A stretch of 64,000 nucleotides of DNA from Microcaldota archaeon. Lineage in GTDB: Archaea > Micrarchaeota > Micrarchaeia > Norongarragalinales > SBBD01. A program made the position numbers and the translations under genes. The notes under the pieces are model-generated. The model worked only from the letters and a program-made list of their open reading frames with translations. It searched no databases and was not told where the DNA came from. Positions 1 through 64,000 of this stretch are shown piece by piece; the first letter of the stretch is position 1, and each line of letters opens with the position of its first letter. The stretch is taken from positions 1 to 64,000 of the forward strand of contig JACRGC010000003.1 of assembly GCA_016212475.1 (NCBI GenBank), given 5' to 3'.

Positions 1-153
1 ACGCTAAACTTTTTATTCATGGTGGGCATACTTCTATCGCCTTTGAGCTGCAGCGTGGGTTTTACCAACTTTTGTGCAAAAATTGTTAGTAATGCTTACG
101 CAAGCTCAAAGCAAAAATTTTTCGGTTGCGGGACAGAGCCTTCCTTAACAAAA

Positions 154-164
154 CCCTTATAAAC
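154..164 (+). promoter_or_regulatory. TATA-type promoter of the ribosomal operon
   Basis: CCCTTATAAAC at 154-164 matches an archaeal TATA box and lies about 113 nt before the eL30 start, leaving a leader of roughly 85-90 nt. The first 150 bases of the window hold no gene I can recognise; several short frames are open there but none has a convincing start or similarity. A minus-strand gene could start at ATG 29 or 20 and run off the left edge, but this cannot be judged. Confidence 0.5.
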
Positions 165-199
165 AACAACTTGCAAAACAGTTTTCCAAATGGGGAGTG

Positions 200-214
200 A
201 GTGCGCTTCGCACT
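200..214 (+). promoter_or_regulatory. Hairpin in the 5' leader of the ribosomal operon
   Basis: AGTGCG and CGCACT are perfect complements separated by CTT, giving a 6-bp GC-rich stem in the untranslated leader 60 nt before the eL30 start. eL30/L7Ae-family proteins bind RNA kink-turns and some autoregulate, so a leader structure is plausible. No kink-turn consensus is evident and the role is unknown. Confidence 0.35.
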
Positions 215-276
215 AGAGAACCATCTTTTTGATGATTTGGTTTTTCTTTCCAATAGAGCTTACTTTGTGATTTATT

Positions 277-585
277 ATGGATTTGAATAAGGCAATCAGG
301 ATGGTTGTTGACACCGGAAAAGTGGAACTTGGCTCTGATAAGGCTAAAAAAATTGCGCTTATGGGCACAGCAAAGCTTTTGGTTTTGGCAAACAACATCC
401 CAAAGCATTCGCTAAATGATTTGGAGCACTATGCAAAGCTTTCAAATCTTCCAATCATTGAATACAAGGGAAACAGCCTTGAACTTGGGACGATTTGCGG
501 AAAGCCATTCCCGGTTTCAGCAATTACCGTAATTGAGGAGGGCAATTCAACCATCCTTAAGGCATTAACCAGTGATTCCAAATAA
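277..585 (+). CDS. rpl30e: Ribosomal protein eL30 (L30e)
   Basis: 102 aa, the usual length for archaeal eL30, a large-subunit protein of the L7Ae/L30e RNA-binding fold. The sequence keeps the family pattern: an N-terminal helix (DLNKAIRMVVDTGKVELG), the KLLVLANNIP strand, the IIEYKG segment and the LGTICGKPF loop. It is the first gene of the operon and its stop codon directly abuts the nusA start at 586. In many archaea rpoA2 precedes this gene. Here a promoter and leader precede it instead. Confidence 0.93.
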   Translation: MDLNKAIRMVVDTGKVELGSDKAKKIALMGTAKLLVLANNIPKHSLNDLEHYAKLSNLPIIEYKGNSLELGTICGKPFPVSAITVIEEGNSTILKALTSDSK

Positions 586-1032
586 ATGCAGAAATTATCC
601 ATGGAGGATTTCCAATTGATGGGCCTTCTTGAGCGCATTACGGGCGCCAAGGCGAACGATGTCATAACAGATGAAAATTCATTGATCTTTGCCGTTCCGG
701 ACTCGGAATTCGGACGGGCTGTTGGAAAAAAAGGAGCCAACATTGATCGGCTTGAGCACGTGTTCAAAAAGCACGTGGAAATCGTCAAGTCGCCAAGCAG
801 CAAAGAGCAATTCTTTGGCTTCCTCTTTTCGCCGGTAATCCCAAAAGAGCTTGCGGAAAAGGAATTCGATGGGAAAAGGACCCTTGATGTGGTTGTTGAA
901 AACAATGATCGGGGGCTTGCGATCGGAAGGAACGGAGAGAGGATAAAAAAAGCAAAAATGCTCGGAAAAAGGTATTTCAACTTTGATGATGTAAGGATTG
1001 TAGTAAAAGGCGGCGAAAGAATTAGGATTTGA
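586..1032 (+). CDS. nusA: Archaeal NusA-like transcription factor (two KH domains)
   Basis: 148 aa, matching archaeal NusA, which consists only of the two KH RNA-binding domains and lacks the bacterial N-terminal and S1 regions. The KH signature GKKG is at residues 47-50 and GRNG at 114-117. The neighbouring order rpl30e-nusA-rps12-rps7 is the conserved archaeal arrangement and supports the call. It probably acts in transcription elongation, termination or rRNA antitermination. No gap separates it from rpl30e; about 90 AT-rich bases separate it from rps12. Confidence 0.92.
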   Translation: MQKLSMEDFQLMGLLERITGAKANDVITDENSLIFAVPDSEFGRAVGKKGANIDRLEHVFKKHVEIVKSPSSKEQFFGFLFSPVIPKELAEKEFDGKRTLDVVVENNDRGLAIGRNGERIKKAKMLGKRYFNFDDVRIVVKGGERIRI

Positions 1033-1122
1033 AAAGAAATTGGATAAAAAATTGAAATTTTTAAAAAAATTGAAAAAATATTCGTAAAATGTTTTCATTT
1101 GAAAAATTAAGGTTGATTATTT

Positions 1123-1551
1123 ATGGCACGAGGCTTGTTTGCAGGAAGAAAACTTAGGCGCGATCGTTTGGGCAAGCGGTGGCTGAAAAAGCCATGGAAG
1201 CGCAAGGCACTTGGCCTTAAGCAAAAGTACGATCCACTTGAAGGAGCTCCTCTTGCCAAGGGAATTGTTTTGAAAAAGGAGGGCGCAGAGCAAAAGCAGC
1301 CTCACTCCGGGATCATCAAAATCGTTAGGGTTCAATTGATCAAGAACGGAAAGAAGGTGGGCGCTCACGCACCAAAGGATAAGGCAATCACATTCATCGA
1401 CGAGCACGACGAAGTTACAATTGCAGGCCTTGGCGGATCCCAAAGGGGCCAGATGGGCTCAATTCCTGGAATTAGGTACAAAGTAGTTGCAGTCAATGGA
1501 GTGAATCTTGACCAACTTAGAATGAAGAAGAAGGAAAAACCAAAGAGGTAA
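1123..1551 (+). CDS. rps12: Ribosomal protein uS12 with altered decoding-centre loops
   Basis: 142 aa, typical of archaeal uS12, the small-subunit protein that lines the decoding centre. Recognisable blocks are [44 protein letters not shown] and PGIRYKVV. Two near-universal loops deviate. The PNSG/PNSA motif reads PHSG at residues 60-63 and is followed by IIK rather than the usual M/I-R-K. The Asp of the G-D-I-P-G loop is Ser (S113). These are unusual for such a constrained protein, but the frame is intact and the operon context normal. A start at 1123 follows GGTTGAT with good spacing. Confidence 0.94.
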
Positions 1552-1584
1552 ATTCTTAGAATCATGCAAATGGTGGAATTAAAT

Positions 1585-2190
1585 ATGGAAATCAAGCTTT
1601 TCGGACTGTACGAATACAACAACATCGAAATCAAGGATCTAAGCCTTGCTCAATACATAAGCCTTAAGCCATTGATTTATCCCCACTCATTTGCAAAGCA
1701 TGCAAACAAGCAGTTTGCAAAATCAAAAGTAAACATCGTTGAAAGATTGATCAACAAATTGCTCAGGGGAGGGACCGGCGAAAAACTAGGGGGAAAACTC
1801 ATCCGAACGCACGGTAAGCTTCAAGGAAAGAAAACAAAAGCAATCAAGATGGTAAAAGAAGCTTTTGAAGAAGTCCAAAAGCGGACCAAGACAAATCCAA
1901 TTCAAGTTTTGGTTCGTGCGCTTGAAAATTCAGCTCCGCGGGAAGACACCACAAGGGTTAGGTTTGGAGGAATGAGCTACCAAATCGCAGTTGACGTATC
2001 ATCCCAAAGAAGGCTTGATTTGGCGCTTAGGAACATTGTCCTTGCATCAATTTCAGCAGCATTTGACAAAAAGTTAACGCTAAAAGATGCATTAGTCAAC
2101 GAAATAACGCTTGCAGCCAGCAACGATCCGGCTTCATTTTCAGTCAAGAGGAAAAACGAAATCGAAAGAGTTGCAAGGTCGGCAAGATAA
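1585..2190 (+). CDS. rps7: Ribosomal protein uS7
   Basis: 201 aa from ATG 1585, chosen because GGTGG at 1572-1576 sits at ribosome-binding distance. An earlier in-frame ATG at 1564 would add seven residues and lacks such a site. uS7 is the primary 16S-binding protein that nucleates assembly of the small-subunit head. The family blocks VERLINKLLRGG, the NSAPREDTTRVRFGG loop, YQIAVDVSSQRRLDLALR and the C-terminal KRKNEIERVARSAR are clear. In many archaea EF-1A and uS10 follow; here eL44 follows, joining two otherwise separate conserved clusters. Confidence 0.94.
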   Translation: MEIKLFGLYEYNNIEIKDLSLAQYISLKPLIYPHSFAKHANKQFAKSKVNIVERLINKLLRGGTGEKLGGKLIRTHGKLQGKKTKAIKMVKEAFEEVQKRTKTNPIQVLVRALENSAPREDTTRVRFGGMSYQIAVDVSSQRRLDLALRNIVLASISAAFDKKLTLKDALVNEITLAASNDPASFSVKRKNEIERVARSAR

Positions 2191-2205
2191 GGGGAGAAAA
2201 ATTCA

Positions 2206-2493
2206 ATGATTGTACCAAAAGAAATCCGGACATACTGCCCAACTTGCAGGAAGCACCAGGTGCATAGGGTAAAGGTTAGCACGAGCAAATACAAGGCTGG
2301 CAGAACTCTTGCATGGGGAACTCTTAAGCACGAAAGAAAGCTGGCAGGTTACCACGGAAAAGTCAAGGGCAAGGCAAAAGTCAAAAAGCAAGGAATCAGG
2401 AACAAATTAATGCTTGAGTGCAATGTTTGCAAGAAAAAGCACGAAGTTGTAACAACGGGTCGAATGAAGAAAAAATCAGAAGTAGCAAAGTGA
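2206..2493 (+). CDS. rpl44e: Ribosomal protein eL44 (L44e)
   Basis: 95 aa, the usual length for this zinc-binding large-subunit protein found only in archaea and eukaryotes. It has the two CxxC pairs (CPTC near residue 11 and CNVC near 74) and the basic AGRTLAWGTLKHERK centre. A strong GGGGAGA element precedes the ATG. The order eL44-eS27-aIF2alpha-Nop10-PAC2 that begins here is conserved across archaea. Confidence 0.94.
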   Translation: MIVPKEIRTYCPTCRKHQVHRVKVSTSKYKAGRTLAWGTLKHERKLAGYHGKVKGKAKVKKQGIRNKLMLECNVCKKKHEVVTTGRMKKKSEVAK

Positions 2494-2499
2494 TCAAAT

Positions 2500-2664
2500 A
2501 TGGCAAGATTTTTGAAAATACAATGCGAATGCGGCTCTGACCCCGAAATCGTATATGGCGATTCGAAGATGAGGAGGCTTTGCAAAAAATGCCAAGCCGT
2601 TATTGTTGAGCCTTCAGGCGGAAGGGCTAGGGTCAATGCGCGCATCGTAGAAGTATTATCCTAA
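2500..2664 (+). CDS. rps27e: Ribosomal protein eS27 with a one-residue-shorter zinc knuckle
   Basis: 54 aa, starting at ATG 2500, six bases after the eL44 stop. It aligns along its whole length with eS27: FLKIQC, then C28-K-K-C31, then the conserved EPSGGRARVNARIVEVL tail. The first zinc knuckle is C9-E-C11-G instead of the normal C-x-x-C, so one residue is missing between the first cysteine pair. Metal binding is still possible with CxC. Position in the conserved eL44/aIF2-alpha cluster makes the identity firm. Confidence 0.9.
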   Translation: MARFLKIQCECGSDPEIVYGDSKMRRLCKKCQAVIVEPSGGRARVNARIVEVLS

Positions 2665-2704
2665 TTGATTTTTCAAAAGGTAAGTTTCATATAGAGGGTA
2701 AATA

Positions 2705-3457
2705 ATGGCTGCTTTTCCAGAAATTGGCGAATTTGTCCTAGTTTCCGTAAACAAAGTTATGCCCTACGGCGCATTTTGCAGCCTTGATGAATACCAAAAC
2801 GTCGAAGCCTTCCTCCACGTCTCGGAAGTATCATCCGGTTGGGTTAAGAATATCCGTGATTTTGTAAAGGAAGGGCAAAAAACCGTTGCAATGGTTTCTC
2901 GCATTGATTTAGAAAAGCGCCAGATTGATTTAAGCTTAAAAAGAGTCAGTGAAGGCGATAGGAAAAGGAAGCTTGAAGGGTTCCAATTAAACAAGCGCGC
3001 GGAAAAACTGCTTGAGCGGGCCGCCCAAAAGCTCAAGAAAAACCTGAAGGATGCAAACAAGGAAATCGGGGCTATTTTGATTGCCGAATACGGCGATTTA
3101 TACTCCTCATTTGAAAAAATAAAATCAGGCGAATTTTCGGATAAAATCCCAGCTGTTTGGCTGGCTGCATTAAAGGAAGTCGCTGAAGCTGAAATCAAGG
3201 AAAAAGTGATTGATGCAAGGGCGGAACTTAAGATACAAAGCTTTGATTCGAACGGGGTAGAAAAAATCCAATTAGCGCTATTAAAGGTTCAAAAGAGCTT
3301 CAAATCCGTTTCAATCACTTACATCGGCGCGCCCAAATATTTCCTCGATTTCACAGTAAAGGATCATAAGGATGTCGATAAGACAATCTCCAAAGTCAAG
3401 GCGCTTTTGGATGCGGAAAAAGGGGTCGAAGTTGAAATTACCAAGCTCAAGGGCTGA
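2705..3457 (+). CDS. eif2a: Translation initiation factor aIF2 alpha subunit
   Basis: 250 aa, matching archaeal aIF2-alpha (about 255-275 aa), part of the heterotrimer that delivers initiator Met-tRNA to the small subunit. The N-terminal S1/OB domain is clear (PEIGEFVLVSVNKVMPYGAF, then a HVSEVSSGWVKNIRDFVKEGQ block and RQIDLSLKRV). A helical domain and a C-terminal alpha-beta domain follow. It lies in the conserved cluster between eS27 and Nop10. Confidence 0.92.
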   Translation: MAAFPEIGEFVLVSVNKVMPYGAFCSLDEYQNVEAFLHVSEVSSGWVKNIRDFVKEGQKTVAMVSRIDLEKRQIDLSLKRVSEGDRKRKLEGFQLNKRAEKLLERAAQKLKKNLKDANKEIGAILIAEYGDLYSSFEKIKSGEFSDKIPAVWLAALKEVAEAEIKEKVIDARAELKIQSFDSNGVEKIQLALLKVQKSFKSVSITYIGAPKYFLDFTVKDHKDVDKTISKVKALLDAEKGVEVEITKLKG

Positions 3458-3475
3458 GGATTAGGGGTTGGAAAA

Positions 3476-3640
3476 ATGCCTGCGCTCATGAAAGTTTGCC
3501 AAAACTGCAACAAATATTCGCTTGAATTGAAATGCCCATCCTGCGGATCAAATACGAATGCTGCTCATCCCCCAAAATATTCAAAGGAGGATAAGTACGC
3601 AATCTACCGAAGGAAGGAATTATATCCGCAATTTTTTTGA
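3476..3640 (+). CDS. nop10: H/ACA RNP protein Nop10
   Basis: 54 aa, ATG 3476. The zinc ribbon C8-x2-C11...C20-x2-C23 and the conserved tail (HPPKYSKEDKYAIYRR) are diagnostic of archaeal Nop10, a small scaffold protein of the H/ACA pseudouridylation RNP that works with Cbf5, Gar1 and L7Ae. GGGGTTG lies upstream of the ATG. It sits 18 bases after aIF2-alpha, the standard archaeal arrangement. Confidence 0.92.
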   Translation: MPALMKVCQNCNKYSLELKCPSCGSNTNAAHPPKYSKEDKYAIYRRKELYPQFF

Positions 3641-3709
3641 TGTTTTTTCAGATGTGATTGGATTTGACGATTTTTTTTGGAGATTTTTTTTGATTAATTT
3701 TTAACATAG

Positions 3710-3718
3710 TTATATAAA
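3710..3718 (+). promoter_or_regulatory. TATA box before the PAC2-family gene
   Basis: TTATATAAA at 3710-3718 is a strong archaeal TATA element, preceded by T-rich runs (about 3660-3700) that could terminate the upstream operon. It suggests that the PAC2 gene has its own promoter although it sits in the conserved cluster. Confidence 0.55.
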
Positions 3719-3776
3719 CCACCAAGCGCTAAAATTATCGGGAACAAATTCTTAGAGGGAAACGGGTGTTTTTTCA

Positions 3777-4580
3777 ATGAAAGATTCAACAAATTCAGAC
3801 ATAGACATGACAAAATCGCACATTATAATCAAGCACGAAATCAAGCCGAAGGATCCGATTTTAATTGTTGGCCTTCCGGGCATCGGGTTTGTCTCAAAGC
3901 TTGCATGCGATCATTTGATCAAAACAACAAAAGCGCAGCATTTTGCAACCCTTTACTCGCCAAATTTCCCAAACCAGGTAATTGCATTAAAATCAGGCAA
4001 CCTGAAACTCTTTTCCATGCGCTTTTTCTACAAGAAATTCAAGGGCAGGGACACGATCATTTTGAAAGGGGATGTCCAGCCCTTAACAGTTGAAGGCCAA
4101 TACGAGGTTTCCGCAAAAATCCTGAATTTCTTCAAGGGCATGGGTGGCAGTGAAGTAGTTGCAATGGCTGGCTATGCCGTCAACAAGAAAAACGAAAAGC
4201 CGCAGATATTTTGCACATCGAACTCAAAATCGCATTTGAAATATTTCACCGGCCTTGGGACCAAGCAAAACGAAGCAATCATCCCAATTGTTGGGATGGC
4301 AGGGCTTGTCCCGGCAGTTGCAAGGCTTTTCAAGATCAAGGGAAGCTGCCTGCTTGTCGAAACGCAAGGACAGGCAATTGATTCGGTTGGCGCCTCCTCC
4401 CTTCTTGATTTGATCTCCAAAATTGTAAAGGAAAAAATCCCAACGGAAGCTCTTAAAGGAAAAGCCAAGAAAACAGAAGAAGTCATAAAGAAAATCGAGC
4501 AGCAGGCCTCAAGGGAAGAAGCGCACATGGCCGGACTTCCGGAAATGCCAAAGAAGGAAACGCTGACCTACATACACTAA
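3777..4580 (+). CDS. PAC2-family (proteasome assembly chaperone-like) protein
   Basis: 267 aa with the PAC2 hallmark DPILIVGLPGIGFVSKLA near the N-terminus and a central glycine-rich VVAMAGYAVNKK segment, ending in a charged, helical tail. Archaeal members (COG2047-like) are ATP-grasp-unrelated homologues of the eukaryotic proteasome chaperones PAC2/PSMG2. Their archaeal role is not settled. The position directly downstream of Nop10 is conserved in archaea and supports the call. An internal ATG nine codons in is possible, but the first ATG is adopted. Confidence 0.82.
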   Translation: MKDSTNSDIDMTKSHIIIKHEIKPKDPILIVGLPGIGFVSKLACDHLIKTTKAQHFATLYSPNFPNQVIALKSGNLKLFSMRFFYKKFKGRDTIILKGDVQPLTVEGQYEVSAKILNFFKGMGGSEVVAMAGYAVNKKNEKPQIFCTSNSKSHLKYFTGLGTKQNEAIIPIVGMAGLVPAVARLFKIKGSCLLVETQGQAIDSVGASSLLDLISKIVKEKIPTEALKGKAKKTEEVIKKIEQQASREEAHMAGLPEMPKKETLTYIH

Positions 4581-4669
4581 TCCTTTTTTGAATTTTGTAA
4601 ATAGGTTTTGCCTCAACTGGTGCAAATGAGGTATATTTAATTTAATCCCTAGAAATATCTATTGATAAA

Positions 4670-5533
4670 ATGGCAGGGAATACAAGCCAGATTGGAAAAA
4701 TCGATGCATTCCGTAGAAGAATCTTATTTGATTTTGCAATCCGGGGAACTAAGCGCGAATTTTCAAAAAAAGGAAAACTCGACTATGGTAGGGAGATGCC
4801 AACTACCCATGCCTATTTTGTAAATCCTATGGCTAATCTTTCAAGCAAAGAATGGCTGGCAAAATTGCATGCAACAGTCTATGCAGCAGTTGCCCGCGGC
4901 ATGAATCACGGATTGATGAAAGGTGAATTAGTAAGAAAAAACTGGGGGGAATTATCGCCTAATTCTTTTCCAACAATTATGGTTTTTGGTACCAATGTCG
5001 GTCGAGGAAATCTTACTAAATATTCTCTTTTGGATTTGCTGAATTCCACTAAAGGACTGTTACGTATCGTGAACCCCAAATTGAAATTTAAAGACGAATT
5101 TTCGCATAATAGGGAAAAATTGGAAAAGGGCGTGGTCCATGGAATCGCAAGGCCGACATTTAGTGAAGCAGAATTCCATCCTCATGATCGTCCGGTGTTA
5201 TTCAGGGTGAATTTGACAAAAAAGGATGTTCGGGAAATTAGGCGAAACATCCAAGGAGCATTGAAAAAGGGCGGGACTACATTTGGAAGTTTAGCTAAAA
5301 TAAGGGAAGATATGGCTGATCCAAAAATGCGGCCGGAATTAGCAAACCATTATAGGGATTATCTTTGGCAAAGCGTGCTGAGGGCAAAAAAATTAGGAAA
5401 AATTGAATATACCGATGAGACATCTGTTGGCGATCCCATTGCCTGGATGTTTTATGACGAAGCTTCCAAAATATTGACAAGGAAGTTGATCAAAAGAGGC
5501 AATGAATGGCTGGAGAAGAATACTATGGAATAA
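4670..5533 (+). CDS. Hypothetical protein, 287 aa
   Basis: I do not recognise this family. It is a soluble, basic protein with no membrane segment or signal peptide and with several Lys/Arg-rich stretches. GTATATTTAA at 4631-4640 is a TATA box about 30 nt before the ATG, so the transcript is probably leaderless. It stands alone between the translation operon and a convergent small zinc-protein gene. The clean start, strong promoter and lack of internal stops make it a real gene. Confidence 0.6.
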   Translation: MAGNTSQIGKIDAFRRRILFDFAIRGTKREFSKKGKLDYGREMPTTHAYFVNPMANLSSKEWLAKLHATVYAAVARGMNHGLMKGELVRKNWGELSPNSFPTIMVFGTNVGRGNLTKYSLLDLLNSTKGLLRIVNPKLKFKDEFSHNREKLEKGVVHGIARPTFSEAEFHPHDRPVLFRVNLTKKDVREIRRNIQGALKKGGTTFGSLAKIREDMADPKMRPELANHYRDYLWQSVLRAKKLGKIEYTDETSVGDPIAWMFYDEASKILTRKLIKRGNEWLEKNTME

Positions 5534-5542
5534 TTCCATCGC

Positions 5543-5701
5543 CTAATGCAATTTCTTAAGGTTGATCGAATGCTTTGTAATCGCCAAATTGCACGCCTTA
5601 TGCCTGATGCAAAACTCCTCGCATTTTTGTGCCCAAGCCTTATCCACATAAAGCAGTTTGCAATCTTCGCATTCGTAATTTTTGCCTATTTTCTTGACCA
5701 T
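5543..5701 (-). CDS. Small zinc-binding protein, 52 aa
   Basis: A short gene on the minus strand (ATG at 5699-5701, stop 5543-5545). GGTGAG lies about 8 nt before the start. The protein begins MVKKIGKNYECEDCKLLY and holds CEDC near residue 11, C27, C31, H34 and C37, followed by a conserved-looking ITKHSI tail. I recall similar tiny proteins with a C-x2-C...C-x3-C-x2-H-x2-C pattern annotated as hypothetical in archaea and bacteria. The cysteine/histidine spacing suggests one or two bound zinc ions. Function unknown. It lies downstream of, and on the same strand as, hjc. Confidence 0.62.
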   Translation of the reverse strand: MVKKIGKNYECEDCKLLYVDKAWAQKCEEFCIRHKACNLAITKHSINLKKLH

Positions 5702-5820
5702 TTTTCCAACTCACCGCCAGAGCAAACATTGTCCATTAGCTAGACCATTCGCCCCTGCAATTATCCTTCTTAAACCGCCAATTGTGCAACTTTTTTTAGA
5801 CATCCAATTATCCGAATATT

Positions 5821-6195
5821 CTAGCCAACCAACTGCGCAAACGTAACCCCCGAATGCAATTCCTTATCCGATAGCGTGAACGCCTTTCCTGTTTCCTTAA
5901 GCATCATTAAGGGGAAAAACCTCCACTCCTCCCTACTGACTTTCCAAGCAACATAAAATGGAACTGCCGTTCTTCTTTCAAATTCCTTCATCAGATCCAT
6001 CCTCTCCTTTTCAATCCAAAGATTGCCGGAATTCCAAGCCTTGCATTCAACAGCGAATTTTTTTGTGGATGATAGGACAATCAGATCCGGCGATGTATGG
6101 TCATGAGCGCTACCCGCCGCCCTAACCGCATAAAACCCCTTCTCCTCGAACATCTTCTTGAGTTGCCGCTCGTAATTCGCTCCCTTTCCCGTCAT
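5821..6195 (-). CDS. hjc: Holliday junction resolvase Hjc
   Basis: 124 aa from the ATG at 6193-6195. An upstream in-frame start would add 27 hydrophobic residues that Hjc proteins lack. Hjc is the archaeal structure-specific endonuclease that cuts four-way DNA junctions in recombination. The restriction-endonuclease-like core is visible: KGANYERQL with E9, SPDL with D37, and the E-x-K pair VECKAW with E50 and K52. The length equals the family norm. Divergent from the gene starting at 6251. Confidence 0.9.
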   Translation of the reverse strand: MTGKGANYERQLKKMFEEKGFYAVRAAGSAHDHTSPDLIVLSSTKKFAVECKAWNSGNLWIEKERMDLMKEFERRTAVPFYVAWKVSREEWRFFPLMMLKETGKAFTLSDKELHSGVTFAQLVG

Positions 6196-6250
6196 AATAG
6201 CTATAACGCCCCAAATCTTTAATAAGCTAAAATGCAAAGATTGATTCATT

Positions 6251-6853
6251 ATGGAAAACATTGCGGGACTGAACAAGTTCCTTAGGGTTTGGATTGAACC
6301 TGCATGGATGCAAGGGGAAAAGCGGCCAATAAAATTGGTTTCCTACAAGGAAGGGCCGGTTGATCATTGGAAATTGAATATAAATTACGGAAAATTCCAG
6401 CCGCCCAAAATTTCCGTCAAAAATAAGGAAGTAATAATTGGCCGGCCAACAACTGCAAGGGGGAATGCAACCCTTGATTTTAGGATTTTGCCGGGCAAGA
6501 AGAAATTGCGGATGGAAGGGGCGGTTTTCATAAAGAAAGTGGAAACAGTAAGTCCGGATATTTCTGCATATTGCCCGGATTTGAAATTAATCCCGCAATC
6601 GGAAAACAGCTTTGCAGTGGTTTATGATGTGGATGTAAACCGGATTAGGAAATCACTTGGATTGCCCTTCAGGAATGCGGGCCGGCCGGATAAGGATTCC
6701 CAGCAACTGCTTTTTGAGGCCTTGCTCAAGCGGCTTAGGATAAAATCAAGGCCCGAAATCATGATATCAAAAACCCCAATAAGGGGAAATTCGATGCATG
6801 CAAAAATACAAAAAACCGGCTGGAAGCATCTTTCAAAGGCGCAATTTACGTGA
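6251..6853 (+). CDS. Hypothetical protein, 200 aa
   Basis: Not recognised. The protein is soluble, with mixed alpha/beta-like sequence and a basic C-terminus (KRLRIKSRPEIMISKTPIRG). Its stop overlaps the region just before the archease start (TGA at 6851-6853 within the presumed ribosome-binding site of the next gene), so it is probably co-transcribed with archease and Bud32. A link to RNA metabolism is possible from context only. Confidence 0.55.
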   Translation: MENIAGLNKFLRVWIEPAWMQGEKRPIKLVSYKEGPVDHWKLNINYGKFQPPKISVKNKEVIIGRPTTARGNATLDFRILPGKKKLRMEGAVFIKKVETVSPDISAYCPDLKLIPQSENSFAVVYDVDVNRIRKSLGLPFRNAGRPDKDSQQLLFEALLKRLRIKSRPEIMISKTPIRGNSMHAKIQKTGWKHLSKAQFT

Positions 6854-6858
6854 AGAAT

Positions 6859-7281
6859 ATGAATAAATACCGCTTCATCGACCATCGGGCCGACATGTTC
6901 ATCGAATCCTATGGGAAAAGCTACCGTGAGGCTTTGGAAAACTGCGCGCTTGGACTGTTCGATACGATTTGCGATTCAAAAAAGCTATCAATAAAAAAGA
7001 AAATCATTATTCGTGAAAAAGCATCCAATCTGGTCGATCTTACAACCTATTTGCTTTCAAAAATCGTTTCCGTTGGGGACGCCCGCGAAATGATGTTCAA
7101 AAAAATGAAAGTCATCAAATTTGAAAAAGGGAAAAAGGATTTTCGCATTGCAGTTGAAGTGTTCGGGCAGCCGCAGGTGCATAAATTGGGCAGGATGTAT
7201 GTCAAGGCCGTAACGCATCACGAGGCAATGGTTGAAAACAAGGATAAAAAATGGAGGATCAGGATTTTGCCGGACATTTAG
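6859..7281 (+). CDS. Archease (RtcB cofactor)
   Basis: 140 aa from ATG 6859. A GTG at 6850 overlapping the upstream stop is an alternative start. Archease promotes multiple-turnover tRNA ligation by RtcB, assisting its GTP-dependent guanylylation. Family landmarks are the N-terminal FIDHRADM, YREALENCALGLFD, and the C-terminal VKAVTHHEAMVE...RIRILPDI. The metal-binding acidic/histidine residues usual in archease (Asp of DHRAD, His-Glu of HHE, terminal Asp-Ile) are present. rtcB is not in the window. Confidence 0.88.
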   Translation: MNKYRFIDHRADMFIESYGKSYREALENCALGLFDTICDSKKLSIKKKIIIREKASNLVDLTTYLLSKIVSVGDAREMMFKKMKVIKFEKGKKDFRIAVEVFGQPQVHKLGRMYVKAVTHHEAMVENKDKKWRIRILPDI

Positions 7282-7292
7282 GTGTAAAATAA

Positions 7293-7907
7293 ATGAAGCA
7301 AATAGCAAAAGGCGCGGAAGCAGAACTTTTGGAATTCAAATTTGGGGGAAAAGCGGCAATTCTTAAGAGGCGCGCCCCCAAAAAATACAGATTGGAGCAG
7401 CTTGATAAAAAGCTTAGGGAAACGCGCACCAAAAAGGAAGCGAAAGTTTTGTTTTCAGCCAAAATGGCGGGAATTCGATGCCCATTGATATACAACATCG
7501 ATCTCAAAAAAAGCGAAATCGTGCTTGAAAAGCTTGAAGGGATCCAAATGCGGGAACTTTTTGCCTCAAAAAGCCCAAAAATCCCATCCGCACTAATTAG
7601 CGCCGGAAAAAACCTTGGAAAACTGCATTTTGAAAACATCTGCCATGGAGATTTGACAACCGCAAACATCCTTTGCCTGAAAAACGGCGAAATTGCAATA
7701 ATTGATTTTGGGATTTCTGATTTTTCTTCTTCGCTTGAGGACAAGGCAACCGACCTTTTGGTTTTCAAAAAATCAACAAATGACGATCAATTCGAATTAT
7801 TCCTGCAAGGATATGCCGAAGGAAACAAAACCGCAAAGCAGGTCATCCGGCAGCTAGCGGAAATCGAAAAGCGTGGAAGGTACGTCACAAGGGCGCAGGC
7901 TGGATAG
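7293..7907 (+). CDS. bud32: Bud32 / PRPK kinase of the KEOPS complex
   Basis: 204 aa, the typical stand-alone Bud32 size. Bud32 is the atypical small kinase/ATPase that works with Kae1, Cgi121 and Pcc1 to make tRNA t6A. Motifs: KGAEAELLEF glycine-poor loop, the ATP lysine in AAILKRR, HGDLTTANIL (H118, D120, N125) and IIDFGIS (D138), with the C-terminal basic RGRYVTRAQAG. In several archaea Bud32 is fused to Kae1; here it is separate and Kae1 lies outside the window. Confidence 0.9.
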   Translation: MKQIAKGAEAELLEFKFGGKAAILKRRAPKKYRLEQLDKKLRETRTKKEAKVLFSAKMAGIRCPLIYNIDLKKSEIVLEKLEGIQMRELFASKSPKIPSALISAGKNLGKLHFENICHGDLTTANILCLKNGEIAIIDFGISDFSSSLEDKATDLLVFKKSTNDDQFELFLQGYAEGNKTAKQVIRQLAEIEKRGRYVTRAQAG

Positions 7908-7926
7908 TTTTGCTTTGGCTATAATG

Positions 7927-7942
7927 AAAATAAGCTTATTTT
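7927..7942. terminator. Palindrome between convergent genes
   Basis: AAAATAAGCTTATTTT is a perfect 16-bp palindrome in the intergenic space between the convergent Bud32 gene and the minus-strand gene at 7991. Its position fits a bidirectional 3'-end signal, but the stem is AT-rich and weak. Confidence 0.3.
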
Positions 7943-7990
7943 ACGCCTTGGACGAAGTCAAGCAATACTTGGATAAATCGTTGTGTCATT

Positions 7991-8635
7991 TTAGTTTCTT
8001 TCCCTAATCCGATCTTGCTTTTGTTCAATAATTATTTTTCTACGGTTTTCCGCACTTTTCTCTAATTTTTCGGCTGTGCTCCGGATAAGTTTAAGTCGTT
8101 CACTAGAGGTAGCTAATTTTTGTAACCTTTCTGGCAGTCGCTTGTATTTTCCACCCGATCTTATAAATAATAATGAATTCGCCAATAATGGTAACGACTT
8201 GATGACCCTTGGTGCATATTCCCTTGCTATTTGCTCGTGCTCCAATCTTATTAATTCCGCGTTTGGCGGTCCTCCTGCTGACATGAAATGTGCTGACATA
8301 ATCTTCAGATATCCGAAATACATCCCAAGGATCGCTGGCAACGCTATGCCTGTAGTAATAAAGCCCGTTCTAATAAGTCCGCCTGTTTTTGTCCATTTTC
8401 TAGCATTCTTAGCGTTTTGGAGAATAGCAGTGCTTACTCTGTTGACCCTCCTAAGTTCCGTTTCCGATAAATCGTTATGGTCCTTTGAAAGAACGGATGA
8501 ATTTCCTTTGAGTAATTTTACAATGTTTTTCTCGGCTTTCAGTATGTTGTTATGGTGCTCCAAATAAGAAGATGGTGCAATTTTTCCTATTGTCCTGCCT
8601 ATGATGGTTCTTCTTTTTGCTGCACCCAAACCCAT
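7991..8635 (-). CDS. Hypothetical membrane protein, 214 aa
   Basis: Not recognised. A basic N-terminus precedes one clear hydrophobic segment (GFITTGIALPAILGMYFGYL, about residues 90-112). A second weaker segment (SLPLLANSLLFIRSG) lies near 145-160, and a long charged helical, probably coiled-coil, C-terminus follows. Located just downstream of the GINS gene on the same strand (30 bases apart), so possibly co-transcribed. Confidence 0.55.
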   Translation of the reverse strand: MGLGAAKRRTIIGRTIGKIAPSSYLEHHNNILKAEKNIVKLLKGNSSVLSKDHNDLSETELRRVNRVSTAILQNAKNARKWTKTGGLIRTGFITTGIALPAILGMYFGYLKIMSAHFMSAGGPPNAELIRLEHEQIAREYAPRVIKSLPLLANSLLFIRSGGKYKRLPERLQKLATSSERLKLIRSTAEKLEKSAENRRKIIIEQKQDRIRERN

Positions 8636-8664
8636 AAAACAAACACCTCTGGCAAATATCTTCC

Positions 8665-9324
8665 CTAATTCAGATAAACCGTATCCGCAGCTTCCTTTTC
8701 CTTTGGTTTTTCTTCAACTGTTTTGTTGTTTGATTCCATCACTTCGATCCCTTCCAAAACATCCGTTTTTTGCGCAATCCCCTTCCTTAATAGGAAATCG
8801 CCAATTTCCAAATCAATGCTGACAATCTCGCCCGGCTGGAATGGGCCGTATGTGTTTCCATTGGGAGCTACGAATTTTGACATTGCAACGAGGATTTTAA
8901 GATTCAGGAGTTTTTCTTGAAGGGTGATTTTTTCCTCCTCCTTTTTGAATTCGGGCTTCCTTTCCGTGAATTGCAAAACCGTATTCTCGAATTCCCTAGC
9001 GTTTTTCAGCATGTTCAAATAAAACGATTTTTCCTCCTTGCTAAGGCCTGCCGAATCGACCGTATTTGCGCCAAGGTCCCTAAGTGATTTCAGCACGATT
9101 TTTTGGGAGCGCTTTTTTGCAATCTCCTCGACAATTTTCTTGGCATTCTCATACGCCTTCAGGGTTTCAATATTGAACTCGGTTTGAAGCAGCCTTTTCT
9201 GCTCGGCAACCCATAAGTTGTACCTCTCGTAAAACTCCTCATCGAGCGCGGATAGCGCCCCAAAGTTCCTCTCCTGGAGCTGAATCTTCCGAAGGGATTC
9301 ATATGAAATTTCAAGTTCTGCCAT
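8665..9324 (-). CDS. GINS complex subunit Gins51 (archaeal)
   Basis: 219 aa from ATG 9322-9324 (MAELEISYESLRKI). Upstream in-frame residues look like non-coding leader. Archaeal Gins51 forms a tetramer, alone or with Gins23, that joins MCM and GAN/Cdc45 in the replicative helicase. The helical A domain (YESLRKIQLQERN...) is followed by a C-terminal beta B domain (FVAPNGNTYGPFQPGEIVSIDLEIGDFLLRKGIA), the order expected for Gins51. An acidic Lys/Glu-rich tail follows. No MCM or PCNA gene lies nearby. Confidence 0.8.
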   Translation of the reverse strand: MAELEISYESLRKIQLQERNFGALSALDEEFYERYNLWVAEQKRLLQTEFNIETLKAYENAKKIVEEIAKKRSQKIVLKSLRDLGANTVDSAGLSKEEKSFYLNMLKNAREFENTVLQFTERKPEFKKEEEKITLQEKLLNLKILVAMSKFVAPNGNTYGPFQPGEIVSIDLEIGDFLLRKGIAQKTDVLEGIEVMESNNKTVEEKPKEKEAADTVYLN

Positions 9325-9378
9325 GTTGTTCAATCCTAATAATGTGAAAATTAAGCTTCTTTCCTGTGTTCCCAAATT

Positions 9379-10323
9379 TCAATCCTTCTTTTCAGCCTTA
9401 TCCAGCTGCTCTTTTTGCTGCTCATTGTAGGCGTTCTTTAGCCCCTCAATGATTTCGGTGTATTTTTTGCCCTGCTCATCCTTGTTTTTTGTCAGGCCTT
9501 CCGCAATTGTTGTTGCAAGCCTAGTTAGTTCAAGCGGGAAAATAATCTTGTTGCTCTTCCCATCCGATATTTTCTTTAGCGCGTCAAGGTATAAGTATGA
9601 CATGGTTTTATCGCTCATCTTGCTAGCCGCCTTATCAAGGATTTCAAGCGATATTTGCCTAGCAGAAGCTTCAATTTCAACCTTTTCCTTGTATTCCTTT
9701 GCCTCCCGAGCTTTAGTCCTTGCCTCGACCAATGAAGGCGGAAGATCAATTGATTCAAGCTCCACCCGCAAAACAACAAACCCCCAATCCTCCTCGACTT
9801 CCTTAAGCTTTGCAAAAAGCGTTTCATTGATTTGCTCGGTTTCCTCAATGACTTCATCCAAATCCAATTTTCCAACAATCAAGCGGATCTCGCCTTGAAG
9901 CAATTTAAGGATCGCTCCGTGCAAATCCCTAACCTCCAAAAGCGCCTTTTTTGGGTTTGTAATCCTGATGAATGAAACCACATCGAGCTTTATTCGCACA
10001 TCATCCTTTGTTTGCGCCTCCTGCGGCTTGGTGTCAATTGTTTGCGTCCTCATGTCCACGACATCGAATTTTTCAAATGCCGGGAAAATAAGCGAAAGGC
10101 CAGGCCCAACGGTCCTATTGTAAGAGCCAAACCGCAAAACAACCGCTTTTTCATACTGCTTGAATGTGTAGATTTTTGGGAGTATGACAAGCACAATTAC
10201 AATGATCGCTGCCAATCCTGCAATTTGATCTATTGGAATTATCTTGGCGGCAAAAACCGCGTAAATTGCAACGGCAACCACTGTTAGGATCGCAACGAAA
10301 ACAACAACGTCCCGCGAAACCAT
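9379..10323 (-). CDS. SPFH-domain (stomatin/prohibitin-like) membrane protein
   Basis: 314 aa from ATG 10323, preceded by GGCGAT at suitable distance; a TTG six codons earlier is the alternative. Two N-terminal hydrophobic segments (about residues 4-25 and 30-45) anchor the protein. The SPFH core follows (QYEKAVVLRFGSYNRTVGPGLSLIFPAFEKFDVVDMR, the DVRIKLDVVSFIRI segment) and then a coiled-coil region rich in E/A/K. Such proteins form large membrane-bound oligomers and often regulate membrane proteases. The usual NfeD partner is absent here; its neighbours are an FKBP and GINS. Confidence 0.83.
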   Translation of the reverse strand: MVSRDVVVFVAILTVVAVAIYAVFAAKIIPIDQIAGLAAIIVIVLVILPKIYTFKQYEKAVVLRFGSYNRTVGPGLSLIFPAFEKFDVVDMRTQTIDTKPQEAQTKDDVRIKLDVVSFIRITNPKKALLEVRDLHGAILKLLQGEIRLIVGKLDLDEVIEETEQINETLFAKLKEVEEDWGFVVLRVELESIDLPPSLVEARTKAREAKEYKEKVEIEASARQISLEILDKAASKMSDKTMSYLYLDALKKISDGKSNKIIFPLELTRLATTIAEGLTKNKDEQGKKYTEIIEGLKNAYNEQQKEQLDKAEKKD

Positions 10324-10342
10324 GTTAAATCGCCCATTCAAC

Positions 10343-11029
10343 TTATTTGGTAAATTCTTCTGTCCATTGAAGCTTTTTTAGGTTTGGTATGATCTGCATG
10401 GCAGCCTGTATTGCCCCATACTTGCCTTGAAGGTATGATTCTTGCTTCATAAGCTCTGGAGTTACAATTACCGTTGCAACATCTCCGGAAATCTTTCCGG
10501 TCCCCTTAAGGCCAAGCTGCTCTTCTAGAAGCGAATCGAGCTTTTCTTGGTCCGAAGTGATTTTCCTTAAGATTTTGAATTTGTAAACAACATCCCTTCC
10601 TGCAAGCTCGTGGTTCATGTCAACCCTAACCCTTCCTCCTGAAACCGACTGCACTTTTCCGGTTTGCCCATCCAAATCAACAATCATGCCAACTTGGGGC
10701 GCCATGTTTGCCTCCTCGAATTTTTTCATCGGGATCAAAACCACAAGGTTTTCCTGCCTATCCCCAAATGCATCCGCTTTTGCAATTTTTACGGTTTTTT
10801 CCTCGTTTTCATTAGCCGTCATCAAAGCCTCCCTAAATCCCTTTATCAGCCGGCTGTCGGATAAAACAATCATTGAATGCCCGTATTTTGCATTCGGATT
10901 GAAAATTCCAGCCTTCTTTGCCTCTTCTTCGCTAGTCGTCTCAACAAGCCTTCCGGAATCATCCGAAACCGAAAACTGGACTTTCAATAAAACGTTTTCC
11001 TCCCCTGATTTTTCTGCAATCCCTGACAT
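10343..11029 (-). CDS. FKBP-type peptidyl-prolyl isomerase (SlyD-like)
   Basis: 228 aa, a long archaeal FKBP. The FKBP halves flank an insert-in-flap (IF) chaperone domain as in SlyD: VLLKVQFSVSDDSGRLVETT, the SRLIKGFREALMTANENEEKTVKI helix/strand block, AFGDRQENLV, then the DMNHELAGRDVVYKFKILR end of the PPIase fold. About 75 C-terminal residues form the extra domain typical of long archaeal FKBPs. It folds cytosolic proteins by proline isomerisation. The stop lies close to the SPFH start, indicating one operon (FKBP-SPFH-GINS). Confidence 0.87.
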   Translation of the reverse strand: MSGIAEKSGEENVLLKVQFSVSDDSGRLVETTSEEEAKKAGIFNPNAKYGHSMIVLSDSRLIKGFREALMTANENEEKTVKIAKADAFGDRQENLVVLIPMKKFEEANMAPQVGMIVDLDGQTGKVQSVSGGRVRVDMNHELAGRDVVYKFKILRKITSDQEKLDSLLEEQLGLKGTGKISGDVATVIVTPELMKQESYLQGKYGAIQAAMQIIPNLKKLQWTEEFTK

Positions 11030-11192
11030 ATGTTAAACACCTATTGAAGCATTAATTTGCAAATCCGGCAGTTTTTTTGCCTTTTCCTTAAAGTTTATCA
11101 CAAAGAAAAAGTTATAAACTAATGGCGCAATATTAATCTCTCCTTATTTTCAAAACAGAACTTTAAAACCGTTAGCATTGAGGGGAACATTA

Positions 11193-12464
11193 ATGGCACA
11201 GTCAAATTTGGTTAGATATGGGACAATTGCACTGATTATCATTTTCGCAATAGAAATCGTAGCCTTCCTATTCATGCAAAACCCGTATGCGAACATTGCG
11301 CCAACCCCAACACCAACCCCAAAAGTTGCGCTTGAAAATTTTGATGGGGTAAATGCAACCGATGGGTATGTAATTGCAACAACTAATGAGCTCTTGATTG
11401 TTTGCAACACCACCCAAGACCCCTCCGGCCTCCTAAAAAACGCAACCGGAGTCCAATCGGTTTCAAGCGATCTTGCAAACCAGCGGATTTTGATCGAGAT
11501 GGATAAGAATTCCTCTGAGGATGAAACCATCCTTGGAGTCAAGGGCATATTGACGCAATTCTGCTCTCCTGCAATTTTCAAACGAGCTTTTGTCAAACTC
11601 CCAGATTACCTCAATTTCACTTCGCAAGATGGCAAATACAAGCTTTTATTTTCCCAGGATTACCAATGCCTTGAGCAAAACTCCTACATCCCATGCTATG
11701 CATTTGTCCAATCCCAAACAAAAGCCAACACTACGATAAATCTTATGGTATTTGTTCGGCTTGAGGGCGAATCTGTCACATTGATTACCGCAGAAGAACC
11801 AAGGAAGGCATCCGGATTGGAATTTAGGGTTCTTGAAAATTCCGCAAAAGTGCTTGAAATCCTTGGGGATTCGCTTGCATCAGTTGACATTCCCTTTGAA
11901 AAGCGGACGGATTACACTGACGAATCCATTAACTCTGCTTTGAACGGCTCTGCCAATCTTTCGGATCTCCAATACGACTTGCGCGATGAGTTCATAATCA
12001 ATTCAACTGAAAACGAGACACTAAATTCGATTTCATTGCTCTCCTACGTCCTAACCGCATCCATTTCAAACTCGCAAATTGTTGCAAAAGTTTCCTCAAA
12101 TTTCACAAACGTTTCCGGAGTTTATTCAGATCTTTTAGCGCTATCCATTCCAAAAACAAAAATACAATTCCCGGTTTCAAAGCTGGGGATCGTCTATTCA
12201 ACTTCTGAAAAAGCGGACGCTGCAATTTTGAGGCTTTTCCCATCCGTGCAATTCAAACGGAAGGTTAGGGCGCAAATAATTGATTTGGCAAAAGCCCAAC
12301 TTGAGCTTGGCTCTTCTTTACCAAGCGCTGATGTTGAATACTTTACAACAAAGCCTTCAGTTGGGCAGGAATACCCAATAATGCTCTCCGCAGTGCTCCA
12401 AAACGGCGAAGTTTCCTACATTGGGGCGCAGGAAAACACAAACGCGCAGTTGAACTCGACTTGA
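11193..12464 (+). CDS. Membrane-anchored extracellular protein of unknown function, 423 aa
   Basis: ATG 11193 follows GAGGGG; a TTG at 11178 is less likely. One N-terminal transmembrane helix (about residues 8-29) is followed by a low-complexity PTPTPTPK linker and a long, Asn/Ser/Thr-rich extracellular region with many N-x-S/T sites. TATA-like GTTATAAAC at 11111-11119 lies upstream. I do not recognise the family. The high density of sequons suggests surface exposure and glycosylation (inference). Confidence 0.6.
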   Translation: MAQSNLVRYGTIALIIIFAIEIVAFLFMQNPYANIAPTPTPTPKVALENFDGVNATDGYVIATTNELLIVCNTTQDPSGLLKNATGVQSVSSDLANQRILIEMDKNSSEDETILGVKGILTQFCSPAIFKRAFVKLPDYLNFTSQDGKYKLLFSQDYQCLEQNSYIPCYAFVQSQTKANTTINLMVFVRLEGESVTLITAEEPRKASGLEFRVLENSAKVLEILGDSLASVDIPFEKRTDYTDESINSALNGSANLSDLQYDLRDEFIINSTENETLNSISLLSYVLTASISNSQIVAKVSSNFTNVSGVYSDLLALSIPKTKIQFPVSKLGIVYSTSEKADAAILRLFPSVQFKRKVRAQIIDLAKAQLELGSSLPSADVEYFTTKPSVGQEYPIMLSAVLQNGEVSYIGAQENTNAQLNST

Positions 12465-12535
12465 GCCTAAGTCCAGTTTTAGACTAGCCCAAAGTTTGGA
12501 TGCTGTTGCCTATCGATTCCACCCCCCTCCATCAA

Positions 12536-14464
12536 TCAGTTCTTCTTTTTCCTGCCAGTTTCCTTTTTCTTTGCATCCCCATACTTATTCCTGAAGTATT
12601 CAAAGCTCTTATCGCTGATTTTCCCTTGCAAAAGCAGCTCTTCAGCCCGCTCGATTTGCATTTGTGTTTCCGTGTAGGCCATTTTCAGATCTTTTGGTCT
12701 TCTTGAGACATATGCGTAAAGCACAATGAGCACCAAAATAGCAACAATGCTGTACAAAATCAAGTTCCTCTTTGAATCCTCTTCAACCGACACTTTAACC
12801 TGCACCTGCTTTGATGGCAAAATTGCCGATTGGGGTGGTAGTATTTCTTCCTTCCCGGGGTTGCCCGAAATTGCAAGCACTTCGGCCCTTCGTTTTTCAA
12901 AAGCGCTTGAAAGTGAAAGCAGTTTCATCCCATTTGCCAAATTTTCGCCATCAAAGCTCCGATTGCTCTCCTGGAAATTGTAAAGCGCGTGCGCATAATA
13001 CATCTCAGCCCACATCGAAGCAAATTCCTTATCCTTGAAAATATCGCACGTTACTTCAAAGCTATCCTTGTTGCAGATGTTTTGGACGACTTCCGCATAC
13101 GTTTTATCCACTATATTATCAAGCGCCTCCGAGTATGCAATTGCAAAAGAGGCATCAAAAACTGCCGTTAGATATTCCGCCTCCGAAAACTCATCAATTG
13201 CGGTCTTTAGCCTCTCGTCGGCTTCAAAATCAAGCCTTCCGTTTACGCGAAGCTCTTTTGCCTTTGAAATCAAATCAGCTGCCTTTTCCCTGAAATAATA
13301 ATTTCTCACGGGTTTTGCAGATGGATTTTTTGAAGGGATATTCATCCTTCCTGCAGCCCTCATCCAGCTGGTTGCAAGCGCGATATCGCCAGCTGCGCTC
13401 ATGTAATTGCCGGCTGCGATTTTATCCTGCGCCAAAGCAATTTTGCCCTTCGCCCAATAAAACCTCAGCTTTGCTCCGACAATCATTTCAAAATTCTCCT
13501 CGGTTTGGTTTTCAAAAACCATATCCTTGGCAATTGCTTTTAGCTCCTTTAATCTCCCAAGCAATTCCGGCTTGGTTTGGTTGACGAATGTGAATTCATC
13601 AATTGAAATGGTTGTAATGAATGCGATGTTTGCCGCCGAGTAATAGTAGTTCTTATCAAATAGCTGCTGCGCTTCCTTGACATTTTCCTTTGCCTGGGCG
13701 CTTAATTCCTCAGGCAAATTCCCATTGCCTGCCTTCCTCTTAGTTTCGCTCAGCTCTGAAATTGCAATTTTCCCAAACTCCGAGGTTTTTTCCGAAGCTT
13801 TGAATGGGATCAAAACCAATGGTGGGATGATTTTTTCCTCAACCGTAACTTTTTCGCCTTCCTTTGTTTCGAATGCAATTTTTAGGACATCATCAATATT
13901 ATCAACTTCAACAACTTGCAATTTCCACTTATCCATTGCCAATTTGGCTACATCAATCCCTCCCTGTATCCTTTGCTTCCTTGGGATCATGAATACCGCG
14001 TACCTTCTAAGTTCCGAGTTGCCAACAGCTGTAGCTTTTTCCAAAATCCCCCCGATTTTTCCTATATGGCCCTGCGAATCAATGCTTCCCGTAATTGTAA
14101 TATCCCTTCGCATCCTCTTTCCAGATAATTCCGCGTAGCTAAGAAGCGCCAAGGCAGCTCCGGCTGATGGGCCGTCCACCTCTTCAACGGTTGATTCGAT
14201 TTTGAATAGCACATCGAATTTTTTCGCATCTACGCCTGCTTTTTTAGCCGCCAGTGCAAGCGCGGTTTTTTCAGAATGCTGTGTGTCAACTCCCGTAAGG
14301 GGTGTAATTGATATGAAAATATCCCCATTTCCCGGGGTCGCTTCAACCGAAAGGGTTGACAAAAGGCCATTTCCCTCAACATCAACTGCCGGAACTTCCA
14401 TGGATGTTTGGGCAAAAACAATTGAAATAAGTGCCAATAATGCGATTAACGGTGCATATTTCAT
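12536..14464 (-). CDS. Secreted, membrane-anchored Lon-like (S16) protease
   Basis: 642 aa from ATG 14464, which follows GAGGG. It starts with a signal peptide (MKYAPLIALLALISIVFA). The next 200 residues are an S16 Lon proteolytic domain without an AAA module. The catalytic Ser is in DGPSAGAA (S100 here) and Lys in GGILEKATAV (K143); the 43-residue spacing is the one seen in Lon. A long helical region follows, then a transmembrane helix near residues 578-598 (LILYSIVAILVLIVLYAYVS) and a short cytosolic tail. This is the COG1750-like archaeal family; its substrates are unknown. Its active site should face outside. Confidence 0.8.
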   Translation of the reverse strand: MKYAPLIALLALISIVFAQTSMEVPAVDVEGNGLLSTLSVEATPGNGDIFISITPLTGVDTQHSEKTALALAAKKAGVDAKKFDVLFKIESTVEEVDGPSAGAALALLSYAELSGKRMRRDITITGSIDSQGHIGKIGGILEKATAVGNSELRRYAVFMIPRKQRIQGGIDVAKLAMDKWKLQVVEVDNIDDVLKIAFETKEGEKVTVEEKIIPPLVLIPFKASEKTSEFGKIAISELSETKRKAGNGNLPEELSAQAKENVKEAQQLFDKNYYYSAANIAFITTISIDEFTFVNQTKPELLGRLKELKAIAKDMVFENQTEENFEMIVGAKLRFYWAKGKIALAQDKIAAGNYMSAAGDIALATSWMRAAGRMNIPSKNPSAKPVRNYYFREKAADLISKAKELRVNGRLDFEADERLKTAIDEFSEAEYLTAVFDASFAIAYSEALDNIVDKTYAEVVQNICNKDSFEVTCDIFKDKEFASMWAEMYYAHALYNFQESNRSFDGENLANGMKLLSLSSAFEKRRAEVLAISGNPGKEEILPPQSAILPSKQVQVKVSVEEDSKRNLILYSIVAILVLIVLYAYVSRRPKDLKMAYTETQMQIERAEELLLQGKISDKSFEYFRNKYGDAKKKETGRKKKN

Positions 14465-14587
14465 TTTTTTCCCTCTTCTAAAATTAGATTGCATGAATTA
14501 TAATTATTTGCGTTTTGTTAAATGGCAAAAATGCCCCACTTCCAATCTTGCGAATTTTTCCCTGGTTGATTTCCCTAACGCGCCAAC

Positions 14588-14863
14588 TTATTTCCCAAGG
14601 GTTGATTTCATCGCCTTGAAATCCGAATCGCGCATTGCAAACCTGAGCAATTCGTTGCCTCCGAACATATCGAAGTATTTCATTTCAACTTCGACCTTAT
14701 TGAGGGCCAAATCCGAAATTTTTGTAAGTTCCATGACGTGCGTTTTCTTGATTTTGAGGTTCTTCCATCCCTGCATGATGAGTGTGTCATCAGCTAGCTC
14801 GAAATTGCCATTTCCGGAGTTTGTGAAAAAGGAATAACCAGTTTTGTTTTTTTGCGGAATCAT
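14588..14863 (-). CDS. Small hypothetical protein, PH-like fold possible, 91 aa
   Basis: ATG 14861-14863 is preceded by AGGTGATG, an excellent ribosome-binding site, so the longer upstream frame is rejected. The alternating hydrophobic pattern and the phrases LADDTLIMQGWKNLKIKKTHVMELTKI...EVEMKYFDMFGGNELLRFAM resemble small bacterial/archaeal PH-like domains. That assignment is only pattern-based. It is divergent from the pilin genes. Confidence 0.5.
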   Translation of the reverse strand: MIPQKNKTGYSFFTNSGNGNFELADDTLIMQGWKNLKIKKTHVMELTKISDLALNKVEVEMKYFDMFGGNELLRFAMRDSDFKAMKSTLGK

Positions 14864-15051
14864 GAACATCACCTGTGGATTGGGTTGAATATTACTACTG
14901 CTAAAGGGTTTAAAAAACCTGAAGTAGGGGTTTGCCGTCTTTGACCTCTTTTCCACCAATTATTCAAAAAAAAAGTTGCCTATCCTAACTGATTGCCTTC
15001 CATGAATTTGCCTTGCATTTGTTTTTTAAACCACAGCAGCATAACAGTTCC

Positions 15052-15228
15052 ATGGACCAAAAAGGGCAGGGAAGCTTCGAGTACATTTTGATGGTTGGGG
15101 GGGTATTGCTATTGGTTGCGGTAACAATTGTAATGCTTCGTGGCGGTGTAATCAACTCGGGAAAGGATTCCGTCAACAGCAGCTATGTCAATTATGCCAA
15201 TGCAACAAACACATCCGGCTACGTTTGA
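15052..15228 (+). CDS. Class III signal-peptide pilin-like protein, 58 aa
   Basis: The N-terminus MDQKGQGSFEYILMVGG holds the class III signal motif K-G-Q-x-S/A-x-E-Y. The prepilin peptidase should cut after the glycine before Gln, leaving a hydrophobic assembly helix at the mature N-terminus. The mature product would be only about 53 aa, with an Asn/Ser-rich tail. It opens a run of pilin-like genes and is divergent from the 91-aa gene at 14588. Confidence 0.72.
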   Translation: MDQKGQGSFEYILMVGGVLLLVAVTIVMLRGGVINSGKDSVNSSYVNYANATNTSGYV

Positions 15229-15240
15229 ATCAAGAAAAGC

Positions 15241-15249
15241 TTTAAATAC
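15241..15249 (+). promoter_or_regulatory. TATA box of the pilin gene at 15308
   Basis: TTTAAATAC at 15241-15249 lies 59-67 nt before the ATG, within the 79-nt gap after the preceding pilin gene, so this pilin can be transcribed on its own. Confidence 0.45.
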
Positions 15250-15307
15250 TGCCAGTGATTATTAATTTTGTTTTTAAAACGCTTTTTTGAAATGCAGGTG
15301 ATAATAG

Positions 15308-15688
15308 ATGGTGAAAAGAGGACAAGGAGCATTTGAGTATATTTTACTATTAGCAGGAGTACTGTTAATCGTGGTGCTTGCTATTATAATTCTAAGAGGT
15401 ACAATTGGAAAATCCGGTACCCAAGCCGATCTTAACAATTGCAAAGTCCAAATTGCGGGAGTAAGCGTTTGCACCAATACAACCGGTGGATGGACTGGTG
15501 GAGCTCAAGGAGTTAATGATGGATGTGGTGCTGATGGATGTTTATATACTAACTATGGAGTCAGTTTAGCATGTGAAGATGCACTTAGCGGAACTCCTTG
15601 GGATGACAATGGAGCAATAAATGCCGCTGGTACCCTAGGCACGGATGATGATGTAGATAGGTTCATCTGCGGACCAAGGCCTGCATAA
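15308..15688 (+). CDS. Class III signal-peptide pilin, 126 aa
   Basis: The start MVKRGQGAFEYILLLAGVLLIVVLAIIIL is a textbook class III signal peptide with predicted cleavage after RG. The mature domain has four to six cysteines (CKVQ, CTN, CGADGC, CED, CGP) and many Gly/Asn residues, suggesting a disulfide-stabilised surface domain. Codons are biased to A/T-ending forms relative to neighbours, as often seen for abundant proteins. It has its own TATA box and a T-rich terminator, consistent with a major pilin. Confidence 0.82.
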   Translation: MVKRGQGAFEYILLLAGVLLIVVLAIIILRGTIGKSGTQADLNNCKVQIAGVSVCTNTTGGWTGGAQGVNDGCGADGCLYTNYGVSLACEDALSGTPWDDNGAINAAGTLGTDDDVDRFICGPRPA

Positions 15689-15690
15689 GG

Positions 15691-15735
15691 TCTTTTTCTT
15701 TTCATTTTTTCTTTTTTCTAATTCTTTTTTTTTAA
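15691..15735 (+). terminator. Poly-T terminator after the pilin gene
   Basis: Several runs of 5-8 T (TCTTTTTC, CATTTTTTC, CTTTTTTC, CTTTTTTTTT) follow the stop codon directly. Archaeal RNA polymerase terminates at such oligo-T tracts without a hairpin. Confidence 0.6.
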
Positions 15736-15758
15736 ATTTTTAGCGGAGCCTTAATGTC

Positions 15759-15768
15759 TTTTAAATAT
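15759..15768 (+). promoter_or_regulatory. TATA box of the pilin gene at 15796
   Basis: TTTTAAATAT lies 28-37 nt upstream of the ATG, giving a very short leader, between a terminator and the next pilin gene. Confidence 0.5.
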
Positions 15769-15795
15769 AGCTAACTTAATTGTCAAGTTGATTTT

Positions 15796-16128
15796 ATGAA
15801 AAAAGGTCAGGGCGCTTTTGAATATATTCTACTCTTGGCAGGAATTATCGCTATCTCTACTGTAGCTTTTTTTATTTTGAGGGGAACTACGAGCAAACAG
15901 GGGATGTCGGTAGAATTTTCTCAATGTAAATCGCAACTTATTAATGTTAATCCTTGTTATTATTCAAATGGCACATGGAAACCCGACGGTGTAACAATTT
16001 ACAAAACTGCTGCTTTTGGAATTGATCCTAAATGCACATCGGATGCAGGTGGCGGACTTGCTGGTTCAACTTGGGATGTTGTAGGATCAGAAGACGAATT
16101 CAAGTGTGGAGATATTGCTCCCCAATAA
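15796..16128 (+). CDS. Class III signal-peptide pilin, 110 aa
   Basis: It starts MKKGQGAFEYILLLAGIIA and is closely similar in its first 30 residues to the protein at 15308, so the two are paralogues by tandem duplication. The mature parts differ but share the cysteine-containing layout (CKSQL, NPCYY, PKCTS, KCGD) and the GGGLAGSTWD phrase, which corresponds to ALSGTPWDD in the neighbour. AT-biased codons and its own promoter again suggest strong expression. Confidence 0.8.
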   Translation: MKKGQGAFEYILLLAGIIAISTVAFFILRGTTSKQGMSVEFSQCKSQLINVNPCYYSNGTWKPDGVTIYKTAAFGIDPKCTSDAGGGLAGSTWDVVGSEDEFKCGDIAPQ

Positions 16129-16168
16129 CCCGTTTACATGTATTAATCCTCAAATCTATTTAGTAAAA

Positions 16169-17233
16169 TTATCCATAAAATCTCAGCAATACAAACATGA
16201 ACGCGTAATACGTTCCCTGCGCTTCAAGTAGATAGTTGGTAATCTTATCTTTGCACAAATAAAGTAGTAAAGGGATGTAAGCAACAAAATAACGTGCCAA
16301 TTCGATTGTTGGCGTAAAAAGAACCGTTAGGATAAGTATTGCTGACATCAGCCGCATTTCCGAATTTCCAGAATATGCCGATTTAGTAAACAAGATGGAA
16401 ATAGGCCCGGTCAGGATAATATAATCGCTAACTCCAAACAGCCTTTCCTTTAATGGGTTTTCGACATATTTTGTTATGTACTTTGCATTAAGTCTCATTA
16501 CATTTAGTCCATAAAGAATTGTGTTATAGCCAAGCAAAAATAACGCCGAAATAAACGTAATCATTCCTCCTGCGAGGTTTTTGGCCTTACCGCCATCCTT
16601 CAAACTTTCGGAAATCAAGATAAATGCCAGAAAAGGCAATGATGAAAAATGAACAAAGGTTGCAACCCCTGCAACCATTCCTCCTAAAAAAGTGTGGCCT
16701 TTTTTTATTGCCAAATAACTGAGGAGCAATAGAAAGCCCGTAGGCTGGTGAATTACCTCAAAGAATGCGAGTGGAATGAATGCGTACATAGTAGCAAGCT
16801 TCCTTTGGCCCACCTTATCCAACAGATAAATTACCCCAAAACCGGCTGCACCTGAAGCAAATGAAAGCACTATTTCTGCAAAAAACTTGCCCCCAATTAA
16901 ATCTGCAAACCGCCCCAAAAGGAAATAAAATGGTGGTTTTGTGAACAGCAAATCCCAATCTGTAATCGATTTTAATTCGACGAATGCCTGGTATGTCCCA
17001 TTTGCCGCATATGCATTCCATGTAGGTATCCAAAACGCTACCGTGTAGATCAAAGCCCAAAGCAAGTAGTTGTCCTTTTTCTTTCCAACCGTTTTATCGA
17101 ACATTTTCAATCCGGCAAATCCTGCTAGGATCAAAAAAGGCAAATTATAGGGCAACATGAGGAATATTATCCTTATATTTCTGAAGAGAATGTTTCCCCA
17201 AACTTCAGTAAATAAATACTCGGTAAATGTCAT
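16169..17233 (-). CDS. Multi-pass membrane protein, probable glycosyltransferase of the GT-C type
   Basis: 354 aa from ATG 17233, preceded by GGTTGAT at 7 nt. About nine to ten hydrophobic helices are visible. The loop after the second helix (NAYAANGTYQAFVELKSITDWDLLFTKPPFYFLLGRFADLIGG) has the acidic-plus-KPP layout of GT-C mannosyl/glucosyl-transferases that use lipid-linked sugars. The exact family is not identified. Its location in the pilin block suggests glycosylation of surface proteins (inference). Confidence 0.5.
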   Translation of the reverse strand: MTFTEYLFTEVWGNILFRNIRIIFLMLPYNLPFLILAGFAGLKMFDKTVGKKKDNYLLWALIYTVAFWIPTWNAYAANGTYQAFVELKSITDWDLLFTKPPFYFLLGRFADLIGGKFFAEIVLSFASGAAGFGVIYLLDKVGQRKLATMYAFIPLAFFEVIHQPTGFLLLLSYLAIKKGHTFLGGMVAGVATFVHFSSLPFLAFILISESLKDGGKAKNLAGGMITFISALFLLGYNTILYGLNVMRLNAKYITKYVENPLKERLFGVSDYIILTGPISILFTKSAYSGNSEMRLMSAILILTVLFTPTIELARYFVAYIPLLLYLCKDKITNYLLEAQGTYYAFMFVLLRFYG

Positions 17234-17334
17234 TTTAGTTATCAACCTAAGACAATATTTTAATATTCCGTTAGTCTCTCAAAGTTATGACATTCTCGCT
17301 TTATTTTTCAAATAGTTTTCTATCAATAATCACC

Positions 17335-17343
17335 TTTATATAC
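17335..17343 (+). promoter_or_regulatory. TATA box of the small pilin gene
   Basis: TTTATATAC at 17335-17343 is 31-39 nt before the ATG at 17374, implying a leader of about 10 nt. It is the probable promoter of the run 17374-19454. Confidence 0.55.
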
Positions 17344-17373
17344 AACATTTCTGTACTTCTATCGTGAACCAAC

Positions 17374-17544
17374 ATGGATGACCGCGGTCAGACATCGACC
17401 GAATACATACTTCTGGTAGCTTTGGGTCTTGTCATCGTACTCGCCGGAATTTCAATTGCTACTCAAATCAAGGAAGTTTCAGATACGGTTTCAGCTCGGG
17501 TTGAAGCGGATCGCAATGCAATAATTGGAATGTTTCTAGAGTAA
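17374..17544 (+). CDS. Class III signal-peptide pilin-like protein, 56 aa
   Basis: ATG 17374, stop 17542-17544. The protein begins MDDRGQTSTEYILLVALGLV, a class III signal peptide (G-Q-T-S-T-E-Y). The mature part is little more than one hydrophobic helix and a 25-residue amphipathic tail. Such minimal pilins occur as major subunits in some archaea. It heads an apparent operon with the prepilin peptidase and two further pilin-like genes. Confidence 0.75.
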   Translation: MDDRGQTSTEYILLVALGLVIVLAGISIATQIKEVSDTVSARVEADRNAIIGMFLE

Positions 17545-17594
17545 CCTTTAACCGAATAAATTTGTGGCGACTTTATTTTTGCAGGTAACTTTTT

Positions 17595-18644
17595 ATGATC
17601 GAATATCTCATCTTGCTTTTCATAACAATCGTGATATATTCCGACCTAAAATCCCGCATTATTCCGGACCACCTGAACTTCCTATTCATGTTCATTGCTA
17701 TTTCACTTACGATTGTGAAATATGAATTTGATCCGGAGTTCCTATTCTTCAATTATGCGATCTTCTTTGGGTTCAACTTCCTCTTTGCTTACTTGATGTA
17801 CAAACTGGGCGTTTGGGCTGGAGGCGATGTAAAGTTCTTCACAGCTCTAATGGCATTTCTGCCTCTTTACTCCCAATTCTCCTTATTTTCAGCAATAGCA
17901 ATTTTCCTAACAGCCGCCGCCGTTTTGATCCCAATCACAATGATCTACTACTATCCCCAAATATTGAAATTGCATAAGTATTTCCATAAGGTTTTCATTG
18001 ATTCTATCCTTCGGGCAGCCAAAGGCACATCCGTTTCCTTTGTATTCCTCTTTCTTTACCTAATCCTTTCCTCTTCCAATGTTTCCCCAATGATCCTTCT
18101 CCCATTGGTTGTCATCTCCTTTTTTGTCAGATTGAAATTCAAATACTCCCTTCCATTCCTAGTGCTTGGATACTTATTCATGGACGCCGCAATTTTCGCA
18201 TCCTATTTGATTTTCATTTTCACGGTTTCCCTATTATTCAACTTCATGCGCCAATCTTTCCATATAATTTCAGAAAAAGTGCTAAAAGCGCCAATTTCAA
18301 TTGGCAAATTAAAAGAAGGCTCAATCCCTGTCAATACCTACTATTTGCAAAATGGCAAAATCAAAATCTGGTCCCCAAGGGAAGCATTTTCAAGGATTGG
18401 GGAGCTTGCAAAGGATGGCCAGCGGATGAGCTTTAGCGAGGCTCTAAAATTCCTCTCTCCAAAAGGCAAAATCATAATTGATGCCCTAAAAGCTAGGGGC
18501 GTTACCCTATCGGAAATAAAAGAGTTAAAAAGGCGCTCCGTGAAAGAGATTCTAATCAAGGAATCGCTCCCATTTGCGCCTGTGATTGCACTGGCATTCC
18601 TTCTTTACAGGTATTTGGACATTTTAAGGTTATTCGGGTTTTAA
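17595..18644 (+). CDS. Preflagellin/prepilin peptidase, EppA/FlaK-like (A24)
   Basis: 349 aa aspartic membrane protease that removes class III signal peptides. The two catalytic aspartates are seen in YSDLKSRIIPDHLN (D17) and WAGGDVKFF (D78), the A24 signature. About eight transmembrane helices are followed by a soluble C-terminal region of some 90 residues ending in another hydrophobic stretch, which makes it longer than FlaK. Pilin-like genes lie on both sides, its presumed substrates. Confidence 0.88.
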   Translation: MIEYLILLFITIVIYSDLKSRIIPDHLNFLFMFIAISLTIVKYEFDPEFLFFNYAIFFGFNFLFAYLMYKLGVWAGGDVKFFTALMAFLPLYSQFSLFSAIAIFLTAAAVLIPITMIYYYPQILKLHKYFHKVFIDSILRAAKGTSVSFVFLFLYLILSSSNVSPMILLPLVVISFFVRLKFKYSLPFLVLGYLFMDAAIFASYLIFIFTVSLLFNFMRQSFHIISEKVLKAPISIGKLKEGSIPVNTYYLQNGKIKIWSPREAFSRIGELAKDGQRMSFSEALKFLSPKGKIIIDALKARGVTLSEIKELKRRSVKEILIKESLPFAPVIALAFLLYRYLDILRLFGF

Positions 18645-18646
18645 AC

Positions 18647-19072
18647 ATGCAAAATTACAAAAAAGGCCAAGGTGCAGTTGAATTCTTCCTTATAGCCGGA
18701 TTCGTATTGCTTGCAACATCTGTTTTGCTAACCCAATCGGATAATCAAATCCGCGGATCAACCGCCCTAAACAACGTAATTGTTGCAAGAAGCGCGCTCG
18801 ATTTGGAATCCTCAAACCTCAAATACGTCTACCTATCAGGCAACAACACAAAAATCACAAATACGGTATTCATTCCGGTTGGCGCGCAGTGCTTTTATGT
18901 TGATGTTGGCGCAAACTTCCTCTATTGCATCGTGCCTGGCGCTTCCGCTAGGGTAATTAGCGATTCAATTACAACTCCACTTCCAAGCATTCAACCAAGC
19001 TGCAACCGGGCAGGCTGGGTTTCAATGGTAACTGAAAACAAGGGCGGCAAATTAACCGTCAAATGCCCGTGA
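18647..19072 (+). CDS. Class III signal-peptide pilin-like protein, 141 aa
   Basis: The N-terminus MQNYKKGQGAVEFFLIAGFVLLATSVLL has KKGQGAVEF, a class III motif with Phe in place of Tyr. The mature domain carries four cysteines (QCFY, YCIV, SCNR, KCP) and several N-x-S/T sites. It begins 3 bases after the peptidase stop, so it is co-transcribed and probably a minor or tip pilin. Confidence 0.75.
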   Translation: MQNYKKGQGAVEFFLIAGFVLLATSVLLTQSDNQIRGSTALNNVIVARSALDLESSNLKYVYLSGNNTKITNTVFIPVGAQCFYVDVGANFLYCIVPGASARVISDSITTPLPSIQPSCNRAGWVSMVTENKGGKLTVKCP

Positions 19073-19079
19073 TACAAAA

Positions 19080-19454
19080 ATGAAAGCGCAAACTTCCGCC
19101 GAATACGTCACTTTGGTGGCACTGATTTTTGTCCTTGTTGCTTCCTTGATGCTAGTTGGCTTTCGGCAGCAAGAGCTTACATTGGCAATTGCTTCAGTTA
19201 GGCTAGCTTGCATTGATTATAGCTCAACTAATCCAAATCTTGCCTGCAATGAAATCCGCTATTATTACGTTGGCGCGCAAAATGTAACGGTTGTTCCAAT
19301 CAGTCAAACCCAGCTGAGTGCAAATCAACAACTAATGTTCCAATCCAAAATCATGGATGCATGGTCGGCTGTTTTCAAGCCGCAAAACGGCGCTCCTCCT
19401 GGAAAATGCTTTGTTGCCGCGTACTATTCCTATTGCATCCAATTTACCAGCTGA
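19080..19454 (+). CDS. Class III-like pilin protein, 124 aa
   Basis: It starts MKAQTSAEYVTLVALIFVLVASLML. The motif A-Q-T-S-A-E-Y replaces the usual Gly before Gln by Ala, which prepilin peptidases can accept. The mature domain has cysteines (LACID, LACNEI, KCF, YCIQ). It begins eight bases after the preceding pilin stop and closes the operon. Confidence 0.7.
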   Translation: MKAQTSAEYVTLVALIFVLVASLMLVGFRQQELTLAIASVRLACIDYSSTNPNLACNEIRYYYVGAQNVTVVPISQTQLSANQQLMFQSKIMDAWSAVFKPQNGAPPGKCFVAAYYSYCIQFTS

Positions 19455-19490
19455 TGCTGATTTTTAGGCGAGGTTTTCCTAAATTGCCTA

Positions 19491-20024
19491 TTAGAGTTGG
19501 CTCTTGTTTTCCCTGATTTTTTTCGAATTAGTTTTTAGATTAGCCCCAAAGTTTCCATTTGGTTTGCTTTTTCTTATGTAGTGCGAAAGCAACAGCAAAT
19601 TCACTAGCCCAAAAAATGAGAACGATAGCGCAAAAAAGACGATAATCCTTCCGGCTGCTTTTGTTGCAACAACCCCAAGGGCGGCTACTTGATTTATCGC
19701 AATTCCAGAAGTTGCCGCAACATCTCCCATCGAAATCATTAGGTAAGCTGTAATTATTGCAAAAAAGCAGATTGCAATCGTGTTCATTATTGCGCAAATT
19801 GCTGATGCCTTGAAAATGTTCTTCAGGTTGCTTCCAATTGGCGCAATTGATCCTGCCTTGAATAAATAGTAAACAAACATTGCAAAAGATGACCAGATTG
19901 CGTAAACAATAGTGTTGGCAAGTGTGAAAACGAGCCCAAACAATGCAAATTCCAGCGCTATTCCCATGATTAAATGAACAGGATGCGATTTAATTATGCT
20001 TTTGTTGGGTTCTTTAACTGCCAA
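19491..20024 (-). CDS. Multi-pass membrane protein, 177 aa
   Basis: Four or so hydrophobic helices, with a Yip1-like layout (SNLKNIFKASAICAIMNTIAICFF...). I cannot name the family with certainty. The start shown is a TTG overlapping the upstream gene by 11 bases; an ATG at 19967 would cut the first 19 residues. It is probably co-transcribed with the 20014 gene. Confidence 0.5.
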   Translation of the reverse strand: MAVKEPNKSIIKSHPVHLIMGIALEFALFGLVFTLANTIVYAIWSSFAMFVYYLFKAGSIAPIGSNLKNIFKASAICAIMNTIAICFFAIITAYLMISMGDVAATSGIAINQVAALGVVATKAAGRIIVFFALSFSFFGLVNLLLLSHYIRKSKPNGNFGANLKTNSKKIRENKSQL

Positions 20025-20259
20025 TTTTATTCTTAGCTAGAATTGCAGCAAGCGAAATAGTTTTTCCATCCTTAATTTTCAAAAGCCCGTTTTCGATGTC
20101 TTTCCTTGTTTGCTTTGTGAATTCGCCCTCATCATCAGCCCATTTTGCATTTTCAAGAAGGCGATTAAGCAAATTATCGTATGGTTCATTTTTGTAAAGC
20201 TTTTGGGAGGCAAGCTTTCTTTTAATTCCAAAACTTACCCTTATTTTTGATTTTGCCAT
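20014..20259 (-). CDS. Small basic protein, antitoxin-like, 81 aa
   Basis: ATG 20257-20259. The sequence (IRVSFGIKRKLASQKLYKNEPYDNLLNRLLENA) resembles the archaeal ribbon-helix-helix/DUF7557 pattern of DNA-binding antitoxins. It is followed by DIENGLLKIKDGKTISLAAI, a tail like that of RelB/Phd-type proteins. No toxin is recognised next to it; the overlapping partner is a membrane protein. The start is uncertain because further Met codons lie upstream. Confidence 0.45.
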   Translation of the reverse strand: MAKSKIRVSFGIKRKLASQKLYKNEPYDNLLNRLLENAKWADDEGEFTKQTRKDIENGLLKIKDGKTISLAAILAKNKIGS

Positions 20260-20320
20260 TTTTTTGCCTATATTCCTATGCATCCTTTCAATATAAAAGA
20301 TATTCCTGCGATTTCCTAAC

Positions 20321-21634
20321 ATGCCTCTTTATTTTTCCGATTTCCATCTGCACTCCAAGTACAGCCGGGCGGTTTCAATCAATATGGACCTTGAGCATTT
20401 GCATTCAGGAGCAATAAAAAAGGGCCTCCACATCCTAGGCGGCGCTGATTTTTCCCACCCAAAATGGTTTTCAGAGCTAAAATCAAATCTTGTCGAATCC
20501 GAGCATCAAGGGCTTTTTTCCCTCAAAGGAAAGGAGAATTCGGAAGTGTTTTTCATTTTGCAAAACGAAGTGGCAACCATCATTTCAACCCCAAAAGGCG
20601 TGAAAAAAGTTCATCACATTTTGCTTGCGCCGGATTTCGAATCCGTTTCACAGCTAAATGATGTTCTTTCAAAGAAAGGCAACCTGTCCGCAGATGGAAG
20701 GCCGATTTTTGGCCAAACCTCGCCTCCTGAAATTGTTGAAATCTGCAAGAAGGTAAATTCCCAAATTGAAATCATCCCCGCGCATGCATGGACTCCTTGG
20801 TTTAGCATATTTGGGAGCAATTCCGGATTTGATTCGATGGAAAGCGGCTACGAAGATCAAGTGAAGCACATTTTTGCATTTGAAACCGGAATGAGTTCCG
20901 ACCCGACAATGAATTGGCGAATCAGTTCTCTTGACAAATATTTGCCAATTTCAAACTCCGATGCGCACTCTGCGCATCCATACCGCATTGGACGGGAGTG
21001 CAGCGTTTTTGAATTCGAAAAGGAAAAGTTGAGCTTTAAGGAAATCATGCGTGCAATGAAGCAAAAAGATGCAAGGAATTTCAAATTCACAGTCGAGGTC
21101 GACCCGAATTATGGGAAATACCACTTTGATGGGCATCGCAATTGCAATTTTTCCTGCCCTCCAAGTGAAACCAAAAAGCTGAATGGAATTTGCCCAAAAT
21201 GCCAAAAGAAATTGGTGATTGGAGTGCAATATCGAGTTGATCAGCTTGCAAATAGGGAAAGCAATGAAAAGCCAAAAAATGCTTTCCCATTCAAAACAAT
21301 TTTGCCGCTTCAGGATTTGATTGCCTGTGTTTATGCAAAACCAGCCCTTAGCAAATTGGTATACGCCGAAACGGAACGTCTAACGTCCCAATTTGGAACC
21401 GAATTCAACCTGCTATTGTTCGAGCCGGAAAAATCCCTTCGTGAAAAAATCGGATTCAAATTGGCATCTGCAATAATTGCCAATAGGAATGGCTCCCTTA
21501 AGGTAAAAGCCGGCTATGATGGCGAATACGGCGTTTTAGAGCTTCCGCCAAGCATGATTTTGAAAAAGAACGAAAAGGATGATGTTTCCAACCCCAAAGA
21601 AAAGGCGCAAACCGGACTTTCTGAATTCATTTGA
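20321..21634 (+). CDS. Endonuclease Q (EndoQ), PHP-family DNA repair nuclease
   Basis: 437 aa. EndoQ nicks DNA 5' of deaminated bases (uracil, hypoxanthine) and AP sites. The PHP motif I is the first segment YFSDFHLHSKYSRAVS (H9, H11). GADFSHPKWF, IIPAHAWTPWFSIFGSNSGFDS and ISNSDAHSAHPYRIGRE give the remaining metal ligands. The Cys-rich zinc segment CNFSCPPSETKK...GICPKCQKKLV matches the EndoQ zinc domain. Divergent from the 20014 gene with very little spacing. Confidence 0.9.
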   Translation: MPLYFSDFHLHSKYSRAVSINMDLEHLHSGAIKKGLHILGGADFSHPKWFSELKSNLVESEHQGLFSLKGKENSEVFFILQNEVATIISTPKGVKKVHHILLAPDFESVSQLNDVLSKKGNLSADGRPIFGQTSPPEIVEICKKVNSQIEIIPAHAWTPWFSIFGSNSGFDSMESGYEDQVKHIFAFETGMSSDPTMNWRISSLDKYLPISNSDAHSAHPYRIGRECSVFEFEKEKLSFKEIMRAMKQKDARNFKFTVEVDPNYGKYHFDGHRNCNFSCPPSETKKLNGICPKCQKKLVIGVQYRVDQLANRESNEKPKNAFPFKTILPLQDLIACVYAKPALSKLVYAETERLTSQFGTEFNLLLFEPEKSLREKIGFKLASAIIANRNGSLKVKAGYDGEYGVLELPPSMILKKNEKDDVSNPKEKAQTGLSEFI

Positions 21635-21778
21635 TTGAATGATGATGAATTTGCAAAAATTTATTGCCAATTCGAATTTATGCCCTCAGATTCATTTCTA
21701 TTTTACAATTATTGTTCCATCCAATGCAAACTTTCCTCCAAACAAAGGGCTTTTATCTATGAAGAACAAACATTTTGC

Positions 21779-22735
21779 ATGGATTCCATTTCCAGCGCAT
21801 TGTTTTTGCTGATTGGCTTTTGGATTTTGATAAAAAGCGCAGAGCAGGCGGTAAATGCCGTTGTTTACCTCTCAAATTATTTCATGCTATCCCAATTCAC
21901 AACAAGTTTCATTGTGGTTGGGATGGCTTCAGTTCTTCCGGAATTCTCAATTGCCATGAACTCCGCCTTTAATGGCAACTCTTCCTTTGGGCTTGGGGTG
22001 CTTTTTGGCTCGAATGTTGCCGACCTTTCAATTGTTGCGGGAATTGTTGTAATTTACGCAAAAAAAATCAAAGCGCAGAGCAAAATCTTCACTGATAATT
22101 TTTATTATTATTTGGGAATCATTTCCCTTCCGGTGTTTCTTTTATTGGATGGGGGGATTTCCCAAATTGATGGAATGATTTTGCTGATTGCTTTCGTATT
22201 CTACATGCACCTGATTTTCAGAAGGAAAAAGCATGTGATAAAACGGTATACGAAATTTGATTACTCTAAAACCAGCCTCCTCAAAAACTTTTCCATACTT
22301 GCAATTTCGCTGATTTTGCTATTCGGTTCGGCAAATGTTGTTGAAACCAATTCGATTTCGTTGGCTCTTTTTCTTGGAGTCCCAAACATATTCGTAGGGG
22401 TAATAATTGCGCTTGGAACCTGCCTTCCGGAGCTTACTTTTTCACTTGAGGCAATCCGGCAAAAAAAGGCCGAGCTTGGGCTTGGGGACATTTTAGGCAA
22501 TGTTGCAACGGATTCGACCCTTTCAATTGGAGCAGTTGCGCTAATTTCGCCGATATTTCCGCCACAGATGATTTTGGCGCTATTTGCCGGTTTTACAATG
22601 CTAATTCTTGCAGCGCTTGTAATTTACTTCCTTGAAATCCAAAAGAAGATGATTCGGGTTGAAGGATATCTGCTAATACTGCTATACCTGATATTCATGG
22701 CTTCGCAGTTTGTTTTGGAATCGAGTATGAAATGA
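21779..22735 (+). CDS. Cation/Ca2+ exchanger (CaCA family)
   Basis: 318 aa from ATG 21779. TATA-like TTTTATCTAT at 21751-21760 lies about 20-28 nt upstream, so the message is leaderless and the longer TTG start is rejected. About ten transmembrane helices are arranged as two inverted halves. The two alpha-repeats are visible: GMASVLPEFSIAMNSA...GSNVADLS and LGTCLPELTFSLEA...LGNVATDSTLS, with the ion-coordinating Glu and Asn/Asp residues. It likely exchanges Ca2+ for Na+ or H+. Confidence 0.85.
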   Translation: MDSISSALFLLIGFWILIKSAEQAVNAVVYLSNYFMLSQFTTSFIVVGMASVLPEFSIAMNSAFNGNSSFGLGVLFGSNVADLSIVAGIVVIYAKKIKAQSKIFTDNFYYYLGIISLPVFLLLDGGISQIDGMILLIAFVFYMHLIFRRKKHVIKRYTKFDYSKTSLLKNFSILAISLILLFGSANVVETNSISLALFLGVPNIFVGVIIALGTCLPELTFSLEAIRQKKAELGLGDILGNVATDSTLSIGAVALISPIFPPQMILALFAGFTMLILAALVIYFLEIQKKMIRVEGYLLILLYLIFMASQFVLESSMK

Positions 22736-22742
22736 TGATTTA

Positions 22743-22778
22743 GCCGGGCAAGAGGGGCTTGAAGCACAGCGCCTTGGA
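22743..22778. repeat. Short direct repeat, copy A
   Basis: The 21 bases at 22743-22763 (starting GCCGGGCAAGAGGGG) recur exactly at 23558-23578, and a GCCTTG block follows in both at the same distance. The two copies flank the orphan gene 22835-23443. CAAG and CTTG inside the repeat can pair around AGGGG. Confidence 0.6.
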
Positions 22779-22834
22779 AAATTTGACTCTCAGACGATAC
22801 CAAACTGCAACTGAATAGTAACAAACTATTTTTT

Positions 22835-23443
22835 TTAGCTTTTCTTTTCCTTCAACGCCAATTGCCGGACATCCTGAAGGAAATCCATCAAGTGCTCATT
22901 TATTTTACCGCGGGTTTTTCCGCTTATTGGAATTTCATGACCGCCTCCAAATTCATAATTTGCAGTCAGTATTCTTTGTGTAAGGCTGCTCCCCTTTTTA
23001 GGAATATATTTTGTAACCAATGCCTTGAATTCAGAATTGTTCTTTAGAGCATTCGCCAGATCCTGGAATTGTTTCCTGCGATCTGCATAGCCGCCCTGTT
23101 CATCATAAGCTCTACGATCATGCGATATCCTAATTTTTCGAGCTTTTTTCATTTCCTCTTCAATTTTGATCTTTTGTGACTCAGGACTAACGGCGCCAGT
23201 AAATTTTCCAATCAAATTGCGATTCGTCAATTTTCTACGTTCATCGAAAACTGAGGTAAATGGCGTTAGGCCCCTTCTCTCTCTCGTCTGACCTTCCTTC
23301 GCCAACCCATACCTATGTGTCCCTAACACTTCTAATTCTCCTCGCAACTGATCCGGATAATTGCGCATTACTATAAATCCTGTGGGGTTATGGAACTTGA
23401 TTAATTTCTCAGATAATTCTTGTTCCGGTCGTTTTGGAGTCAT
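22835..23443 (-). CDS. Orphan hypothetical protein flanked by direct repeats, 202 aa
   Basis: ATG 23441-23443 follows GGTGATTTC, an excellent ribosome-binding site. It is a soluble, very basic protein with many Arg/Lys-rich stretches (RERRGL, DERRKLTNRNL, KKARKIRISHDRR, YADRRKQFQDL). A GGGHEIPISGKTRGKINEHL segment near the C-terminus resembles a nucleic-acid-binding loop. I do not recognise it. Its position between two imperfect direct repeats of about 35 bp suggests acquisition as a cassette. Confidence 0.55.
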   Translation of the reverse strand: MTPKRPEQELSEKLIKFHNPTGFIVMRNYPDQLRGELEVLGTHRYGLAKEGQTRERRGLTPFTSVFDERRKLTNRNLIGKFTGAVSPESQKIKIEEEMKKARKIRISHDRRAYDEQGGYADRRKQFQDLANALKNNSEFKALVTKYIPKKGSSLTQRILTANYEFGGGHEIPISGKTRGKINEHLMDFLQDVRQLALKEKKS

Positions 23444-23520
23444 GAAATCACCTTAATTTATTTTGAATCGAGACATTTTAAATACTCTAATGGCGGGCTT
23501 TCATTTTTATAGGGCCCGAC

Positions 23521-23534
23521 AGTTCTAGAGAACT
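23521..23534. promoter_or_regulatory. Palindromic hairpin upstream of the orphan gene
   Basis: AGTTCT and AGAACT are separated by AG (14 bases in all), in the intergenic region between the orphan gene and repeat copy B. It could be an operator or a terminator stem for the minus-strand gene at 23605. Confidence 0.35.
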
Positions 23535-23557
23535 GGTTTTTAAGTAAATACGCCTTG

Positions 23558-23592
23558 GCCGGGCAAGAGGGGCTTGAAATGGAGTGCCTTGT
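23558..23592. repeat. Short direct repeat, copy B
   Basis: Second copy of the 21-base sequence at 22743-22763, just downstream of the minus-strand gene 23605-24300. Here GGGCAAG (23561-23567) can pair with CTTGTCC (23588-23594) around the repeat, allowing one G-U pair. Confidence 0.6.
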
Positions 23593-23604
23593 CCAACTTT
23601 CATT

Positions 23605-24300
23605 TCAAAACTCCGTATATCCCTCATCGTTGAACTCATACGCCTTCTTCAGGAACTTGTTTCCATCGAATGCAAATGTGGAAAGTATGGAATCAATTTC
23701 CGTATCCGAAAAGCTGTCGAACTTTGCATCCTTTTGGGACGGATCGAGCAGGTGCGGCTTACCCTTTATTTCGCAAACAACAATTGGGTGGATCAGGTTA
23801 TTTTCAAGCTCGACAACAAGCACTTTTGATTTTGCATCGAATGCGCGAAGAAGTGAACATAAAAATAAGGCGCGATCAAACGGATCGGCTGCCTGAAGCT
23901 CCAATATTTCAGATGAACTTAGCCAGAATGAAACAGGCAAATTAGCGTGAATGTGCCTGAAGTTCTGGCTGTATTTGAAAATCTTTTCTGCAAGAAATGG
24001 AAAATCAGTTTCGTAATTGAATTCGTGGATATCGCCGTTGTTTTTTTTTGCCAATAGTTCGTCTTGCATGCGGGATTTGATTTCCTGAATTGCGTTTTCC
24101 TTCCCATTGACTAGGGATTTCAATTCCGGAATGTTTTTTTCTTCGTATTCGTTGATCATCGCGCCGTATTTTTCGATGATTTTTTTGTAGTATAACAGCC
24201 GCAGCTCGTGCTCTTGCAAAGCCGCCTCCAGATTCCTGAGTTCTAATCCCTCAGTAGGCTTTTCCTTTTCCGCTTTCTTAAACAGTCCTTCTAGAACCAT
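23605..24300 (-). CDS. Transglutaminase-like fold protein with N-terminal coiled coil
   Basis: 231 aa. Residues 15-85 are charged, helical and coiled-coil-like. Residues 135-190 match a small transglutaminase-like core: DPFDRALFLCSLLRAF with C148, VVELENNLIHPIVVCEI with H171 and KPHLLDPSQ with D186. That is the order and spacing of the Cys-His-Asp triad in archaeal transglutaminase/protease-like proteins. Substrate unknown. The assignment rests on motif pattern only. Confidence 0.5.
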   Translation of the reverse strand: MVLEGLFKKAEKEKPTEGLELRNLEAALQEHELRLLYYKKIIEKYGAMINEYEEKNIPELKSLVNGKENAIQEIKSRMQDELLAKKNNGDIHEFNYETDFPFLAEKIFKYSQNFRHIHANLPVSFWLSSSEILELQAADPFDRALFLCSLLRAFDAKSKVLVVELENNLIHPIVVCEIKGKPHLLDPSQKDAKFDSFSDTEIDSILSTFAFDGNKFLKKAYEFNDEGYTEF

Positions 24301-24347
24301 TTGTTTGCCGCTTTAAGCCTCCTTGTAAATGATTATGCCTTCAATCG

Positions 24348-24357
24348 TATATATAAC
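24348..24357 (+). promoter_or_regulatory. TATA box upstream of the GGPP synthase
   Basis: TATATATAAC at 24348-24357 lies 78-87 nt before the ATG at 24435, in the divergent gap between this gene and the minus-strand gene ending its 5' side at 24300. Confidence 0.5.
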
Positions 24358-24434
24358 TGCTTTTTTCGTGAATGTGCATCACGTGTTGCATTATTTAGTC
24401 AAGGTAATAAACATTCGATGTTTTTTATGATTTT

Positions 24435-25493
24435 ATGCCAATCGAATCCCTCCTCTCACAAAAACGAAAGCAGGTGGACAAGGAAATTGAGCGCTATTTC
24501 CCAAAAAATCCAACTGAATCTGATTTGCGAAAAATTTGCGGATTTCCAAGGTACGCCTACGATCTGCCTTCTGCTAAAGCCGCTCTTCATACCCCCATTT
24601 GGGAACTTTTGGATAGGGGCGGAAAGCGCTGGCGGCCGGCACTATTTCTAATGGTTGCAGAGGCATTTGGAAAAAAAAGCCAAACCCTCCTTGAACTTTC
24701 CATAATCCCTGAAGTCATCCACAATGGCACACTAATGGCAGATGACATTGAAGATAACAGCGATTTTCGAAGGGGAAAGCCAACCATCCATAAAATCTAC
24801 GGCGAAGATATCGCAATCAATGCCAGCAGCGCAATGTATTACCTCCCACTTCTTGCTCTATTTAAAAACAAATCAAAATTCCCCCAAACAACAATAATTT
24901 CCGCATATGAAATCTACTCGCAGGAAATGATCAATCTAGCCTACGGCCAATCCTTTGACATACTCTGGCACAAGGGAAAAAACGCAAATGTCACCGAAGA
25001 TCAATATTTGCAGATGTGCGCCTTCAAAACCGGGACCCTTGCAAGAATGGCTGCCAAGCTCGGCGCAGTATTTGCCGGCGCATCAGAAAAAAATGTTCAG
25101 CTAGCGGGAAGGTTTGCAGAATCAATTGGCGTAGCCTTCCAAATCCAAGACGACATCCTCAATTTGACTGCAAAAGAAGATTACGGAAAGGAAATTGGCG
25201 GAGATATCTCAGAAGGCAAAAGAAGCCTCATAGTTATTAGGGCGATTTCAAAGCTCGAACCACAAAAAAGGCGCAGGCTCCTAGAAATTCTTGACTCCCA
25301 CACAAAGGATAATTTCAAAATCGGCGAGGCTATTTCACTGATACGGGGAACTGACGCTTTGGAATACTCATCAAAATGCGCTTCAAAAATTGTTGCTGAT
25401 GCATGGATCGAGTTTTCAAAAGTGCTAAAACCTTCCAAAGCCAAAAAACAGCTGGAGCAATTTGCCAAATACCTAATTGAGCGAAAGGTTTGA
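24435..25493 (+). CDS. Geranylgeranyl diphosphate synthase (trans-polyprenyl synthase)
   Basis: 352 aa. It condenses IPP with allylic diphosphates to make the C20 (or longer) precursor of archaeal ether lipids. The first aspartate-rich motif is DDIED (residues 103-107, within HNGTLMADDIEDNSDFRRGKPT) and the second is QDDILNLT (D239-D240). GGKRWRPAL is the IPP/diphosphate-binding segment at 62-70. Chain length cannot be fixed from the sequence alone. Confidence 0.88.
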   Translation: MPIESLLSQKRKQVDKEIERYFPKNPTESDLRKICGFPRYAYDLPSAKAALHTPIWELLDRGGKRWRPALFLMVAEAFGKKSQTLLELSIIPEVIHNGTLMADDIEDNSDFRRGKPTIHKIYGEDIAINASSAMYYLPLLALFKNKSKFPQTTIISAYEIYSQEMINLAYGQSFDILWHKGKNANVTEDQYLQMCAFKTGTLARMAAKLGAVFAGASEKNVQLAGRFAESIGVAFQIQDDILNLTAKEDYGKEIGGDISEGKRSLIVIRAISKLEPQKRRRLLEILDSHTKDNFKIGEAISLIRGTDALEYSSKCASKIVADAWIEFSKVLKPSKAKKQLEQFAKYLIERKV

Positions 25494-25570
25494 TTGTTAA
25501 CCTGCGGCTAATACCTCTCCTTCAATCCGCCATTTATTTTGAATCCCCATTTACCCCAATCAATCCTGCA

Positions 25571-25651
25571 TTTACCATAAACCTTATTAATGCCATTAAA
25601 CAATATTTTACCATAAACAGCAATCGTGGTAATTATGGAATTTGTGGTAAA
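25571..25651. promoter_or_regulatory. Repeated motif, probable VapB operator
   Basis: TTTACCATAAAC occurs exactly twice (25571-25582 and 25607-25618), 36 bp apart. The reverse-oriented TGTGGTAAA lies at 25643-25651, with a related CGTGGTAA at 25625-25632. This cluster sits over the promoter and start of the antitoxin gene, where autoregulatory binding sites of AbrB/MazE-type antitoxins are normally found. Confidence 0.5.
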
Positions 25652-25841
25652 AACCGACAAAAGCGGAAGATTGGTCCTGCCTAAAGCCGCTAGGGATGAA
25701 ATGAAGAGCAACACCTTCATTTTGAACGTGGAAAAAGACCGATTGGTTTTCAAAAGGGTCCCAACAGTTGATGAGATGTGGGGTGCGTTTCCAAATATCG
25801 ACATGGAAAAACATCGCCGTGAACATGCAAAGGAGAGATAG
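25635..25841 (+). CDS. vapB: AbrB/MazE-type antitoxin (VapB)
   Basis: 68 aa from ATG 25635, preceded by GTGGT; a GTG at 25626 is an alternative. The N-terminal swapped-hairpin AbrB motif is clear (VVKTDKSGRLVLPKAARDEM). The C-terminal half (VDEMWGAFPNIDMEKHRREH) is the toxin-binding tail. It ends with TAG immediately before the VapC start, forming a standard type II toxin-antitoxin pair. Confidence 0.85.
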   Translation: MEFVVKTDKSGRLVLPKAARDEMKSNTFILNVEKDRLVFKRVPTVDEMWGAFPNIDMEKHRREHAKER

Positions 25842-28425
<2,584 letters not shown>

Positions 28426-28521
28426 AAGCAAAGGATTATTTGGCAAAAAGTTTGATTCGATGCCTAAATTTATCTCCAGTTAAAAAAATCAGCAATTACT
28501 TCCTTAATTCAAATCAGGAAT

Positions 28522-29214
28522 TTATTTCCCAAACCTTCTTTCCGTCTCATTATAGAACTTGATTGCATCCTCAAAGTCTTCCTTCCCAAACTCGGGCCAC
28601 AGCTTTCTTGAAAAGTAAAGCTCCGAGTACGCATTCTGCCATGGCATGAAACCCGACAGTCTGGAAACCCCGCCAGTTCTGATGATCAGATCCGGCGAAT
28701 TCTTGCTGTATAAATATTTTTCGAAATCTTTTTCAGTTAGGCTGTTAATTCCTTTTTCCTTCCCTGAAAAATCAACCGCAATCCTTTTGGCGGCGTTCAT
28801 GATCTCCTCCCTTCCCGAATACGCAATTGCAATCTCGAGTGTTTTCTCGAACTTTTCTGTTTGCGCTTCTAGCTCTGAAATCATTCCCACCAGATCTTTT
28901 GGCAGCAAATCGATTTTCCCAAAGAATTTCACATGGGTTTTCTTTTTTACAAATGTCTTATCCCTCAAAACCTGCCTGATTTTGTTCCTCATAAGCGCAA
29001 AAAGAATCCGAAGCTCAAGCTTGCTCCTCCCCTTGAAATTCTCAAGCGAAAGCGCCCAAAAAGTGACATTATCAATGGAATTTTCATTTGCCCAATTCAC
29101 AACATCCTCAACTTTAGTGAATCCGGATGCATACGCATTCTGCACGCTAAGCGCATTGCGCATCGCAAACCTCCTGTTGCCATCTGGAATAATTGCTATG
29201 GATTTCAATTTCAT
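28522..29214 (-). CDS. uppS: cis-Prenyltransferase (UppS/DHDDS-type), divergent active site
   Basis: 230 aa, full length for the family, which extends allylic diphosphates with cis-isoprene units to make the lipid sugar carrier. IAIIPDGNRRFA holds the catalytic Asp-Gly-Asn-Arg motif, FWALSLENFKG matches the FSxEN block, and LIIRTGGVSRLSGFMPWQNAYSELYF the Arg/product-release region. Two deviations are visible: the usual GHxxG block reads AYASG (no His), and the RTSGE/RTGGE Glu is Val. It still looks like a functional member. Confidence 0.78.
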   Translation of the reverse strand: MKLKSIAIIPDGNRRFAMRNALSVQNAYASGFTKVEDVVNWANENSIDNVTFWALSLENFKGRSKLELRILFALMRNKIRQVLRDKTFVKKKTHVKFFGKIDLLPKDLVGMISELEAQTEKFEKTLEIAIAYSGREEIMNAAKRIAVDFSGKEKGINSLTEKDFEKYLYSKNSPDLIIRTGGVSRLSGFMPWQNAYSELYFSRKLWPEFGKEDFEDAIKFYNETERRFGK

Positions 29215-29265
29215 GGGGTTTCCAACAAGTTAAATTTTAGATGTTTCGCCTTTAAATATATAACC

Positions 29266-30201
29266 TTAAAATGTGGTGCTTTCTATGAACGCCCCAACAA
29301 ACAGGCAGGCAACCGAAAACATCACAAGTTTTATGACATCCTTAAGTATTGGCCTAAATTCCTTGGTGTTGTAAGCTTCCCTTGTAATTGCACTGCTAAG
29401 AATTCCCCCTGCCAAAGCGCCTGCGGAATAGGCGATCAACTCGAATGTTCCGTGCGGGATTAGGCCTAAAAAACCGCAAAATAATCCTTTAAGGACTGTA
29501 AGTGGCGGAAATCCTGTACCAATAATTTCGCATTTAAGGTCTGGAAGCAAATTAATTGCCGCTGTTTCCTTAAGAACAAATTTTTTCGCCATGTTTCCAA
29601 GGAATACCCCAATTATTGATGCGTTCCAAATCAATATGAAAACCGAGCCAGCCCCGTAGATCAAGGATCCCATGATCACAAGTCCCAAAACTCCAAGATT
29701 TTGCTTCAAAATGAACAGGAACGGGTTTGTTGTGCTAACCGCTGCCCCTTGCAGTGGCGTCGAATCCCCATTTCCAACAACTTGGGCTGTCAATTGCTGC
29801 CCAACATCCCCAATCCTTTTAAGCTCGGATAACTGCGGCCCAAAAAACTTTTCCGCTTTAGCACTATCGTATCCATCTATGAATAGATACCAGAAAGTGA
29901 ATGCAATTGTCATTCCAATGAAAAACGCCAAAAGCACAAGCAAAACAGAATAGTGCCTTCGTATGGTCCTGCTTCCAAGCACGGTTTCATGCTCCAACTC
30001 CTCCTCTTCCAGCTTGAAAAGATTCAAAATGAAAGGAAGCGCAGGAATTAGCGTAAACATCAAAAGCATCGCCCCCATCGGCTCGATTTTCAAAAAATCC
30101 ACAATCCCAACTGCCAGCGAAACAAAAATAAACGCCAAAACAATGATTTCGGATGGGTTTCTCTCTGCAGTCCTTGGGCCAATCAGCGCTTCCACAACCA
30201 T
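29266..30201 (-). CDS. SpoIIM/DUF95-like membrane protein
   Basis: 311 aa with five to six transmembrane helices. The C-terminal half carries the SpoIIM signature IWNASIIGVFLGNMA followed by GLIPHGTFELIAYSAGALAGG, the segment that identifies stage II sporulation M homologues widespread in archaea. Its archaeal role is unknown; membrane remodelling or transport are suggestions only. Convergent/divergent neighbours do not inform function. Confidence 0.8.
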   Translation of the reverse strand: MVVEALIGPRTAERNPSEIIVLAFIFVSLAVGIVDFLKIEPMGAMLLMFTLIPALPFILNLFKLEEEELEHETVLGSRTIRRHYSVLLVLLAFFIGMTIAFTFWYLFIDGYDSAKAEKFFGPQLSELKRIGDVGQQLTAQVVGNGDSTPLQGAAVSTTNPFLFILKQNLGVLGLVIMGSLIYGAGSVFILIWNASIIGVFLGNMAKKFVLKETAAINLLPDLKCEIIGTGFPPLTVLKGLFCGFLGLIPHGTFELIAYSAGALAGGILSSAITREAYNTKEFRPILKDVIKLVMFSVACLFVGAFIESTTF

Positions 30202-30390
30202 AAGTTAATCCCGGATTTACAATTCTTAGAATAATGCATGATTTAAATTATGCGTTTTTGGGGAAATTTGAGAATATGGCCGTATGGCGCGATTTTCTTG
30301 CAATAGCAATTAGGCTCCAAATTACCTAAAATTATGAGCTAAATTCCCCCAACATGCTCCTATTAATATCTAATAATCATTTAATTTTTC

Positions 30391-32289
30391 ATGGAAAAGG
30401 ACGAGCCAAACCCAATAATTGCAAAACTACCCCTTTTTCTTTGGCTAACTATAGTGATTCTGCTTCTTGGCGCAGCTTATTTTCTTTTCAGCAAATCCGA
30501 TGGAATTTCAAATCCATTCAATCCAAAGGCACAGTCCGCTTCCCCAACTCCTTTTTTAGTTCCGCAGGTCCAAATAGCCGAATTAAAAACAGTCGGCGAA
30601 AAAACCGAAGTCTCTTCTGCATATTTCAAGGTCGGTGAAGGTGCAATTTCTATTAAGCATACCATTTGGAAGGACGGAGTACATAGGATGGAAAAAATCG
30701 AAATTACTAATCCCACCAAAAAAACATTAAAATTTGCCTTATTGGAGGTAGTCCCGAAAACAATTGCCACCATTGCAGATGCATTTTCACATTCGATTCC
30801 AGCAACTGTTCTAAAAGACGATCCGGTTTTCCTGATCCGCTTTGAGCTAAAACCTGGAGAAACCAAATCATTTGAAACGGATTCATCAGCCGGATATGAA
30901 TTTGGCGTAATGGAAATCCCAATCAATGAAGAAATAGCCACTTTACAGCCAACCCTTTTAAAACAACTAGCTGATACGGTTTCAAGATTCTCTTCGGACG
31001 AATATATGTTCCTATCAATCAAGGATGCAGCTGAAATGGAGCGGGCCCTTTCGGCAGTTTTAAATGATGACCGCAAAATTGAGGATAAAATCACATTCCT
31101 AAATGAAATGATCTCATACCAAGAATTAGTCGAGCCAAAATCCATACATATGGAAATATCCGAATTGCTCCCAATTGGTGATGCAACATTCCACTATGCA
31201 GCAAGAGCCGATCTTAAGCAATTCCTATTCAAAATCACCGGAAATATTGCCGAAAGTTCAATAACCTCTGTATCGCAATCCCCTGATTTTACCGGCAGTG
31301 GCATTGATGTTTACCTAAAAGCCGATTTTCTCTCAAAACTTAAGGGCAATTTGATCAATCCCTTCACCGGCCAAATTTTGCAGGATAAATTCACAGGAAA
31401 TTTGAATATTTCATTTGCAAAAAGCCCTGATGAGAAAATCCAAATTCCAATTGAAACATATGTTGACCATAAGCGGTTAATCTCAATTTACCCCTCAACT
31501 TTGCATATTTTCTCAAAGGATGGCATTTCCCCAACGAAAAAGGCTTTTGCCATCAACAATCTTCCCTACAAAAGTGAAATATTTGTAGGCTTTAGAAGTT
31601 TTCCTCTTTCCAGTTCAACCGAGCTTTCCAAACGCGAAACGAAGTCGTATGCCAACAATATACTCTTCGAACGCCCGGAAATTTCAATATTTGATAATGG
31701 AACGCAATTCCCTAATTTTACTGTTGTTTCCATCAACTCGAGCCTAAATTCTGACCTACTTGAAGAGCTTTCGATGAATGATGTTTTAACCGGAAGATTT
31801 GTGGATGCTGCCAGGCAACCTAAGATCGTATCGGATGCATCCGATTGCTCCAACTTCTATTGCTCTTGCGTTCAACTGAAATCCGCAATCCCCCTTAAAA
31901 TGATGGAAGTTAAGCAAATTGCCTCTTCCATCTACCCAAGCAAACTTGGGCTTTATGCCGACTTGTTTTTCAAAAATGAGGATTTTGTCTATTTTACCCA
32001 TTCATCCCCAATTTTCTATTATTCTCCTGAGGAAGACAATTGCAAAATTGACCAATTAAATGAAACTTTGGAAAATGGGCACATCTATTTGGTTGCTATA
32101 ACCGCTGACTTTTCCAACAAGGTTGCAAAAGAACCAATCCTTCGGAGTTTTTTGGTCGATACCGGCAAGTCCTGGCTTTACTATGGTTTTGATGGATCCG
32201 CCTTTTCTGACCTTTCCGACCAAACCATATTTGAAAACTTAATCTCAAAACACGATGAGGCAGTTTCAATGCTTTCAAAGGGAAAATAA
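30391..32289 (+). CDS. Single-span membrane protein with large external domain, 632 aa
   Basis: The N-terminus has one transmembrane helix (residues 12-32, LPLFLWLTIVILLLGAAYFLF). A roughly 590-residue extracellular region follows. The section ITNPTKKTLKFALLEVVPKTIA...FELKPGETKSF resembles immunoglobulin-like domains used for envelope proteins. Several Cys occur near the end (SDCSNFYCSCVQL). It ends immediately before the 1938-aa gene start (stop 32287-32289, ATG 32290), so the two are co-transcribed. I do not recognise a family. Confidence 0.6.
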   Translation: MEKDEPNPIIAKLPLFLWLTIVILLLGAAYFLFSKSDGISNPFNPKAQSASPTPFLVPQVQIAELKTVGEKTEVSSAYFKVGEGAISIKHTIWKDGVHRMEKIEITNPTKKTLKFALLEVVPKTIATIADAFSHSIPATVLKDDPVFLIRFELKPGETKSFETDSSAGYEFGVMEIPINEEIATLQPTLLKQLADTVSRFSSDEYMFLSIKDAAEMERALSAVLNDDRKIEDKITFLNEMISYQELVEPKSIHMEISELLPIGDATFHYAARADLKQFLFKITGNIAESSITSVSQSPDFTGSGIDVYLKADFLSKLKGNLINPFTGQILQDKFTGNLNISFAKSPDEKIQIPIETYVDHKRLISIYPSTLHIFSKDGISPTKKAFAINNLPYKSEIFVGFRSFPLSSSTELSKRETKSYANNILFERPEISIFDNGTQFPNFTVVSINSSLNSDLLEELSMNDVLTGRFVDAARQPKIVSDASDCSNFYCSCVQLKSAIPLKMMEVKQIASSIYPSKLGLYADLFFKNEDFVYFTHSSPIFYYSPEEDNCKIDQLNETLENGHIYLVAITADFSNKVAKEPILRSFLVDTGKSWLYYGFDGSAFSDLSDQTIFENLISKHDEAVSMLSKGK

Positions 32290-35200
32290 ATGAATAAAAT
32301 TTTTATCGCAATAATGGCTTTTTCCCTAGTTGCATCCTTTTCTCATGCATTTACGGAAAAAGAACTTTGTGATGAACTCGCCAAAAAAACAGGTTTAACT
32401 GGCGTTGAATTAACCAATGCCTGCAATGAACTGATTCTAACCGCCAGGCTTTCATTGGAAGAACAAGACCTTGATTCAGAACTGCAAGTAGTCTCTGAAG
32501 CGCACGCGCAAAAGGATTACGGCAGGTTTGCTCCTGCATCCTTTGTCCTAAATGCCTATGGTTCGTTTCAGGATACCGACCAAAGCAATCGGGAAATGTT
32601 CAAGGAGGAAGAAGGGCTAAAACTTCTTCGTTCATGCGTTGGTTCAAAAGACAAATGCTTTGTTTCCGATATATGCTCAAAAAGCTGCAAATGCGATTAT
32701 TCTGTCGGCGTCAACAAATACTTCGTAACTGCTAATTCCGCCCTTGATTATGTTTGCTCTGAAAACCCGGCAGTCCAAGTCCTAAAAGAAACCAAATCAA
32801 TTGAGCTGGATCCTGCTAAAAAATTTGATATATTTTCTAAAAAATCAGAAGACTACCAAAAAAATGAAAAATTTGCAAGGGCAGTTTCCAGCCTATTATC
32901 CGCATTAGCAATTGCCAAGGCAAATCCGGATAACAAAATACTTCAAAATCAGGCGCAATTAGCCTCCAAGCAATTAGAGCTTTTAGCTTCCAAAAGTGCC
33001 CATTCCGGCAAATTTTCAGAATGCATGAAAGGCTTTTCCGATGTTTTGGAAGGTCTTGCCACATACCAAACAATTGCCTGGATGGCCGGCACGGTTATTT
33101 TCAAATATGGGGTTTCTACCGTACTCACTGGGGGCACAGCAACTGTTGCCATAATCATGTCTGATATTTCAATTCACGGCTATTTCACATATGAGATTGC
33201 AAAAGGACTAATTGAATCCTATAAGCAAACACCATCTGATAAAATGGGCGCCCGTTTCACATGTCAACTGATAGGCTCCGGCTTTTTGCTTGCAATGACT
33301 TTATCCGGAACCATAAAGGGAACAAAGGCGGCAGTTGCCTTGCAGCGCATCAAAAAGTATGGCGTTTTGGATGAAAGTTCAATTGGCTCCAAAGAATTGG
33401 TTAAGGCGGATCTTGAAGCAAAAAATATCAAGGCTAAAGTTGCCGGCATTGGGCTTGAATCCGGTTTAAAAGTCCTATATCCTTCGGAAATAATTGCAAG
33501 GGCAATGGGCAAAATCGTTGAAAAATACTCCAAAACAGGAAAAAAAGCCCCAGAAGCATTCAAGGAAATCCTTGAGCTAAAAGAATCCAAGGCAGGCCCC
33601 ATCCTAAAAGATGCAACCAAGGCAAATTTGGAAACGGAAGTTGAAAAAACACTAAAGGAAACCGAAAGCTCCTTTTCCAAATCAGAAATTGAATATTTGG
33701 ACGTCTTATCCGGCCTGGAAAAAGGCAAATCAATCTCCTTTGAAAACTACCAAAAATTCGAAACCATCCGCCATAATCTGGATTTGGAACTAAAAAACCA
33801 GCAAAAACTTATTTCCGAAATAAAGAAGATCGATAGGATAAGCCCTAGCATAAAGATTGCAGAAAAAGACCCGATTTTTTCAAAAATGAAGGCAATGCAG
33901 AAGGAATTGAAGGACATCGACCGGAAGTACATAAAAAGCAACCTGAAATTGAAGGATAAGTTTGATCCAGAATTCCTTCGGAATAAATTCATTCTAAAGA
34001 ATGAGCACTTAGGAAATTCTCAACGATTCGTAAAAACAACCCTTTTTTCCGGTGAACTTTCACCTGAAGGGCGTGCATTTTTATTAGAGCCAAATTTTTT
34101 ATCATCCCTAAATATAATTGGAGGAAAATGGGACACTAACTATGATGTTTTTTTTAAAAGGGTAAATTTGGCAAAAATATTGAACAATCCAGAATCAAGA
34201 AGTTACCTAAAAAGAACAATGGAAGCAAAAAAAGAAATTAATTTGGCTATATTGTCCATTTTGGGTACTATTGTAAGAAATTCGGAGGAACGAAAAGGAA
34301 AAAAATCAGGTTTCGAATATGATATAGCGTTTCAAGAAAGGTTTCTTTCAGGAGAGACTTTAGATTGGAACTCGTACTGGTTGGAAGATTTGGAAAGCGC
34401 GATTCTGTCCGATTCAAAAATTTGCATTGATAAGATGAATGTTGTTAGGGATAATTATCGTGTTTTGAACGCCATTAAGGATGTTGACGAATATTTATCC
34501 GTAGGACTTATCTATGCCCTAGCCGAAAATACTTATCCGAACCTTGGAGAATTTCTTAATTTCTTTTACAATCGGGGGGCCAAACTCGTCGAACTAAGAA
34601 ATATTGCTCGCCAAAATAGCGGCCTTTCAGGGTCAGCTCATCCAGACTTATTATTTGAGCTAAAGAATTTAATGGAACTTGAGCGAGCATTAGGGAAGCG
34701 GTTTGATTTTAGCAAAACAGAGGATATTGCTAATTTTAATAATGAATTTTCTAAAATGAATCGTTTTTATCCAAATTCGAAAGAAATTATTTTTGAAAAC
34801 TTTAAAACAGCCAAAGATTTGGATTACAGCTTGAAGATTAAATTAACCGCTGCAGACCGTATTCCTTCTTCTCAATTTATTTATGATATAGATCCGCCAA
34901 AATTCAGGACGAAAATAGAACAATTTACCAAAGATTACCCGAAGATTTCAAAAGTCATCAAAAAACATGAATTGGATTACGATTCATTTATTTTATTCCT
35001 AACAAATGCGGAAAAACTAAATAAATATTCGGAAAGCCATTTGGCACTTATTATCGAAGCCATGGATCGCTCTCCCGATTATAAATTCAAGGAAGCCTTT
35101 TTGAAAAATGATTGGCTTCTAAATGATGTTGAGACATTGAATTCAATTTTAAAAGTATCTGATTTTAGCAAGATAAGGACTCGTGGCGCTGATCCATTGG

Positions 35201-38106
35201 TATTTCAAAGACTAATTACCTTATCCAATTTTGGCCTTTTGGACAAATCAAAATTACAAGAAATACTTTCTCATCTTGAAAACAACAAATATAGTGATTC
35301 GGAAGCTAATTTTGTAATTCAGTTATCGGGCGTTCTAGATAGATCATTTTCGTATGGTGGAGATGTAAGTGTAGTTGAATCTTCAACTTGGTCCAATCGC
35401 CTATCTCTTGCTGAAATACGGGCGGTAATTGAGAATTCAAGGAAATTAACTGAAATTGGAGATTTTAATGATAATTATGGGAACAATTATTACAAAACAA
35501 AATACCTTAACTCAATCCTGCTGATTGACAAATCAAACCTGGAATTTATACTTGATCGGAAAAATATTAATCTTATCGTACATTATGCAAAACGACTTGG
35601 TCCGCAGTTTGGCCATAACTATTTCGATTCGATGTTAAGGGATTTGCCTGATAAATCCAAGTTGGAATTGTTGACAAATTCCGAATTTATGGAAACAATA
35701 CTGAATTTGAAAACAAAAACACCTAAATTTGCAGAAACAGCTCTGGAAGTAATTATTTTAGGCGGGGATTCGCGTGGAAGAATCGATGCAGCAAGAATGG
35801 TCGAGGGCGTAAAGATTGCAAGCGAACTAGACGCCCTTGGAATTCAAAATTCAATTCCGATTGTTTTTAACCATCCGGAATCCAGTGCTTTATTGAAAAA
35901 ACCCCGCTTTAAGGAATATTTGGCAAAACAAGCTAGGGAAATTGACACTCAAACCGTCGAAGAACTAGTGGATGATTACCTCTCATTTGCTGAAAACCCA
36001 AGATTCAAGGGAAAAATGGAACTCGTATTGGATCAAAATGCCTTATATCGCACTTCCCCTTCAGAATTCTTGCCGTTTGCGAAAAATTTTCTTGATGACC
36101 CGCAAGCAACCGAACTAGCATTCAAATACGGGCAGTTGAACGATTTTACAATATTGAAAATCCGAGAGGCAATGGATGCTGATAAATCCGCAGGCAAGAG
36201 TTTGGTGGAAAAGGCCCTTTCCGAAGGTATTTATGGTGTTGAATTAGTGGATGTTTCAACGGGCAAAAAAACCATTACCGAGGTTTTAAAACAGAGGGAT
36301 TTGGGAATTCTGGAAAATAAACCCCTAGTAGCCGAGCTGGAGTTAAAATTAAATAAAAAAGGCCTTCCCGATGCCCTAAGGCAAACTATCGACAGATATG
36401 AAAAGAACGGCGTGAAAATAGCACTAACTTCAGGAAGCGCAAGGAATCCTATTTTGAACTTGCTTGGATTTTCAAAGGATGTTGAAATAAAAGATATAGA
36501 TATTATTTTGCAGGAAGTTACAATAACTGCTTCAGAACTTAAGCAACTTTGTGCAAATTGCGATTCAGCAATTCTATCAAAAATTATCGATCGTTTAAAA
36601 TCCGACAAAATGACCTTACCTGCCCTCTATAGGGGAATGGCTGAAAAAATAAGGATTTTTGATGATGTTGCAGCTGACAAATTGGCTATCAGACGGGCAA
36701 GGCTGATTTTGGAAAGTGAACTTGGAACCTTATTCAAAGATGAATTTGGCGATTTCTATAAAGATGGAAAACTTAGCGATTTAAAAATAGCCGAAATACT
36801 TAAAGACGAAAACTTGGAATCTACAAGGGTCATGAAAAACATTGTATTATTGCTTGAGGATATCACTCGAGCCAAAGAACTAGGAAATGATATTAGGGGG
36901 GATGCCAGTGCTGTAACCCGGGGAGATGCCGGAATAAATGCAATGCTAATTTTCAAGGATTCAAAAGGAAAATTGAAGATTTCCGATCCAGAAAATGCCA
37001 TTTTGGATGCCAAGCGAGGGGAGATAAAGATCTCAAAAGGCTTAACCTCCGTTTATGGTGAAAGAATCCCGATCAATACGATGGTTACCAGCACAACAGA
37101 AGCTGCCGTTGCGGATTATTTAAGATTGCTTAAGCTTCAAGGTCAATTCGGGCTTAAAATCAATGCGGACCACGAAAAAATTATTCTAAGCGGCGTAAAT
37201 TACATGAATTTCAAATCAGTTTTTGAACCAACAATTACCAATGTCCGGGTAAAGAAAAACGCTGCAAAAGTATTATCCTTCCTTGAGGGGCAGGATCTTT
37301 CCTCTGCCGAAGTCAGGGCAGTTGTAAAGAAACTTGCGAGTGTGTTTGATAAAAATCAGGAGTTGGTAGCAATGCTTGAAAAAATCACAGTCAAAGGAAT
37401 CCGTAAAACCTATATTATTAATGCGATTTATCCGGAATTATCCTTGGGTGAAAGAAAAACTTTTCTTGAAAAAGGGCTTTCTGATGAATTTGTATTTCAC
37501 GGTACGCGAACTCAAACAGTTGCTTTGGGGGAAGTATCCCTTGAAACTTCTTCATCAGCAAAAGGTATAATTGAGGCGGGCATGGTTGCTGGGATTCGCG
37601 AAGCTTATGGAAAAGGAGTATATGCGACCAATAAATTGACCACAGCTCTTCGGGAATATGGGCAGGCAGATTCCAATCCTGTGGGCGTTGTCATGATCAA
37701 TAAAAATAATTTATTCAATTTGAAAAACGAAATTGGCCAAGCCAGGGAGATTAAAATTTTAGAAAAGGTCTCTATTGATGAAAATTGGTACGTTGCCCTT
37801 GAAGGTCCAGGCGAAGCTGGCAAAACAATTGTCCCCCTTTCAGCAGTCCACAAGATATTGTTCAGCGCTGATATGTACTTCCGTGCAAAGAACGAATTTG
37901 ATGCATTGGTTGAGCGGGAACAGCTTTCAATAATAAATGATAATCCGGATGTATCTATGGCTAAATTAAAGCCCCAACTGGATGCTGTCAGATCACGAAT
38001 TAATGAGGAAAAATTCGGTGCTGGAAGGACATTTGAAGATGTTGTTGTAAATGTTTATGATCTTGATTTGCAATTGCCCGAAGAATACCTAAAAAGACCA
38101 AACTAA
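32290..38106 (+). CDS. Giant secreted protein with NTase-like and PARP/ART-like segments, 1938 aa
   Basis: The signal peptide is residues 1-20 (MNKIFIAIMAFSLVASFSHA). Cys-rich segment about 110-160 (CVGSKDKCFVSDICSKSCKC). Hydrophobic spans about 260-300 and 322-344. Coiled-coil/helical regions 360-1340. Residues 1378-1407 read TSGSARNPILNLLG...KDIDIIL, like the GG/GS...LLG...DxD signature of poly(A)-polymerase/CCA-type nucleotidyltransferases. R1544-G-D-A-G-I-N-A-M1552 with SDPENAILDAKRGEIKI echoes the RRDFTINAM...DP..G..DL block. Residues 1737-1790 read FHGTRTQ...GKGVYATNKLTTALREY, the H1737...Y1778...Y1790 layout of PARP/ART folds. The third catalytic position (GKTIVPLSAV) lacks Glu. Base composition shifts to AT inside about 34.0-36.2 kb. 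Function unknown; toxin-like or surface enzyme are guesses. Confidence 0.6.
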   Translation: MNKIFIAIMAFSLVASFSHAFTEKELCDELAKKTGLTGVELTNACNELILTARLSLEEQDLDSELQVVSEAHAQKDYGRFAPASFVLNAYGSFQDTDQSNREMFKEEEGLKLLRSCVGSKDKCFVSDICSKSCKCDYSVGVNKYFVTANSALDYVCSENPAVQVLKETKSIELDPAKKFDIFSKKSEDYQKNEKFARAVSSLLSALAIAKANPDNKILQNQAQLASKQLELLASKSAHSGKFSECMKGFSDVLEGLATYQTIAWMAGTVIFKYGVSTVLTGGTATVAIIMSDISIHGYFTYEIAKGLIESYKQTPSDKMGARFTCQLIGSGFLLAMTLSGTIKGTKAAVALQRIKKYGVLDESSIGSKELVKADLEAKNIKAKVAGIGLESGLKVLYPSEIIARAMGKIVEKYSKTGKKAPEAFKEILELKESKAGPILKDATKANLETEVEKTLKETESSFSKSEIEYLDVLSGLEKGKSISFENYQKFETIRHNLDLELKNQQKLISEIKKIDRISPSIKIAEKDPIFSKMKAMQKELKDIDRKYIKSNLKLKDKFDPEFLRNKFILKNEHLGNSQRFVKTTLFSGELSPEGRAFLLEPNFLSSLNIIGGKWDTNYDVFFKRVNLAKILNNPESRSYLKRTMEAKKEINLAILSILGTIVRNSEERKGKKSGFEYDIAFQERFLSGETLDWNSYWLEDLESAILSDSKICIDKMNVVRDNYRVLNAIKDVDEYLSVGLIYALAENTYPNLGEFLNFFYNRGAKLVELRNIARQNSGLSGSAHPDLLFELKNLMELERALGKRFDFSKTEDIANFNNEFSKMNRFYPNSKEIIFENFKTAKDLDYSLKIKLTAADRIPSSQFIYDIDPPKFRTKIEQFTKDYPKISKVIKKHELDYDSFILFLTNAEKLNKYSESHLALIIEAMDRSPDYKFKEAFLKNDWLLNDVETLNSILKVSDFSKIRTRGADPLVFQRLITLSNFGLLDKSKLQEILSHLENNKYSDSEANFVIQLSGVLDRSFSYGGDVSVVESSTWSNRLSLAEIRAVIENSRKLTEIGDFNDNYGNNYYKTKYLNSILLIDKSNLEFILDRKNINLIVHYAKRLGPQFGHNYFDSMLRDLPDKSKLELLTNSEFMETILNLKTKTPKFAETALEVIILGGDSRGRIDAARMVEGVKIASELDALGIQNSIPIVFNHPESSALLKKPRFKEYLAKQAREIDTQTVEELVDDYLSFAENPRFKGKMELVLDQNALYRTSPSEFLPFAKNFLDDPQATELAFKYGQLNDFTILKIREAMDADKSAGKSLVEKALSEGIYGVELVDVSTGKKTITEVLKQRDLGILENKPLVAELELKLNKKGLPDALRQTIDRYEKNGVKIALTSGSARNPILNLLGFSKDVEIKDIDIILQEVTITASELKQLCANCDSAILSKIIDRLKSDKMTLPALYRGMAEKIRIFDDVAADKLAIRRARLILESELGTLFKDEFGDFYKDGKLSDLKIAEILKDENLESTRVMKNIVLLLEDITRAKELGNDIRGDASAVTRGDAGINAMLIFKDSKGKLKISDPENAILDAKRGEIKISKGLTSVYGERIPINTMVTSTTEAAVADYLRLLKLQGQFGLKINADHEKIILSGVNYMNFKSVFEPTITNVRVKKNAAKVLSFLEGQDLSSAEVRAVVKKLASVFDKNQELVAMLEKITVKGIRKTYIINAIYPELSLGERKTFLEKGLSDEFVFHGTRTQTVALGEVSLETSSSAKGIIEAGMVAGIREAYGKGVYATNKLTTALREYGQADSNPVGVVMINKNNLFNLKNEIGQAREIKILEKVSIDENWYVALEGPGEAGKTIVPLSAVHKILFSADMYFRAKNEFDALVEREQLSIINDNPDVSMAKLKPQLDAVRSRINEEKFGAGRTFEDVVVNVYDLDLQLPEEYLKRPN

Positions 38107-38261
38107 AAAAACCATTTTAACACAATTATTGTTTTTTTATTCCAAAATAATTTTTTTCCATCCAAAAATAAGAATTTCCATAAATATTTTTCACATTTTT
38201 TTCCATTATCAACAAAACTCTTCAATCAAAATATTTTTTAAGGGATCCGTATTTGTGATAT
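38107..38261 (+). terminator. T-rich terminator region after the giant gene
   Basis: The 155-base gap holds several T7-T8 runs (near 38129-38137, 38150-38157 and 38195-38201) that would terminate archaeal transcription, then the promoter area of the following nuclease gene. Confidence 0.5.
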
Positions 38262-39266
38262 ATGTCTATGCTTGTGCCCACCCCAAGCGGAATAGCGCTA
38301 CAATTACAGCAGGAACAATTGATTCTTGATGGCAGAGGAGATCTAGTATTCATCTCCCATGCCCACTCTGACCACTCTTCGGGAGCCAAAAAAAGCAAGA
38401 GACTGATCTCATCTACGGAAACAATAGACTTGATGCACTCGAGGAACTATGCCGATTCGCAGGCGATGCAAAAAAAACTGGTTTCAACAGCTGATTTCAA
38501 CTACGAGCTTTTGGATGCTGGCCACGTCCTTGGATCAAAGCAGCTCCACATCTCAAATGGCTTTTCATTCACTTACACTGGCGATTTCAAAACCAAGGAC
38601 TCACTCACAAACAAAGGTGCCGAAATTAGGCAAGCTGATACTCTTCTGATGGAGTGCACATACGGCCTACCCTACTATAAATTCCCTGACCCAACTGAAG
38701 TTTACGCCGAAATGGAAAAATGGGTCGATTTGCAATTAAAGGAAGGCTCATCCATCATAATCGGAGGCTACGCACTTGGAAAAGCGCAGGAAGTCATCAA
38801 AATCCTAAATGATTATTGCGATGTCACTCCAATTGTGAGCTCTGAAATTTTCAAAATCTCGGATGTTTACCTAAAGCATGGAATAAATCTGAAATTCATA
38901 AATGAAACCTCTGATGAGGCAAAGCAGCTTCTCAAAAAGCAATTTGTCGCAGTTGTTCCCCATCATTTTGCAAATTATGGGTATGCAGGCAGGCTCTCCG
39001 AATTCTACGGAATGCCAGTTAGGTCGGCAGTTGCAACAGGCTGGGCGCTTGGGAACAGGTACGCGGTTGATAAGGCATTTTGCATCTCGGATCATTGCGA
39101 TTTTCCAGATCTAATGGAATTTGTTGAACAGGTGGCTCCCGAAAGAATAATCACTACGCATGGCTATGAGAAGGAGTTTGCAAGGGAACTCACAAAAAGG
39201 GGCTACGATGCCCAGCCTCTTGGAAATCTCAAACCCAAAAAGCAAAAGCTATTGCTCCAATATTAG
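38262..39266 (+). CDS. Metallo-beta-lactamase-fold nuclease (beta-CASP-like exonuclease)
   Basis: 334 aa. Motif 2 reads FISHAHSDH (HxHxDH), followed by LLDAGHVLGSKQL (motif 3 His), YTGDF (motif 4 Asp) and a beta-CASP-like region (IIIGGYALGKAQEVIKIL, ATGWALGNRYAVDKAFCISDHCDFPDL) with a final HGYEKEF. This is the COG1236/YSH1-type family of RNA processing or DNA-ligase-linked exonucleases. Which nucleic acid it acts on cannot be told; no ligase is adjacent. Confidence 0.8.
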   Translation: MSMLVPTPSGIALQLQQEQLILDGRGDLVFISHAHSDHSSGAKKSKRLISSTETIDLMHSRNYADSQAMQKKLVSTADFNYELLDAGHVLGSKQLHISNGFSFTYTGDFKTKDSLTNKGAEIRQADTLLMECTYGLPYYKFPDPTEVYAEMEKWVDLQLKEGSSIIIGGYALGKAQEVIKILNDYCDVTPIVSSEIFKISDVYLKHGINLKFINETSDEAKQLLKKQFVAVVPHHFANYGYAGRLSEFYGMPVRSAVATGWALGNRYAVDKAFCISDHCDFPDLMEFVEQVAPERIITTHGYEKEFARELTKRGYDAQPLGNLKPKKQKLLLQY

Positions 39267-39324
39267 TTGACCAACCCCAGGGGGTGACCCCCTTAGTCTG
39301 GTCGGACTCCCAAACCCCCCTTAG
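39267..39324. repeat. Dispersed structured repeat, copy 1
   Basis: Directly after the nuclease stop. It is nearly identical to 52706-52765. GGGGG (39280-39284 region) pairs with CCCCC across a TGA loop. GACCA (39269-39273) and TGGTC can form an outer stem, and AGTC/GACT an alternative. A third C-run at the end could compete for the same G-run. The loop differs from copy 2 while the stem is kept. Confidence 0.7.
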
Positions 39325-39343
39325 AATTTTACGACATTAGTTT

Positions 39344-39763
39344 TTAGTATCCCAAATAAAACAGCGCTAGGCCCGTAGCAACCAAAGCCACTAATCGGTG
39401 CCCGGAATCAAGGGCAAACAGTTCCCAGTTCTGATGCCTTGAGAAAATCTCCTGCGTAAAGCTGGTTGTCATAACAAATCCAATCCAAAGGATAACAGAA
39501 ATTGAAACTGCAGAATAAGCGGTTTTAACTCCCTCCCAAACAAAAACAAATCCCAAAACAAATGCGGTAATCAATGCGGCAACAAATGAGAGGAAATACA
39601 TCCTCCCCATGCCTGCCTTGTTCTTTTTCATCTCCTTTTCGCTCCAACCAGAGAGCTTCATCCATTTATTCCCAAAAAGCATTGGCGAATACCACAAATA
39701 GCCAACAACCATTGCAACAACCGCAGCTAGAAAAACAGAAATCGTACTTAACCATTCAAACAT
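39344..39763 (-). CDS. DUF1761-like membrane protein, 139 aa
   Basis: ATG 39761-39763, preceded by GAGGGTGAGC. Four transmembrane helices. The N-terminal VVAMVVGYLWYSPMLFGNKWMKLSGWSEKEMKK segment (helix followed by a W-Y-x-P-x-L-F-G-x-x-W motif) is characteristic of DUF1761. Function unknown. It is convergent with the nuclease gene, with the dispersed repeat between them. Confidence 0.72.
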   Translation of the reverse strand: MFEWLSTISVFLAAVVAMVVGYLWYSPMLFGNKWMKLSGWSEKEMKKNKAGMGRMYFLSFVAALITAFVLGFVFVWEGVKTAYSAVSISVILWIGFVMTTSFTQEIFSRHQNWELFALDSGHRLVALVATGLALFYLGY

Positions 39764-39876
39764 AGCGCTCACCCTCAAACAGATAATGCAAACCCCCTAT
39801 AAAAGTTTGATGTTTTTGGAGATTTTAACGGAATAGCAATAAATTAGTTGAGCCATGAGCAAAATGCAATTTCAAT

Positions 39877-40077
39877 TCATCCGCCGTAAATCACATCCAA
39901 AAACTCCAGTTCATCCCCCTCTTTAAGGGAGGTTTGCTCGTGCGCAATTTTCCCATTCAACTTGATTAGGAAAGTCTCATCATTCAATTTCAAATCAGAA
40001 ATCAGCGTATCAACTCTTGCCTTGCTATCGAGCTTCAGTTCCTTCGAAATTCCTTTTTCAATCAATTTGATTTTCAT
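39877..40077 (-). CDS. Ubiquitin-like sulfur carrier (ThiS/MoaD/SAMP type)
   Basis: 66 aa with the beta-grasp pattern (MKIKLIEKGISKELKL, LKEGDELEFLDVIYGG) and the essential C-terminal Gly-Gly. Such proteins are adenylated by an E1-like enzyme and either carry sulfur for thiamine, molybdopterin or tRNA thiolation, or are conjugated to proteins as SAMPs. No E1, ThiF or MoaE is in the window, so the role cannot be assigned. Confidence 0.8.
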   Translation of the reverse strand: MKIKLIEKGISKELKLDSKARVDTLISDLKLNDETFLIKLNGKIAHEQTSLKEGDELEFLDVIYGG

Positions 40078-40214
40078 AACATTTTCCCTTGAATACGAAA
40101 TTACCTATAATTCGCCTATTGACGCCTAAATCATTTGACATTAGGATTAATTTCCAGTACAATTCCCAGTTAATCTGAATTTAGCATTAAACCCGACAAT
40201 TCAAATTTCCCGAT

Positions 40215-41651
40215 TCACTTGAAATTTGGCAAAAAGTTGATCAATAGCAAAATAACCGAAGCAATTCCGGCAATTATCGCAACCCTTTTGGCAGTTGCAT
40301 TATTCTTGCTTGGGAAAGCCTCCTTTGCCTCTTCAAATACCAGCCTGTACCCATCCGTTAGGAAAATCGGCACAAGATTGATTACGGCGAGAGCAAAATT
40401 GATCAAAATTATGAGCCCAAGTGTTCCAAAAAGGAATAGTACAGCCGCAGTAGGCAAATCTTCCATAGGATAGCTATTTGCAGGCGCAATCCCCATCTTC
40501 CCATTCTTCCCAAGGACAATTTTCTTTGCACCAAGATCAGTTGCAAGCATTACGGTTTCCCCTTCCTTTCTATTTTTCATGATCGAAGCAAATTCTGGAT
40601 AATTCTTAACCGCTGTTCCATCAACAGAATAAATTACCTCGTTTTCCGCCAGCAGCCCGTTCGCAGTTCCATCTTTGGAGACCTGGACTACTTCAACTCC
40701 ATTTGCCATTCCCAAAACCAGTGGGCTAGCAATCAAGCCAACCGCAGTAAAAATCATGAACAAAATGAAATTCGAAGTGGTCCCTGCAATCAAAATTCTC
40801 CTCTTCTTTTGTATTTCAAGAGTTGCAAGTTTTTCCTCATTGGGTTCAACAAAAGCCCCAATTGGCAAAATCCCAAAAAGTATAGCTCCTGAATTTTTAA
40901 CCTCCAATTTTTCAACAAGCGCCAAAATCCCATGCGAAATCTCATGCACTCCTGCTGCAATGATGATTGCAATCAGCCCTTCCCAAAATGGAATGGTAAC
41001 CCCCGGCACAACAAGCGTTGCCCCAGCCGAACTTCCCGACACAGTCAAAATCATGTAAGCCTGTATGGCAAGCGATGCCACTCCAAAAATCAAAAGCCCG
41101 CCCGCTATTCCAATTGCCGAGAGGTAATATGGCAAACTATCATTGTAAATTGTTGGGTTGCCATAAATTATGAACCCATAGAAGAATGCGCAAATCAAAA
41201 CAAAATGCGCAAGGATTTTTTTCCAATTCCCCTTATAGATGTAAATCGAATAAAGCATCCCAAATCCAAGGCTTAATCCAAAATCAGCAATTGCCCTCAT
41301 AATCCTTGGGTATTTAGCAAAATACCTCATTGCAGCAAAGCCCCTCTTGCCCCTGAATATGATGATTCCATAGTATTCCTCATAACCGCCAAGCTTGGCA
41401 ATTACTTTTCCAGAGCCAACAAGCAGTGCCAAAATAGCCGGAACCTTGATAAAATTGCTATAATTTGATGTTGCCAAATAAAAGAAAGCTGCAATCGAAA
41501 CCAGCGCAACAACCGCCAGGGCTAGTTTATCATTGATTGTTAGGATTTTCCTTTCCACAATTTTTTTGGTTTGTAATTTATCCAAACTATCCGATTTTCC
41601 CCGATTTTCCACTTTTATTGTTTTTTCCATTTTCTTATCGTTTTTTTTCAT
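40215..41651 (-). CDS. Site-2 protease-like intramembrane metalloprotease with PDZ domain (M50)
   Basis: 478 aa, about nine helices. The zinc motif is AAGVHEISHGILA (H236-E-I-S-H240) within a membrane segment, and a second motif near the C-terminus (LVPIFLTDGYRLVFEEA) supplies the Asp ligand. A PDZ-like domain lies between them (VVQVSKDGTANGLLAENEVIYSVDGTAVKNYPEF). The enzyme should cut membrane-spanning substrates such as anti-regulators. It is divergent from the archaeosortase gene 50 bases away. Confidence 0.86.
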   Translation of the reverse strand: MKKNDKKMEKTIKVENRGKSDSLDKLQTKKIVERKILTINDKLALAVVALVSIAAFFYLATSNYSNFIKVPAILALLVGSGKVIAKLGGYEEYYGIIIFRGKRGFAAMRYFAKYPRIMRAIADFGLSLGFGMLYSIYIYKGNWKKILAHFVLICAFFYGFIIYGNPTIYNDSLPYYLSAIGIAGGLLIFGVASLAIQAYMILTVSGSSAGATLVVPGVTIPFWEGLIAIIIAAGVHEISHGILALVEKLEVKNSGAILFGILPIGAFVEPNEEKLATLEIQKKRRILIAGTTSNFILFMIFTAVGLIASPLVLGMANGVEVVQVSKDGTANGLLAENEVIYSVDGTAVKNYPEFASIMKNRKEGETVMLATDLGAKKIVLGKNGKMGIAPANSYPMEDLPTAAVLFLFGTLGLIILINFALAVINLVPIFLTDGYRLVFEEAKEAFPSKNNATAKRVAIIAGIASVILLLINFLPNFK

Positions 41652-41701
41652 TTTCTCAACCCAGCAATTGATTTATTAGCCAATCAACAGTTTATTTTGC
41701 A

Positions 41702-42241
41702 ATGAAGCAAAAGATTTCCCCAAAAACAAATAGGAAGGATAATTCGTGGTATTTGGCGTTTAAATTCATTTCCTTATCCTTCATCCTAACCCTAAGCTTA
41801 AATTTTGCCATTTCAATTACAAATATCCCAAATATTATTGCCGCCTACACCTCAAAACTGTTCCTGAACACGCTATTTGGCATTGATGCATCCGTTTTGC
41901 TAAACGCGGATTTCCCAATCATCCAAACCCAAAACTTGACCGCCATTATAATCGATCTTTGCTCCGGCAAGCTTGAAATTGCAATACTATTTGGCATAAT
42001 TTTTGCAAGCTTTGAGAAAAAAACAAACTATAAAATTAAGGGCTTTGCAGTCGGCGTGCTTTTGCTTCTTATTTTCAATGCGATCCGCATCTCGACAACA
42101 ATCTACTTTTTCGATTCTGGAAACATCCAATGGAGTGCAATTTTCCACGATCTTCTCTTCCGAATGTTCCTTGTGATAATAATCGTCACCTACTATGCAA
42201 TCTGGTATTACTATGATCTCCCAAGAAAATCAAAAGCCTAA
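41702..42241 (+). CDS. Archaeosortase/exosortase-family transpeptidase
   Basis: 179 aa with five or so transmembrane helices. The three catalytic residues are visible: Cys87 in IIIDLCSGKLEIA, Arg129 in FNAIRISTTIYF and His149 in AIFHDLLFR, each near a membrane boundary in the family order. Archaeosortases remove a C-terminal tripartite anchor from surface proteins and attach the protein to a lipid. No protein in the window shows an obvious PGF-type C-terminal sorting tail. Confidence 0.8.
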   Translation: MKQKISPKTNRKDNSWYLAFKFISLSFILTLSLNFAISITNIPNIIAAYTSKLFLNTLFGIDASVLLNADFPIIQTQNLTAIIIDLCSGKLEIAILFGIIFASFEKKTNYKIKGFAVGVLLLLIFNAIRISTTIYFFDSGNIQWSAIFHDLLFRMFLVIIIVTYYAIWYYYDLPRKSKA

Positions 42242-42959
42242 CAAAACATTTGCCGGTCCCAAAGCCAATTTAGGAAAATCGCAAACCGGCCAAAAGGAAA
42301 AATCCCAATTTGTAAAGTATGGAGATTTGCACCTTGCTATTTTTCCGGATGTGTATGACCCCCATGAAGATTCATTCATGCTGGCTAAAGCTGCAAAAGA
42401 GCTATCATTTGGATCGGTTCTGGATCTTGGCTGTGGAAGCGGAATTTTGGGCCTATCGGCCCTTCAAAACAAAAAAGTCACTAAAGTCACGTTTGCAGAC
42501 ATTTCCGAATCCGCAATTGAAAACGCCAAGCAAAACTTCGAAAAAAATGAAAAAATAATTGTGGTTGCATCCGGCAGTTCAAAAACCTCCCTGAATAAAC
42601 GGGTGTTATTCGTCAAATCCAATCTGTTCCAGAAATTGGAAAATGAAAAGTTTGATACGATCATATTCAACCCTCCCTACCTCCCAACTACAAATGAGGA
42701 GCAGCTTGGCGGAAACATCAACCGCGCATTTGATGGCGGGAAGGATGGTCGGCAAACAATTGCCAAATTCCTCTTGAAATTCCCACTCTTCCTTTCTGAA
42801 AAAGGGATCCTGCTGTTTTTGGACAGCTCGCTTTCGGATTCCATCAAAACCGAAAAAAAACTTGCATCAATTGGCTTCAAATTTGACATCCTCTCTACCA
42901 AAAGCTTCTTTTTTGAAAAGCTGCGCGTCCTTAAAGTTTACCGCAAATCCATTCACTAA
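42213..42959 (+). CDS. PrmC/HemK-like class I methyltransferase
   Basis: 248 aa from ATG 42213, overlapping the archaeosortase end by 29 bases; ATG 42195 is an alternative start. The SAM motif is VLDLGCGSGILGLSAL, followed by VTFADISESAIENAKQN and the catalytic NPPY in IIFNPPYLPT, the mark of N5-glutamine methyltransferases that modify release factor aRF1. The DPHEDSF segment (PxEDS) is typical of the archaeal/eukaryotic Mtq2 branch. The N-terminal 40 residues are unusual for the family and may be lineage-specific. Confidence 0.85.
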   Translation: MISQENQKPNKTFAGPKANLGKSQTGQKEKSQFVKYGDLHLAIFPDVYDPHEDSFMLAKAAKELSFGSVLDLGCGSGILGLSALQNKKVTKVTFADISESAIENAKQNFEKNEKIIVVASGSSKTSLNKRVLFVKSNLFQKLENEKFDTIIFNPPYLPTTNEEQLGGNINRAFDGGKDGRQTIAKFLLKFPLFLSEKGILLFLDSSLSDSIKTEKKLASIGFKFDILSTKSFFFEKLRVLKVYRKSIH

Positions 42960-42986
42960 TAAGTTGCACTTGCCTTGCTGCAGGTG

Positions 42987-44069
42987 TTAGCGGCTTAAAA
43001 AATCCGGAGGCTCTTCCTGAAAATCAATGAGTTTTTTCCAATATTCCCTTCGTTTATTTGAATTTTTTGGAATTTTCCAATATTTTTCATCCGCAAACGG
43101 CTTTCCCTTAACTGCCTTTCGCATTGCACCTGAAGGGCCTTCAACTAGTTCCAAATGCCGCCTTAGCCTATTCAAAAAAAAGCAACGGAATTCCAATCCG
43201 CGCTGTTTTAGGTGTTCAAAGTCCAGTGCTAATAGTGTTATCCATTGTTCCTGGCATATTTCTGAAAGATCCTTGTTTAGCCCTATGGCATGATTCATAC
43301 CGCCAATGAATTCGCCATCCATTTCCAATGCCCATTTTTTAAGCCCTTTAATTGGGTCTCCCCTGTATTGTGAATGGCAAGTGACCCCATCCAGCCAAAA
43401 ATCCACATTTTCGTAAATGCAATATATTTTCACCCTATCGGCTGGAAAACTTCGGGCATTGGACCATAAAGAGATGGGTTTTAGGTTCTGGAAACTTTTT
43501 ATTACCAGGATCTGGTTTTTTCCAAGCAAATCGGATTTGTATTTGCCAAAATATTCAAATCCGTTGCCCATGTAAATATCGGAAAAAAGCCCATCCACCA
43601 GTTGGTAGCCCGAATTGGTGATTTTTCCGAGCAATTTGGCAATTTCAGGATTTCCTTTCAAGAATGGGATTCCCCGCAAAAGCGAATCCACTTCCAGTTG
43701 CGAATGAATCAGATTAGCCTTCCTGTTGTATGCATCCCTCCCCCGCCAACTTTTTATAATCGAATGGAAAAACAACGCAATTTTTTTGCGATCCTTAAGC
43801 GGGATTTTTGCGGATTTCAAATCTAGCAAAGTGAAGTAAAGGTTATCCAGTGTTTCTGAAGGCCCATCAACAAATTTGTGCAGGTCCGAAGGCGGCATTT
43901 TTCTTTTTTCAATTTCGGTGCATATTTCGAGTATCCATTCGCACCACTCCTTTGCGAATAGAGGATGGAATTGCAAATGTGAAAAAGGCTTAAGAGTTTT
44001 GAAATCCATTTCTGCTGTCAAATCCCGGTAGAACGCCGTCTGTTCTTCTTGCCAGTTGCTAGATCTCAT
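42987..44069 (-). CDS. Hypothetical protein, 360 aa, partner of the PEP-utiliser domain
   Basis: ATG 44067-44069 preceded by GGGGGA, overlapping the stop of the upstream gene by 11 bases, so the two are translationally coupled. It is a soluble protein rich in Trp, Phe and His with no motif that I recognise. I looked for ATP-grasp or PEP-binding segments of PEP synthase/PPDK and found none. The coupling with a stand-alone phosphohistidine domain suggests that they act together, possibly in phosphotransfer. Confidence 0.55.
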   Translation of the reverse strand: MRSSNWQEEQTAFYRDLTAEMDFKTLKPFSHLQFHPLFAKEWCEWILEICTEIEKRKMPPSDLHKFVDGPSETLDNLYFTLLDLKSAKIPLKDRKKIALFFHSIIKSWRGRDAYNRKANLIHSQLEVDSLLRGIPFLKGNPEIAKLLGKITNSGYQLVDGLFSDIYMGNGFEYFGKYKSDLLGKNQILVIKSFQNLKPISLWSNARSFPADRVKIYCIYENVDFWLDGVTCHSQYRGDPIKGLKKWALEMDGEFIGGMNHAIGLNKDLSEICQEQWITLLALDFEHLKQRGLEFRCFFLNRLRRHLELVEGPSGAMRKAVKGKPFADEKYWKIPKNSNKRREYWKKLIDFQEEPPDFLSR

Positions 44070-44382
44070 AAATTTCCCCCTTAGCCCCGTCGACCAGAAT
44101 TTCTTCTCCATCTTTCAACTTTTTTGTCGATTCCTTTGTGTTCACAACGCACGGCACGCCCATTTCCCGGCATAAAATCGATGGATGTGACATTATTCCG
44201 CCAATGTCGCAAACTATTGCAGCAGCCTTGTTCATCATAACCGTCATGGATGGATCGGTTATCCTAGTTACCAGAATTTCCCCCTCCTTAAATTTCAAGT
44301 AATCCCCAGCTCCCTTTATGATTCTTGCTTTTCCTTTAGCTTTCCCGGAGCTAGCGCCTGTTCCCCTGAGCAGCAGTTTCAT
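44059..44382 (-). CDS. Stand-alone PEP-utiliser mobile (phosphohistidine swivel) domain
   Basis: 107 aa. It matches only the swivelling domain of PPDK/PEP synthase/enzyme I: KGKARIIKGAGDYLKFKEGEILVTRITDPSM, then AAIVCDIGGIMSHPSILCREMGVPCVVNT with the phospho-accepting His in MSHPS, and the C-terminal KDGEEILVDGAKGEI. In most proteins this domain is fused to ATP- and PEP-binding domains. Here it is separate and coupled to the unknown gene downstream. Confidence 0.8.
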   Translation of the reverse strand: MKLLLRGTGASSGKAKGKARIIKGAGDYLKFKEGEILVTRITDPSMTVMMNKAAAIVCDIGGIMSHPSILCREMGVPCVVNTKESTKKLKDGEEILVDGAKGEIYEI

Positions 44383-44433
44383 TTAAAATCCTCCCTATCT
44401 TTATCAACAAAATACAAGTTGCGGGGTTAAAAA

Positions 44434-45282
44434 ATGTTCTCAGAAGGTTTGTTCCTTGGGATTTTGGCCGCGTTCTTTTGGGGTTCTGCTGATTTTTTTG
44501 CAAAAAAAGCGGTTACGCGGGAAAAAAACTTCATTCCCATCCACTTTTCGAATCTGGTCGCTTTTTTTGTCATAATCGCATACAACCTGCTTTTTTCGTC
44601 GCCGGGATACAGCCTATTTGCAGTCATCCCGAATGTATTTTTCGTTTCACTTACCATGACATCCGGCTGGTGGTTTTTTTGGAAATCATTGCAATCCGGA
44701 AAGCTTTCCCTGCAAACCTCAGTTGGGGCAACATTTGGCTTTGTCACATTGATCCTTGCCATGCTTTTCCTTGGCGAAAGACCCCTGCCAACCCAGATAT
44801 TCGGGGCATTGACAATTATTGTTGGGGTTTTCCTGCTTGCAGGCTCAAAATCCCTTGGCAAATTCAAATTCGACCCTAATATTCTTCTGGCATTATTGGC
44901 AGCAATTTGCTGGGGGACTTCATATTACCTTTTGGCAACCCTCTTCAAATTCCATCCGCTTGCCATAATTCTCCAATCCCACTTGTTCTTTTCAGTTTTG
45001 ATTTCAATTGGAATTGTACTTCTTGCAGGAAATCGGCTTTTCCCAACAAATCCAAAAAACCTGCTGCCGGCAATGATTGCAGGATTCATAGATTCCCTTG
45101 GCCTAATTTGCTACTACCTTGCAGCCCGCCTAATCCCTTTTTCCCTGCTAACCCCCCTCTCTTCCATTTACCCCGTATTTACCTCCATGCTTGCATATAT
45201 TTTCCTAAAAGAAAGGCTTGAAAAACGGCAATATGTGTTTTTAGCAATGGTTATAATTGGAATATTGCTAATTTCAGTATAG
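44434..45282 (+). CDS. EamA/DMT-superfamily transporter
   Basis: 282 aa, ten transmembrane helices formed by two EamA repeats (about 1-140 and 150-282). Motifs: FLGILAAFFWGSADFFAKKAV at the start and LLALLAAICWGTSYYLLATLF at the second repeat start, each ending in an ILMxFLGE/ERP-like signature (AMLFLGERPLPTQIFGA, YIFLKERLEKRQYVF). The substrate (metabolite or amino acid efflux) cannot be told. The start follows GGGGTT. Confidence 0.85.
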   Translation: MFSEGLFLGILAAFFWGSADFFAKKAVTREKNFIPIHFSNLVAFFVIIAYNLLFSSPGYSLFAVIPNVFFVSLTMTSGWWFFWKSLQSGKLSLQTSVGATFGFVTLILAMLFLGERPLPTQIFGALTIIVGVFLLAGSKSLGKFKFDPNILLALLAAICWGTSYYLLATLFKFHPLAIILQSHLFFSVLISIGIVLLAGNRLFPTNPKNLLPAMIAGFIDSLGLICYYLAARLIPFSLLTPLSSIYPVFTSMLAYIFLKERLEKRQYVFLAMVIIGILLISV

Positions 45283-45331
45283 TATGATTTTCACTAAAAG
45301 GGGTTTTATCTTAATTTCCTAATTGGTCACT

Positions 45332-46222
45332 ATGGCATCCTTGAACGCTGGCCCTGAATATTACTCCGCCGAAGGCAGGTACCAATCCGCAAAAACTAGG
45401 GAGAATAAGCTCCTTGCCCTAAAAGACATGCTAAAATTTGCCCCAAAGCACAAGGGATCGCAATCCATCCTGATGGAAATCAAAAAGAAAATTTCGGCGC
45501 TTCGAGACGAGGAAAAAATCGAGAAGAAAAAGAAAGCCGGAAAGAAGGGGTCTGGTGATTTCATAAAAAAGCAGGGAGCCGCCCAGATTTCGATTGTTGG
45601 AATCGTGAATTCCGGCAAATCCTGCCTCTTCAACCGCTTATGCAACCTAAAAACCCCCTCTTCAGAAGTTCAATTTGAAACTCAGGAAGCAGTTCCCGGA
45701 ATGATGGACTACGAAAAAATCCAGTTCCAATTCCTTGATTTGCCAAGCATAACCGACCAAAACAAGGCAAAATATTTCGCAGTTGCAAGGATGTCGGATC
45801 TTTGCATAGTTGTGCTTGATCCCCTGCAGGATCTTTACCCCCAAAAAAAATTCTTTGAAGAGCTTGCGGCAAAAAAAATGTATTTGGTTTCAAAAAAGGC
45901 AATTCTTGCCGTGGAATACGGCGATCCGCAGTATGATGCGTATTCGGATGAGGATTTGGAGTTCATCAAAAAGGCAATCAAAAGCAACCTAAACCTGATT
46001 AGGATTTACACGAAAAGCCCAAGGGGCGAAATCGACAAGGACAAGCCCTTTGTCATGCTATATGGATCGAATGTTTCAGATATTGCAAAGCAGATCCACA
46101 AGGATCTTTACACCAATTTGAAATACGCGCGGGTTTGGGGGTCCGCCAAATTTTCCGGCCAGCAGGTTTCAGGCGATTTTATCCTAAAGGATGGCGATGT
46201 TGTCGAGCTTCACATGAAATGA
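45332..46222 (+). CDS. Degenerate DRG/Obg-family GTPase with TGS domain
   Basis: 296 aa from ATG 45332. The order is DRG-like: helical N-terminus with Lys-rich region, G domain, then TGS (IRIYTKSPRGEIDKDKPFVMLYGSNVSDIAKQIH...VWGSAKFSGQQVSGDFILKDGDVVELHMK). G1 is GIVNSGKS (90-97). G3 is FLDLPSI (Ser instead of the invariant Gly, 136-139). No NKxD G4 is visible where VEYGD stands, and the protein is shorter than usual DRGs. It may bind nucleotide weakly or have other specificity. Classical archaeal DRG assists translation. Confidence 0.72.
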   Translation: MASLNAGPEYYSAEGRYQSAKTRENKLLALKDMLKFAPKHKGSQSILMEIKKKISALRDEEKIEKKKKAGKKGSGDFIKKQGAAQISIVGIVNSGKSCLFNRLCNLKTPSSEVQFETQEAVPGMMDYEKIQFQFLDLPSITDQNKAKYFAVARMSDLCIVVLDPLQDLYPQKKFFEELAAKKMYLVSKKAILAVEYGDPQYDAYSDEDLEFIKKAIKSNLNLIRIYTKSPRGEIDKDKPFVMLYGSNVSDIAKQIHKDLYTNLKYARVWGSAKFSGQQVSGDFILKDGDVVELHMK

Positions 46223-46306
46223 TGCCGCAAACATCATCAACCTGTTTAGGGTTCACCCGAAATCACCCCTGGATTTGATTATAAGCTGATTATTTGTTTT
46301 AATTCC

Positions 46307-46669
46307 ATGCAAACATTTTACCTTGATTCCAATTTAGATAGCAATAAAAACAACCTCCCGCATATGTATCAGTTGATACATATGGTTGGCAAATGGAAAA
46401 GGGAAATTTTCAAGCACAAAATAAGCAGGTATCCACGGCTCGATACGGTTTTGATGGTTGAAAAAACCCTCTTCAAATTCCGATCCGAAAAAACAGTCAT
46501 GCAGGTTTGGAAACTGCTCCCAAAAAAGGTAATGTGGCGAACTTACCTTACGATCCTCGATTACCTGGCATTTTCGGGCAAAATACTTATAGCAAAAGAT
46601 CGAAGGATAGTTTGGATCTGGAATCCAAAACTCATGGAAAAAGTCGGGAGGGAGGGAATTGAGGCATGA
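46307..46669 (+). CDS. Winged-helix-like DNA-binding protein of a toxin-antitoxin-like operon
   Basis: 120 aa if it starts at 46307 (leaderless, TATA GATTATAAG at 46277-46285). ATG 46382 after the palindrome would give 95 aa. The C-terminal 70 residues look like a winged helix (TVMQVWKLLPKKVMWRTYLTILDYLAFSGKILIAKDRRIVWIWN). It overlaps the next start (ATGA), forming a three-gene operon. Probable DNA-binding regulator or antitoxin; the function is inferred from context. Confidence 0.55.
   Translation: MQTFYLDSNLDSNKNNLPHMYQLIHMVGKWKREIFKHKISRYPRLDTVLMVEKTLFKFRSEKTVMQVWKLLPKKVMWRTYLTILDYLAFSGKILIAKDRRIVWIWNPKLMEKVGREGIEA
46361..46384. promoter_or_regulatory. Perfect 24-base palindrome, probable operator
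   Basis: CATATGTATCA (46361-46371) and TGATACATATG (46374-46384) are perfect inverted repeats separated by GT. It lies at the start of the first gene of the toxin-antitoxin-like operon, where such operons carry autoregulatory sites. Confidence 0.7.
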
Positions 46670-47019
46670 AACAGGATGGGCGGAGTAGGCGGGTGAAGTT
46701 CATAGATGAAAAAATTCACGCCGAATTCTTAAAATTAAAGGAAGGGAATTTCCTTGAAAATCAATTGGCAATCAGCATAGAAAAAGCAATTGAGGAATTG
46801 AAATCGGATGAGGCCTCTGGAATCCACATTCCAAGGAAATATTGGCCCAAGGAATACGTGCAAAAATACGGAATAACAAATTTGTGGAAATACGATTTGC
46901 CAAATGCATGGCGCTTGATTTACACTTTAACTGGCAATAATTTGGAAGTAGTTTCAATTATTCTGGAATGGTTTGACCACAAAGCATATTCGAAAAGGTT
47001 CCGTTACAAGGTAGGCTAA
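46666..47019 (+). CDS. RelE/ParE-superfamily toxin-like protein
   Basis: 117 aa. The C-terminal half follows the RelE/YoeB pattern (NLWKYDLPNAWRLIYTLTGNNLEVVSIILEWFDHKAYSKRFRY), with the strand-rich core and the EWFDHKxYxKR end typical of archaeal type II toxins that cleave mRNA at the ribosome. It overlaps the upstream regulator by four bases. Confidence 0.7.
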   Translation: MKQDGRSRRVKFIDEKIHAEFLKLKEGNFLENQLAISIEKAIEELKSDEASGIHIPRKYWPKEYVQKYGITNLWKYDLPNAWRLIYTLTGNNLEVVSIILEWFDHKAYSKRFRYKVG

Positions 47020-47020
47020 A

Positions 47021-47230
47021 ATGAAAAAGATTTCGAAATCGTCCTTGCGAAAAAAGTTCAAGAATAAAGAAGCTTTCACTAAAACCGAGTATGATTGGAT
47101 GGATGGAAAAGATTGGCATCCGATTGACGAGCTTCCTTTTAAGGCGGATTTTGTTGGACACTTAATAAAAATTTCCAAATCTAAAAAGTTTGTAGGGGTA
47201 AAGCGCATCGATGAGTTGTTAAAGCCCTAG
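47021..47230 (+). CDS. Small protein, third gene of the toxin-like operon, 69 aa
   Basis: It starts one base after the toxin stop. Charged, with Lys-rich ends and a WMDGKDWHPIDELPF centre. Not recognised; placement suggests an antitoxin or modulator. Its stop overlaps the convergent tldD stop by four bases. Confidence 0.45.
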   Translation: MKKISKSSLRKKFKNKEAFTKTEYDWMDGKDWHPIDELPFKADFVGHLIKISKSKKFVGVKRIDELLKP

Positions 47231-48570
47231 CCAACAAGAATCGAGTTGATTTTTAAGTGCGGGCTGCCGGTTGTCACTGGCGCGGATTGCCCATCCTTTC
47301 CGCAAGTCCCCGGCAAAAATTCCAAATCCCTAGCAACCATGTCTATTTCATGGAGTGATTCCAAAATATTCCCATTTATGCTGCAATCCCTAACCAGCTT
47401 GGTTTTTTCGCCGTTTTTAATAATGTAGCCGTATTTTGCAGCGAATGTGAAATTGCCAGTTTTTGGAAGAACCTGCCCTTCCTTGCACCCAACAAGGTAA
47501 ATCCCATTTTGCATCTCTTCAAATAGCTCATCCGTTTTGCTTTTCCCCTTCTCAAAATACGTGTTGCTCATCCGAACAATTTGGCGCATGTGGCTATCCC
47601 CCCTAGCATTGCCTGTCAATTTATCCCCAAAAACATGCGCAGATTCAAGGGAGGTCAGATAGGAATTCAATACTCCCTTCCTTACAAGGGATGTCCCATT
47701 TGCCTTTGTGCCCTCATCATCAAATTCATAAGCGCCCCAAAGCGATCCATCTATGATTGGCGAATCCGAAATGCTAACGACCTCGTTGCCGATTTTTGCT
47801 CCGATTTTCCCCCTCAAAATCGAACTATCGTTCATTACCCCATCCGCTTCGCACGCATGCCCAACTGCCTCGTGTGAAAATACCCCTGCAAGTTCCGGAT
47901 CCAAAATCGCTGCCATCTTCCCCTTAGGCCCAGTTGCTGCATCCAATAGCGCAACTGCTTCGCGCTTTGCCTTTTCAACCTTTTCTTCGAATTTTTCCAG
48001 CACTTCCATTCCCCGCTTTTCCTTTACCTGCTCAAATGAGCTTTCGATTTCTCCTCCCCTGCCTGCATAAACAAAAATCCCAGCCCCGCACCGGATTTCC
48101 TCCTCCTCGATTTGGGCGCCTTGCGAATTGACTAATCCAAAATCCGTCCTGGAATCGAAATAATTAATTGCCGTGCTCTTGATGTTTTTTCCCCCGGCTG
48201 ATTTTTCATATTCAGTCATTTCAGCAATTTTTTCCTCGGTTGAAAAATCGAGGGGATTTTTTCCAACCTTCGCCCTTGTTTTTTTGTTGTTTGCCTGCGG
48301 GCTGGAAAATTTGATTTTCCCATTCCCTATTTTTGCCAATTTGGAAGCTTCCAAAATCACCCTGTCCAAATCTTTCAAGCTATTTGAGGAAGAAAACCCA
48401 AAAGTGCCGCTTTGAAGGATCCTAACCGTTACGGATTCCTTTTTTCCCTCCTTTATGGATTCGCAAGCTCCGTCCTTGTTTGTGATCGCAGTAAATTGCG
48501 ATTCTGTAACTATTGCATCCGCATACGCAAATTTCGAGAGCTTCCTTGAAATTTTATCGATCTCTTCCAT
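47227..48570 (-). CDS. tldD: TldD/PmbA-family metalloprotease (TldD)
   Basis: 447 aa from ATG 48570, with GGAGG six bases upstream; the ATG at 48576 directly abuts GGAGG and is rejected. The TldD signature GVFSHEAVGHACEADGV (HExxxH zinc motif) identifies the catalytic subunit; PmbA/TldE lacks this motif. TldD/E acts on small peptides and unfolded proteins; in bacteria it matures microcins and degrades the CcdA antitoxin. No pmbA/tldE partner lies in the window. Convergent with the toxin-like operon. Confidence 0.88.
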   Translation of the reverse strand: MEEIDKISRKLSKFAYADAIVTESQFTAITNKDGACESIKEGKKESVTVRILQSGTFGFSSSNSLKDLDRVILEASKLAKIGNGKIKFSSPQANNKKTRAKVGKNPLDFSTEEKIAEMTEYEKSAGGKNIKSTAINYFDSRTDFGLVNSQGAQIEEEEIRCGAGIFVYAGRGGEIESSFEQVKEKRGMEVLEKFEEKVEKAKREAVALLDAATGPKGKMAAILDPELAGVFSHEAVGHACEADGVMNDSSILRGKIGAKIGNEVVSISDSPIIDGSLWGAYEFDDEGTKANGTSLVRKGVLNSYLTSLESAHVFGDKLTGNARGDSHMRQIVRMSNTYFEKGKSKTDELFEEMQNGIYLVGCKEGQVLPKTGNFTFAAKYGYIIKNGEKTKLVRDCSINGNILESLHEIDMVARDLEFLPGTCGKDGQSAPVTTGSPHLKINSILVG

Positions 48571-48636
48571 ATCCATCCTCCAAGGTACCTAAAAACGGCA
48601 ACAAATTTAAATGCAAACCGCATGTATGCAATCAGT

Positions 48637-49947
48637 ATGGTTGAAATAATTGGAAAGGAATTGCTTGCATCCCAAGGAGTTAGCCCAAATAGCCGCAAAC
48701 TCATCCTAGATTGCGCCGAATACACTTTGAATTCACTTCTTCCTGAGGTTCTTTTGCAAAATAAAATCAGCTTTGAAAAAAATACCTTGCAGGTAATGAA
48801 CCGGAGATTCAAGGTTCTTGGAAAAATCTACGTCATCGGCACAGGAAAAGCGGCAGGAAAAATGGCGCAGACAATTGAAAAACTGCTCCCGGTCGAAAAA
48901 GGCATAGTCAGCCTGCCTAGGGGTACAGCCGGCTCTTACAATTGCAAAAAAATCGAGCTGATCGAAGCTTCCCATCCCTTCCCGGACGAAGGATCCGTGC
49001 TTGCTGCAAAAAAAATGATTGCCCTCTCAACCCAAGTAACCGAAAAAGATATTGTGGTTTGCCTGATTTCAGGAGGCGGCTCATCCCTCCTTTGCCTTCC
49101 TGAGGAAGGGATAACATTGGATGAAAAAATTTCGATTGTCAAAAAGGTAATGAAGGCGGGTGCGGACATCACCGAGCTTAACAATGTCCGAAAAGCGCTA
49201 TCCGCAATAAAGGGGGGAAAGCTTGCTGTGCATTTCAAAAAGGCCAAAATTATCAATATCATATTATCCGATGTTTTAGGAAACCCTCTTGAAACTATCG
49301 CCTCCGGCCCAACGATTCCTTCGGAATACACCTACTACGAAGCAAAGGAGGTTTTGGAAAAATACGGCTTTTGGGACCAGGAAACTTCTTATTGCAAAAT
49401 CATTGAGCGCGGAATTATGGTTGGAAAGCTTCCGTTGAATTTCAAAAAAATAAAAGCATTAACCAGCAATTTCATCCTTGGCGATAATTCCTTGGCGGTA
49501 AAATTGGCCTCCGATTTCCTGAAATCAAAAGGCATTGCGACCAAAACCTACCAAAACATTTCCGGCGATGCAAAAACCATGGGAAAAAAATTTGCACAGC
49601 TATTGAATTCCGGCGAAAGCTTTGTTGCCGGCGGGGAAACAACCGTCCATGTGTGTGGCGGCGGCCTTGGAGGCAGGAACCAGGAATTTGCATTAAGCGC
49701 TTCCAGCTACCTTCGGAAAGGGACTTTGCTTTCAGTTGGAACTGATGGAGTGGATGGGGTATCGCCCGCAGCCGGTGCAATAGTTGATTCCCAAACGCGA
49801 ACACTTGCAATCCAAAAAAAACTTTCAATCAACGAATACCTAAACAACAACGATTCCTTCACGTTCTTCCAAAAACTTGGCAATTGCACGATCATGACCG
49901 GCCCATCCGGAACAAATGTTTGCGACTTAATTATCGGAATTGCTTAA
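48637..49947 (+). CDS. Glycerate kinase, GCK/MOFRL type
   Basis: 436 aa from ATG 48637; an earlier ATG at 48622 is possible. TATA AATTTAAATG near 48603-48612 would give an almost leaderless message. Motifs: VIGTGKAAGKMAQ, VVCLISGGGSSLLCLPEEGITL, the GGK...LSDVLGNPLETIASGPT block, and the C-terminal MOFRL domain (FVAGGETTVHVCGGGLGGRNQEFALS, GTDGVDGVSPAAGAIVD). It phosphorylates D-glycerate to 2-phosphoglycerate in archaeal Entner-Doudoroff-type or serine/glycerate metabolism. Confidence 0.88.
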   Translation: MVEIIGKELLASQGVSPNSRKLILDCAEYTLNSLLPEVLLQNKISFEKNTLQVMNRRFKVLGKIYVIGTGKAAGKMAQTIEKLLPVEKGIVSLPRGTAGSYNCKKIELIEASHPFPDEGSVLAAKKMIALSTQVTEKDIVVCLISGGGSSLLCLPEEGITLDEKISIVKKVMKAGADITELNNVRKALSAIKGGKLAVHFKKAKIINIILSDVLGNPLETIASGPTIPSEYTYYEAKEVLEKYGFWDQETSYCKIIERGIMVGKLPLNFKKIKALTSNFILGDNSLAVKLASDFLKSKGIATKTYQNISGDAKTMGKKFAQLLNSGESFVAGGETTVHVCGGGLGGRNQEFALSASSYLRKGTLLSVGTDGVDGVSPAAGAIVDSQTRTLAIQKKLSINEYLNNNDSFTFFQKLGNCTIMTGPSGTNVCDLIIGIA

Positions 49948-50079
49948 AGTTGCGAGTTTAGCAAAGAATCGGTGATTTTTATCCAATTTCATGTTAATTT
50001 TCCAAACAACAGTTTACTTCCCCAATGCATCCATTTTTAATTGGAAAATCCCAAATTAATTCGAAAATCTGGTATACCT

Positions 50080-50973
50080 ATGCTCCGAATAGTTTTCCTT
50101 GGGAATGCAGCTGCAATGCCTACGCCAAATTCGCCAACATCCAGCTTTGCGCTCAAAACCGGATCCACATTCCTATTCGACTGCTCGGAAGGGGCGCAGC
50201 GCCAGCTCATGAAATTCAAAATCTCCTATGCAAAAGTCAAATGCATATTCCTCTCGCATCTTCACGCAGACCATTTCCTTGGCATCCTTGGGCTTACGCA
50301 AACCCTAAACATGATTGGGCGCAAAGAGGAGCTCATAATCTATGGGCCAACTGGCACATCCGAATTCATGAAAAACCTATTTTCCCAAAAGCAGCTCCGC
50401 ACAAATTTCCCAATAAAGGCAATAGATGTTCCAAGGGCAAAAAAAGGGATATATTCCGACAAGCTGATTAGGGTCGATGCATTCCCTGTAAAACATAACG
50501 CGCCGGCAATTGGCTTTCTTATTGAAGAGCAGCCAATCAACAAGTTCCACGAGGAAAAAGCGCGCGGGCTTGGCATCAAGGGAAGGCTGTTTTCCGAAAT
50601 TCAGGACAAAGGGGAAATTACAATTGATGGCAAAAAAATAAGGCTTGAAGATGTCACATTCATGAAATACGGGAAGAAAATAGTCTATTCCGGCGATTCA
50701 ATCCCGACTGCAAATGTCGTCAAGTATTCCGAGTCGGCCGATTTGCTAATTCACGACTCCACATTCTCTGATGCGCATAATGCAAGCGCAAAGGAAAAAT
50801 TCCATTCAACCGCGAAGGATTGCGCGGAAATTGCAAAAAAAGCCAAAGTCAAAAAGCTGATCCTGACACATTTTAGCAACCGATATGAAAACCTCGATAT
50901 CCTAAGGGAAGAGGCGGGGAAAATTTTTGAAAACACGGACATTGCAAAGCCGGGCCTTGAGGTTTTGGTTTAG
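50080..50973 (+). CDS. rnz: tRNase Z (RNase Z)
   Basis: 297 aa from ATG 50080. The metallo-beta-lactamase motif is IFLSHLHADHFLGILGL (HxHxDH). The N-terminal VFLGNAAAMPTPNSPTSSFAL with FDCSEGAQRQL is the RNase Z start, and the later motifs VYSGDS, LLIHDSTF and KLILTHFSNRY complete the set. It removes the 3' trailer of pre-tRNA. The 81-base gap to the next gene shows no clear terminator. Confidence 0.9.
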   Translation: MLRIVFLGNAAAMPTPNSPTSSFALKTGSTFLFDCSEGAQRQLMKFKISYAKVKCIFLSHLHADHFLGILGLTQTLNMIGRKEELIIYGPTGTSEFMKNLFSQKQLRTNFPIKAIDVPRAKKGIYSDKLIRVDAFPVKHNAPAIGFLIEEQPINKFHEEKARGLGIKGRLFSEIQDKGEITIDGKKIRLEDVTFMKYGKKIVYSGDSIPTANVVKYSESADLLIHDSTFSDAHNASAKEKFHSTAKDCAEIAKKAKVKKLILTHFSNRYENLDILREEAGKIFENTDIAKPGLEVLV

Positions 50974-51054
50974 CCCGCGGCAATTTTTAACAAAACCTGA
51001 ACTCTTAAAAAAGATCCTCTCCATTCATTAATCGAAACAAATAAACTGATATTC

Positions 51055-51183
51055 ATGAAAACAAAAAGTTCCTTCAAATTGGAAAAAATCACAGGCAAGA
51101 AGGAGAAGGTTTTCCAAGGATTTGTGTACAATGTAACAACGGAAACCGGAAATCTTGTTGCAAACGACGTGCTGGTCCACAAC
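51055..51183 (+). other. Intein C-terminal fragment (IntC), 43 aa
   Basis: The first 43 codons end in a textbook intein C-terminus. Block F reads [19 protein letters not shown] and block G is VLVHN, giving penultimate His42 and final Asn43, directly followed by Ser44 as the +1 nucleophile of the extein. IntC fragments of natural split inteins are about 35-50 aa, so the length fits. No N-terminal intein half precedes it: upstream is the end of RNase Z and an 81-base gap. Confidence 0.88.
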
Positions 51184-52443
51184 TCCGGAGGCTTAGGTAC
51201 CCCTCCGCATCTTCGGATCGAAGCTGGCGCAATCCATAAGGCAAACAAGGGCGTACTTTACATAGATGAGGTTTCAACGCTTAGGCCAAAGGCGCAGCAG
51301 GAGCTTTTGACTGCAATTCAAGAGAAAAGATTTTCAATTACCGGCCAAAGCGAGCTTTCTTCCGGCGCGCAGGTAAAAACCGAGCCGGTGCCATGTGATT
51401 TTGTCTTGATAGCTGCTGGAAATTACAGCGACATCCGAAATATGCACCCCGCCCTTCGCTCAAGAATTAGGGGCTATGGGTATGAAGTTTACATGGATGA
51501 AACCATGCCAGATTCCCTTCCAAACCAGCTAAGGCTTGTCCAATTCATTGCGCAGGAGGTTTCAAAGGATGGGAAGATTCCGCATTTTGACCAAACCGCA
51601 ATCCAGGAAGTGATTTATGAGGCAAGGAAAAGAGCTGGAAGAAAAAACCGCCTAACACTTAGGCTTCGGGAGCTTGGCGGGCTTGTTAGGGCAGCTGGGG
51701 ATTTGGCAAGGGAGCAGGCATCAAAACTAGTTTCAGCAATCCATGTAAAGGCGGCAAAGCGGCTCTCAAGAACGCTTGAGCAGCAAATGAGCCAGCAATT
51801 CATAGATGTAAAGAAGGATTACCGCGTTTTTGTTTCCGAAGGCAATGAAATCGGAAGGGTCAATGGATTAGCCGTCATGGGCGATTCTGGAATCGTGCTT
51901 CCAATAGTTGCCGAAGTTGCGCCAGCTGCAAGCAAGCTCGAAGGCAAAATAATTGCAACCGGAAAGCTTGGCGATATTGCAAAAGAAGCCGTTGAAAATA
52001 TTTCCGCGCTCATAAAAAAACACATAGGAAAAGACACATCTAATTTTGATATTCACGTTCAGTTCCTCCAAACTTATGAGGGTGTGGAGGGGGATTCCGC
52101 AAGCGTTTCAGTTGCAACAGCTGTGCTTTCCGCTCTTGAGGGCGTTGCAATTAGGCAAGATGTTGGAATGACCGGATCCCTATCGGTTAGGGGTGAAGTT
52201 TTGCCAATCGGAGGAGTCACGCAAAAAGTTGAGGCTGCAATTGAAGCCGGCATCAAAAATGTGATTATTCCAAAATCCAACCTTGGCGATTTGGTGATTG
52301 AAGAGGAAAACAAGAAAAAAGTGAAAATCATAGTCGCTACCAGTTGGGCCGATGTTTTGGAAAACGCCCTTAAGGATTCTCCCAAAAAACGGCTGCTTGT
52401 CAAGAAAATAAAGCTCGAGCTTAGCGGGAAGAATGGAAATTGA
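51055..52443 (+). CDS. C-terminal half of LonB protease fused to a split-intein C-fragment
   Basis: 462 aa. After the 43-residue IntC, the LonB sequence begins at [31 protein letters not shown] with Walker B (LYIDE), sensor 1 (IAAGN), arginine finger ([12 protein letters not shown]) and an S16 domain. The catalytic Ser is S348 in EGDSASV and Lys is K391 in [10 protein letters not shown] (43 apart, as expected). Absent are the Walker A, the transmembrane insert and the N-domain, which LonB carries upstream of this point. The active enzyme must come from trans-splicing with an N-half encoded elsewhere. Its own ATG and frame are intact. Confidence 0.88.
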
Positions 52444-52534
52444 TTTTAATTCCGAATTTTATTGAATTCCAATTGTGAAAAAATTATCAATTATTAGTCG
52501 TTCTAACCTGACAGATGCTCTTAGCTAAAAAAAC

Positions 52535-52630
52535 CTAAGGATAAAGCGGCATCCCATCCGTTCCGCCCGATTCCTTGCTCATCCACCAAAGTATTGCTAT
52601 TGCAACAAATACCAATACTGCCCCCTCCAT
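52535..52630 (-). CDS. Tiny membrane protein, 31 aa
   Basis: ATG 52628-52630 is preceded by GGTGA, and the frame ends at TAG 52535-52537. The product starts MEGAVLVFVAIAILWWMSKES, one transmembrane helix, and ends in a short GGTDGMPLYP tail. The good ribosome-binding site and clean hydrophobic pattern suggest a real small protein, but it could be coincidental. The space between it and GlmU (52631-52853) holds the structured repeat. Confidence 0.4.
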   Translation of the reverse strand: MEGAVLVFVAIAILWWMSKESGGTDGMPLYP

Positions 52631-52689
52631 AATTCACCACAAATAAAATTCCGCATAAAAGTTAATACGCATTTGTATTTTTGCAAAAG

Positions 52690-52705
52690 TTAGACAATCG
52701 TCTAA
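52690..52705. repeat. Hairpin abutting the dispersed repeat
   Basis: TTAGAC and GTCTAA form a perfect 6-bp stem around AATC and end exactly where repeat copy 2 begins. Copy 1 lacks this extra hairpin. Confidence 0.4.
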
Positions 52706-52765
52706 TTGACCAACCCAAGGGGGAGATCCCCCTTAGTCTGGTCGGACTCCCAAACCCCCCATTAG
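52706..52765. repeat. Dispersed structured repeat, copy 2
   Basis: 60 bases almost identical to 39267-39324, including an uninterrupted 33-base identical stretch in the 3' half. The G5/C5 stem is kept and extended (AAGGGGG with CCCCCTT) while the loop changes from TGA to AGAT, which suggests a conserved RNA or DNA structure. Confidence 0.7.
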
Positions 52766-52853
52766 TTTTGCGAACTATAATGCCTGATTTCTTCAACCCC
52801 TTGAATTACTTTTGCGAATCTAAGAAATCAAAAAAATTAAGCCATAGCTTTTC

Positions 52854-54092
52854 CTATCCCTTGAAATTCGAATCGTTCTCCAAATTATTGTAAACATAAG
52901 CCGCCGGTGAAATCCTGCAATTTTCCCCAATGAAAATCCCGCAGTTGATTGAAACGTTGATTCCGGTTTTTGTGTTCTTCCCAATGACCGCCCCAAGCTT
53001 GTCCCTTCCGGATCCCACCTTTTCCTCGCCGGTTTTTATTGAGATTTGGGAATGGTCGAATTTCAAATTTGCAATTTTTGTCCCCGCGCCAAAATTCACA
53101 TTCTCGCAAATTATCGAATCCCCAATATAGGAAAGATGCGCAGCATTCGAATTATGCATGATTATCGAGCTTTTAACTTCCGTAGAATTTCCAACATGGC
53201 AGTTATCCTCGATCACAACCCCTTTCCTTAGGTATGCGTTTGGCCCAACCACCGAATTTTCCCCGATAAATACATTGCCTTCGATGTAAGTCCCAGCCTT
53301 TACAACCGATCCCTTTCCGACATGGATTTTTCCCTTGACAACAACAAACTCCTCTATTTTCCCCTCAATTGATTGTTCCATAAGGTTTGTTAGGGCGTAT
53401 TCGCTTGCTGCAAGATAATTCCAAAAATACCCAACATCCGTCCAATAGCTTGCAAATTCCAAAACCCTAAGCTTGCTCCCTTTGGCAAAATCCAAAATTG
53501 CATCCGTAATCTCGTACTCGTTCCTTTTTGACAATTTGACTTTTCTTGCGAACTCGAAAAAACCCCTCGGAACAAAAAGCGTTCCCGTATTGATCAATTT
53601 GTTCCTTGCATCAAGTGGCTTTTCAACAAGCCCAACCATGTTGCCTCCCTCCGCTTCAACAACCCCGTATGCAGATGCATCCTCCTCCCTTTTTGCAACA
53701 ATGAATGGGGTTTTAGAATTATCATTTAGGGTTTTGAAAATCGAGGGGTCGAAAAACGTATCCGCATTCATTATGAAAAAAGAGAGCGTTTCAACAAGTT
53801 TTTCCGCCTGCAAAAGCGCGTGCGCAGTCCCCCTCATTTCCTTTTGCTCGACAAATACAATTTTTTGCGCGTGCCTATGCTTTGAGAAATACTCCGTGAT
53901 TTTTGCCTTTTCAAACCCGACAACAATGATTATTTTCCCAACCTGCGGCCCAAATTCCTTGATTATCCCTTCAACTATCCATTCGAGAAGCGGCTTATCC
54001 AATATCCTGACCATGGTTTTTGGGTAGCTATTGGTAATTGGCCTAAGCCTTTTTCCCTGCCCAGCTGCCAGCAAAACAAAATCAAATGCCAT
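52854..54092 (-). CDS. glmU: Bifunctional sugar-1-phosphate nucleotidylyltransferase/acetyltransferase, GlmU-like
   Basis: 412 aa from ATG 54092. The N-terminal nucleotidyltransferase has LLAAGQGKRLRPITNSYPKTMVRI (G-x-G-x-R...PK) and FIMNADTFFDP. The C-terminal half is a left-handed beta-helix with hexapeptide repeats (IEGNVFIGENSVVGPNAYLRKGVVIEDNCHVG...). This is the archaeal two-domain layout that makes UDP-GlcNAc from GlcN-1-P. The glmS gene is in the same operon. The start overlaps the HAD stop region (TGA 54098-54100). Confidence 0.87.
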   Translation of the reverse strand: MAFDFVLLAAGQGKRLRPITNSYPKTMVRILDKPLLEWIVEGIIKEFGPQVGKIIIVVGFEKAKITEYFSKHRHAQKIVFVEQKEMRGTAHALLQAEKLVETLSFFIMNADTFFDPSIFKTLNDNSKTPFIVAKREEDASAYGVVEAEGGNMVGLVEKPLDARNKLINTGTLFVPRGFFEFARKVKLSKRNEYEITDAILDFAKGSKLRVLEFASYWTDVGYFWNYLAASEYALTNLMEQSIEGKIEEFVVVKGKIHVGKGSVVKAGTYIEGNVFIGENSVVGPNAYLRKGVVIEDNCHVGNSTEVKSSIIMHNSNAAHLSYIGDSIICENVNFGAGTKIANLKFDHSQISIKTGEEKVGSGRDKLGAVIGKNTKTGINVSINCGIFIGENCRISPAAYVYNNLENDSNFKG

Positions 54093-54097
54093 ATGTA

Positions 54098-54796
54098 TCA
54101 CTTCATTTTTTCAACAATTTCAATTATTTTCCGCAAATCCCTGTTCGGATCATTTTGCTTGAACAGCAAATGATTGCAATAATTGGTTAAATCCTGCCTG
54201 TAATTGAACGCAACTGAATTCTGCTTCCCAACCAATTCAAACATCGGGACCTCTGAAAACGAATCCCCAACAACCAGGCATTGCGTTTTTTTGGCTTTGT
54301 TTTTCAAGAGCCATGCATTTAGCATTCTTTCCTTCTCCCTTGGCGATAGCACTTTCCCAAGCCTTCCCAGCCTCCCATTTGAGATTTCGCACTCAGAAGT
54401 AAAATAATCGTCGATCAAAAGCTTGTGCCTTGATGCAAACCACCTAATCAAAGGCCCAATTGTTGCGGAAAAAATCCCAATCCTGATGCCATTTTCATTG
54501 AAATATGAAAACGCCTCCTTGGCGCCCTTGGCAATCCCAAGCCCATTAATGATTGCCTTAAGCTTCCTAACCGAATGGGGCCTGTAAATATCCATTGTTT
54601 TTTCCCATACAATTCTTGGCACTGCCTCTTTTTCCCACTCCTTTTTGGCTGACGACAATCCGGAGTAATACTCATTTGAAAGGGCGTCCGATTCCCTTTT
54701 TTTGCCCAGTTTTTCGCATAGGAATAGCGGCGCTTCTTCGAGTGGGATGACGCCGTCAAAATCAAATGCGATAAATTTAATTGCCATTGTTTTCAT
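54098..54796 (-). CDS. HAD-family phosphatase
   Basis: 232 aa from ATG 54796 (MKTMAIKFIAFDFDGV), one base after the upstream stop; ATG 54787 is an alternative. Motif I is FDFDGVIPLEE (DxD), motif II lies in IGIFSATIGPL and motif IV is VVGDSFSEVPMF. The cap looks C1-type. Between glmS and glmU it may act on a phosphosugar of the UDP-GlcNAc pathway, but the substrate is unproven. Confidence 0.72.
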   Translation of the reverse strand: MKTMAIKFIAFDFDGVIPLEEAPLFLCEKLGKKRESDALSNEYYSGLSSAKKEWEKEAVPRIVWEKTMDIYRPHSVRKLKAIINGLGIAKGAKEAFSYFNENGIRIGIFSATIGPLIRWFASRHKLLIDDYFTSECEISNGRLGRLGKVLSPREKERMLNAWLLKNKAKKTQCLVVGDSFSEVPMFELVGKQNSVAFNYRQDLTNYCNHLLFKQNDPNRDLRKIIEIVEKMK

Positions 54797-54797
54797 C

Positions 54798-55178
54798 TTA
54801 TTTCTTTGGTGAAAATACCTTTCTTCCCAATTGATCGTATATCGGCTTCCCATAGCTTCCCAAAACCGCAATTAGTGCATCCCTTTCAAGCTCGGTTTTT
54901 GTTCTTGGAAGCTTGATTGCGGAAATATTCCCCTTATTTTTGAATAGGACAGAAAAACCGCCGTGCTTTTCGATTTGCCTTGCGAAATCCTTCCGATGCT
55001 CGGTTTTTGCATGATCGAACTCTTCCAATTTCATATCCTTTGGAGCTCCTTCGTGCAGGAAATCCGATAGTTTTGCTGCATCTTCGTGGATATTTCCATT
55101 CATATGATGTACATGAATTTTGCCGCTAAATTCCAAAATCCCCTCGATTCTTTCCGGGTATTTCCTCTTTTGTCCCAT
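54798..55178 (-). CDS. Hypothetical protein in the glm operon, 126 aa
   Basis: Not recognised. Charged, with His-rich segment KIHVHHMNGNIHEDAAKL and a helix HAKTEHRKDFARQIEKHGG. No membrane segment. It lies between the HAD gene and glmS with one- to two-base gaps, so it is certainly in the operon. A role in hexosamine metabolism is inference from position. Confidence 0.55.
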   Translation of the reverse strand: MGQKRKYPERIEGILEFSGKIHVHHMNGNIHEDAAKLSDFLHEGAPKDMKLEEFDHAKTEHRKDFARQIEKHGGFSVLFKNKGNISAIKLPRTKTELERDALIAVLGSYGKPIYDQLGRKVFSPKK

Positions 55179-55179
55179 G

Positions 55180-56955
55180 TTATTTCACCGTCACGCTTTT
55201 TGCAAGGTTCCTTGGCTTATCTGGGTTTTTCCCCCGAACAACTGCCAATTGGTATGCAAGCAATTGGAGCGGAATAATGCCAAGGATTGGATAAAATTCT
55301 TCCGATGCGCCAGGAATGCTAAGCAGCTCGTCATAAACCGGATTATTCTTGTCGCTGATTGCAATTACGAATGCGCCCCTTGCCTTTGTTTCAATTGCAT
55401 TAGAAAGCGTTTCTGCATGCACAAAATCATTCGGGTTGATTGCAATCACGGGCGTGCCCTTTTCAACCAATGCGAGCGTTCCGTGCTTAAGCTCTCCAGC
55501 TGCCATCCCTTCCGCATGCAAATACGAAATCTCCTTTGTTTTCAGCGCGCCTTCAAGCGCAATTGGGTAGTTGATCCCCCTTCCAATGAAATAAATGTCC
55601 CTTTTATTGGCAAGTTTTTCAGCTAGCGCTTTGGTCTTATCCAAATTCATATCCAGGCAAAGCCTTGCAAGCCCGCTTAATTTATCCATCTCCTTTCTTC
55701 CTTCCTCAAGTTTTCCAATCAATGCAAAGGCAATTTGATAAAGAATTGACAATTGGGAGGTGAATGCCTTTGTGCTGGCCACTCCAATTTCCGGCCCCGC
55801 CTTAATTCCAATTGTTTTATCGCTCATCCTTGCTATCGAACTTCCCTCCACGTTCACAATCGAATAAACCTTCGCTCCCTTTTGCTTGATTTTCTTAAGC
55901 GCATTTATCACATCCGCAGTCTCCCCGCTTTGCGAGATAGCAATTACAAGCGAATTTTTTTGAAGGCTTGTTTGCAAATATGAAAATTCAGATGCATTGA
56001 TGACATTCACATGCTTTTGGGCTATCCTATCAAGCAAATATTGGCCGGCTATTGCCGCATGAAGCGCAGTTCCGCAAGCAATCAGCATGACCCCCCTTGC
56101 CTGCGAAATTGCCTTTGCAAATTCCTCTACATCCCCATACGGCTGCTGAAGGGATCTTTTCAATGAATTTGGCTGTTCCATTATTTCCTTTAGCATGAAG
56201 TGCGCATACATCCCTTTTTCCGAGCTTTCAATATGCGTTTCAATTTTAGAAATGGTTTTTGCAATCTTATTCCCTTTCAGATCAAACACTTCGAATGATT
56301 TTGCCATCAATTTTGCAATTTCCCCATCCTCCAGGTAAATCACTTCGGATGTGTGCATCAATAGCGGCATCGAATCGCTTGCGGCAAACATTTTTCCCAG
56401 CGCTTTCCCAAGGATCAGGGGGGATTCGTTCTTGGCTGCAAGCATAACTCCCGGCTGCCTTGCATTAATTGCCAAGATGGCATAGGATCCCTCGATTTTA
56501 TTCAGAACTTTTTTAAAAGCTTCAAAAAAATCATTGCCTCCATCGATTTCCTTTTGCATTAGCGCAACAATTACTTCCGTATCCGTTTCCGAAATAAATT
56601 TTACCCCTTTCAAATCGTTTTTTAGCTCCTGGTAGTTTTCAATTATTCCGTTATGCACAATTGCAATATTCCCATCCTGTGATACGTGCGGATGCGCGTT
56701 AAGTTTTGTGACTCCTCCGTGCGTTGCCCATCTTGTGTGCGAAATTCCGATCTTGCCATTAAGTTCATCCACATCAACAGCAGCTTCAAAATCATCAAGC
56801 GTTCCGATTTCCTTTTCAAGATTGATGGAATCCCCAGATATTACGGCAATCCCTGCTGAATCATACCCCCTATACTCTAATTTGCGCAGGCCATCGAATA
56901 ATATTTTTCCTGCATTCTCCTCCTTTTCAGAAACGAACCCTACAATTCCGCACAT
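55180..56955 (-). CDS. glmS: Glutamine-fructose-6-phosphate aminotransferase GlmS
   Basis: 591 aa, full length. The glutaminase N-terminus MCGIVGFVSEKEE holds the catalytic Cys2 after processing of Met, with KLEYRGYDSAGIA following. The isomerase half has two SIS domains: MLIACGTALHAAIAGQYLLDRIA...VIAISQSGETADVINALKK and YFIGRGINYPIALEGALKTKEISYLHAEGMAAGELKHG. It makes glucosamine-6-phosphate for UDP-GlcNAc. A good AGTGATATT site precedes the ATG. First gene of the operon glmS-hyp-HAD-glmU. Confidence 0.93.
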   Translation of the reverse strand: MCGIVGFVSEKEENAGKILFDGLRKLEYRGYDSAGIAVISGDSINLEKEIGTLDDFEAAVDVDELNGKIGISHTRWATHGGVTKLNAHPHVSQDGNIAIVHNGIIENYQELKNDLKGVKFISETDTEVIVALMQKEIDGGNDFFEAFKKVLNKIEGSYAILAINARQPGVMLAAKNESPLILGKALGKMFAASDSMPLLMHTSEVIYLEDGEIAKLMAKSFEVFDLKGNKIAKTISKIETHIESSEKGMYAHFMLKEIMEQPNSLKRSLQQPYGDVEEFAKAISQARGVMLIACGTALHAAIAGQYLLDRIAQKHVNVINASEFSYLQTSLQKNSLVIAISQSGETADVINALKKIKQKGAKVYSIVNVEGSSIARMSDKTIGIKAGPEIGVASTKAFTSQLSILYQIAFALIGKLEEGRKEMDKLSGLARLCLDMNLDKTKALAEKLANKRDIYFIGRGINYPIALEGALKTKEISYLHAEGMAAGELKHGTLALVEKGTPVIAINPNDFVHAETLSNAIETKARGAFVIAISDKNNPVYDELLSIPGASEEFYPILGIIPLQLLAYQLAVVRGKNPDKPRNLAKSVTVK

Positions 56956-56988
56956 AATATCACTTCAGGAGAAGTAGTTGGGAATAGG

Positions 56989-57003
56989 CATATTTAAATA
57001 TTT
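56989..57003. promoter_or_regulatory. Shared AT-rich promoter between glmS and the wHTH gene
   Basis: CATATTTAAATATTT is nearly self-complementary and lies between the divergent glmS (ATG 56955) and the regulator (ATG 57049). Both strands read as a TATA element. Regulation of glmS by the divergent regulator is possible. Confidence 0.45.
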
Positions 57004-57048
57004 GTAATGCATTTAATAATTTTTTCATAATACTATAAATTGATTAGA

Positions 57049-57948
57049 ATGGATGCGAAGATAGTTTCCCAAGGAAAATCCCTTGAAACAAAAATACTTG
57101 AAGGTAAAGCGCTTTCCGTTTTATCGGAAGATAGAATCAAGCTGCTTAGGATTCTTAGCAAGGAGCCAAAATACCCAGCCCAGCTTGCAAAAGAGCTAAA
57201 GCAACCAGTCCAATCCCTATACTACCACTTCAGGCAATTGCAAGACGCCGGGCTTGTTGAATTCGAGGGCTATTCGGAAAAAGGGGGCGCAATTGCAAGG
57301 AAATACAAAACCTCAATTGAATCCCTCTCAGTTGCAATCAAGGAGCATTGGCATCCCTTTTCAACCGCTTCTTTCAAAAAACCCCCGGCAATACTTTCCG
57401 ATTTCATAATAAACAGCCATTTCGAAGGAAAATTCGTCCTTGGCTCCCCTGACCCTCATGGAAAATTCCGGTCAAGGGCGTCCGAATTTTGCGCAACCGA
57501 GCTTGCCATGATGCTTGGGCAATTTGCAGCCTTTGATTATCCCCTCTACCTATTGGACACTGAAATCCGCGAAAAAACCAAGCGCGAAAACCTGATTGTA
57601 ATAGGCGGCCCCAAAGTCAACATGCTAATTTCCGAGCTAAACGAGTTCCTCCCAATCTATTTCCATGAAAAGACCTTCGAGCTCCATTCAAAGCTTAGCA
57701 ACAAAAAATACTCCGAGAATTTTGGCGTAATTGAGCTGATCCAAAACCCCCTAAACAAAAGCAAAAAAATCCTAATAATTGCCGGCAGCGACCATGAGGG
57801 CACGCGCGCAGCAGTGCTAGCGCTCCTTAAGGAAAGGGATAAAATCGAGAAGGGCAATAATTACGATTCCAATGCTCTTGCAAAGGTGGTGCAGGGATTT
57901 GATGAGGACGGCGATGGGATTGTTGATGTTGTTGAGATTTTGGAATGA
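57049..57948 (+). CDS. Winged-helix regulator with sensor-like domain and EF-hand loop
   Basis: 299 aa from ATG 57049. Residues about 20-75 form an ArsR-like winged helix (EDRIKLLRILSKEPKYPAQLAKELKQPVQSLYYHFRQLQDAG). The rest resembles archaeal S-layer-associated domains (VLGSPDPHGKFRSRAS, ENLIVIGGPKVNMLISELN, ILIIAGSDHEGTRAAVLALL). It ends in a perfect EF-hand loop, D285-E-D287-G-D289-G-I-V-D293-V-V-E296. It may sense Ca2+ or surface status. Divergent from glmS. Confidence 0.65.
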   Translation: MDAKIVSQGKSLETKILEGKALSVLSEDRIKLLRILSKEPKYPAQLAKELKQPVQSLYYHFRQLQDAGLVEFEGYSEKGGAIARKYKTSIESLSVAIKEHWHPFSTASFKKPPAILSDFIINSHFEGKFVLGSPDPHGKFRSRASEFCATELAMMLGQFAAFDYPLYLLDTEIREKTKRENLIVIGGPKVNMLISELNEFLPIYFHEKTFELHSKLSNKKYSENFGVIELIQNPLNKSKKILIIAGSDHEGTRAAVLALLKERDKIEKGNNYDSNALAKVVQGFDEDGDGIVDVVEILE

Positions 57949-57984
57949 TTATTAGGTTTTGATGGAAATACCAGTTTGATTTTT

Positions 57985-58713
57985 ATGGGCGAACACGAGT
58001 TTGAAACCCCAAAGGCAAAATACAAGGTTGATTTTGAAAACCATACTAAAAAAACTAGGGTTCCACAAGGAATAGATTCCCTAATCTTTGAGCTAGACAC
58101 CAAATTTCTTAACGAATCAGGTATAAACCGGACTTTAAATGAGGGCAAGCCTCCTTTCAGACTCACCACCAAAACTCGTGAGACATTAAATGACGCCAAA
58201 AAAAGGAATTTGGATATATGGCTGCCGGATGTATCCCCTGTAAATTCAACTAAAGAAATGATTCAAGCAATGTCGGTATTGGGAAAAATTTTTGGATTGA
58301 TTCCGTTCAGTTTATATAAAATAATTTCATATACTCTGCTTCCCCACGATGGAAAAATTATCAAACGAAAACCATTATTATCGTTGGATGGCAAGTTTGA
58401 ACGTACTTTCCCATCACTTTTGATTGGAGGACGATCGGCAATTTGGGCACTTAAGGCTGAAAACTATATTGCAGATTATTATCATAAAAAGAACGGTAAA
58501 AAACCCGTTTTAGGTGCGGTAATGGGCGCTGGCCATGCCGATTTTGTTGATTATGTGAAGGATTTATCTCTTGCAAAAAAATATGTAATTAAAAACAGGA
58601 AAAAGATAGTGAGGAATTTTGCCAATGCAGATGGCGCTTTTAGGCTCTTTTTTGACAAATCTTCAAACAAATGGAAAGTCGAGCATCATGAAATACCAAT
58701 AATCTCAAGATGA
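57985..58713 (+). CDS. TraB/PrgY-like domain protein
   Basis: 242 aa from ATG 57985. The pattern GEHEFETPKAKYKVDFEN...IDSLIFELDTKFL, then RSAIWALKAENYIADYYHKKNGKKPVLGAVMGAGHADFVDYVKDLS, matches the order of TraB/Tiki-superfamily motifs (N-terminal GTxH/GExH, later vELD, and GAGHxxG). It is a weak match and the G-x-H first motif reads GEH. Unknown substrate. It sits directly before the radical-SAM-like gene. Confidence 0.4.
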   Translation: MGEHEFETPKAKYKVDFENHTKKTRVPQGIDSLIFELDTKFLNESGINRTLNEGKPPFRLTTKTRETLNDAKKRNLDIWLPDVSPVNSTKEMIQAMSVLGKIFGLIPFSLYKIISYTLLPHDGKIIKRKPLLSLDGKFERTFPSLLIGGRSAIWALKAENYIADYYHKKNGKKPVLGAVMGAGHADFVDYVKDLSLAKKYVIKNRKKIVRNFANADGAFRLFFDKSSNKWKVEHHEIPIISR

Positions 58714-58717
58714 TCCA

Positions 58718-59479
58718 ATGGACCTGAAATACGCATGCATAATAGACCACGTGGAAAATGCCTTCCAAGGAAAACCCGCAACCGTAGTCGTGCTTGGGGG
58801 CTCTTCACTCAAGACGGAATTTGGCTTCTTTGGGCCCATGGCAATTGCAACGCAGGATTGCTCGCAAATCAGCGTCGAATCCCTAGTTTCACACTTGAAG
58901 GCGCAAAAGGCAAATGTGGATGCCGTCCTAATCACAGGAGCTGAGCCCCTCCAGCAATTCGAATCCGTTTTCAATTTACTAACGCAGCTTAAGGACAACG
59001 GCTTTTTGGTAAAACTAGAAACAACCGGCTTTTACGCTGACAATTTGGAAAAAATCCTCTCCTATGTTGATGCGATTTCAATGGACCTAAAAGCTGATTT
59101 TGATGCAAACATTTACGCGAAATTGACCGGATTTAGGGGAGAGCCGGCGACCCTTATGCAAGAAACCCTTCGGAGCATAATGATCCTCAAAGCCTACAAG
59201 CTAAAGAAACCGGATTTCTTTGTTGAATTCCGGACAACGATAATCCCGTCAATTAATGATTCGGAAATGGTGATTGAAAAACTTGCTGGCGAAGTAAAAT
59301 TCGCCGATGCATACGCCCTCCAGCAATTCATTTCCGATTCAAAGCTTGCGGATGAAAACCTAAGGCAATTTGGGACTTCCACAAAACTTCGCTTGATTGA
59401 TTTGGCACTCGCTGCAAAAAAACATCTCCAAAACGTTTACATAAGGACAAGGGATGATGGGGAGCAATTAGTGGAATAG
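58718..59479 (+). CDS. Radical-SAM-fold protein lacking the cluster cysteines (pseudoenzyme?)
   Basis: 253 aa. It aligns with pyruvate formate-lyase-activase-type radical SAM proteins: the start YACIIDHVENAFQGKPATVVVLGG, the motif ITGAEPLQQ (GGEP becomes GAEP, residues 74-77), LVKLETTGF, and YVDAISMDLKADFDANIYAKL. At the place of the canonical GCNFRCPYCHNPEL the sequence reads GGSSLKTEFGFFGPM (27-41). All three [4Fe-4S] cysteines are gone and the protein has only two Cys (C7 and C48). It therefore cannot carry the usual cluster. The frame is intact. Confidence 0.65.
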   Translation: MDLKYACIIDHVENAFQGKPATVVVLGGSSLKTEFGFFGPMAIATQDCSQISVESLVSHLKAQKANVDAVLITGAEPLQQFESVFNLLTQLKDNGFLVKLETTGFYADNLEKILSYVDAISMDLKADFDANIYAKLTGFRGEPATLMQETLRSIMILKAYKLKKPDFFVEFRTTIIPSINDSEMVIEKLAGEVKFADAYALQQFISDSKLADENLRQFGTSTKLRLIDLALAAKKHLQNVYIRTRDDGEQLVE

Positions 59480-59488
59480 GTGCAATGC

Positions 59489-60664
59489 ATGGAAAATATC
59501 GGAAAAAGATCTATTGAGCTTCATCGAAAAACCATGGGAAAAATATCAATCCAGCCAAAAGTTTCCCTCGAAACAACTGATGACCTAAGCCTTGCCTATA
59601 CTCCCGGAGTTGCCGCTGTTTGCCAAGAAATTGCAAAAACCCCCTTCGAAGTTTACAATCTGACATCAAAAGGCAACATGGTTGCAATTGTAACCGATGG
59701 CACTGCAGTTTTAGGCCTTGGCGACATCGGCCCCGAGGCTGCAATTCCCGTCATGGAAGGGAAAGCTGCCATTCTTAAAAAATTCGCAAATGTGGACGCA
59801 TTTCCAATCTGCCTAAAAACAAAATCTGCTGATGAAATTGTCAATATTGTTGAAAAAATCTCCCCGGTTTTTGGGGGCATAATTTTGGAGGATATTTCAG
59901 CTCCAAGATGCTTTGAAATTGAAAATAGGCTAAAGGCCCGTTTGCCAATTCCCGTTATGCATGATGACCAGCATGGAACTTCCGTAATCGTGCTTGCAGC
60001 CCTTGAAAACGCCCTAAAAATTGCAAACAAGAAAATTGAAAACGTAAAAATTACTATCGCCGGATCCGGAGCTGCAGGCTGCGCAATTGCTTCCCTTTTG
60101 CTAAAAGCTGGCGCCAAAAACATCATCATGTGCAATTCCAAGGGAATTTTGCATGCAAATAGCTACGGTGATGATTACCGCCCAAAACTAATTGCCAAAT
60201 TAAACCCTGAAAATATTTCCGGTTCCCTTTCAACTGCGATGAAAAATTCGGATGTTTTCATTGGGGTTTCAGCTCCAAATATTGTAACCAAAGAAATGGT
60301 ATCATCTATGGCTGAAAAATCAATCGTATTTGCAATGTCGAACCCAATTCCGGAAATCATGCCAAATTTAGCTCTTGAAGCTGGCGCATTCATAGTTGGC
60401 ACCGGAAGGAGCGATTTGCCAAACCAGGTGAACAACGCCCTTGCCTATCCTGGCATTTACCGTGGCGCGCTTGATTGCAGGGCATCGCAAATAAATGTTG
60501 AAATGCTTCTTGCAGCTGCCAAGGCAATTGCAAATACGATCCCAACTTCCCAACTAACCCCTCAAAAAGTAGCCCCTTCACCGTTCGATCCGCTGGTTGT
60601 GAAAAATATCGCAAAGGCTGTAATTGAAGCTGCTAGAAAAACCGGCGTTGCAAATAGCCATTAA
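59489..60664 (+). CDS. Malic enzyme (malate dehydrogenase, decarboxylating)
   Basis: 391 aa from ATG 59489 (a GTG at 59480 is an alternative), a typical short archaeal/bacterial malic enzyme. It oxidatively decarboxylates malate to pyruvate with NAD(P)+. Motifs: SLAYTPGVAAVCQEIA, VAIVTDGTAVLGLGDIGPEAAIPVMEGKAAILKKFA, the metal-site block LEDISAPRCFEIENRL, MHDDQHGT, and the Rossmann loop ITIAGSGAAGCAIA. It supplies pyruvate and reducing power. Confidence 0.92.
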   Translation: MENIGKRSIELHRKTMGKISIQPKVSLETTDDLSLAYTPGVAAVCQEIAKTPFEVYNLTSKGNMVAIVTDGTAVLGLGDIGPEAAIPVMEGKAAILKKFANVDAFPICLKTKSADEIVNIVEKISPVFGGIILEDISAPRCFEIENRLKARLPIPVMHDDQHGTSVIVLAALENALKIANKKIENVKITIAGSGAAGCAIASLLLKAGAKNIIMCNSKGILHANSYGDDYRPKLIAKLNPENISGSLSTAMKNSDVFIGVSAPNIVTKEMVSSMAEKSIVFAMSNPIPEIMPNLALEAGAFIVGTGRSDLPNQVNNALAYPGIYRGALDCRASQINVEMLLAAAKAIANTIPTSQLTPQKVAPSPFDPLVVKNIAKAVIEAARKTGVANSH

Positions 60665-60741
60665 AGGCTGCAATTAGCCATTTGATGAATACTGGAAAAA
60701 TTACGCATAGGATTTTTTTGTCCATGCAATTTGCAAAAGAA

Positions 60742-61533
60742 TTAGAAATCCAGTATTTCCGGATTGATCCTCTTGTGGAAGCTAGCTTCATGAAGCTCTT
60801 TTACGCGCAGCACTTTTTTTGGTACAAAATACCCCTCAATTTCCTTCCAAGGCATACCGAGCTCGAAGTGCGCTGCAAGTATGCGGTCTATTTCCCTATA
60901 TGTGACCCCTAATTCGGATTCATCGGTTTGCCCTTTCCAAAGGCCCGCAGTTGGAACCTTGTCAATTATGTGCTCTGGCAGTTTTGAAAGCCTTGCCATA
61001 TCCCAAACCTGCAACTTGTAAAGTTTTCCAATGGGTAGCAAATCGCACGCCCCATCGCCGTATTTTGTGAAATATCCCAATAGCAATTCCGTCCGATTCC
61101 CAGTACCCAAAACCAGCGAATCATTCCCGTTTGCAAAACTGTAGAGGGTAATCATTCTTGCCCGCGCCCTGATGTTTCCTGCTGCAAGAGTGTTCCTTGG
61201 CTTGATGGTTTCGCAAATCTTATCCACAATCCCGCGCAAATCAAATTTTTTATAATTCACGCCAACCAATTTCACGAGCTGTTCAATGTCCAATTCGTCC
61301 TTTTCATCGTGCACATAGGGCATGTAATACGCAAAAACATTCTCCTTCCCAAGCGCTTTTGCAGCAAGGTAGCAAACGAGCGAGGAATCAACCCCGCCAG
61401 AGAGCCCAATCACAGCGGTTTTCTTCCCGGCTTTCTTGAAATGCGCCTTTATTTTCAAAATAAGGCTTTTTTCATCTGCAGATGATGTCTTAAGCGCACT
61501 CAAAATTTTTTTCTCAAAGGAATCCGGATCCAT
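60742..61533 (-). CDS. nadE: NH3-dependent NAD+ synthetase NadE
   Basis: 263 aa from ATG 61533 (MDPDSFEKKIL); the longer upstream frame looks non-coding. The PP-loop SGGVDSSLVCYL, then ARARMITLYSFAN, the GTGNRTELLLGYFTKYGDGACDLLPIGKLYKLQV block and KVPTAGLWKGQTDESELG are all typical NadE. The glutaminase domain is absent, so ammonia is the nitrogen donor. Convergent with the malic enzyme gene. Confidence 0.92.
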   Translation of the reverse strand: MDPDSFEKKILSALKTSSADEKSLILKIKAHFKKAGKKTAVIGLSGGVDSSLVCYLAAKALGKENVFAYYMPYVHDEKDELDIEQLVKLVGVNYKKFDLRGIVDKICETIKPRNTLAAGNIRARARMITLYSFANGNDSLVLGTGNRTELLLGYFTKYGDGACDLLPIGKLYKLQVWDMARLSKLPEHIIDKVPTAGLWKGQTDESELGVTYREIDRILAAHFELGMPWKEIEGYFVPKKVLRVKELHEASFHKRINPEILDF

Positions 61534-61582
61534 ATTCCCTGTTACGGATAAGTTATTATAAAACCTTGCCCAAAATATAGGT

Positions 61583-61945
61583 ATGGAACTGGCAAAAGTG
61601 CAAAGGCAGGCGCGTTTTGAAGAAATCAAGCAATTGAATTTGCCCGGCGTTCGATCCCGGGCAATACTATCTGTTTTCCAGCATCGAATCGAAATGCAAG
61701 GAAGGCGGCCAAATCCTCTTGAAGAAAGGCTTAGGCAAAACTTGGAAATTCAAAAATCAGCCAAACCCCCAATTCGATCTGAAAACCAAAGGCGCCTCCT
61801 TAATTCGGTTGCACCTTTTATTGAATCCAGACGGCCTCTTTTTGGACTTGGATCTTTGCAAACCACCCAAAATCAGCAGCTTTCAGCAGGCGAGCTGTTA
61901 AGGCTGGCGGAGCGGAACAGGCGGGCTAAACAATTTCGCCGCTAA
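61583..61945 (+). CDS. Small basic hypothetical protein, 120 aa
   Basis: Very Arg/Gln-rich helical protein (VQRQARFEEIKQLNL, RIEMQGRRPNPLEERLRQNLEI), with no known domain. TTATTATAAA near 61553-61562 lies about 21-30 nt before the ATG, so the message is nearly leaderless and the gene is likely real. Divergent from nadE. Confidence 0.5.
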   Translation: MELAKVQRQARFEEIKQLNLPGVRSRAILSVFQHRIEMQGRRPNPLEERLRQNLEIQKSAKPPIRSENQRRLLNSVAPFIESRRPLFGLGSLQTTQNQQLSAGELLRLAERNRRAKQFRR

Positions 61946-62034
61946 ACTCCAAAAAAACCCTTGACATTAGTTTGCTTTCCAAAAACCTATCCTCGACTCA
62001 ATTTTCCCTCCCAAATGCCAAAAAAACTTTTTCT

Positions 62035-62862
62035 TCAACCCAAGTTTTCCCTGTTTGCAAACAAGAATTCATGAACAATAGCGGCGTCTTTGCCAAATTT
62101 CCTTCTTGCAAATTCGCCAATCCTTGCTTCCGGGATCTTTTTCCCATCAAAATAAATGTTTTCCATGACCCGCTTGATCCAAACATCAACCGGAAATGCT
62201 TCCGTATGGCCAAGCGAGAACAATAGCGCGCAATCCGCAACTTTTTCCCCAATCCCAGGAAGCATCATAAGCGCCCGCTTTGCATGCAAATAATCCATTC
62301 CTTCAAGTTTTGAAAAATCAAAACCTGCGCTAACCGCTCTAGCAGCTGAAACAATGTAATACTCCCTATACCCAAGCCCGCATGCCTTTAGCTGATTGGG
62401 AGTTGCCAGTGCAAGCGCCCTTGGCTCTGGAAACAAATGGAATTTCTTCCCATCAAACTTTACCTCCTTCCCAAATTTCAAGGAAAGGCAAAGCACCATT
62501 TTCCTAATTCTTGCCATGTTGTTCATTTGCGAGCAAATAAAGCCAATCAGGCACTCCCATGGCGCAAGCCTTGCAATTTTTATCCCTGAATATTTTTCAT
62601 AAGATGAGAGGATTTTCCTGTTCTTGAAATATTTCCCAATTGTTGGCAAATAATTCGCATCGAAATTAAGAAGTTCCCCAACCAGTTTTGCATTATTCTT
62701 TTTTGGATGCGTTTCAAATTCAATTGTTTTCCCAATTTGCCGAATCTTGATGACTGATTTGGAATGGATTATGTAGTGCCAGCCATCAGCAACTAGATAA
62801 TTGAAAATCTGCCCACCTTCAACAGTTTCTTTGAGGTTGAAATTCTTTACTTTTATTTTCAT
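62035..62862 (-). CDS. 8-oxoguanine DNA glycosylase, OGG1-like
   Basis: 275 aa with an N-terminal OGG_N-type domain and a HhH-GPD core. CSQMNNMARIRKMVLCLSLKFG is the SQxNN block. LPGIGEKVADCALLFSLGHTEAFPVDVWIKRVM supplies the hairpin-helix-hairpin, catalytic Lys (GEKVADC) and Asp (PVDVW). It excises 8-oxoG with associated AP-lyase activity. Stop and start overlap the nep1 end by four bases. Confidence 0.86.
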   Translation of the reverse strand: MKIKVKNFNLKETVEGGQIFNYLVADGWHYIIHSKSVIKIRQIGKTIEFETHPKKNNAKLVGELLNFDANYLPTIGKYFKNRKILSSYEKYSGIKIARLAPWECLIGFICSQMNNMARIRKMVLCLSLKFGKEVKFDGKKFHLFPEPRALALATPNQLKACGLGYREYYIVSAARAVSAGFDFSKLEGMDYLHAKRALMMLPGIGEKVADCALLFSLGHTEAFPVDVWIKRVMENIYFDGKKIPEARIGEFARRKFGKDAAIVHEFLFANRENLG

Positions 62863-63566
62863 AATCCAGCTTCAAGCCCATATGTGTTGATTGCGCTTGA
62901 AACAAGCGTCCAAACAGGCAGCATTTCCTTCGAAAGCCGAATTTCCCTTGCGCCTTTTTTCAATAGCAAATTGCGCGTTTCATCCGAAAAATTGCCGTGG
63001 GGAAAGCATCCGAAAACAAAAAGCACATGCGAATCATTTTTCATATCCTCCTTAAGCATTTTCCCAAGCTCCATCAGCTTGGTTTGCTTCCCTAGCTCAT
63101 TGAAAAAATAAATCGATGGTTTTTTGCTTCCTTCAAAGCAATTTTCAAGCGCCACTTCAATAGGCGTATTTGGCTTGACGGAAATGAACTCGTTTTTCCC
63201 GCCGGATAGCGCCTGCTCGATTATCCCAACAAACCTGTTGTAAATCCTAGGCAGCCTTGTTTCATTGCGAATTTCAAGCAATACATCGCCTTGCGTATGC
63301 GATAGGATTTTTCCCAATTTCCCTTCCTTGTTTGCAATGCTTTCAAGGGCCGTTAGCAATGAAAAATGCAATATGTCCGGCCTTCCCCTTTTTTCAAAAT
63401 TTGGCAATATGTGCATTGGAATGTGGTGCTTGTTCGAATCCAAAAGCGTGTTGCCAACCTTCACATGCCTTTTTTTTGCCTCATCCAAAATCATCCCATT
63501 GCTTTGAAGCGCAATGGGCATAAGCTCAAGGGCGGTTTCTGAAAAAAGTATGTTTACCTTATTCAT
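62859..63566 (-). CDS. nep1: Nep1/Emg1 SPOUT methyltransferase
   Basis: 235 aa from ATG 63566. Archaeal Nep1 is the N1-specific pseudouridine methyltransferase needed for 16S rRNA maturation. Family blocks: NKHHIPMHILPNFEKRGRPDILHFSLL, VLLEIRNETRLPRIYNRFVGIIEQAL and the knot residues HVLFVFGCFPHGNFS (normally IGGFPHGDF, here GCFPHGNF), ISLSKEMLP-type segment REIRLSKEMLPVWTL. The Gly-Cys and Asp-to-Asn changes in the SAM-binding loop are notable but not disruptive. Confidence 0.86.
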   Translation of the reverse strand: MNKVNILFSETALELMPIALQSNGMILDEAKKRHVKVGNTLLDSNKHHIPMHILPNFEKRGRPDILHFSLLTALESIANKEGKLGKILSHTQGDVLLEIRNETRLPRIYNRFVGIIEQALSGGKNEFISVKPNTPIEVALENCFEGSKKPSIYFFNELGKQTKLMELGKMLKEDMKNDSHVLFVFGCFPHGNFSDETRNLLLKKGAREIRLSKEMLPVWTLVSSAINTYGLEAGL

Positions 63567-63596
63567 AATTATCAACTGCTTGCAAAAGTTTATCGA

Positions 63597-64000
63597 CTAC
63601 CTAATTGAGGTCTTTCTGGCAATTAAATCCTTCCCTGCGTGCTTGATTAGCATGTACGGCGAAAAATACCCCTTTACGGCTTCATTTGCAGGTTTCCTCA
63701 TAAGTTCCTTTATCGTCCCCTCCTGCAAAACCTTTCCGTTAGAAAGCAAATACACCTTGTCGGATAGGTAAAACGCCTCCTCCACATCGTGCGTTACAAG
63801 GATTGTTGTGATTTTCAAATCCTTTTGAAGCCTTTTGAGTTCGATTTTGATTTTTTCCTTGGCAACTCCATCAATTTCCTTGAATGGCTCATCTAGCAAC
63901 AGCAATCTTGGCTGGTAGGCGATAGCCCGGGCAATGGCGGCCCTTTGCGCTTCCCCTCCCGAAAGCGTTCCAATTTCCCTGTTTGCAAGGCGTTCAATCC
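63597..64000 (-). CDS. ABC transporter ATP-binding protein, 5' end beyond the window
   Basis: The gene runs off the right edge; at least 133 residues are visible. They carry the ABC signature (IGTLSGGEAQRAAIARAIA), Walker B (RLLLLDEPFKEID) and the H-loop (TTILVTHDVEEAF), followed by LSDKVYLLSNGKVLQEG. Walker A lies outside. This resembles importer ATPases of the nitrate/sulfate/molybdate type. The substrate cannot be told. Confidence 0.85.
   Translation of the reverse strand, partial: IERLANREIGTLSGGEAQRAAIARAIAYQPRLLLLDEPFKEIDGVAKEKIKIELKRLQKDLKITTILVTHDVEEAFYLSDKVYLLSNGKVLQEGTIKELMRKPANEAVKGYFSPYMLIKHAGKDLIARKTSIR

Follow-up and report, generated by a model that had tools for sequence, protein, structure and literature searches.

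What kind of element are the two near-identical sequences of ~55 nt that lie 13.4 kb apart in a 64,000-nt stretch of DNA from a Microcaldota archaeon (hereafter the window)? The original prediction had described a pair of near-identical copies, one behind a stop codon, and both are present, with 92% identity over the aligned part; copy 1 of this structured element, here named E, directly follows a TAG stop (Table 1). The 33 nt of the right half (39288–39320 and 52728–52760) are the same in both copies, and two matches at ≤3 mismatches to this stretch occurred in 0 of 100 shuffles. E is laid out as a stem (P1), an internal loop, a G5/C5 stem (P2) with a short variable loop, and a tail, GGACTCCCAAACCCCCC. 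P1 is GACCA/TGGTC in both window copies and P2 is AGGGGG/CCCCCT or AAGGGGG/CCCCCTT; as had been claimed, the G5/C5 stem is common to the copies and the loop differs (TGA vs AGAT). Copy 1 is best bounded as in Table 1, perhaps with ~20–25 nt added rightward; this possible right part, T, was considered because relatives can repeat T together with the unit, e.g., L155.

Table 1. Coordinates of the two E copies in the window and of the genes on either side
Feature	Position	Strand	Remarks
MBL-fold/RMMBL protein gene (ligase-associated exonuclease-like), left of copy 1	38262..39266	+	TAG stop 39264–39266 abuts E edge
E copy 1 core	39267..39320	+	P1 39269–39273 with 39299–39303; P2 39279–39284 with 39288–39293; tail 39304–39320; match score 60.4 bits
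Possible right part T, copy 1	39321..39343	+	ends at stop of convergent gene; putative part of E
DUF1761 protein gene, right of copy 1	39344..39778	−	stop 24 nt from E
Archaeal LonB protease gene, left of copy 2	51055..52443	+	
E copy 2 core	52706..52760	+	P1 52708–52712 with 52739–52743; P2 52717–52723 with 52728–52734; tail 52744–52760; match score 69.6 bits
Possible right part T, copy 2 (ATTAGTTTTGCGAACTATAA)	52761..52780	+	resembles T of G010/G023 copies (..TTTTGCGAATCAA), by eye only
Archaeal GlmU-type sugar-1-phosphate nucleotidylyltransferase gene, right of copy 2	52854..54101	−	

Both window copies are located in intergenic regions between convergent genes. The MBL-fold gene does not look truncated by copy 1, because alignments with homologues reach residue 333 of 334. 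There is no tRNA at either copy, and neither showed a bulge-helix-bulge (BHB) intron or a flanking repeat above control. An intrinsic terminator, one of the functions first suggested, was rejected: no terminator-like site (hairpin plus T-run) was found on either window copy, and the own-genome copies that were read occur in all four gene arrangements (crude ORF calls). The one terminator-like site near copy 1 (39217–39201, − strand) is outside E. What can safely be stated is that the window copies are two members of a family, sitting between convergent genes, that are neither introns nor repeat-flanked and carry no sign of a terminator; they are probably selfish or neutral passengers there. 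Further to the left, the window also contains a very large ORF (32290–38106, 1938 aa) with no Pfam or NCBIfam match and its 632-aa neighbour (30391–32289), which has no Pfam match.

The further copies that the original prediction led one to look for do exist. The window's own genome (G000; 1.37 Mb, 17 contigs, ~92% complete) holds about a dozen, with 10 matches at E-value ≤0.01 using covariance model R1 and 11 using R2. R1, run on the 29 genomes of the window's order, located E in 6, and R2, run on the 301 of the class, in 33, with the own genome included in each count, so that E also occurs in other families of the class; R2 produced no match at E-value ≤1 in 58,951 + 91,281 further bases searched as background. 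The distribution is patchy, with no match in 268 of the 301 class genomes, and subfamilies vary by genome; the genomes are MAGs, many of them fragmented. We examined 104 copies from 30 genomes, including weak, partial and insertion-bearing ones; outside this set are three of the 33 genomes (G063, G066, and G072) and a weak own-genome match (G000:C14:41769). Also left out were the six weakest (E-value ≥0.097) of 48 matches in one search and two weak second matches of 64 in another. No clear gene-orientation bias was apparent across the 104 copies (crude ORF calls), and 14 were inside an ORF of ≥90 aa. Twelve own-genome copies, weaker ones counted in, were read, and none had a repeat or BHB above control. 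All 12 are on the + strand of their contigs, the orientation of which is arbitrary; the weaker matches C14:41769 and L073:8152 are on the − strand.

Several genomes contain composite arrangements. Near-identical E copies are present in G091, where modular intergenic elements of ~110–310 nt (L127–L134) have E on their left and share a right module, which contains a GCAAGCAC..GTGCTTGC hairpin and ends in ..GTTGAC or similar. In G018, the E tail is split by further palindromic sequence of two recurrent insert types, with three copies each (L079:1477, L080:1503, and L085:1429; L081:708, L082:1891, and L084:1526). Tandem E-containing units occur at L088:2716–2851 (G027) and at L155 upstream of 1201 (G023), with a gene-end or tRNA repeat between the units; the second unit upstream of L155 is degenerate and shares the tail, T and the tRNA piece.

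Base-pair changes were counted on structure-blind MAFFT alignments with corrected helix columns, the R1 structure string itself being off by one or two columns. An alignment of 53 copies contained 75 two-sided cells, 71 of them in P1, compared with 27.6 after shuffling (0/500) and 26 in the best slid version; two-sided changes were found at 4/4 counted pairs of P1. The covariation expected across copies was therefore present by this measure but not by two others that were not clearly beyond controls: pairs with a two-sided change (6 vs 4.5 shuffled, 46/500; one slid version has 7) and further pair types (18 vs 15.9 shuffled, 51/500). A first alignment of 18 sequences gave 9 two-sided cells vs 3.4 (0/500) and 3 pairs with two-sided change vs 2.1 (142/500). 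P2 is nearly invariant and says little for or against covariation; the tail is conserved.

The G-run of P2 had been proposed to pair with either of two downstream C-runs in alternative structures. A second, later C-run exists, but the near C-run is the only partner of the G-run in the conserved P2 pairing and in the predicted folds. The far C-run belongs to the tail, which has a partner motif of its own (GTTTGG, GGTTTG, or GGGTTT within 45 nt downstream) in 10 of the 11 copies that resemble introns (see below); it is therefore not what the G-run mainly pairs with. The same motif was found at 0/21 repeat-flanked copies and 2/72 other copies, with a background of 10/378. As single strands, window copy 1 folds unremarkably (z −0.35) and copy 2 moderately well (z −2.30); among relatives, the predicted fold of L150 (z −3.07) has two hairpins in addition to the BHB, L184 is stable too (z −3.21), and L014 is not unusual (z −1.10). 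A known Rfam RNA was rejected since the window had 0 matches at the gathering threshold in Rfam 15. At E-value ≤5, eight E loci gave tRNA matches only, together with one sub-threshold match opposite a tRNA.

The 11 intron-like copies among the 104 lie in sense orientation within tRNA T-loops and fit an exact BHB: a 3-nt bulge, a 4-bp central helix (TTCR/YGRA), and a second 3-nt bulge, with a 5-bp outer helix. The first bulge is at E position 0 or −1 in each. A BHB scan, which had no part in choosing the copies, placed these sense T-loop copies in the top 11 scores of the 104 (p≤0.012 each), and none of the non-tRNA copies scored above control; any BHB candidate at all was found for 38/104 copies vs 32% of 2900 control pairs. 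In silico splicing at the standard points yielded an ARAGORN tRNA in 11/11 products, with introns of 71–129 nt. When E-containing segments were removed in silico, a tRNA spanning the junction by ≥12 nt on each side was called for 12/102 copies and for 0/102 and 0/98 shifted controls, or for 22/102 copies and 0/102 and 1/98 controls with anticodon-loop introns allowed; these positives include weak calls and copies whose flanking repeat holds part of a tRNA (e.g., L018, L022, and L163). First, laxer counts of 16/104 and 26/104 had included intact tRNAs that merely touched the junction.

The 11 copies interrupt eight to ten tRNA isoacceptors in seven genomes, the ARAGORN names being uncertain for L014, L145, and L150, and similar introns are found in different tRNAs. 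In G038, just two Lys tRNA loci were recognized, and E interrupts both. ARAGORN called 19 of the 23 RF00005 loci of that genome; the interrupted Lys TTT gene is among the four uncalled loci and was called only after removal of the insert. A standard finder may therefore miss some Micrarchaeota tRNA genes that are hidden by T-loop introns. The 30 loci examined in G073 (of 31 matches) included no Gly, Arg-GCG, Ser-CGA, or Ser-GGA gene called as uninterrupted; 7 of them were without any call. These counts suggest that the interrupted tRNAs may be the sole versions of these genes in G038 and G073, both only 91–92% complete. The E relatives in T-loops thus appear to be BHB introns that would be spliced from the tRNA. 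The small RNA family of the original prediction is, as a structured RNA, borne out in part, by the covarying stems and by these 11 copies.

A second arrangement was seen at 21 of 102 evaluable copies, where a direct repeat of 19–68 nt flanks E on both sides (left 80-nt flank searched against 130 nt to the right). The left repeat ends ≤6 nt from the left edge of E in 21/21; in a cross-genome control, repeats were found in 0.48% of 3983 pairs and edge-anchored ones in 0.23%. At eight copies (L035, L043, L057, L088:2716, L152, L154, L156, and L170), an ORF encoded on the other strand than E has its stop codon within or close to the right-hand repeat. Pfam supports seven of these ORFs (RibD, triosephosphate isomerase, ATP-grasp, phosphoribosyltransferase, translin, topoisomerase VI A, and radical SAM); the ORF at L154 (69 aa) matched no Pfam family. 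At some of the others, the repeat belongs to a tRNA, being either its 3′ sequence (e.g., L018, L151, L155, and L157) or its 5′ part (L022 and L163). The order at L163 (G067) is the 5′ part of tRNA-Arg, which ends in the anticodon loop, then E, and then a full tRNA-Arg with a few differences. Antisense E insertions at T-loops were also seen, and 72/104 copies have neither the BHB nor the repeat arrangement.

At L057, both gene ends encode DFNPVIADENGASVVDAR, yet 11 of the 18 aligned codons differ, all synonymously (0/200,000 random runs). When the comparison is extended to the full 22 codons as far as the stop, there are 15 differences, 12 of them synonymous and 3 conservative exchanges; ≤3 amino acid changes occurred in 0/100,000 runs. 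Because the codon differences are mostly synonymous, the two ends stem from diverged homologues, and the sequences would fit a gene restored by an integrating element that brought along a version of the end from elsewhere. Elsewhere the two repeats do not differ at all (e.g., 62 nt at L170, 40 nt at L169, and 33 nt at L035), and local duplication would fit these too. Alternatively, E might act in cis as a conserved element at the RNA or DNA level (a regulator, small RNA, or 3′ UTR element) and be duplicated passively, with repeats produced by replication slippage at the strong hairpin or G-rich strand. The covarying hairpin, the convergent intergenic setting of both window copies, and those identical repeats, which look like fresh local duplications, would agree with this. 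Set against the patchy distribution, in which no host gene is conserved, the presence of E inside tRNA genes, and the L057 ends, which differ like orthologues of two lineages, we regard it as improbable. The mobile miniature element of the original prediction is the suggestion that the patchy dispersal, T-loop insertions, and edge-anchored repeats uphold.

Restoration of a gene end resembles the integration of SSV/pNOB8-type elements as described in the accessible part of PMC3293823, and E could accordingly be what remains of larger integrative elements, carried by plasmids or viruses, that have lost their interior, either a recombination end or an attachment site. The searches speak against such an origin, to which we give little chance. 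No E was found in IMG/VR with four exact patterns, in phages and plasmids with one copy as query, or within the integrase and reverse transcriptase (RT) loci that were read, and virus or plasmid carriage was rejected with the queries used. Long-range edge repeats, sought for 91 copies, reached 16.5 at best (L141), the sole value above the control maximum of 14.

Candidate enzymes were also sought. No integrase carried by or flanking E was found in the genomes and loci examined. A tyrosine recombinase is encoded in 6/9 genomes with E vs 3/6 without, but G018 (17 copies, 72% complete) and G021 (3 copies) gave no match for it, and it was rejected as a consistent partner. Nor does a site-specific integrase with one specificity accord with 19- to 68-nt repeats that occur at different genes. 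For the own genome, an IS200/IS605 or REP/RAYT derivative was rejected, since a search of G000 (~92% complete), the one genome covered, yielded neither Y1 transposase nor TnpB.

RT is somewhat commoner in genomes with E (7/29 vs 1/29 without, uncorrected for kinship) but was found in 0/9 E-containing genomes of the window's order, and it was rejected as a required partner on these counts. The overall excess would suit E being primarily a mobile BHB intron that spreads at the RNA level, by reverse-ligation into tRNA or mRNA, copying into DNA, and recombination, with the intergenic copies as dead relics. The 11 T-loop introns with exact BHB in different isoacceptors and genomes point the same way, as does the tRNA intron transposition reported for Thermoproteales (Fujishima 2010, as cited in the accessible text of PMC4090602). 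Antisense insertions at T-loops would not be expected from such an intron, nor would insertions at protein-gene ends with duplicated and, in L057, imported ends, and the non-tRNA copies have no BHB above control; we consider this origin unlikely.

The explanation we somewhat favor is that E is the structured end of a non-autonomous integrative element that inserts at gene ends and in tRNAs and is tolerated either as a BHB intron or through gene restoration. The unit would comprise the conserved core E of ~55 nt and a variable right part, T, and would move within Micrarchaeota without genes of its own, inserted by an enzyme supplied in trans. Its left edge would join the chromosome at a sharp point, often within the T-loop of a tRNA gene or at a gene's 3′ end. 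In sense orientation in a T-loop, E and T together with the T-arm would fold into a BHB that the host tRNA splicing endonuclease could remove, turning the insert into a tRNA intron. Alternatively, the incoming unit would carry or duplicate the end of the interrupted gene, which would restore that gene and leave its former end beyond E as a direct repeat, in the manner of archaeal integrative elements at tRNA genes. More tentatively, and with the odds somewhat against it, E may be a new minimal archaeal mobile element of ~55–130 nt, gene-less, with a structured end for DNA insertion at gene ends, that becomes a BHB intron when sense in a T-loop and so is a direct source of new tRNA introns. One small element may then link jumping DNA with the origin of tRNA introns, and because it occurs as a T-loop intron as well as in the form of an inserted unit whose gene ends are duplicated and, in one case or more, imported, tRNA intron gain in archaea becomes testable.

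Among known systems, MITEs and REP-like elements are, like E, short, non-coding, dispersed, hairpin-forming, and non-autonomous. E differs from them in its long gene-end repeats and intron behavior, and in the lack of Y1 transposase and TnpB matches in G000. An integron attC site was rejected, as the R-box consensus (compared by eye only) does not fit. In the literature on Micrarchaeota repeats and transposable elements and on tRNA intron mobility that was searched, which covered few subscription papers and no bioRxiv preprints, no title or abstract start describes E.

Archaeal BHB tRNA introns are listed at the non-canonical position 59/60 in the accessible part of PMC4090602, which also reports tRNA intron transposition and calls its mechanism unknown. 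The 11 E relatives resemble these introns in their T-loop location, 4-bp central helix, two 3-nt bulges, and recurrence in different tRNAs. Unlike them, the E introns share a covarying core that is also found outside tRNAs in the same class, at gene ends and in intergenic regions, and the window copies are not introns. Direct repeats of 4–30 bp were reported at all 213 introns examined, four of them archaeal, in the available portion of PMC11782384; the E repeats are mostly longer and come from copies outside the set of 11 BHB introns. SSV/pNOB8-type elements differ from E in that the E unit is ~100 nt, with no integrase seen, a sharp E edge, and many targets, including protein genes. Judging from the accessible part of PMC3293823, these elements and the Caldiarchaeum tRNA-disruption model share with E the insertion at a gene end, the restored gene, and the direct repeat, features found among the E relatives (21/102 copies with repeat) and not at the window copies. 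The mismatches inherited in the reconstituted gene, as described there, are a further likeness to E.
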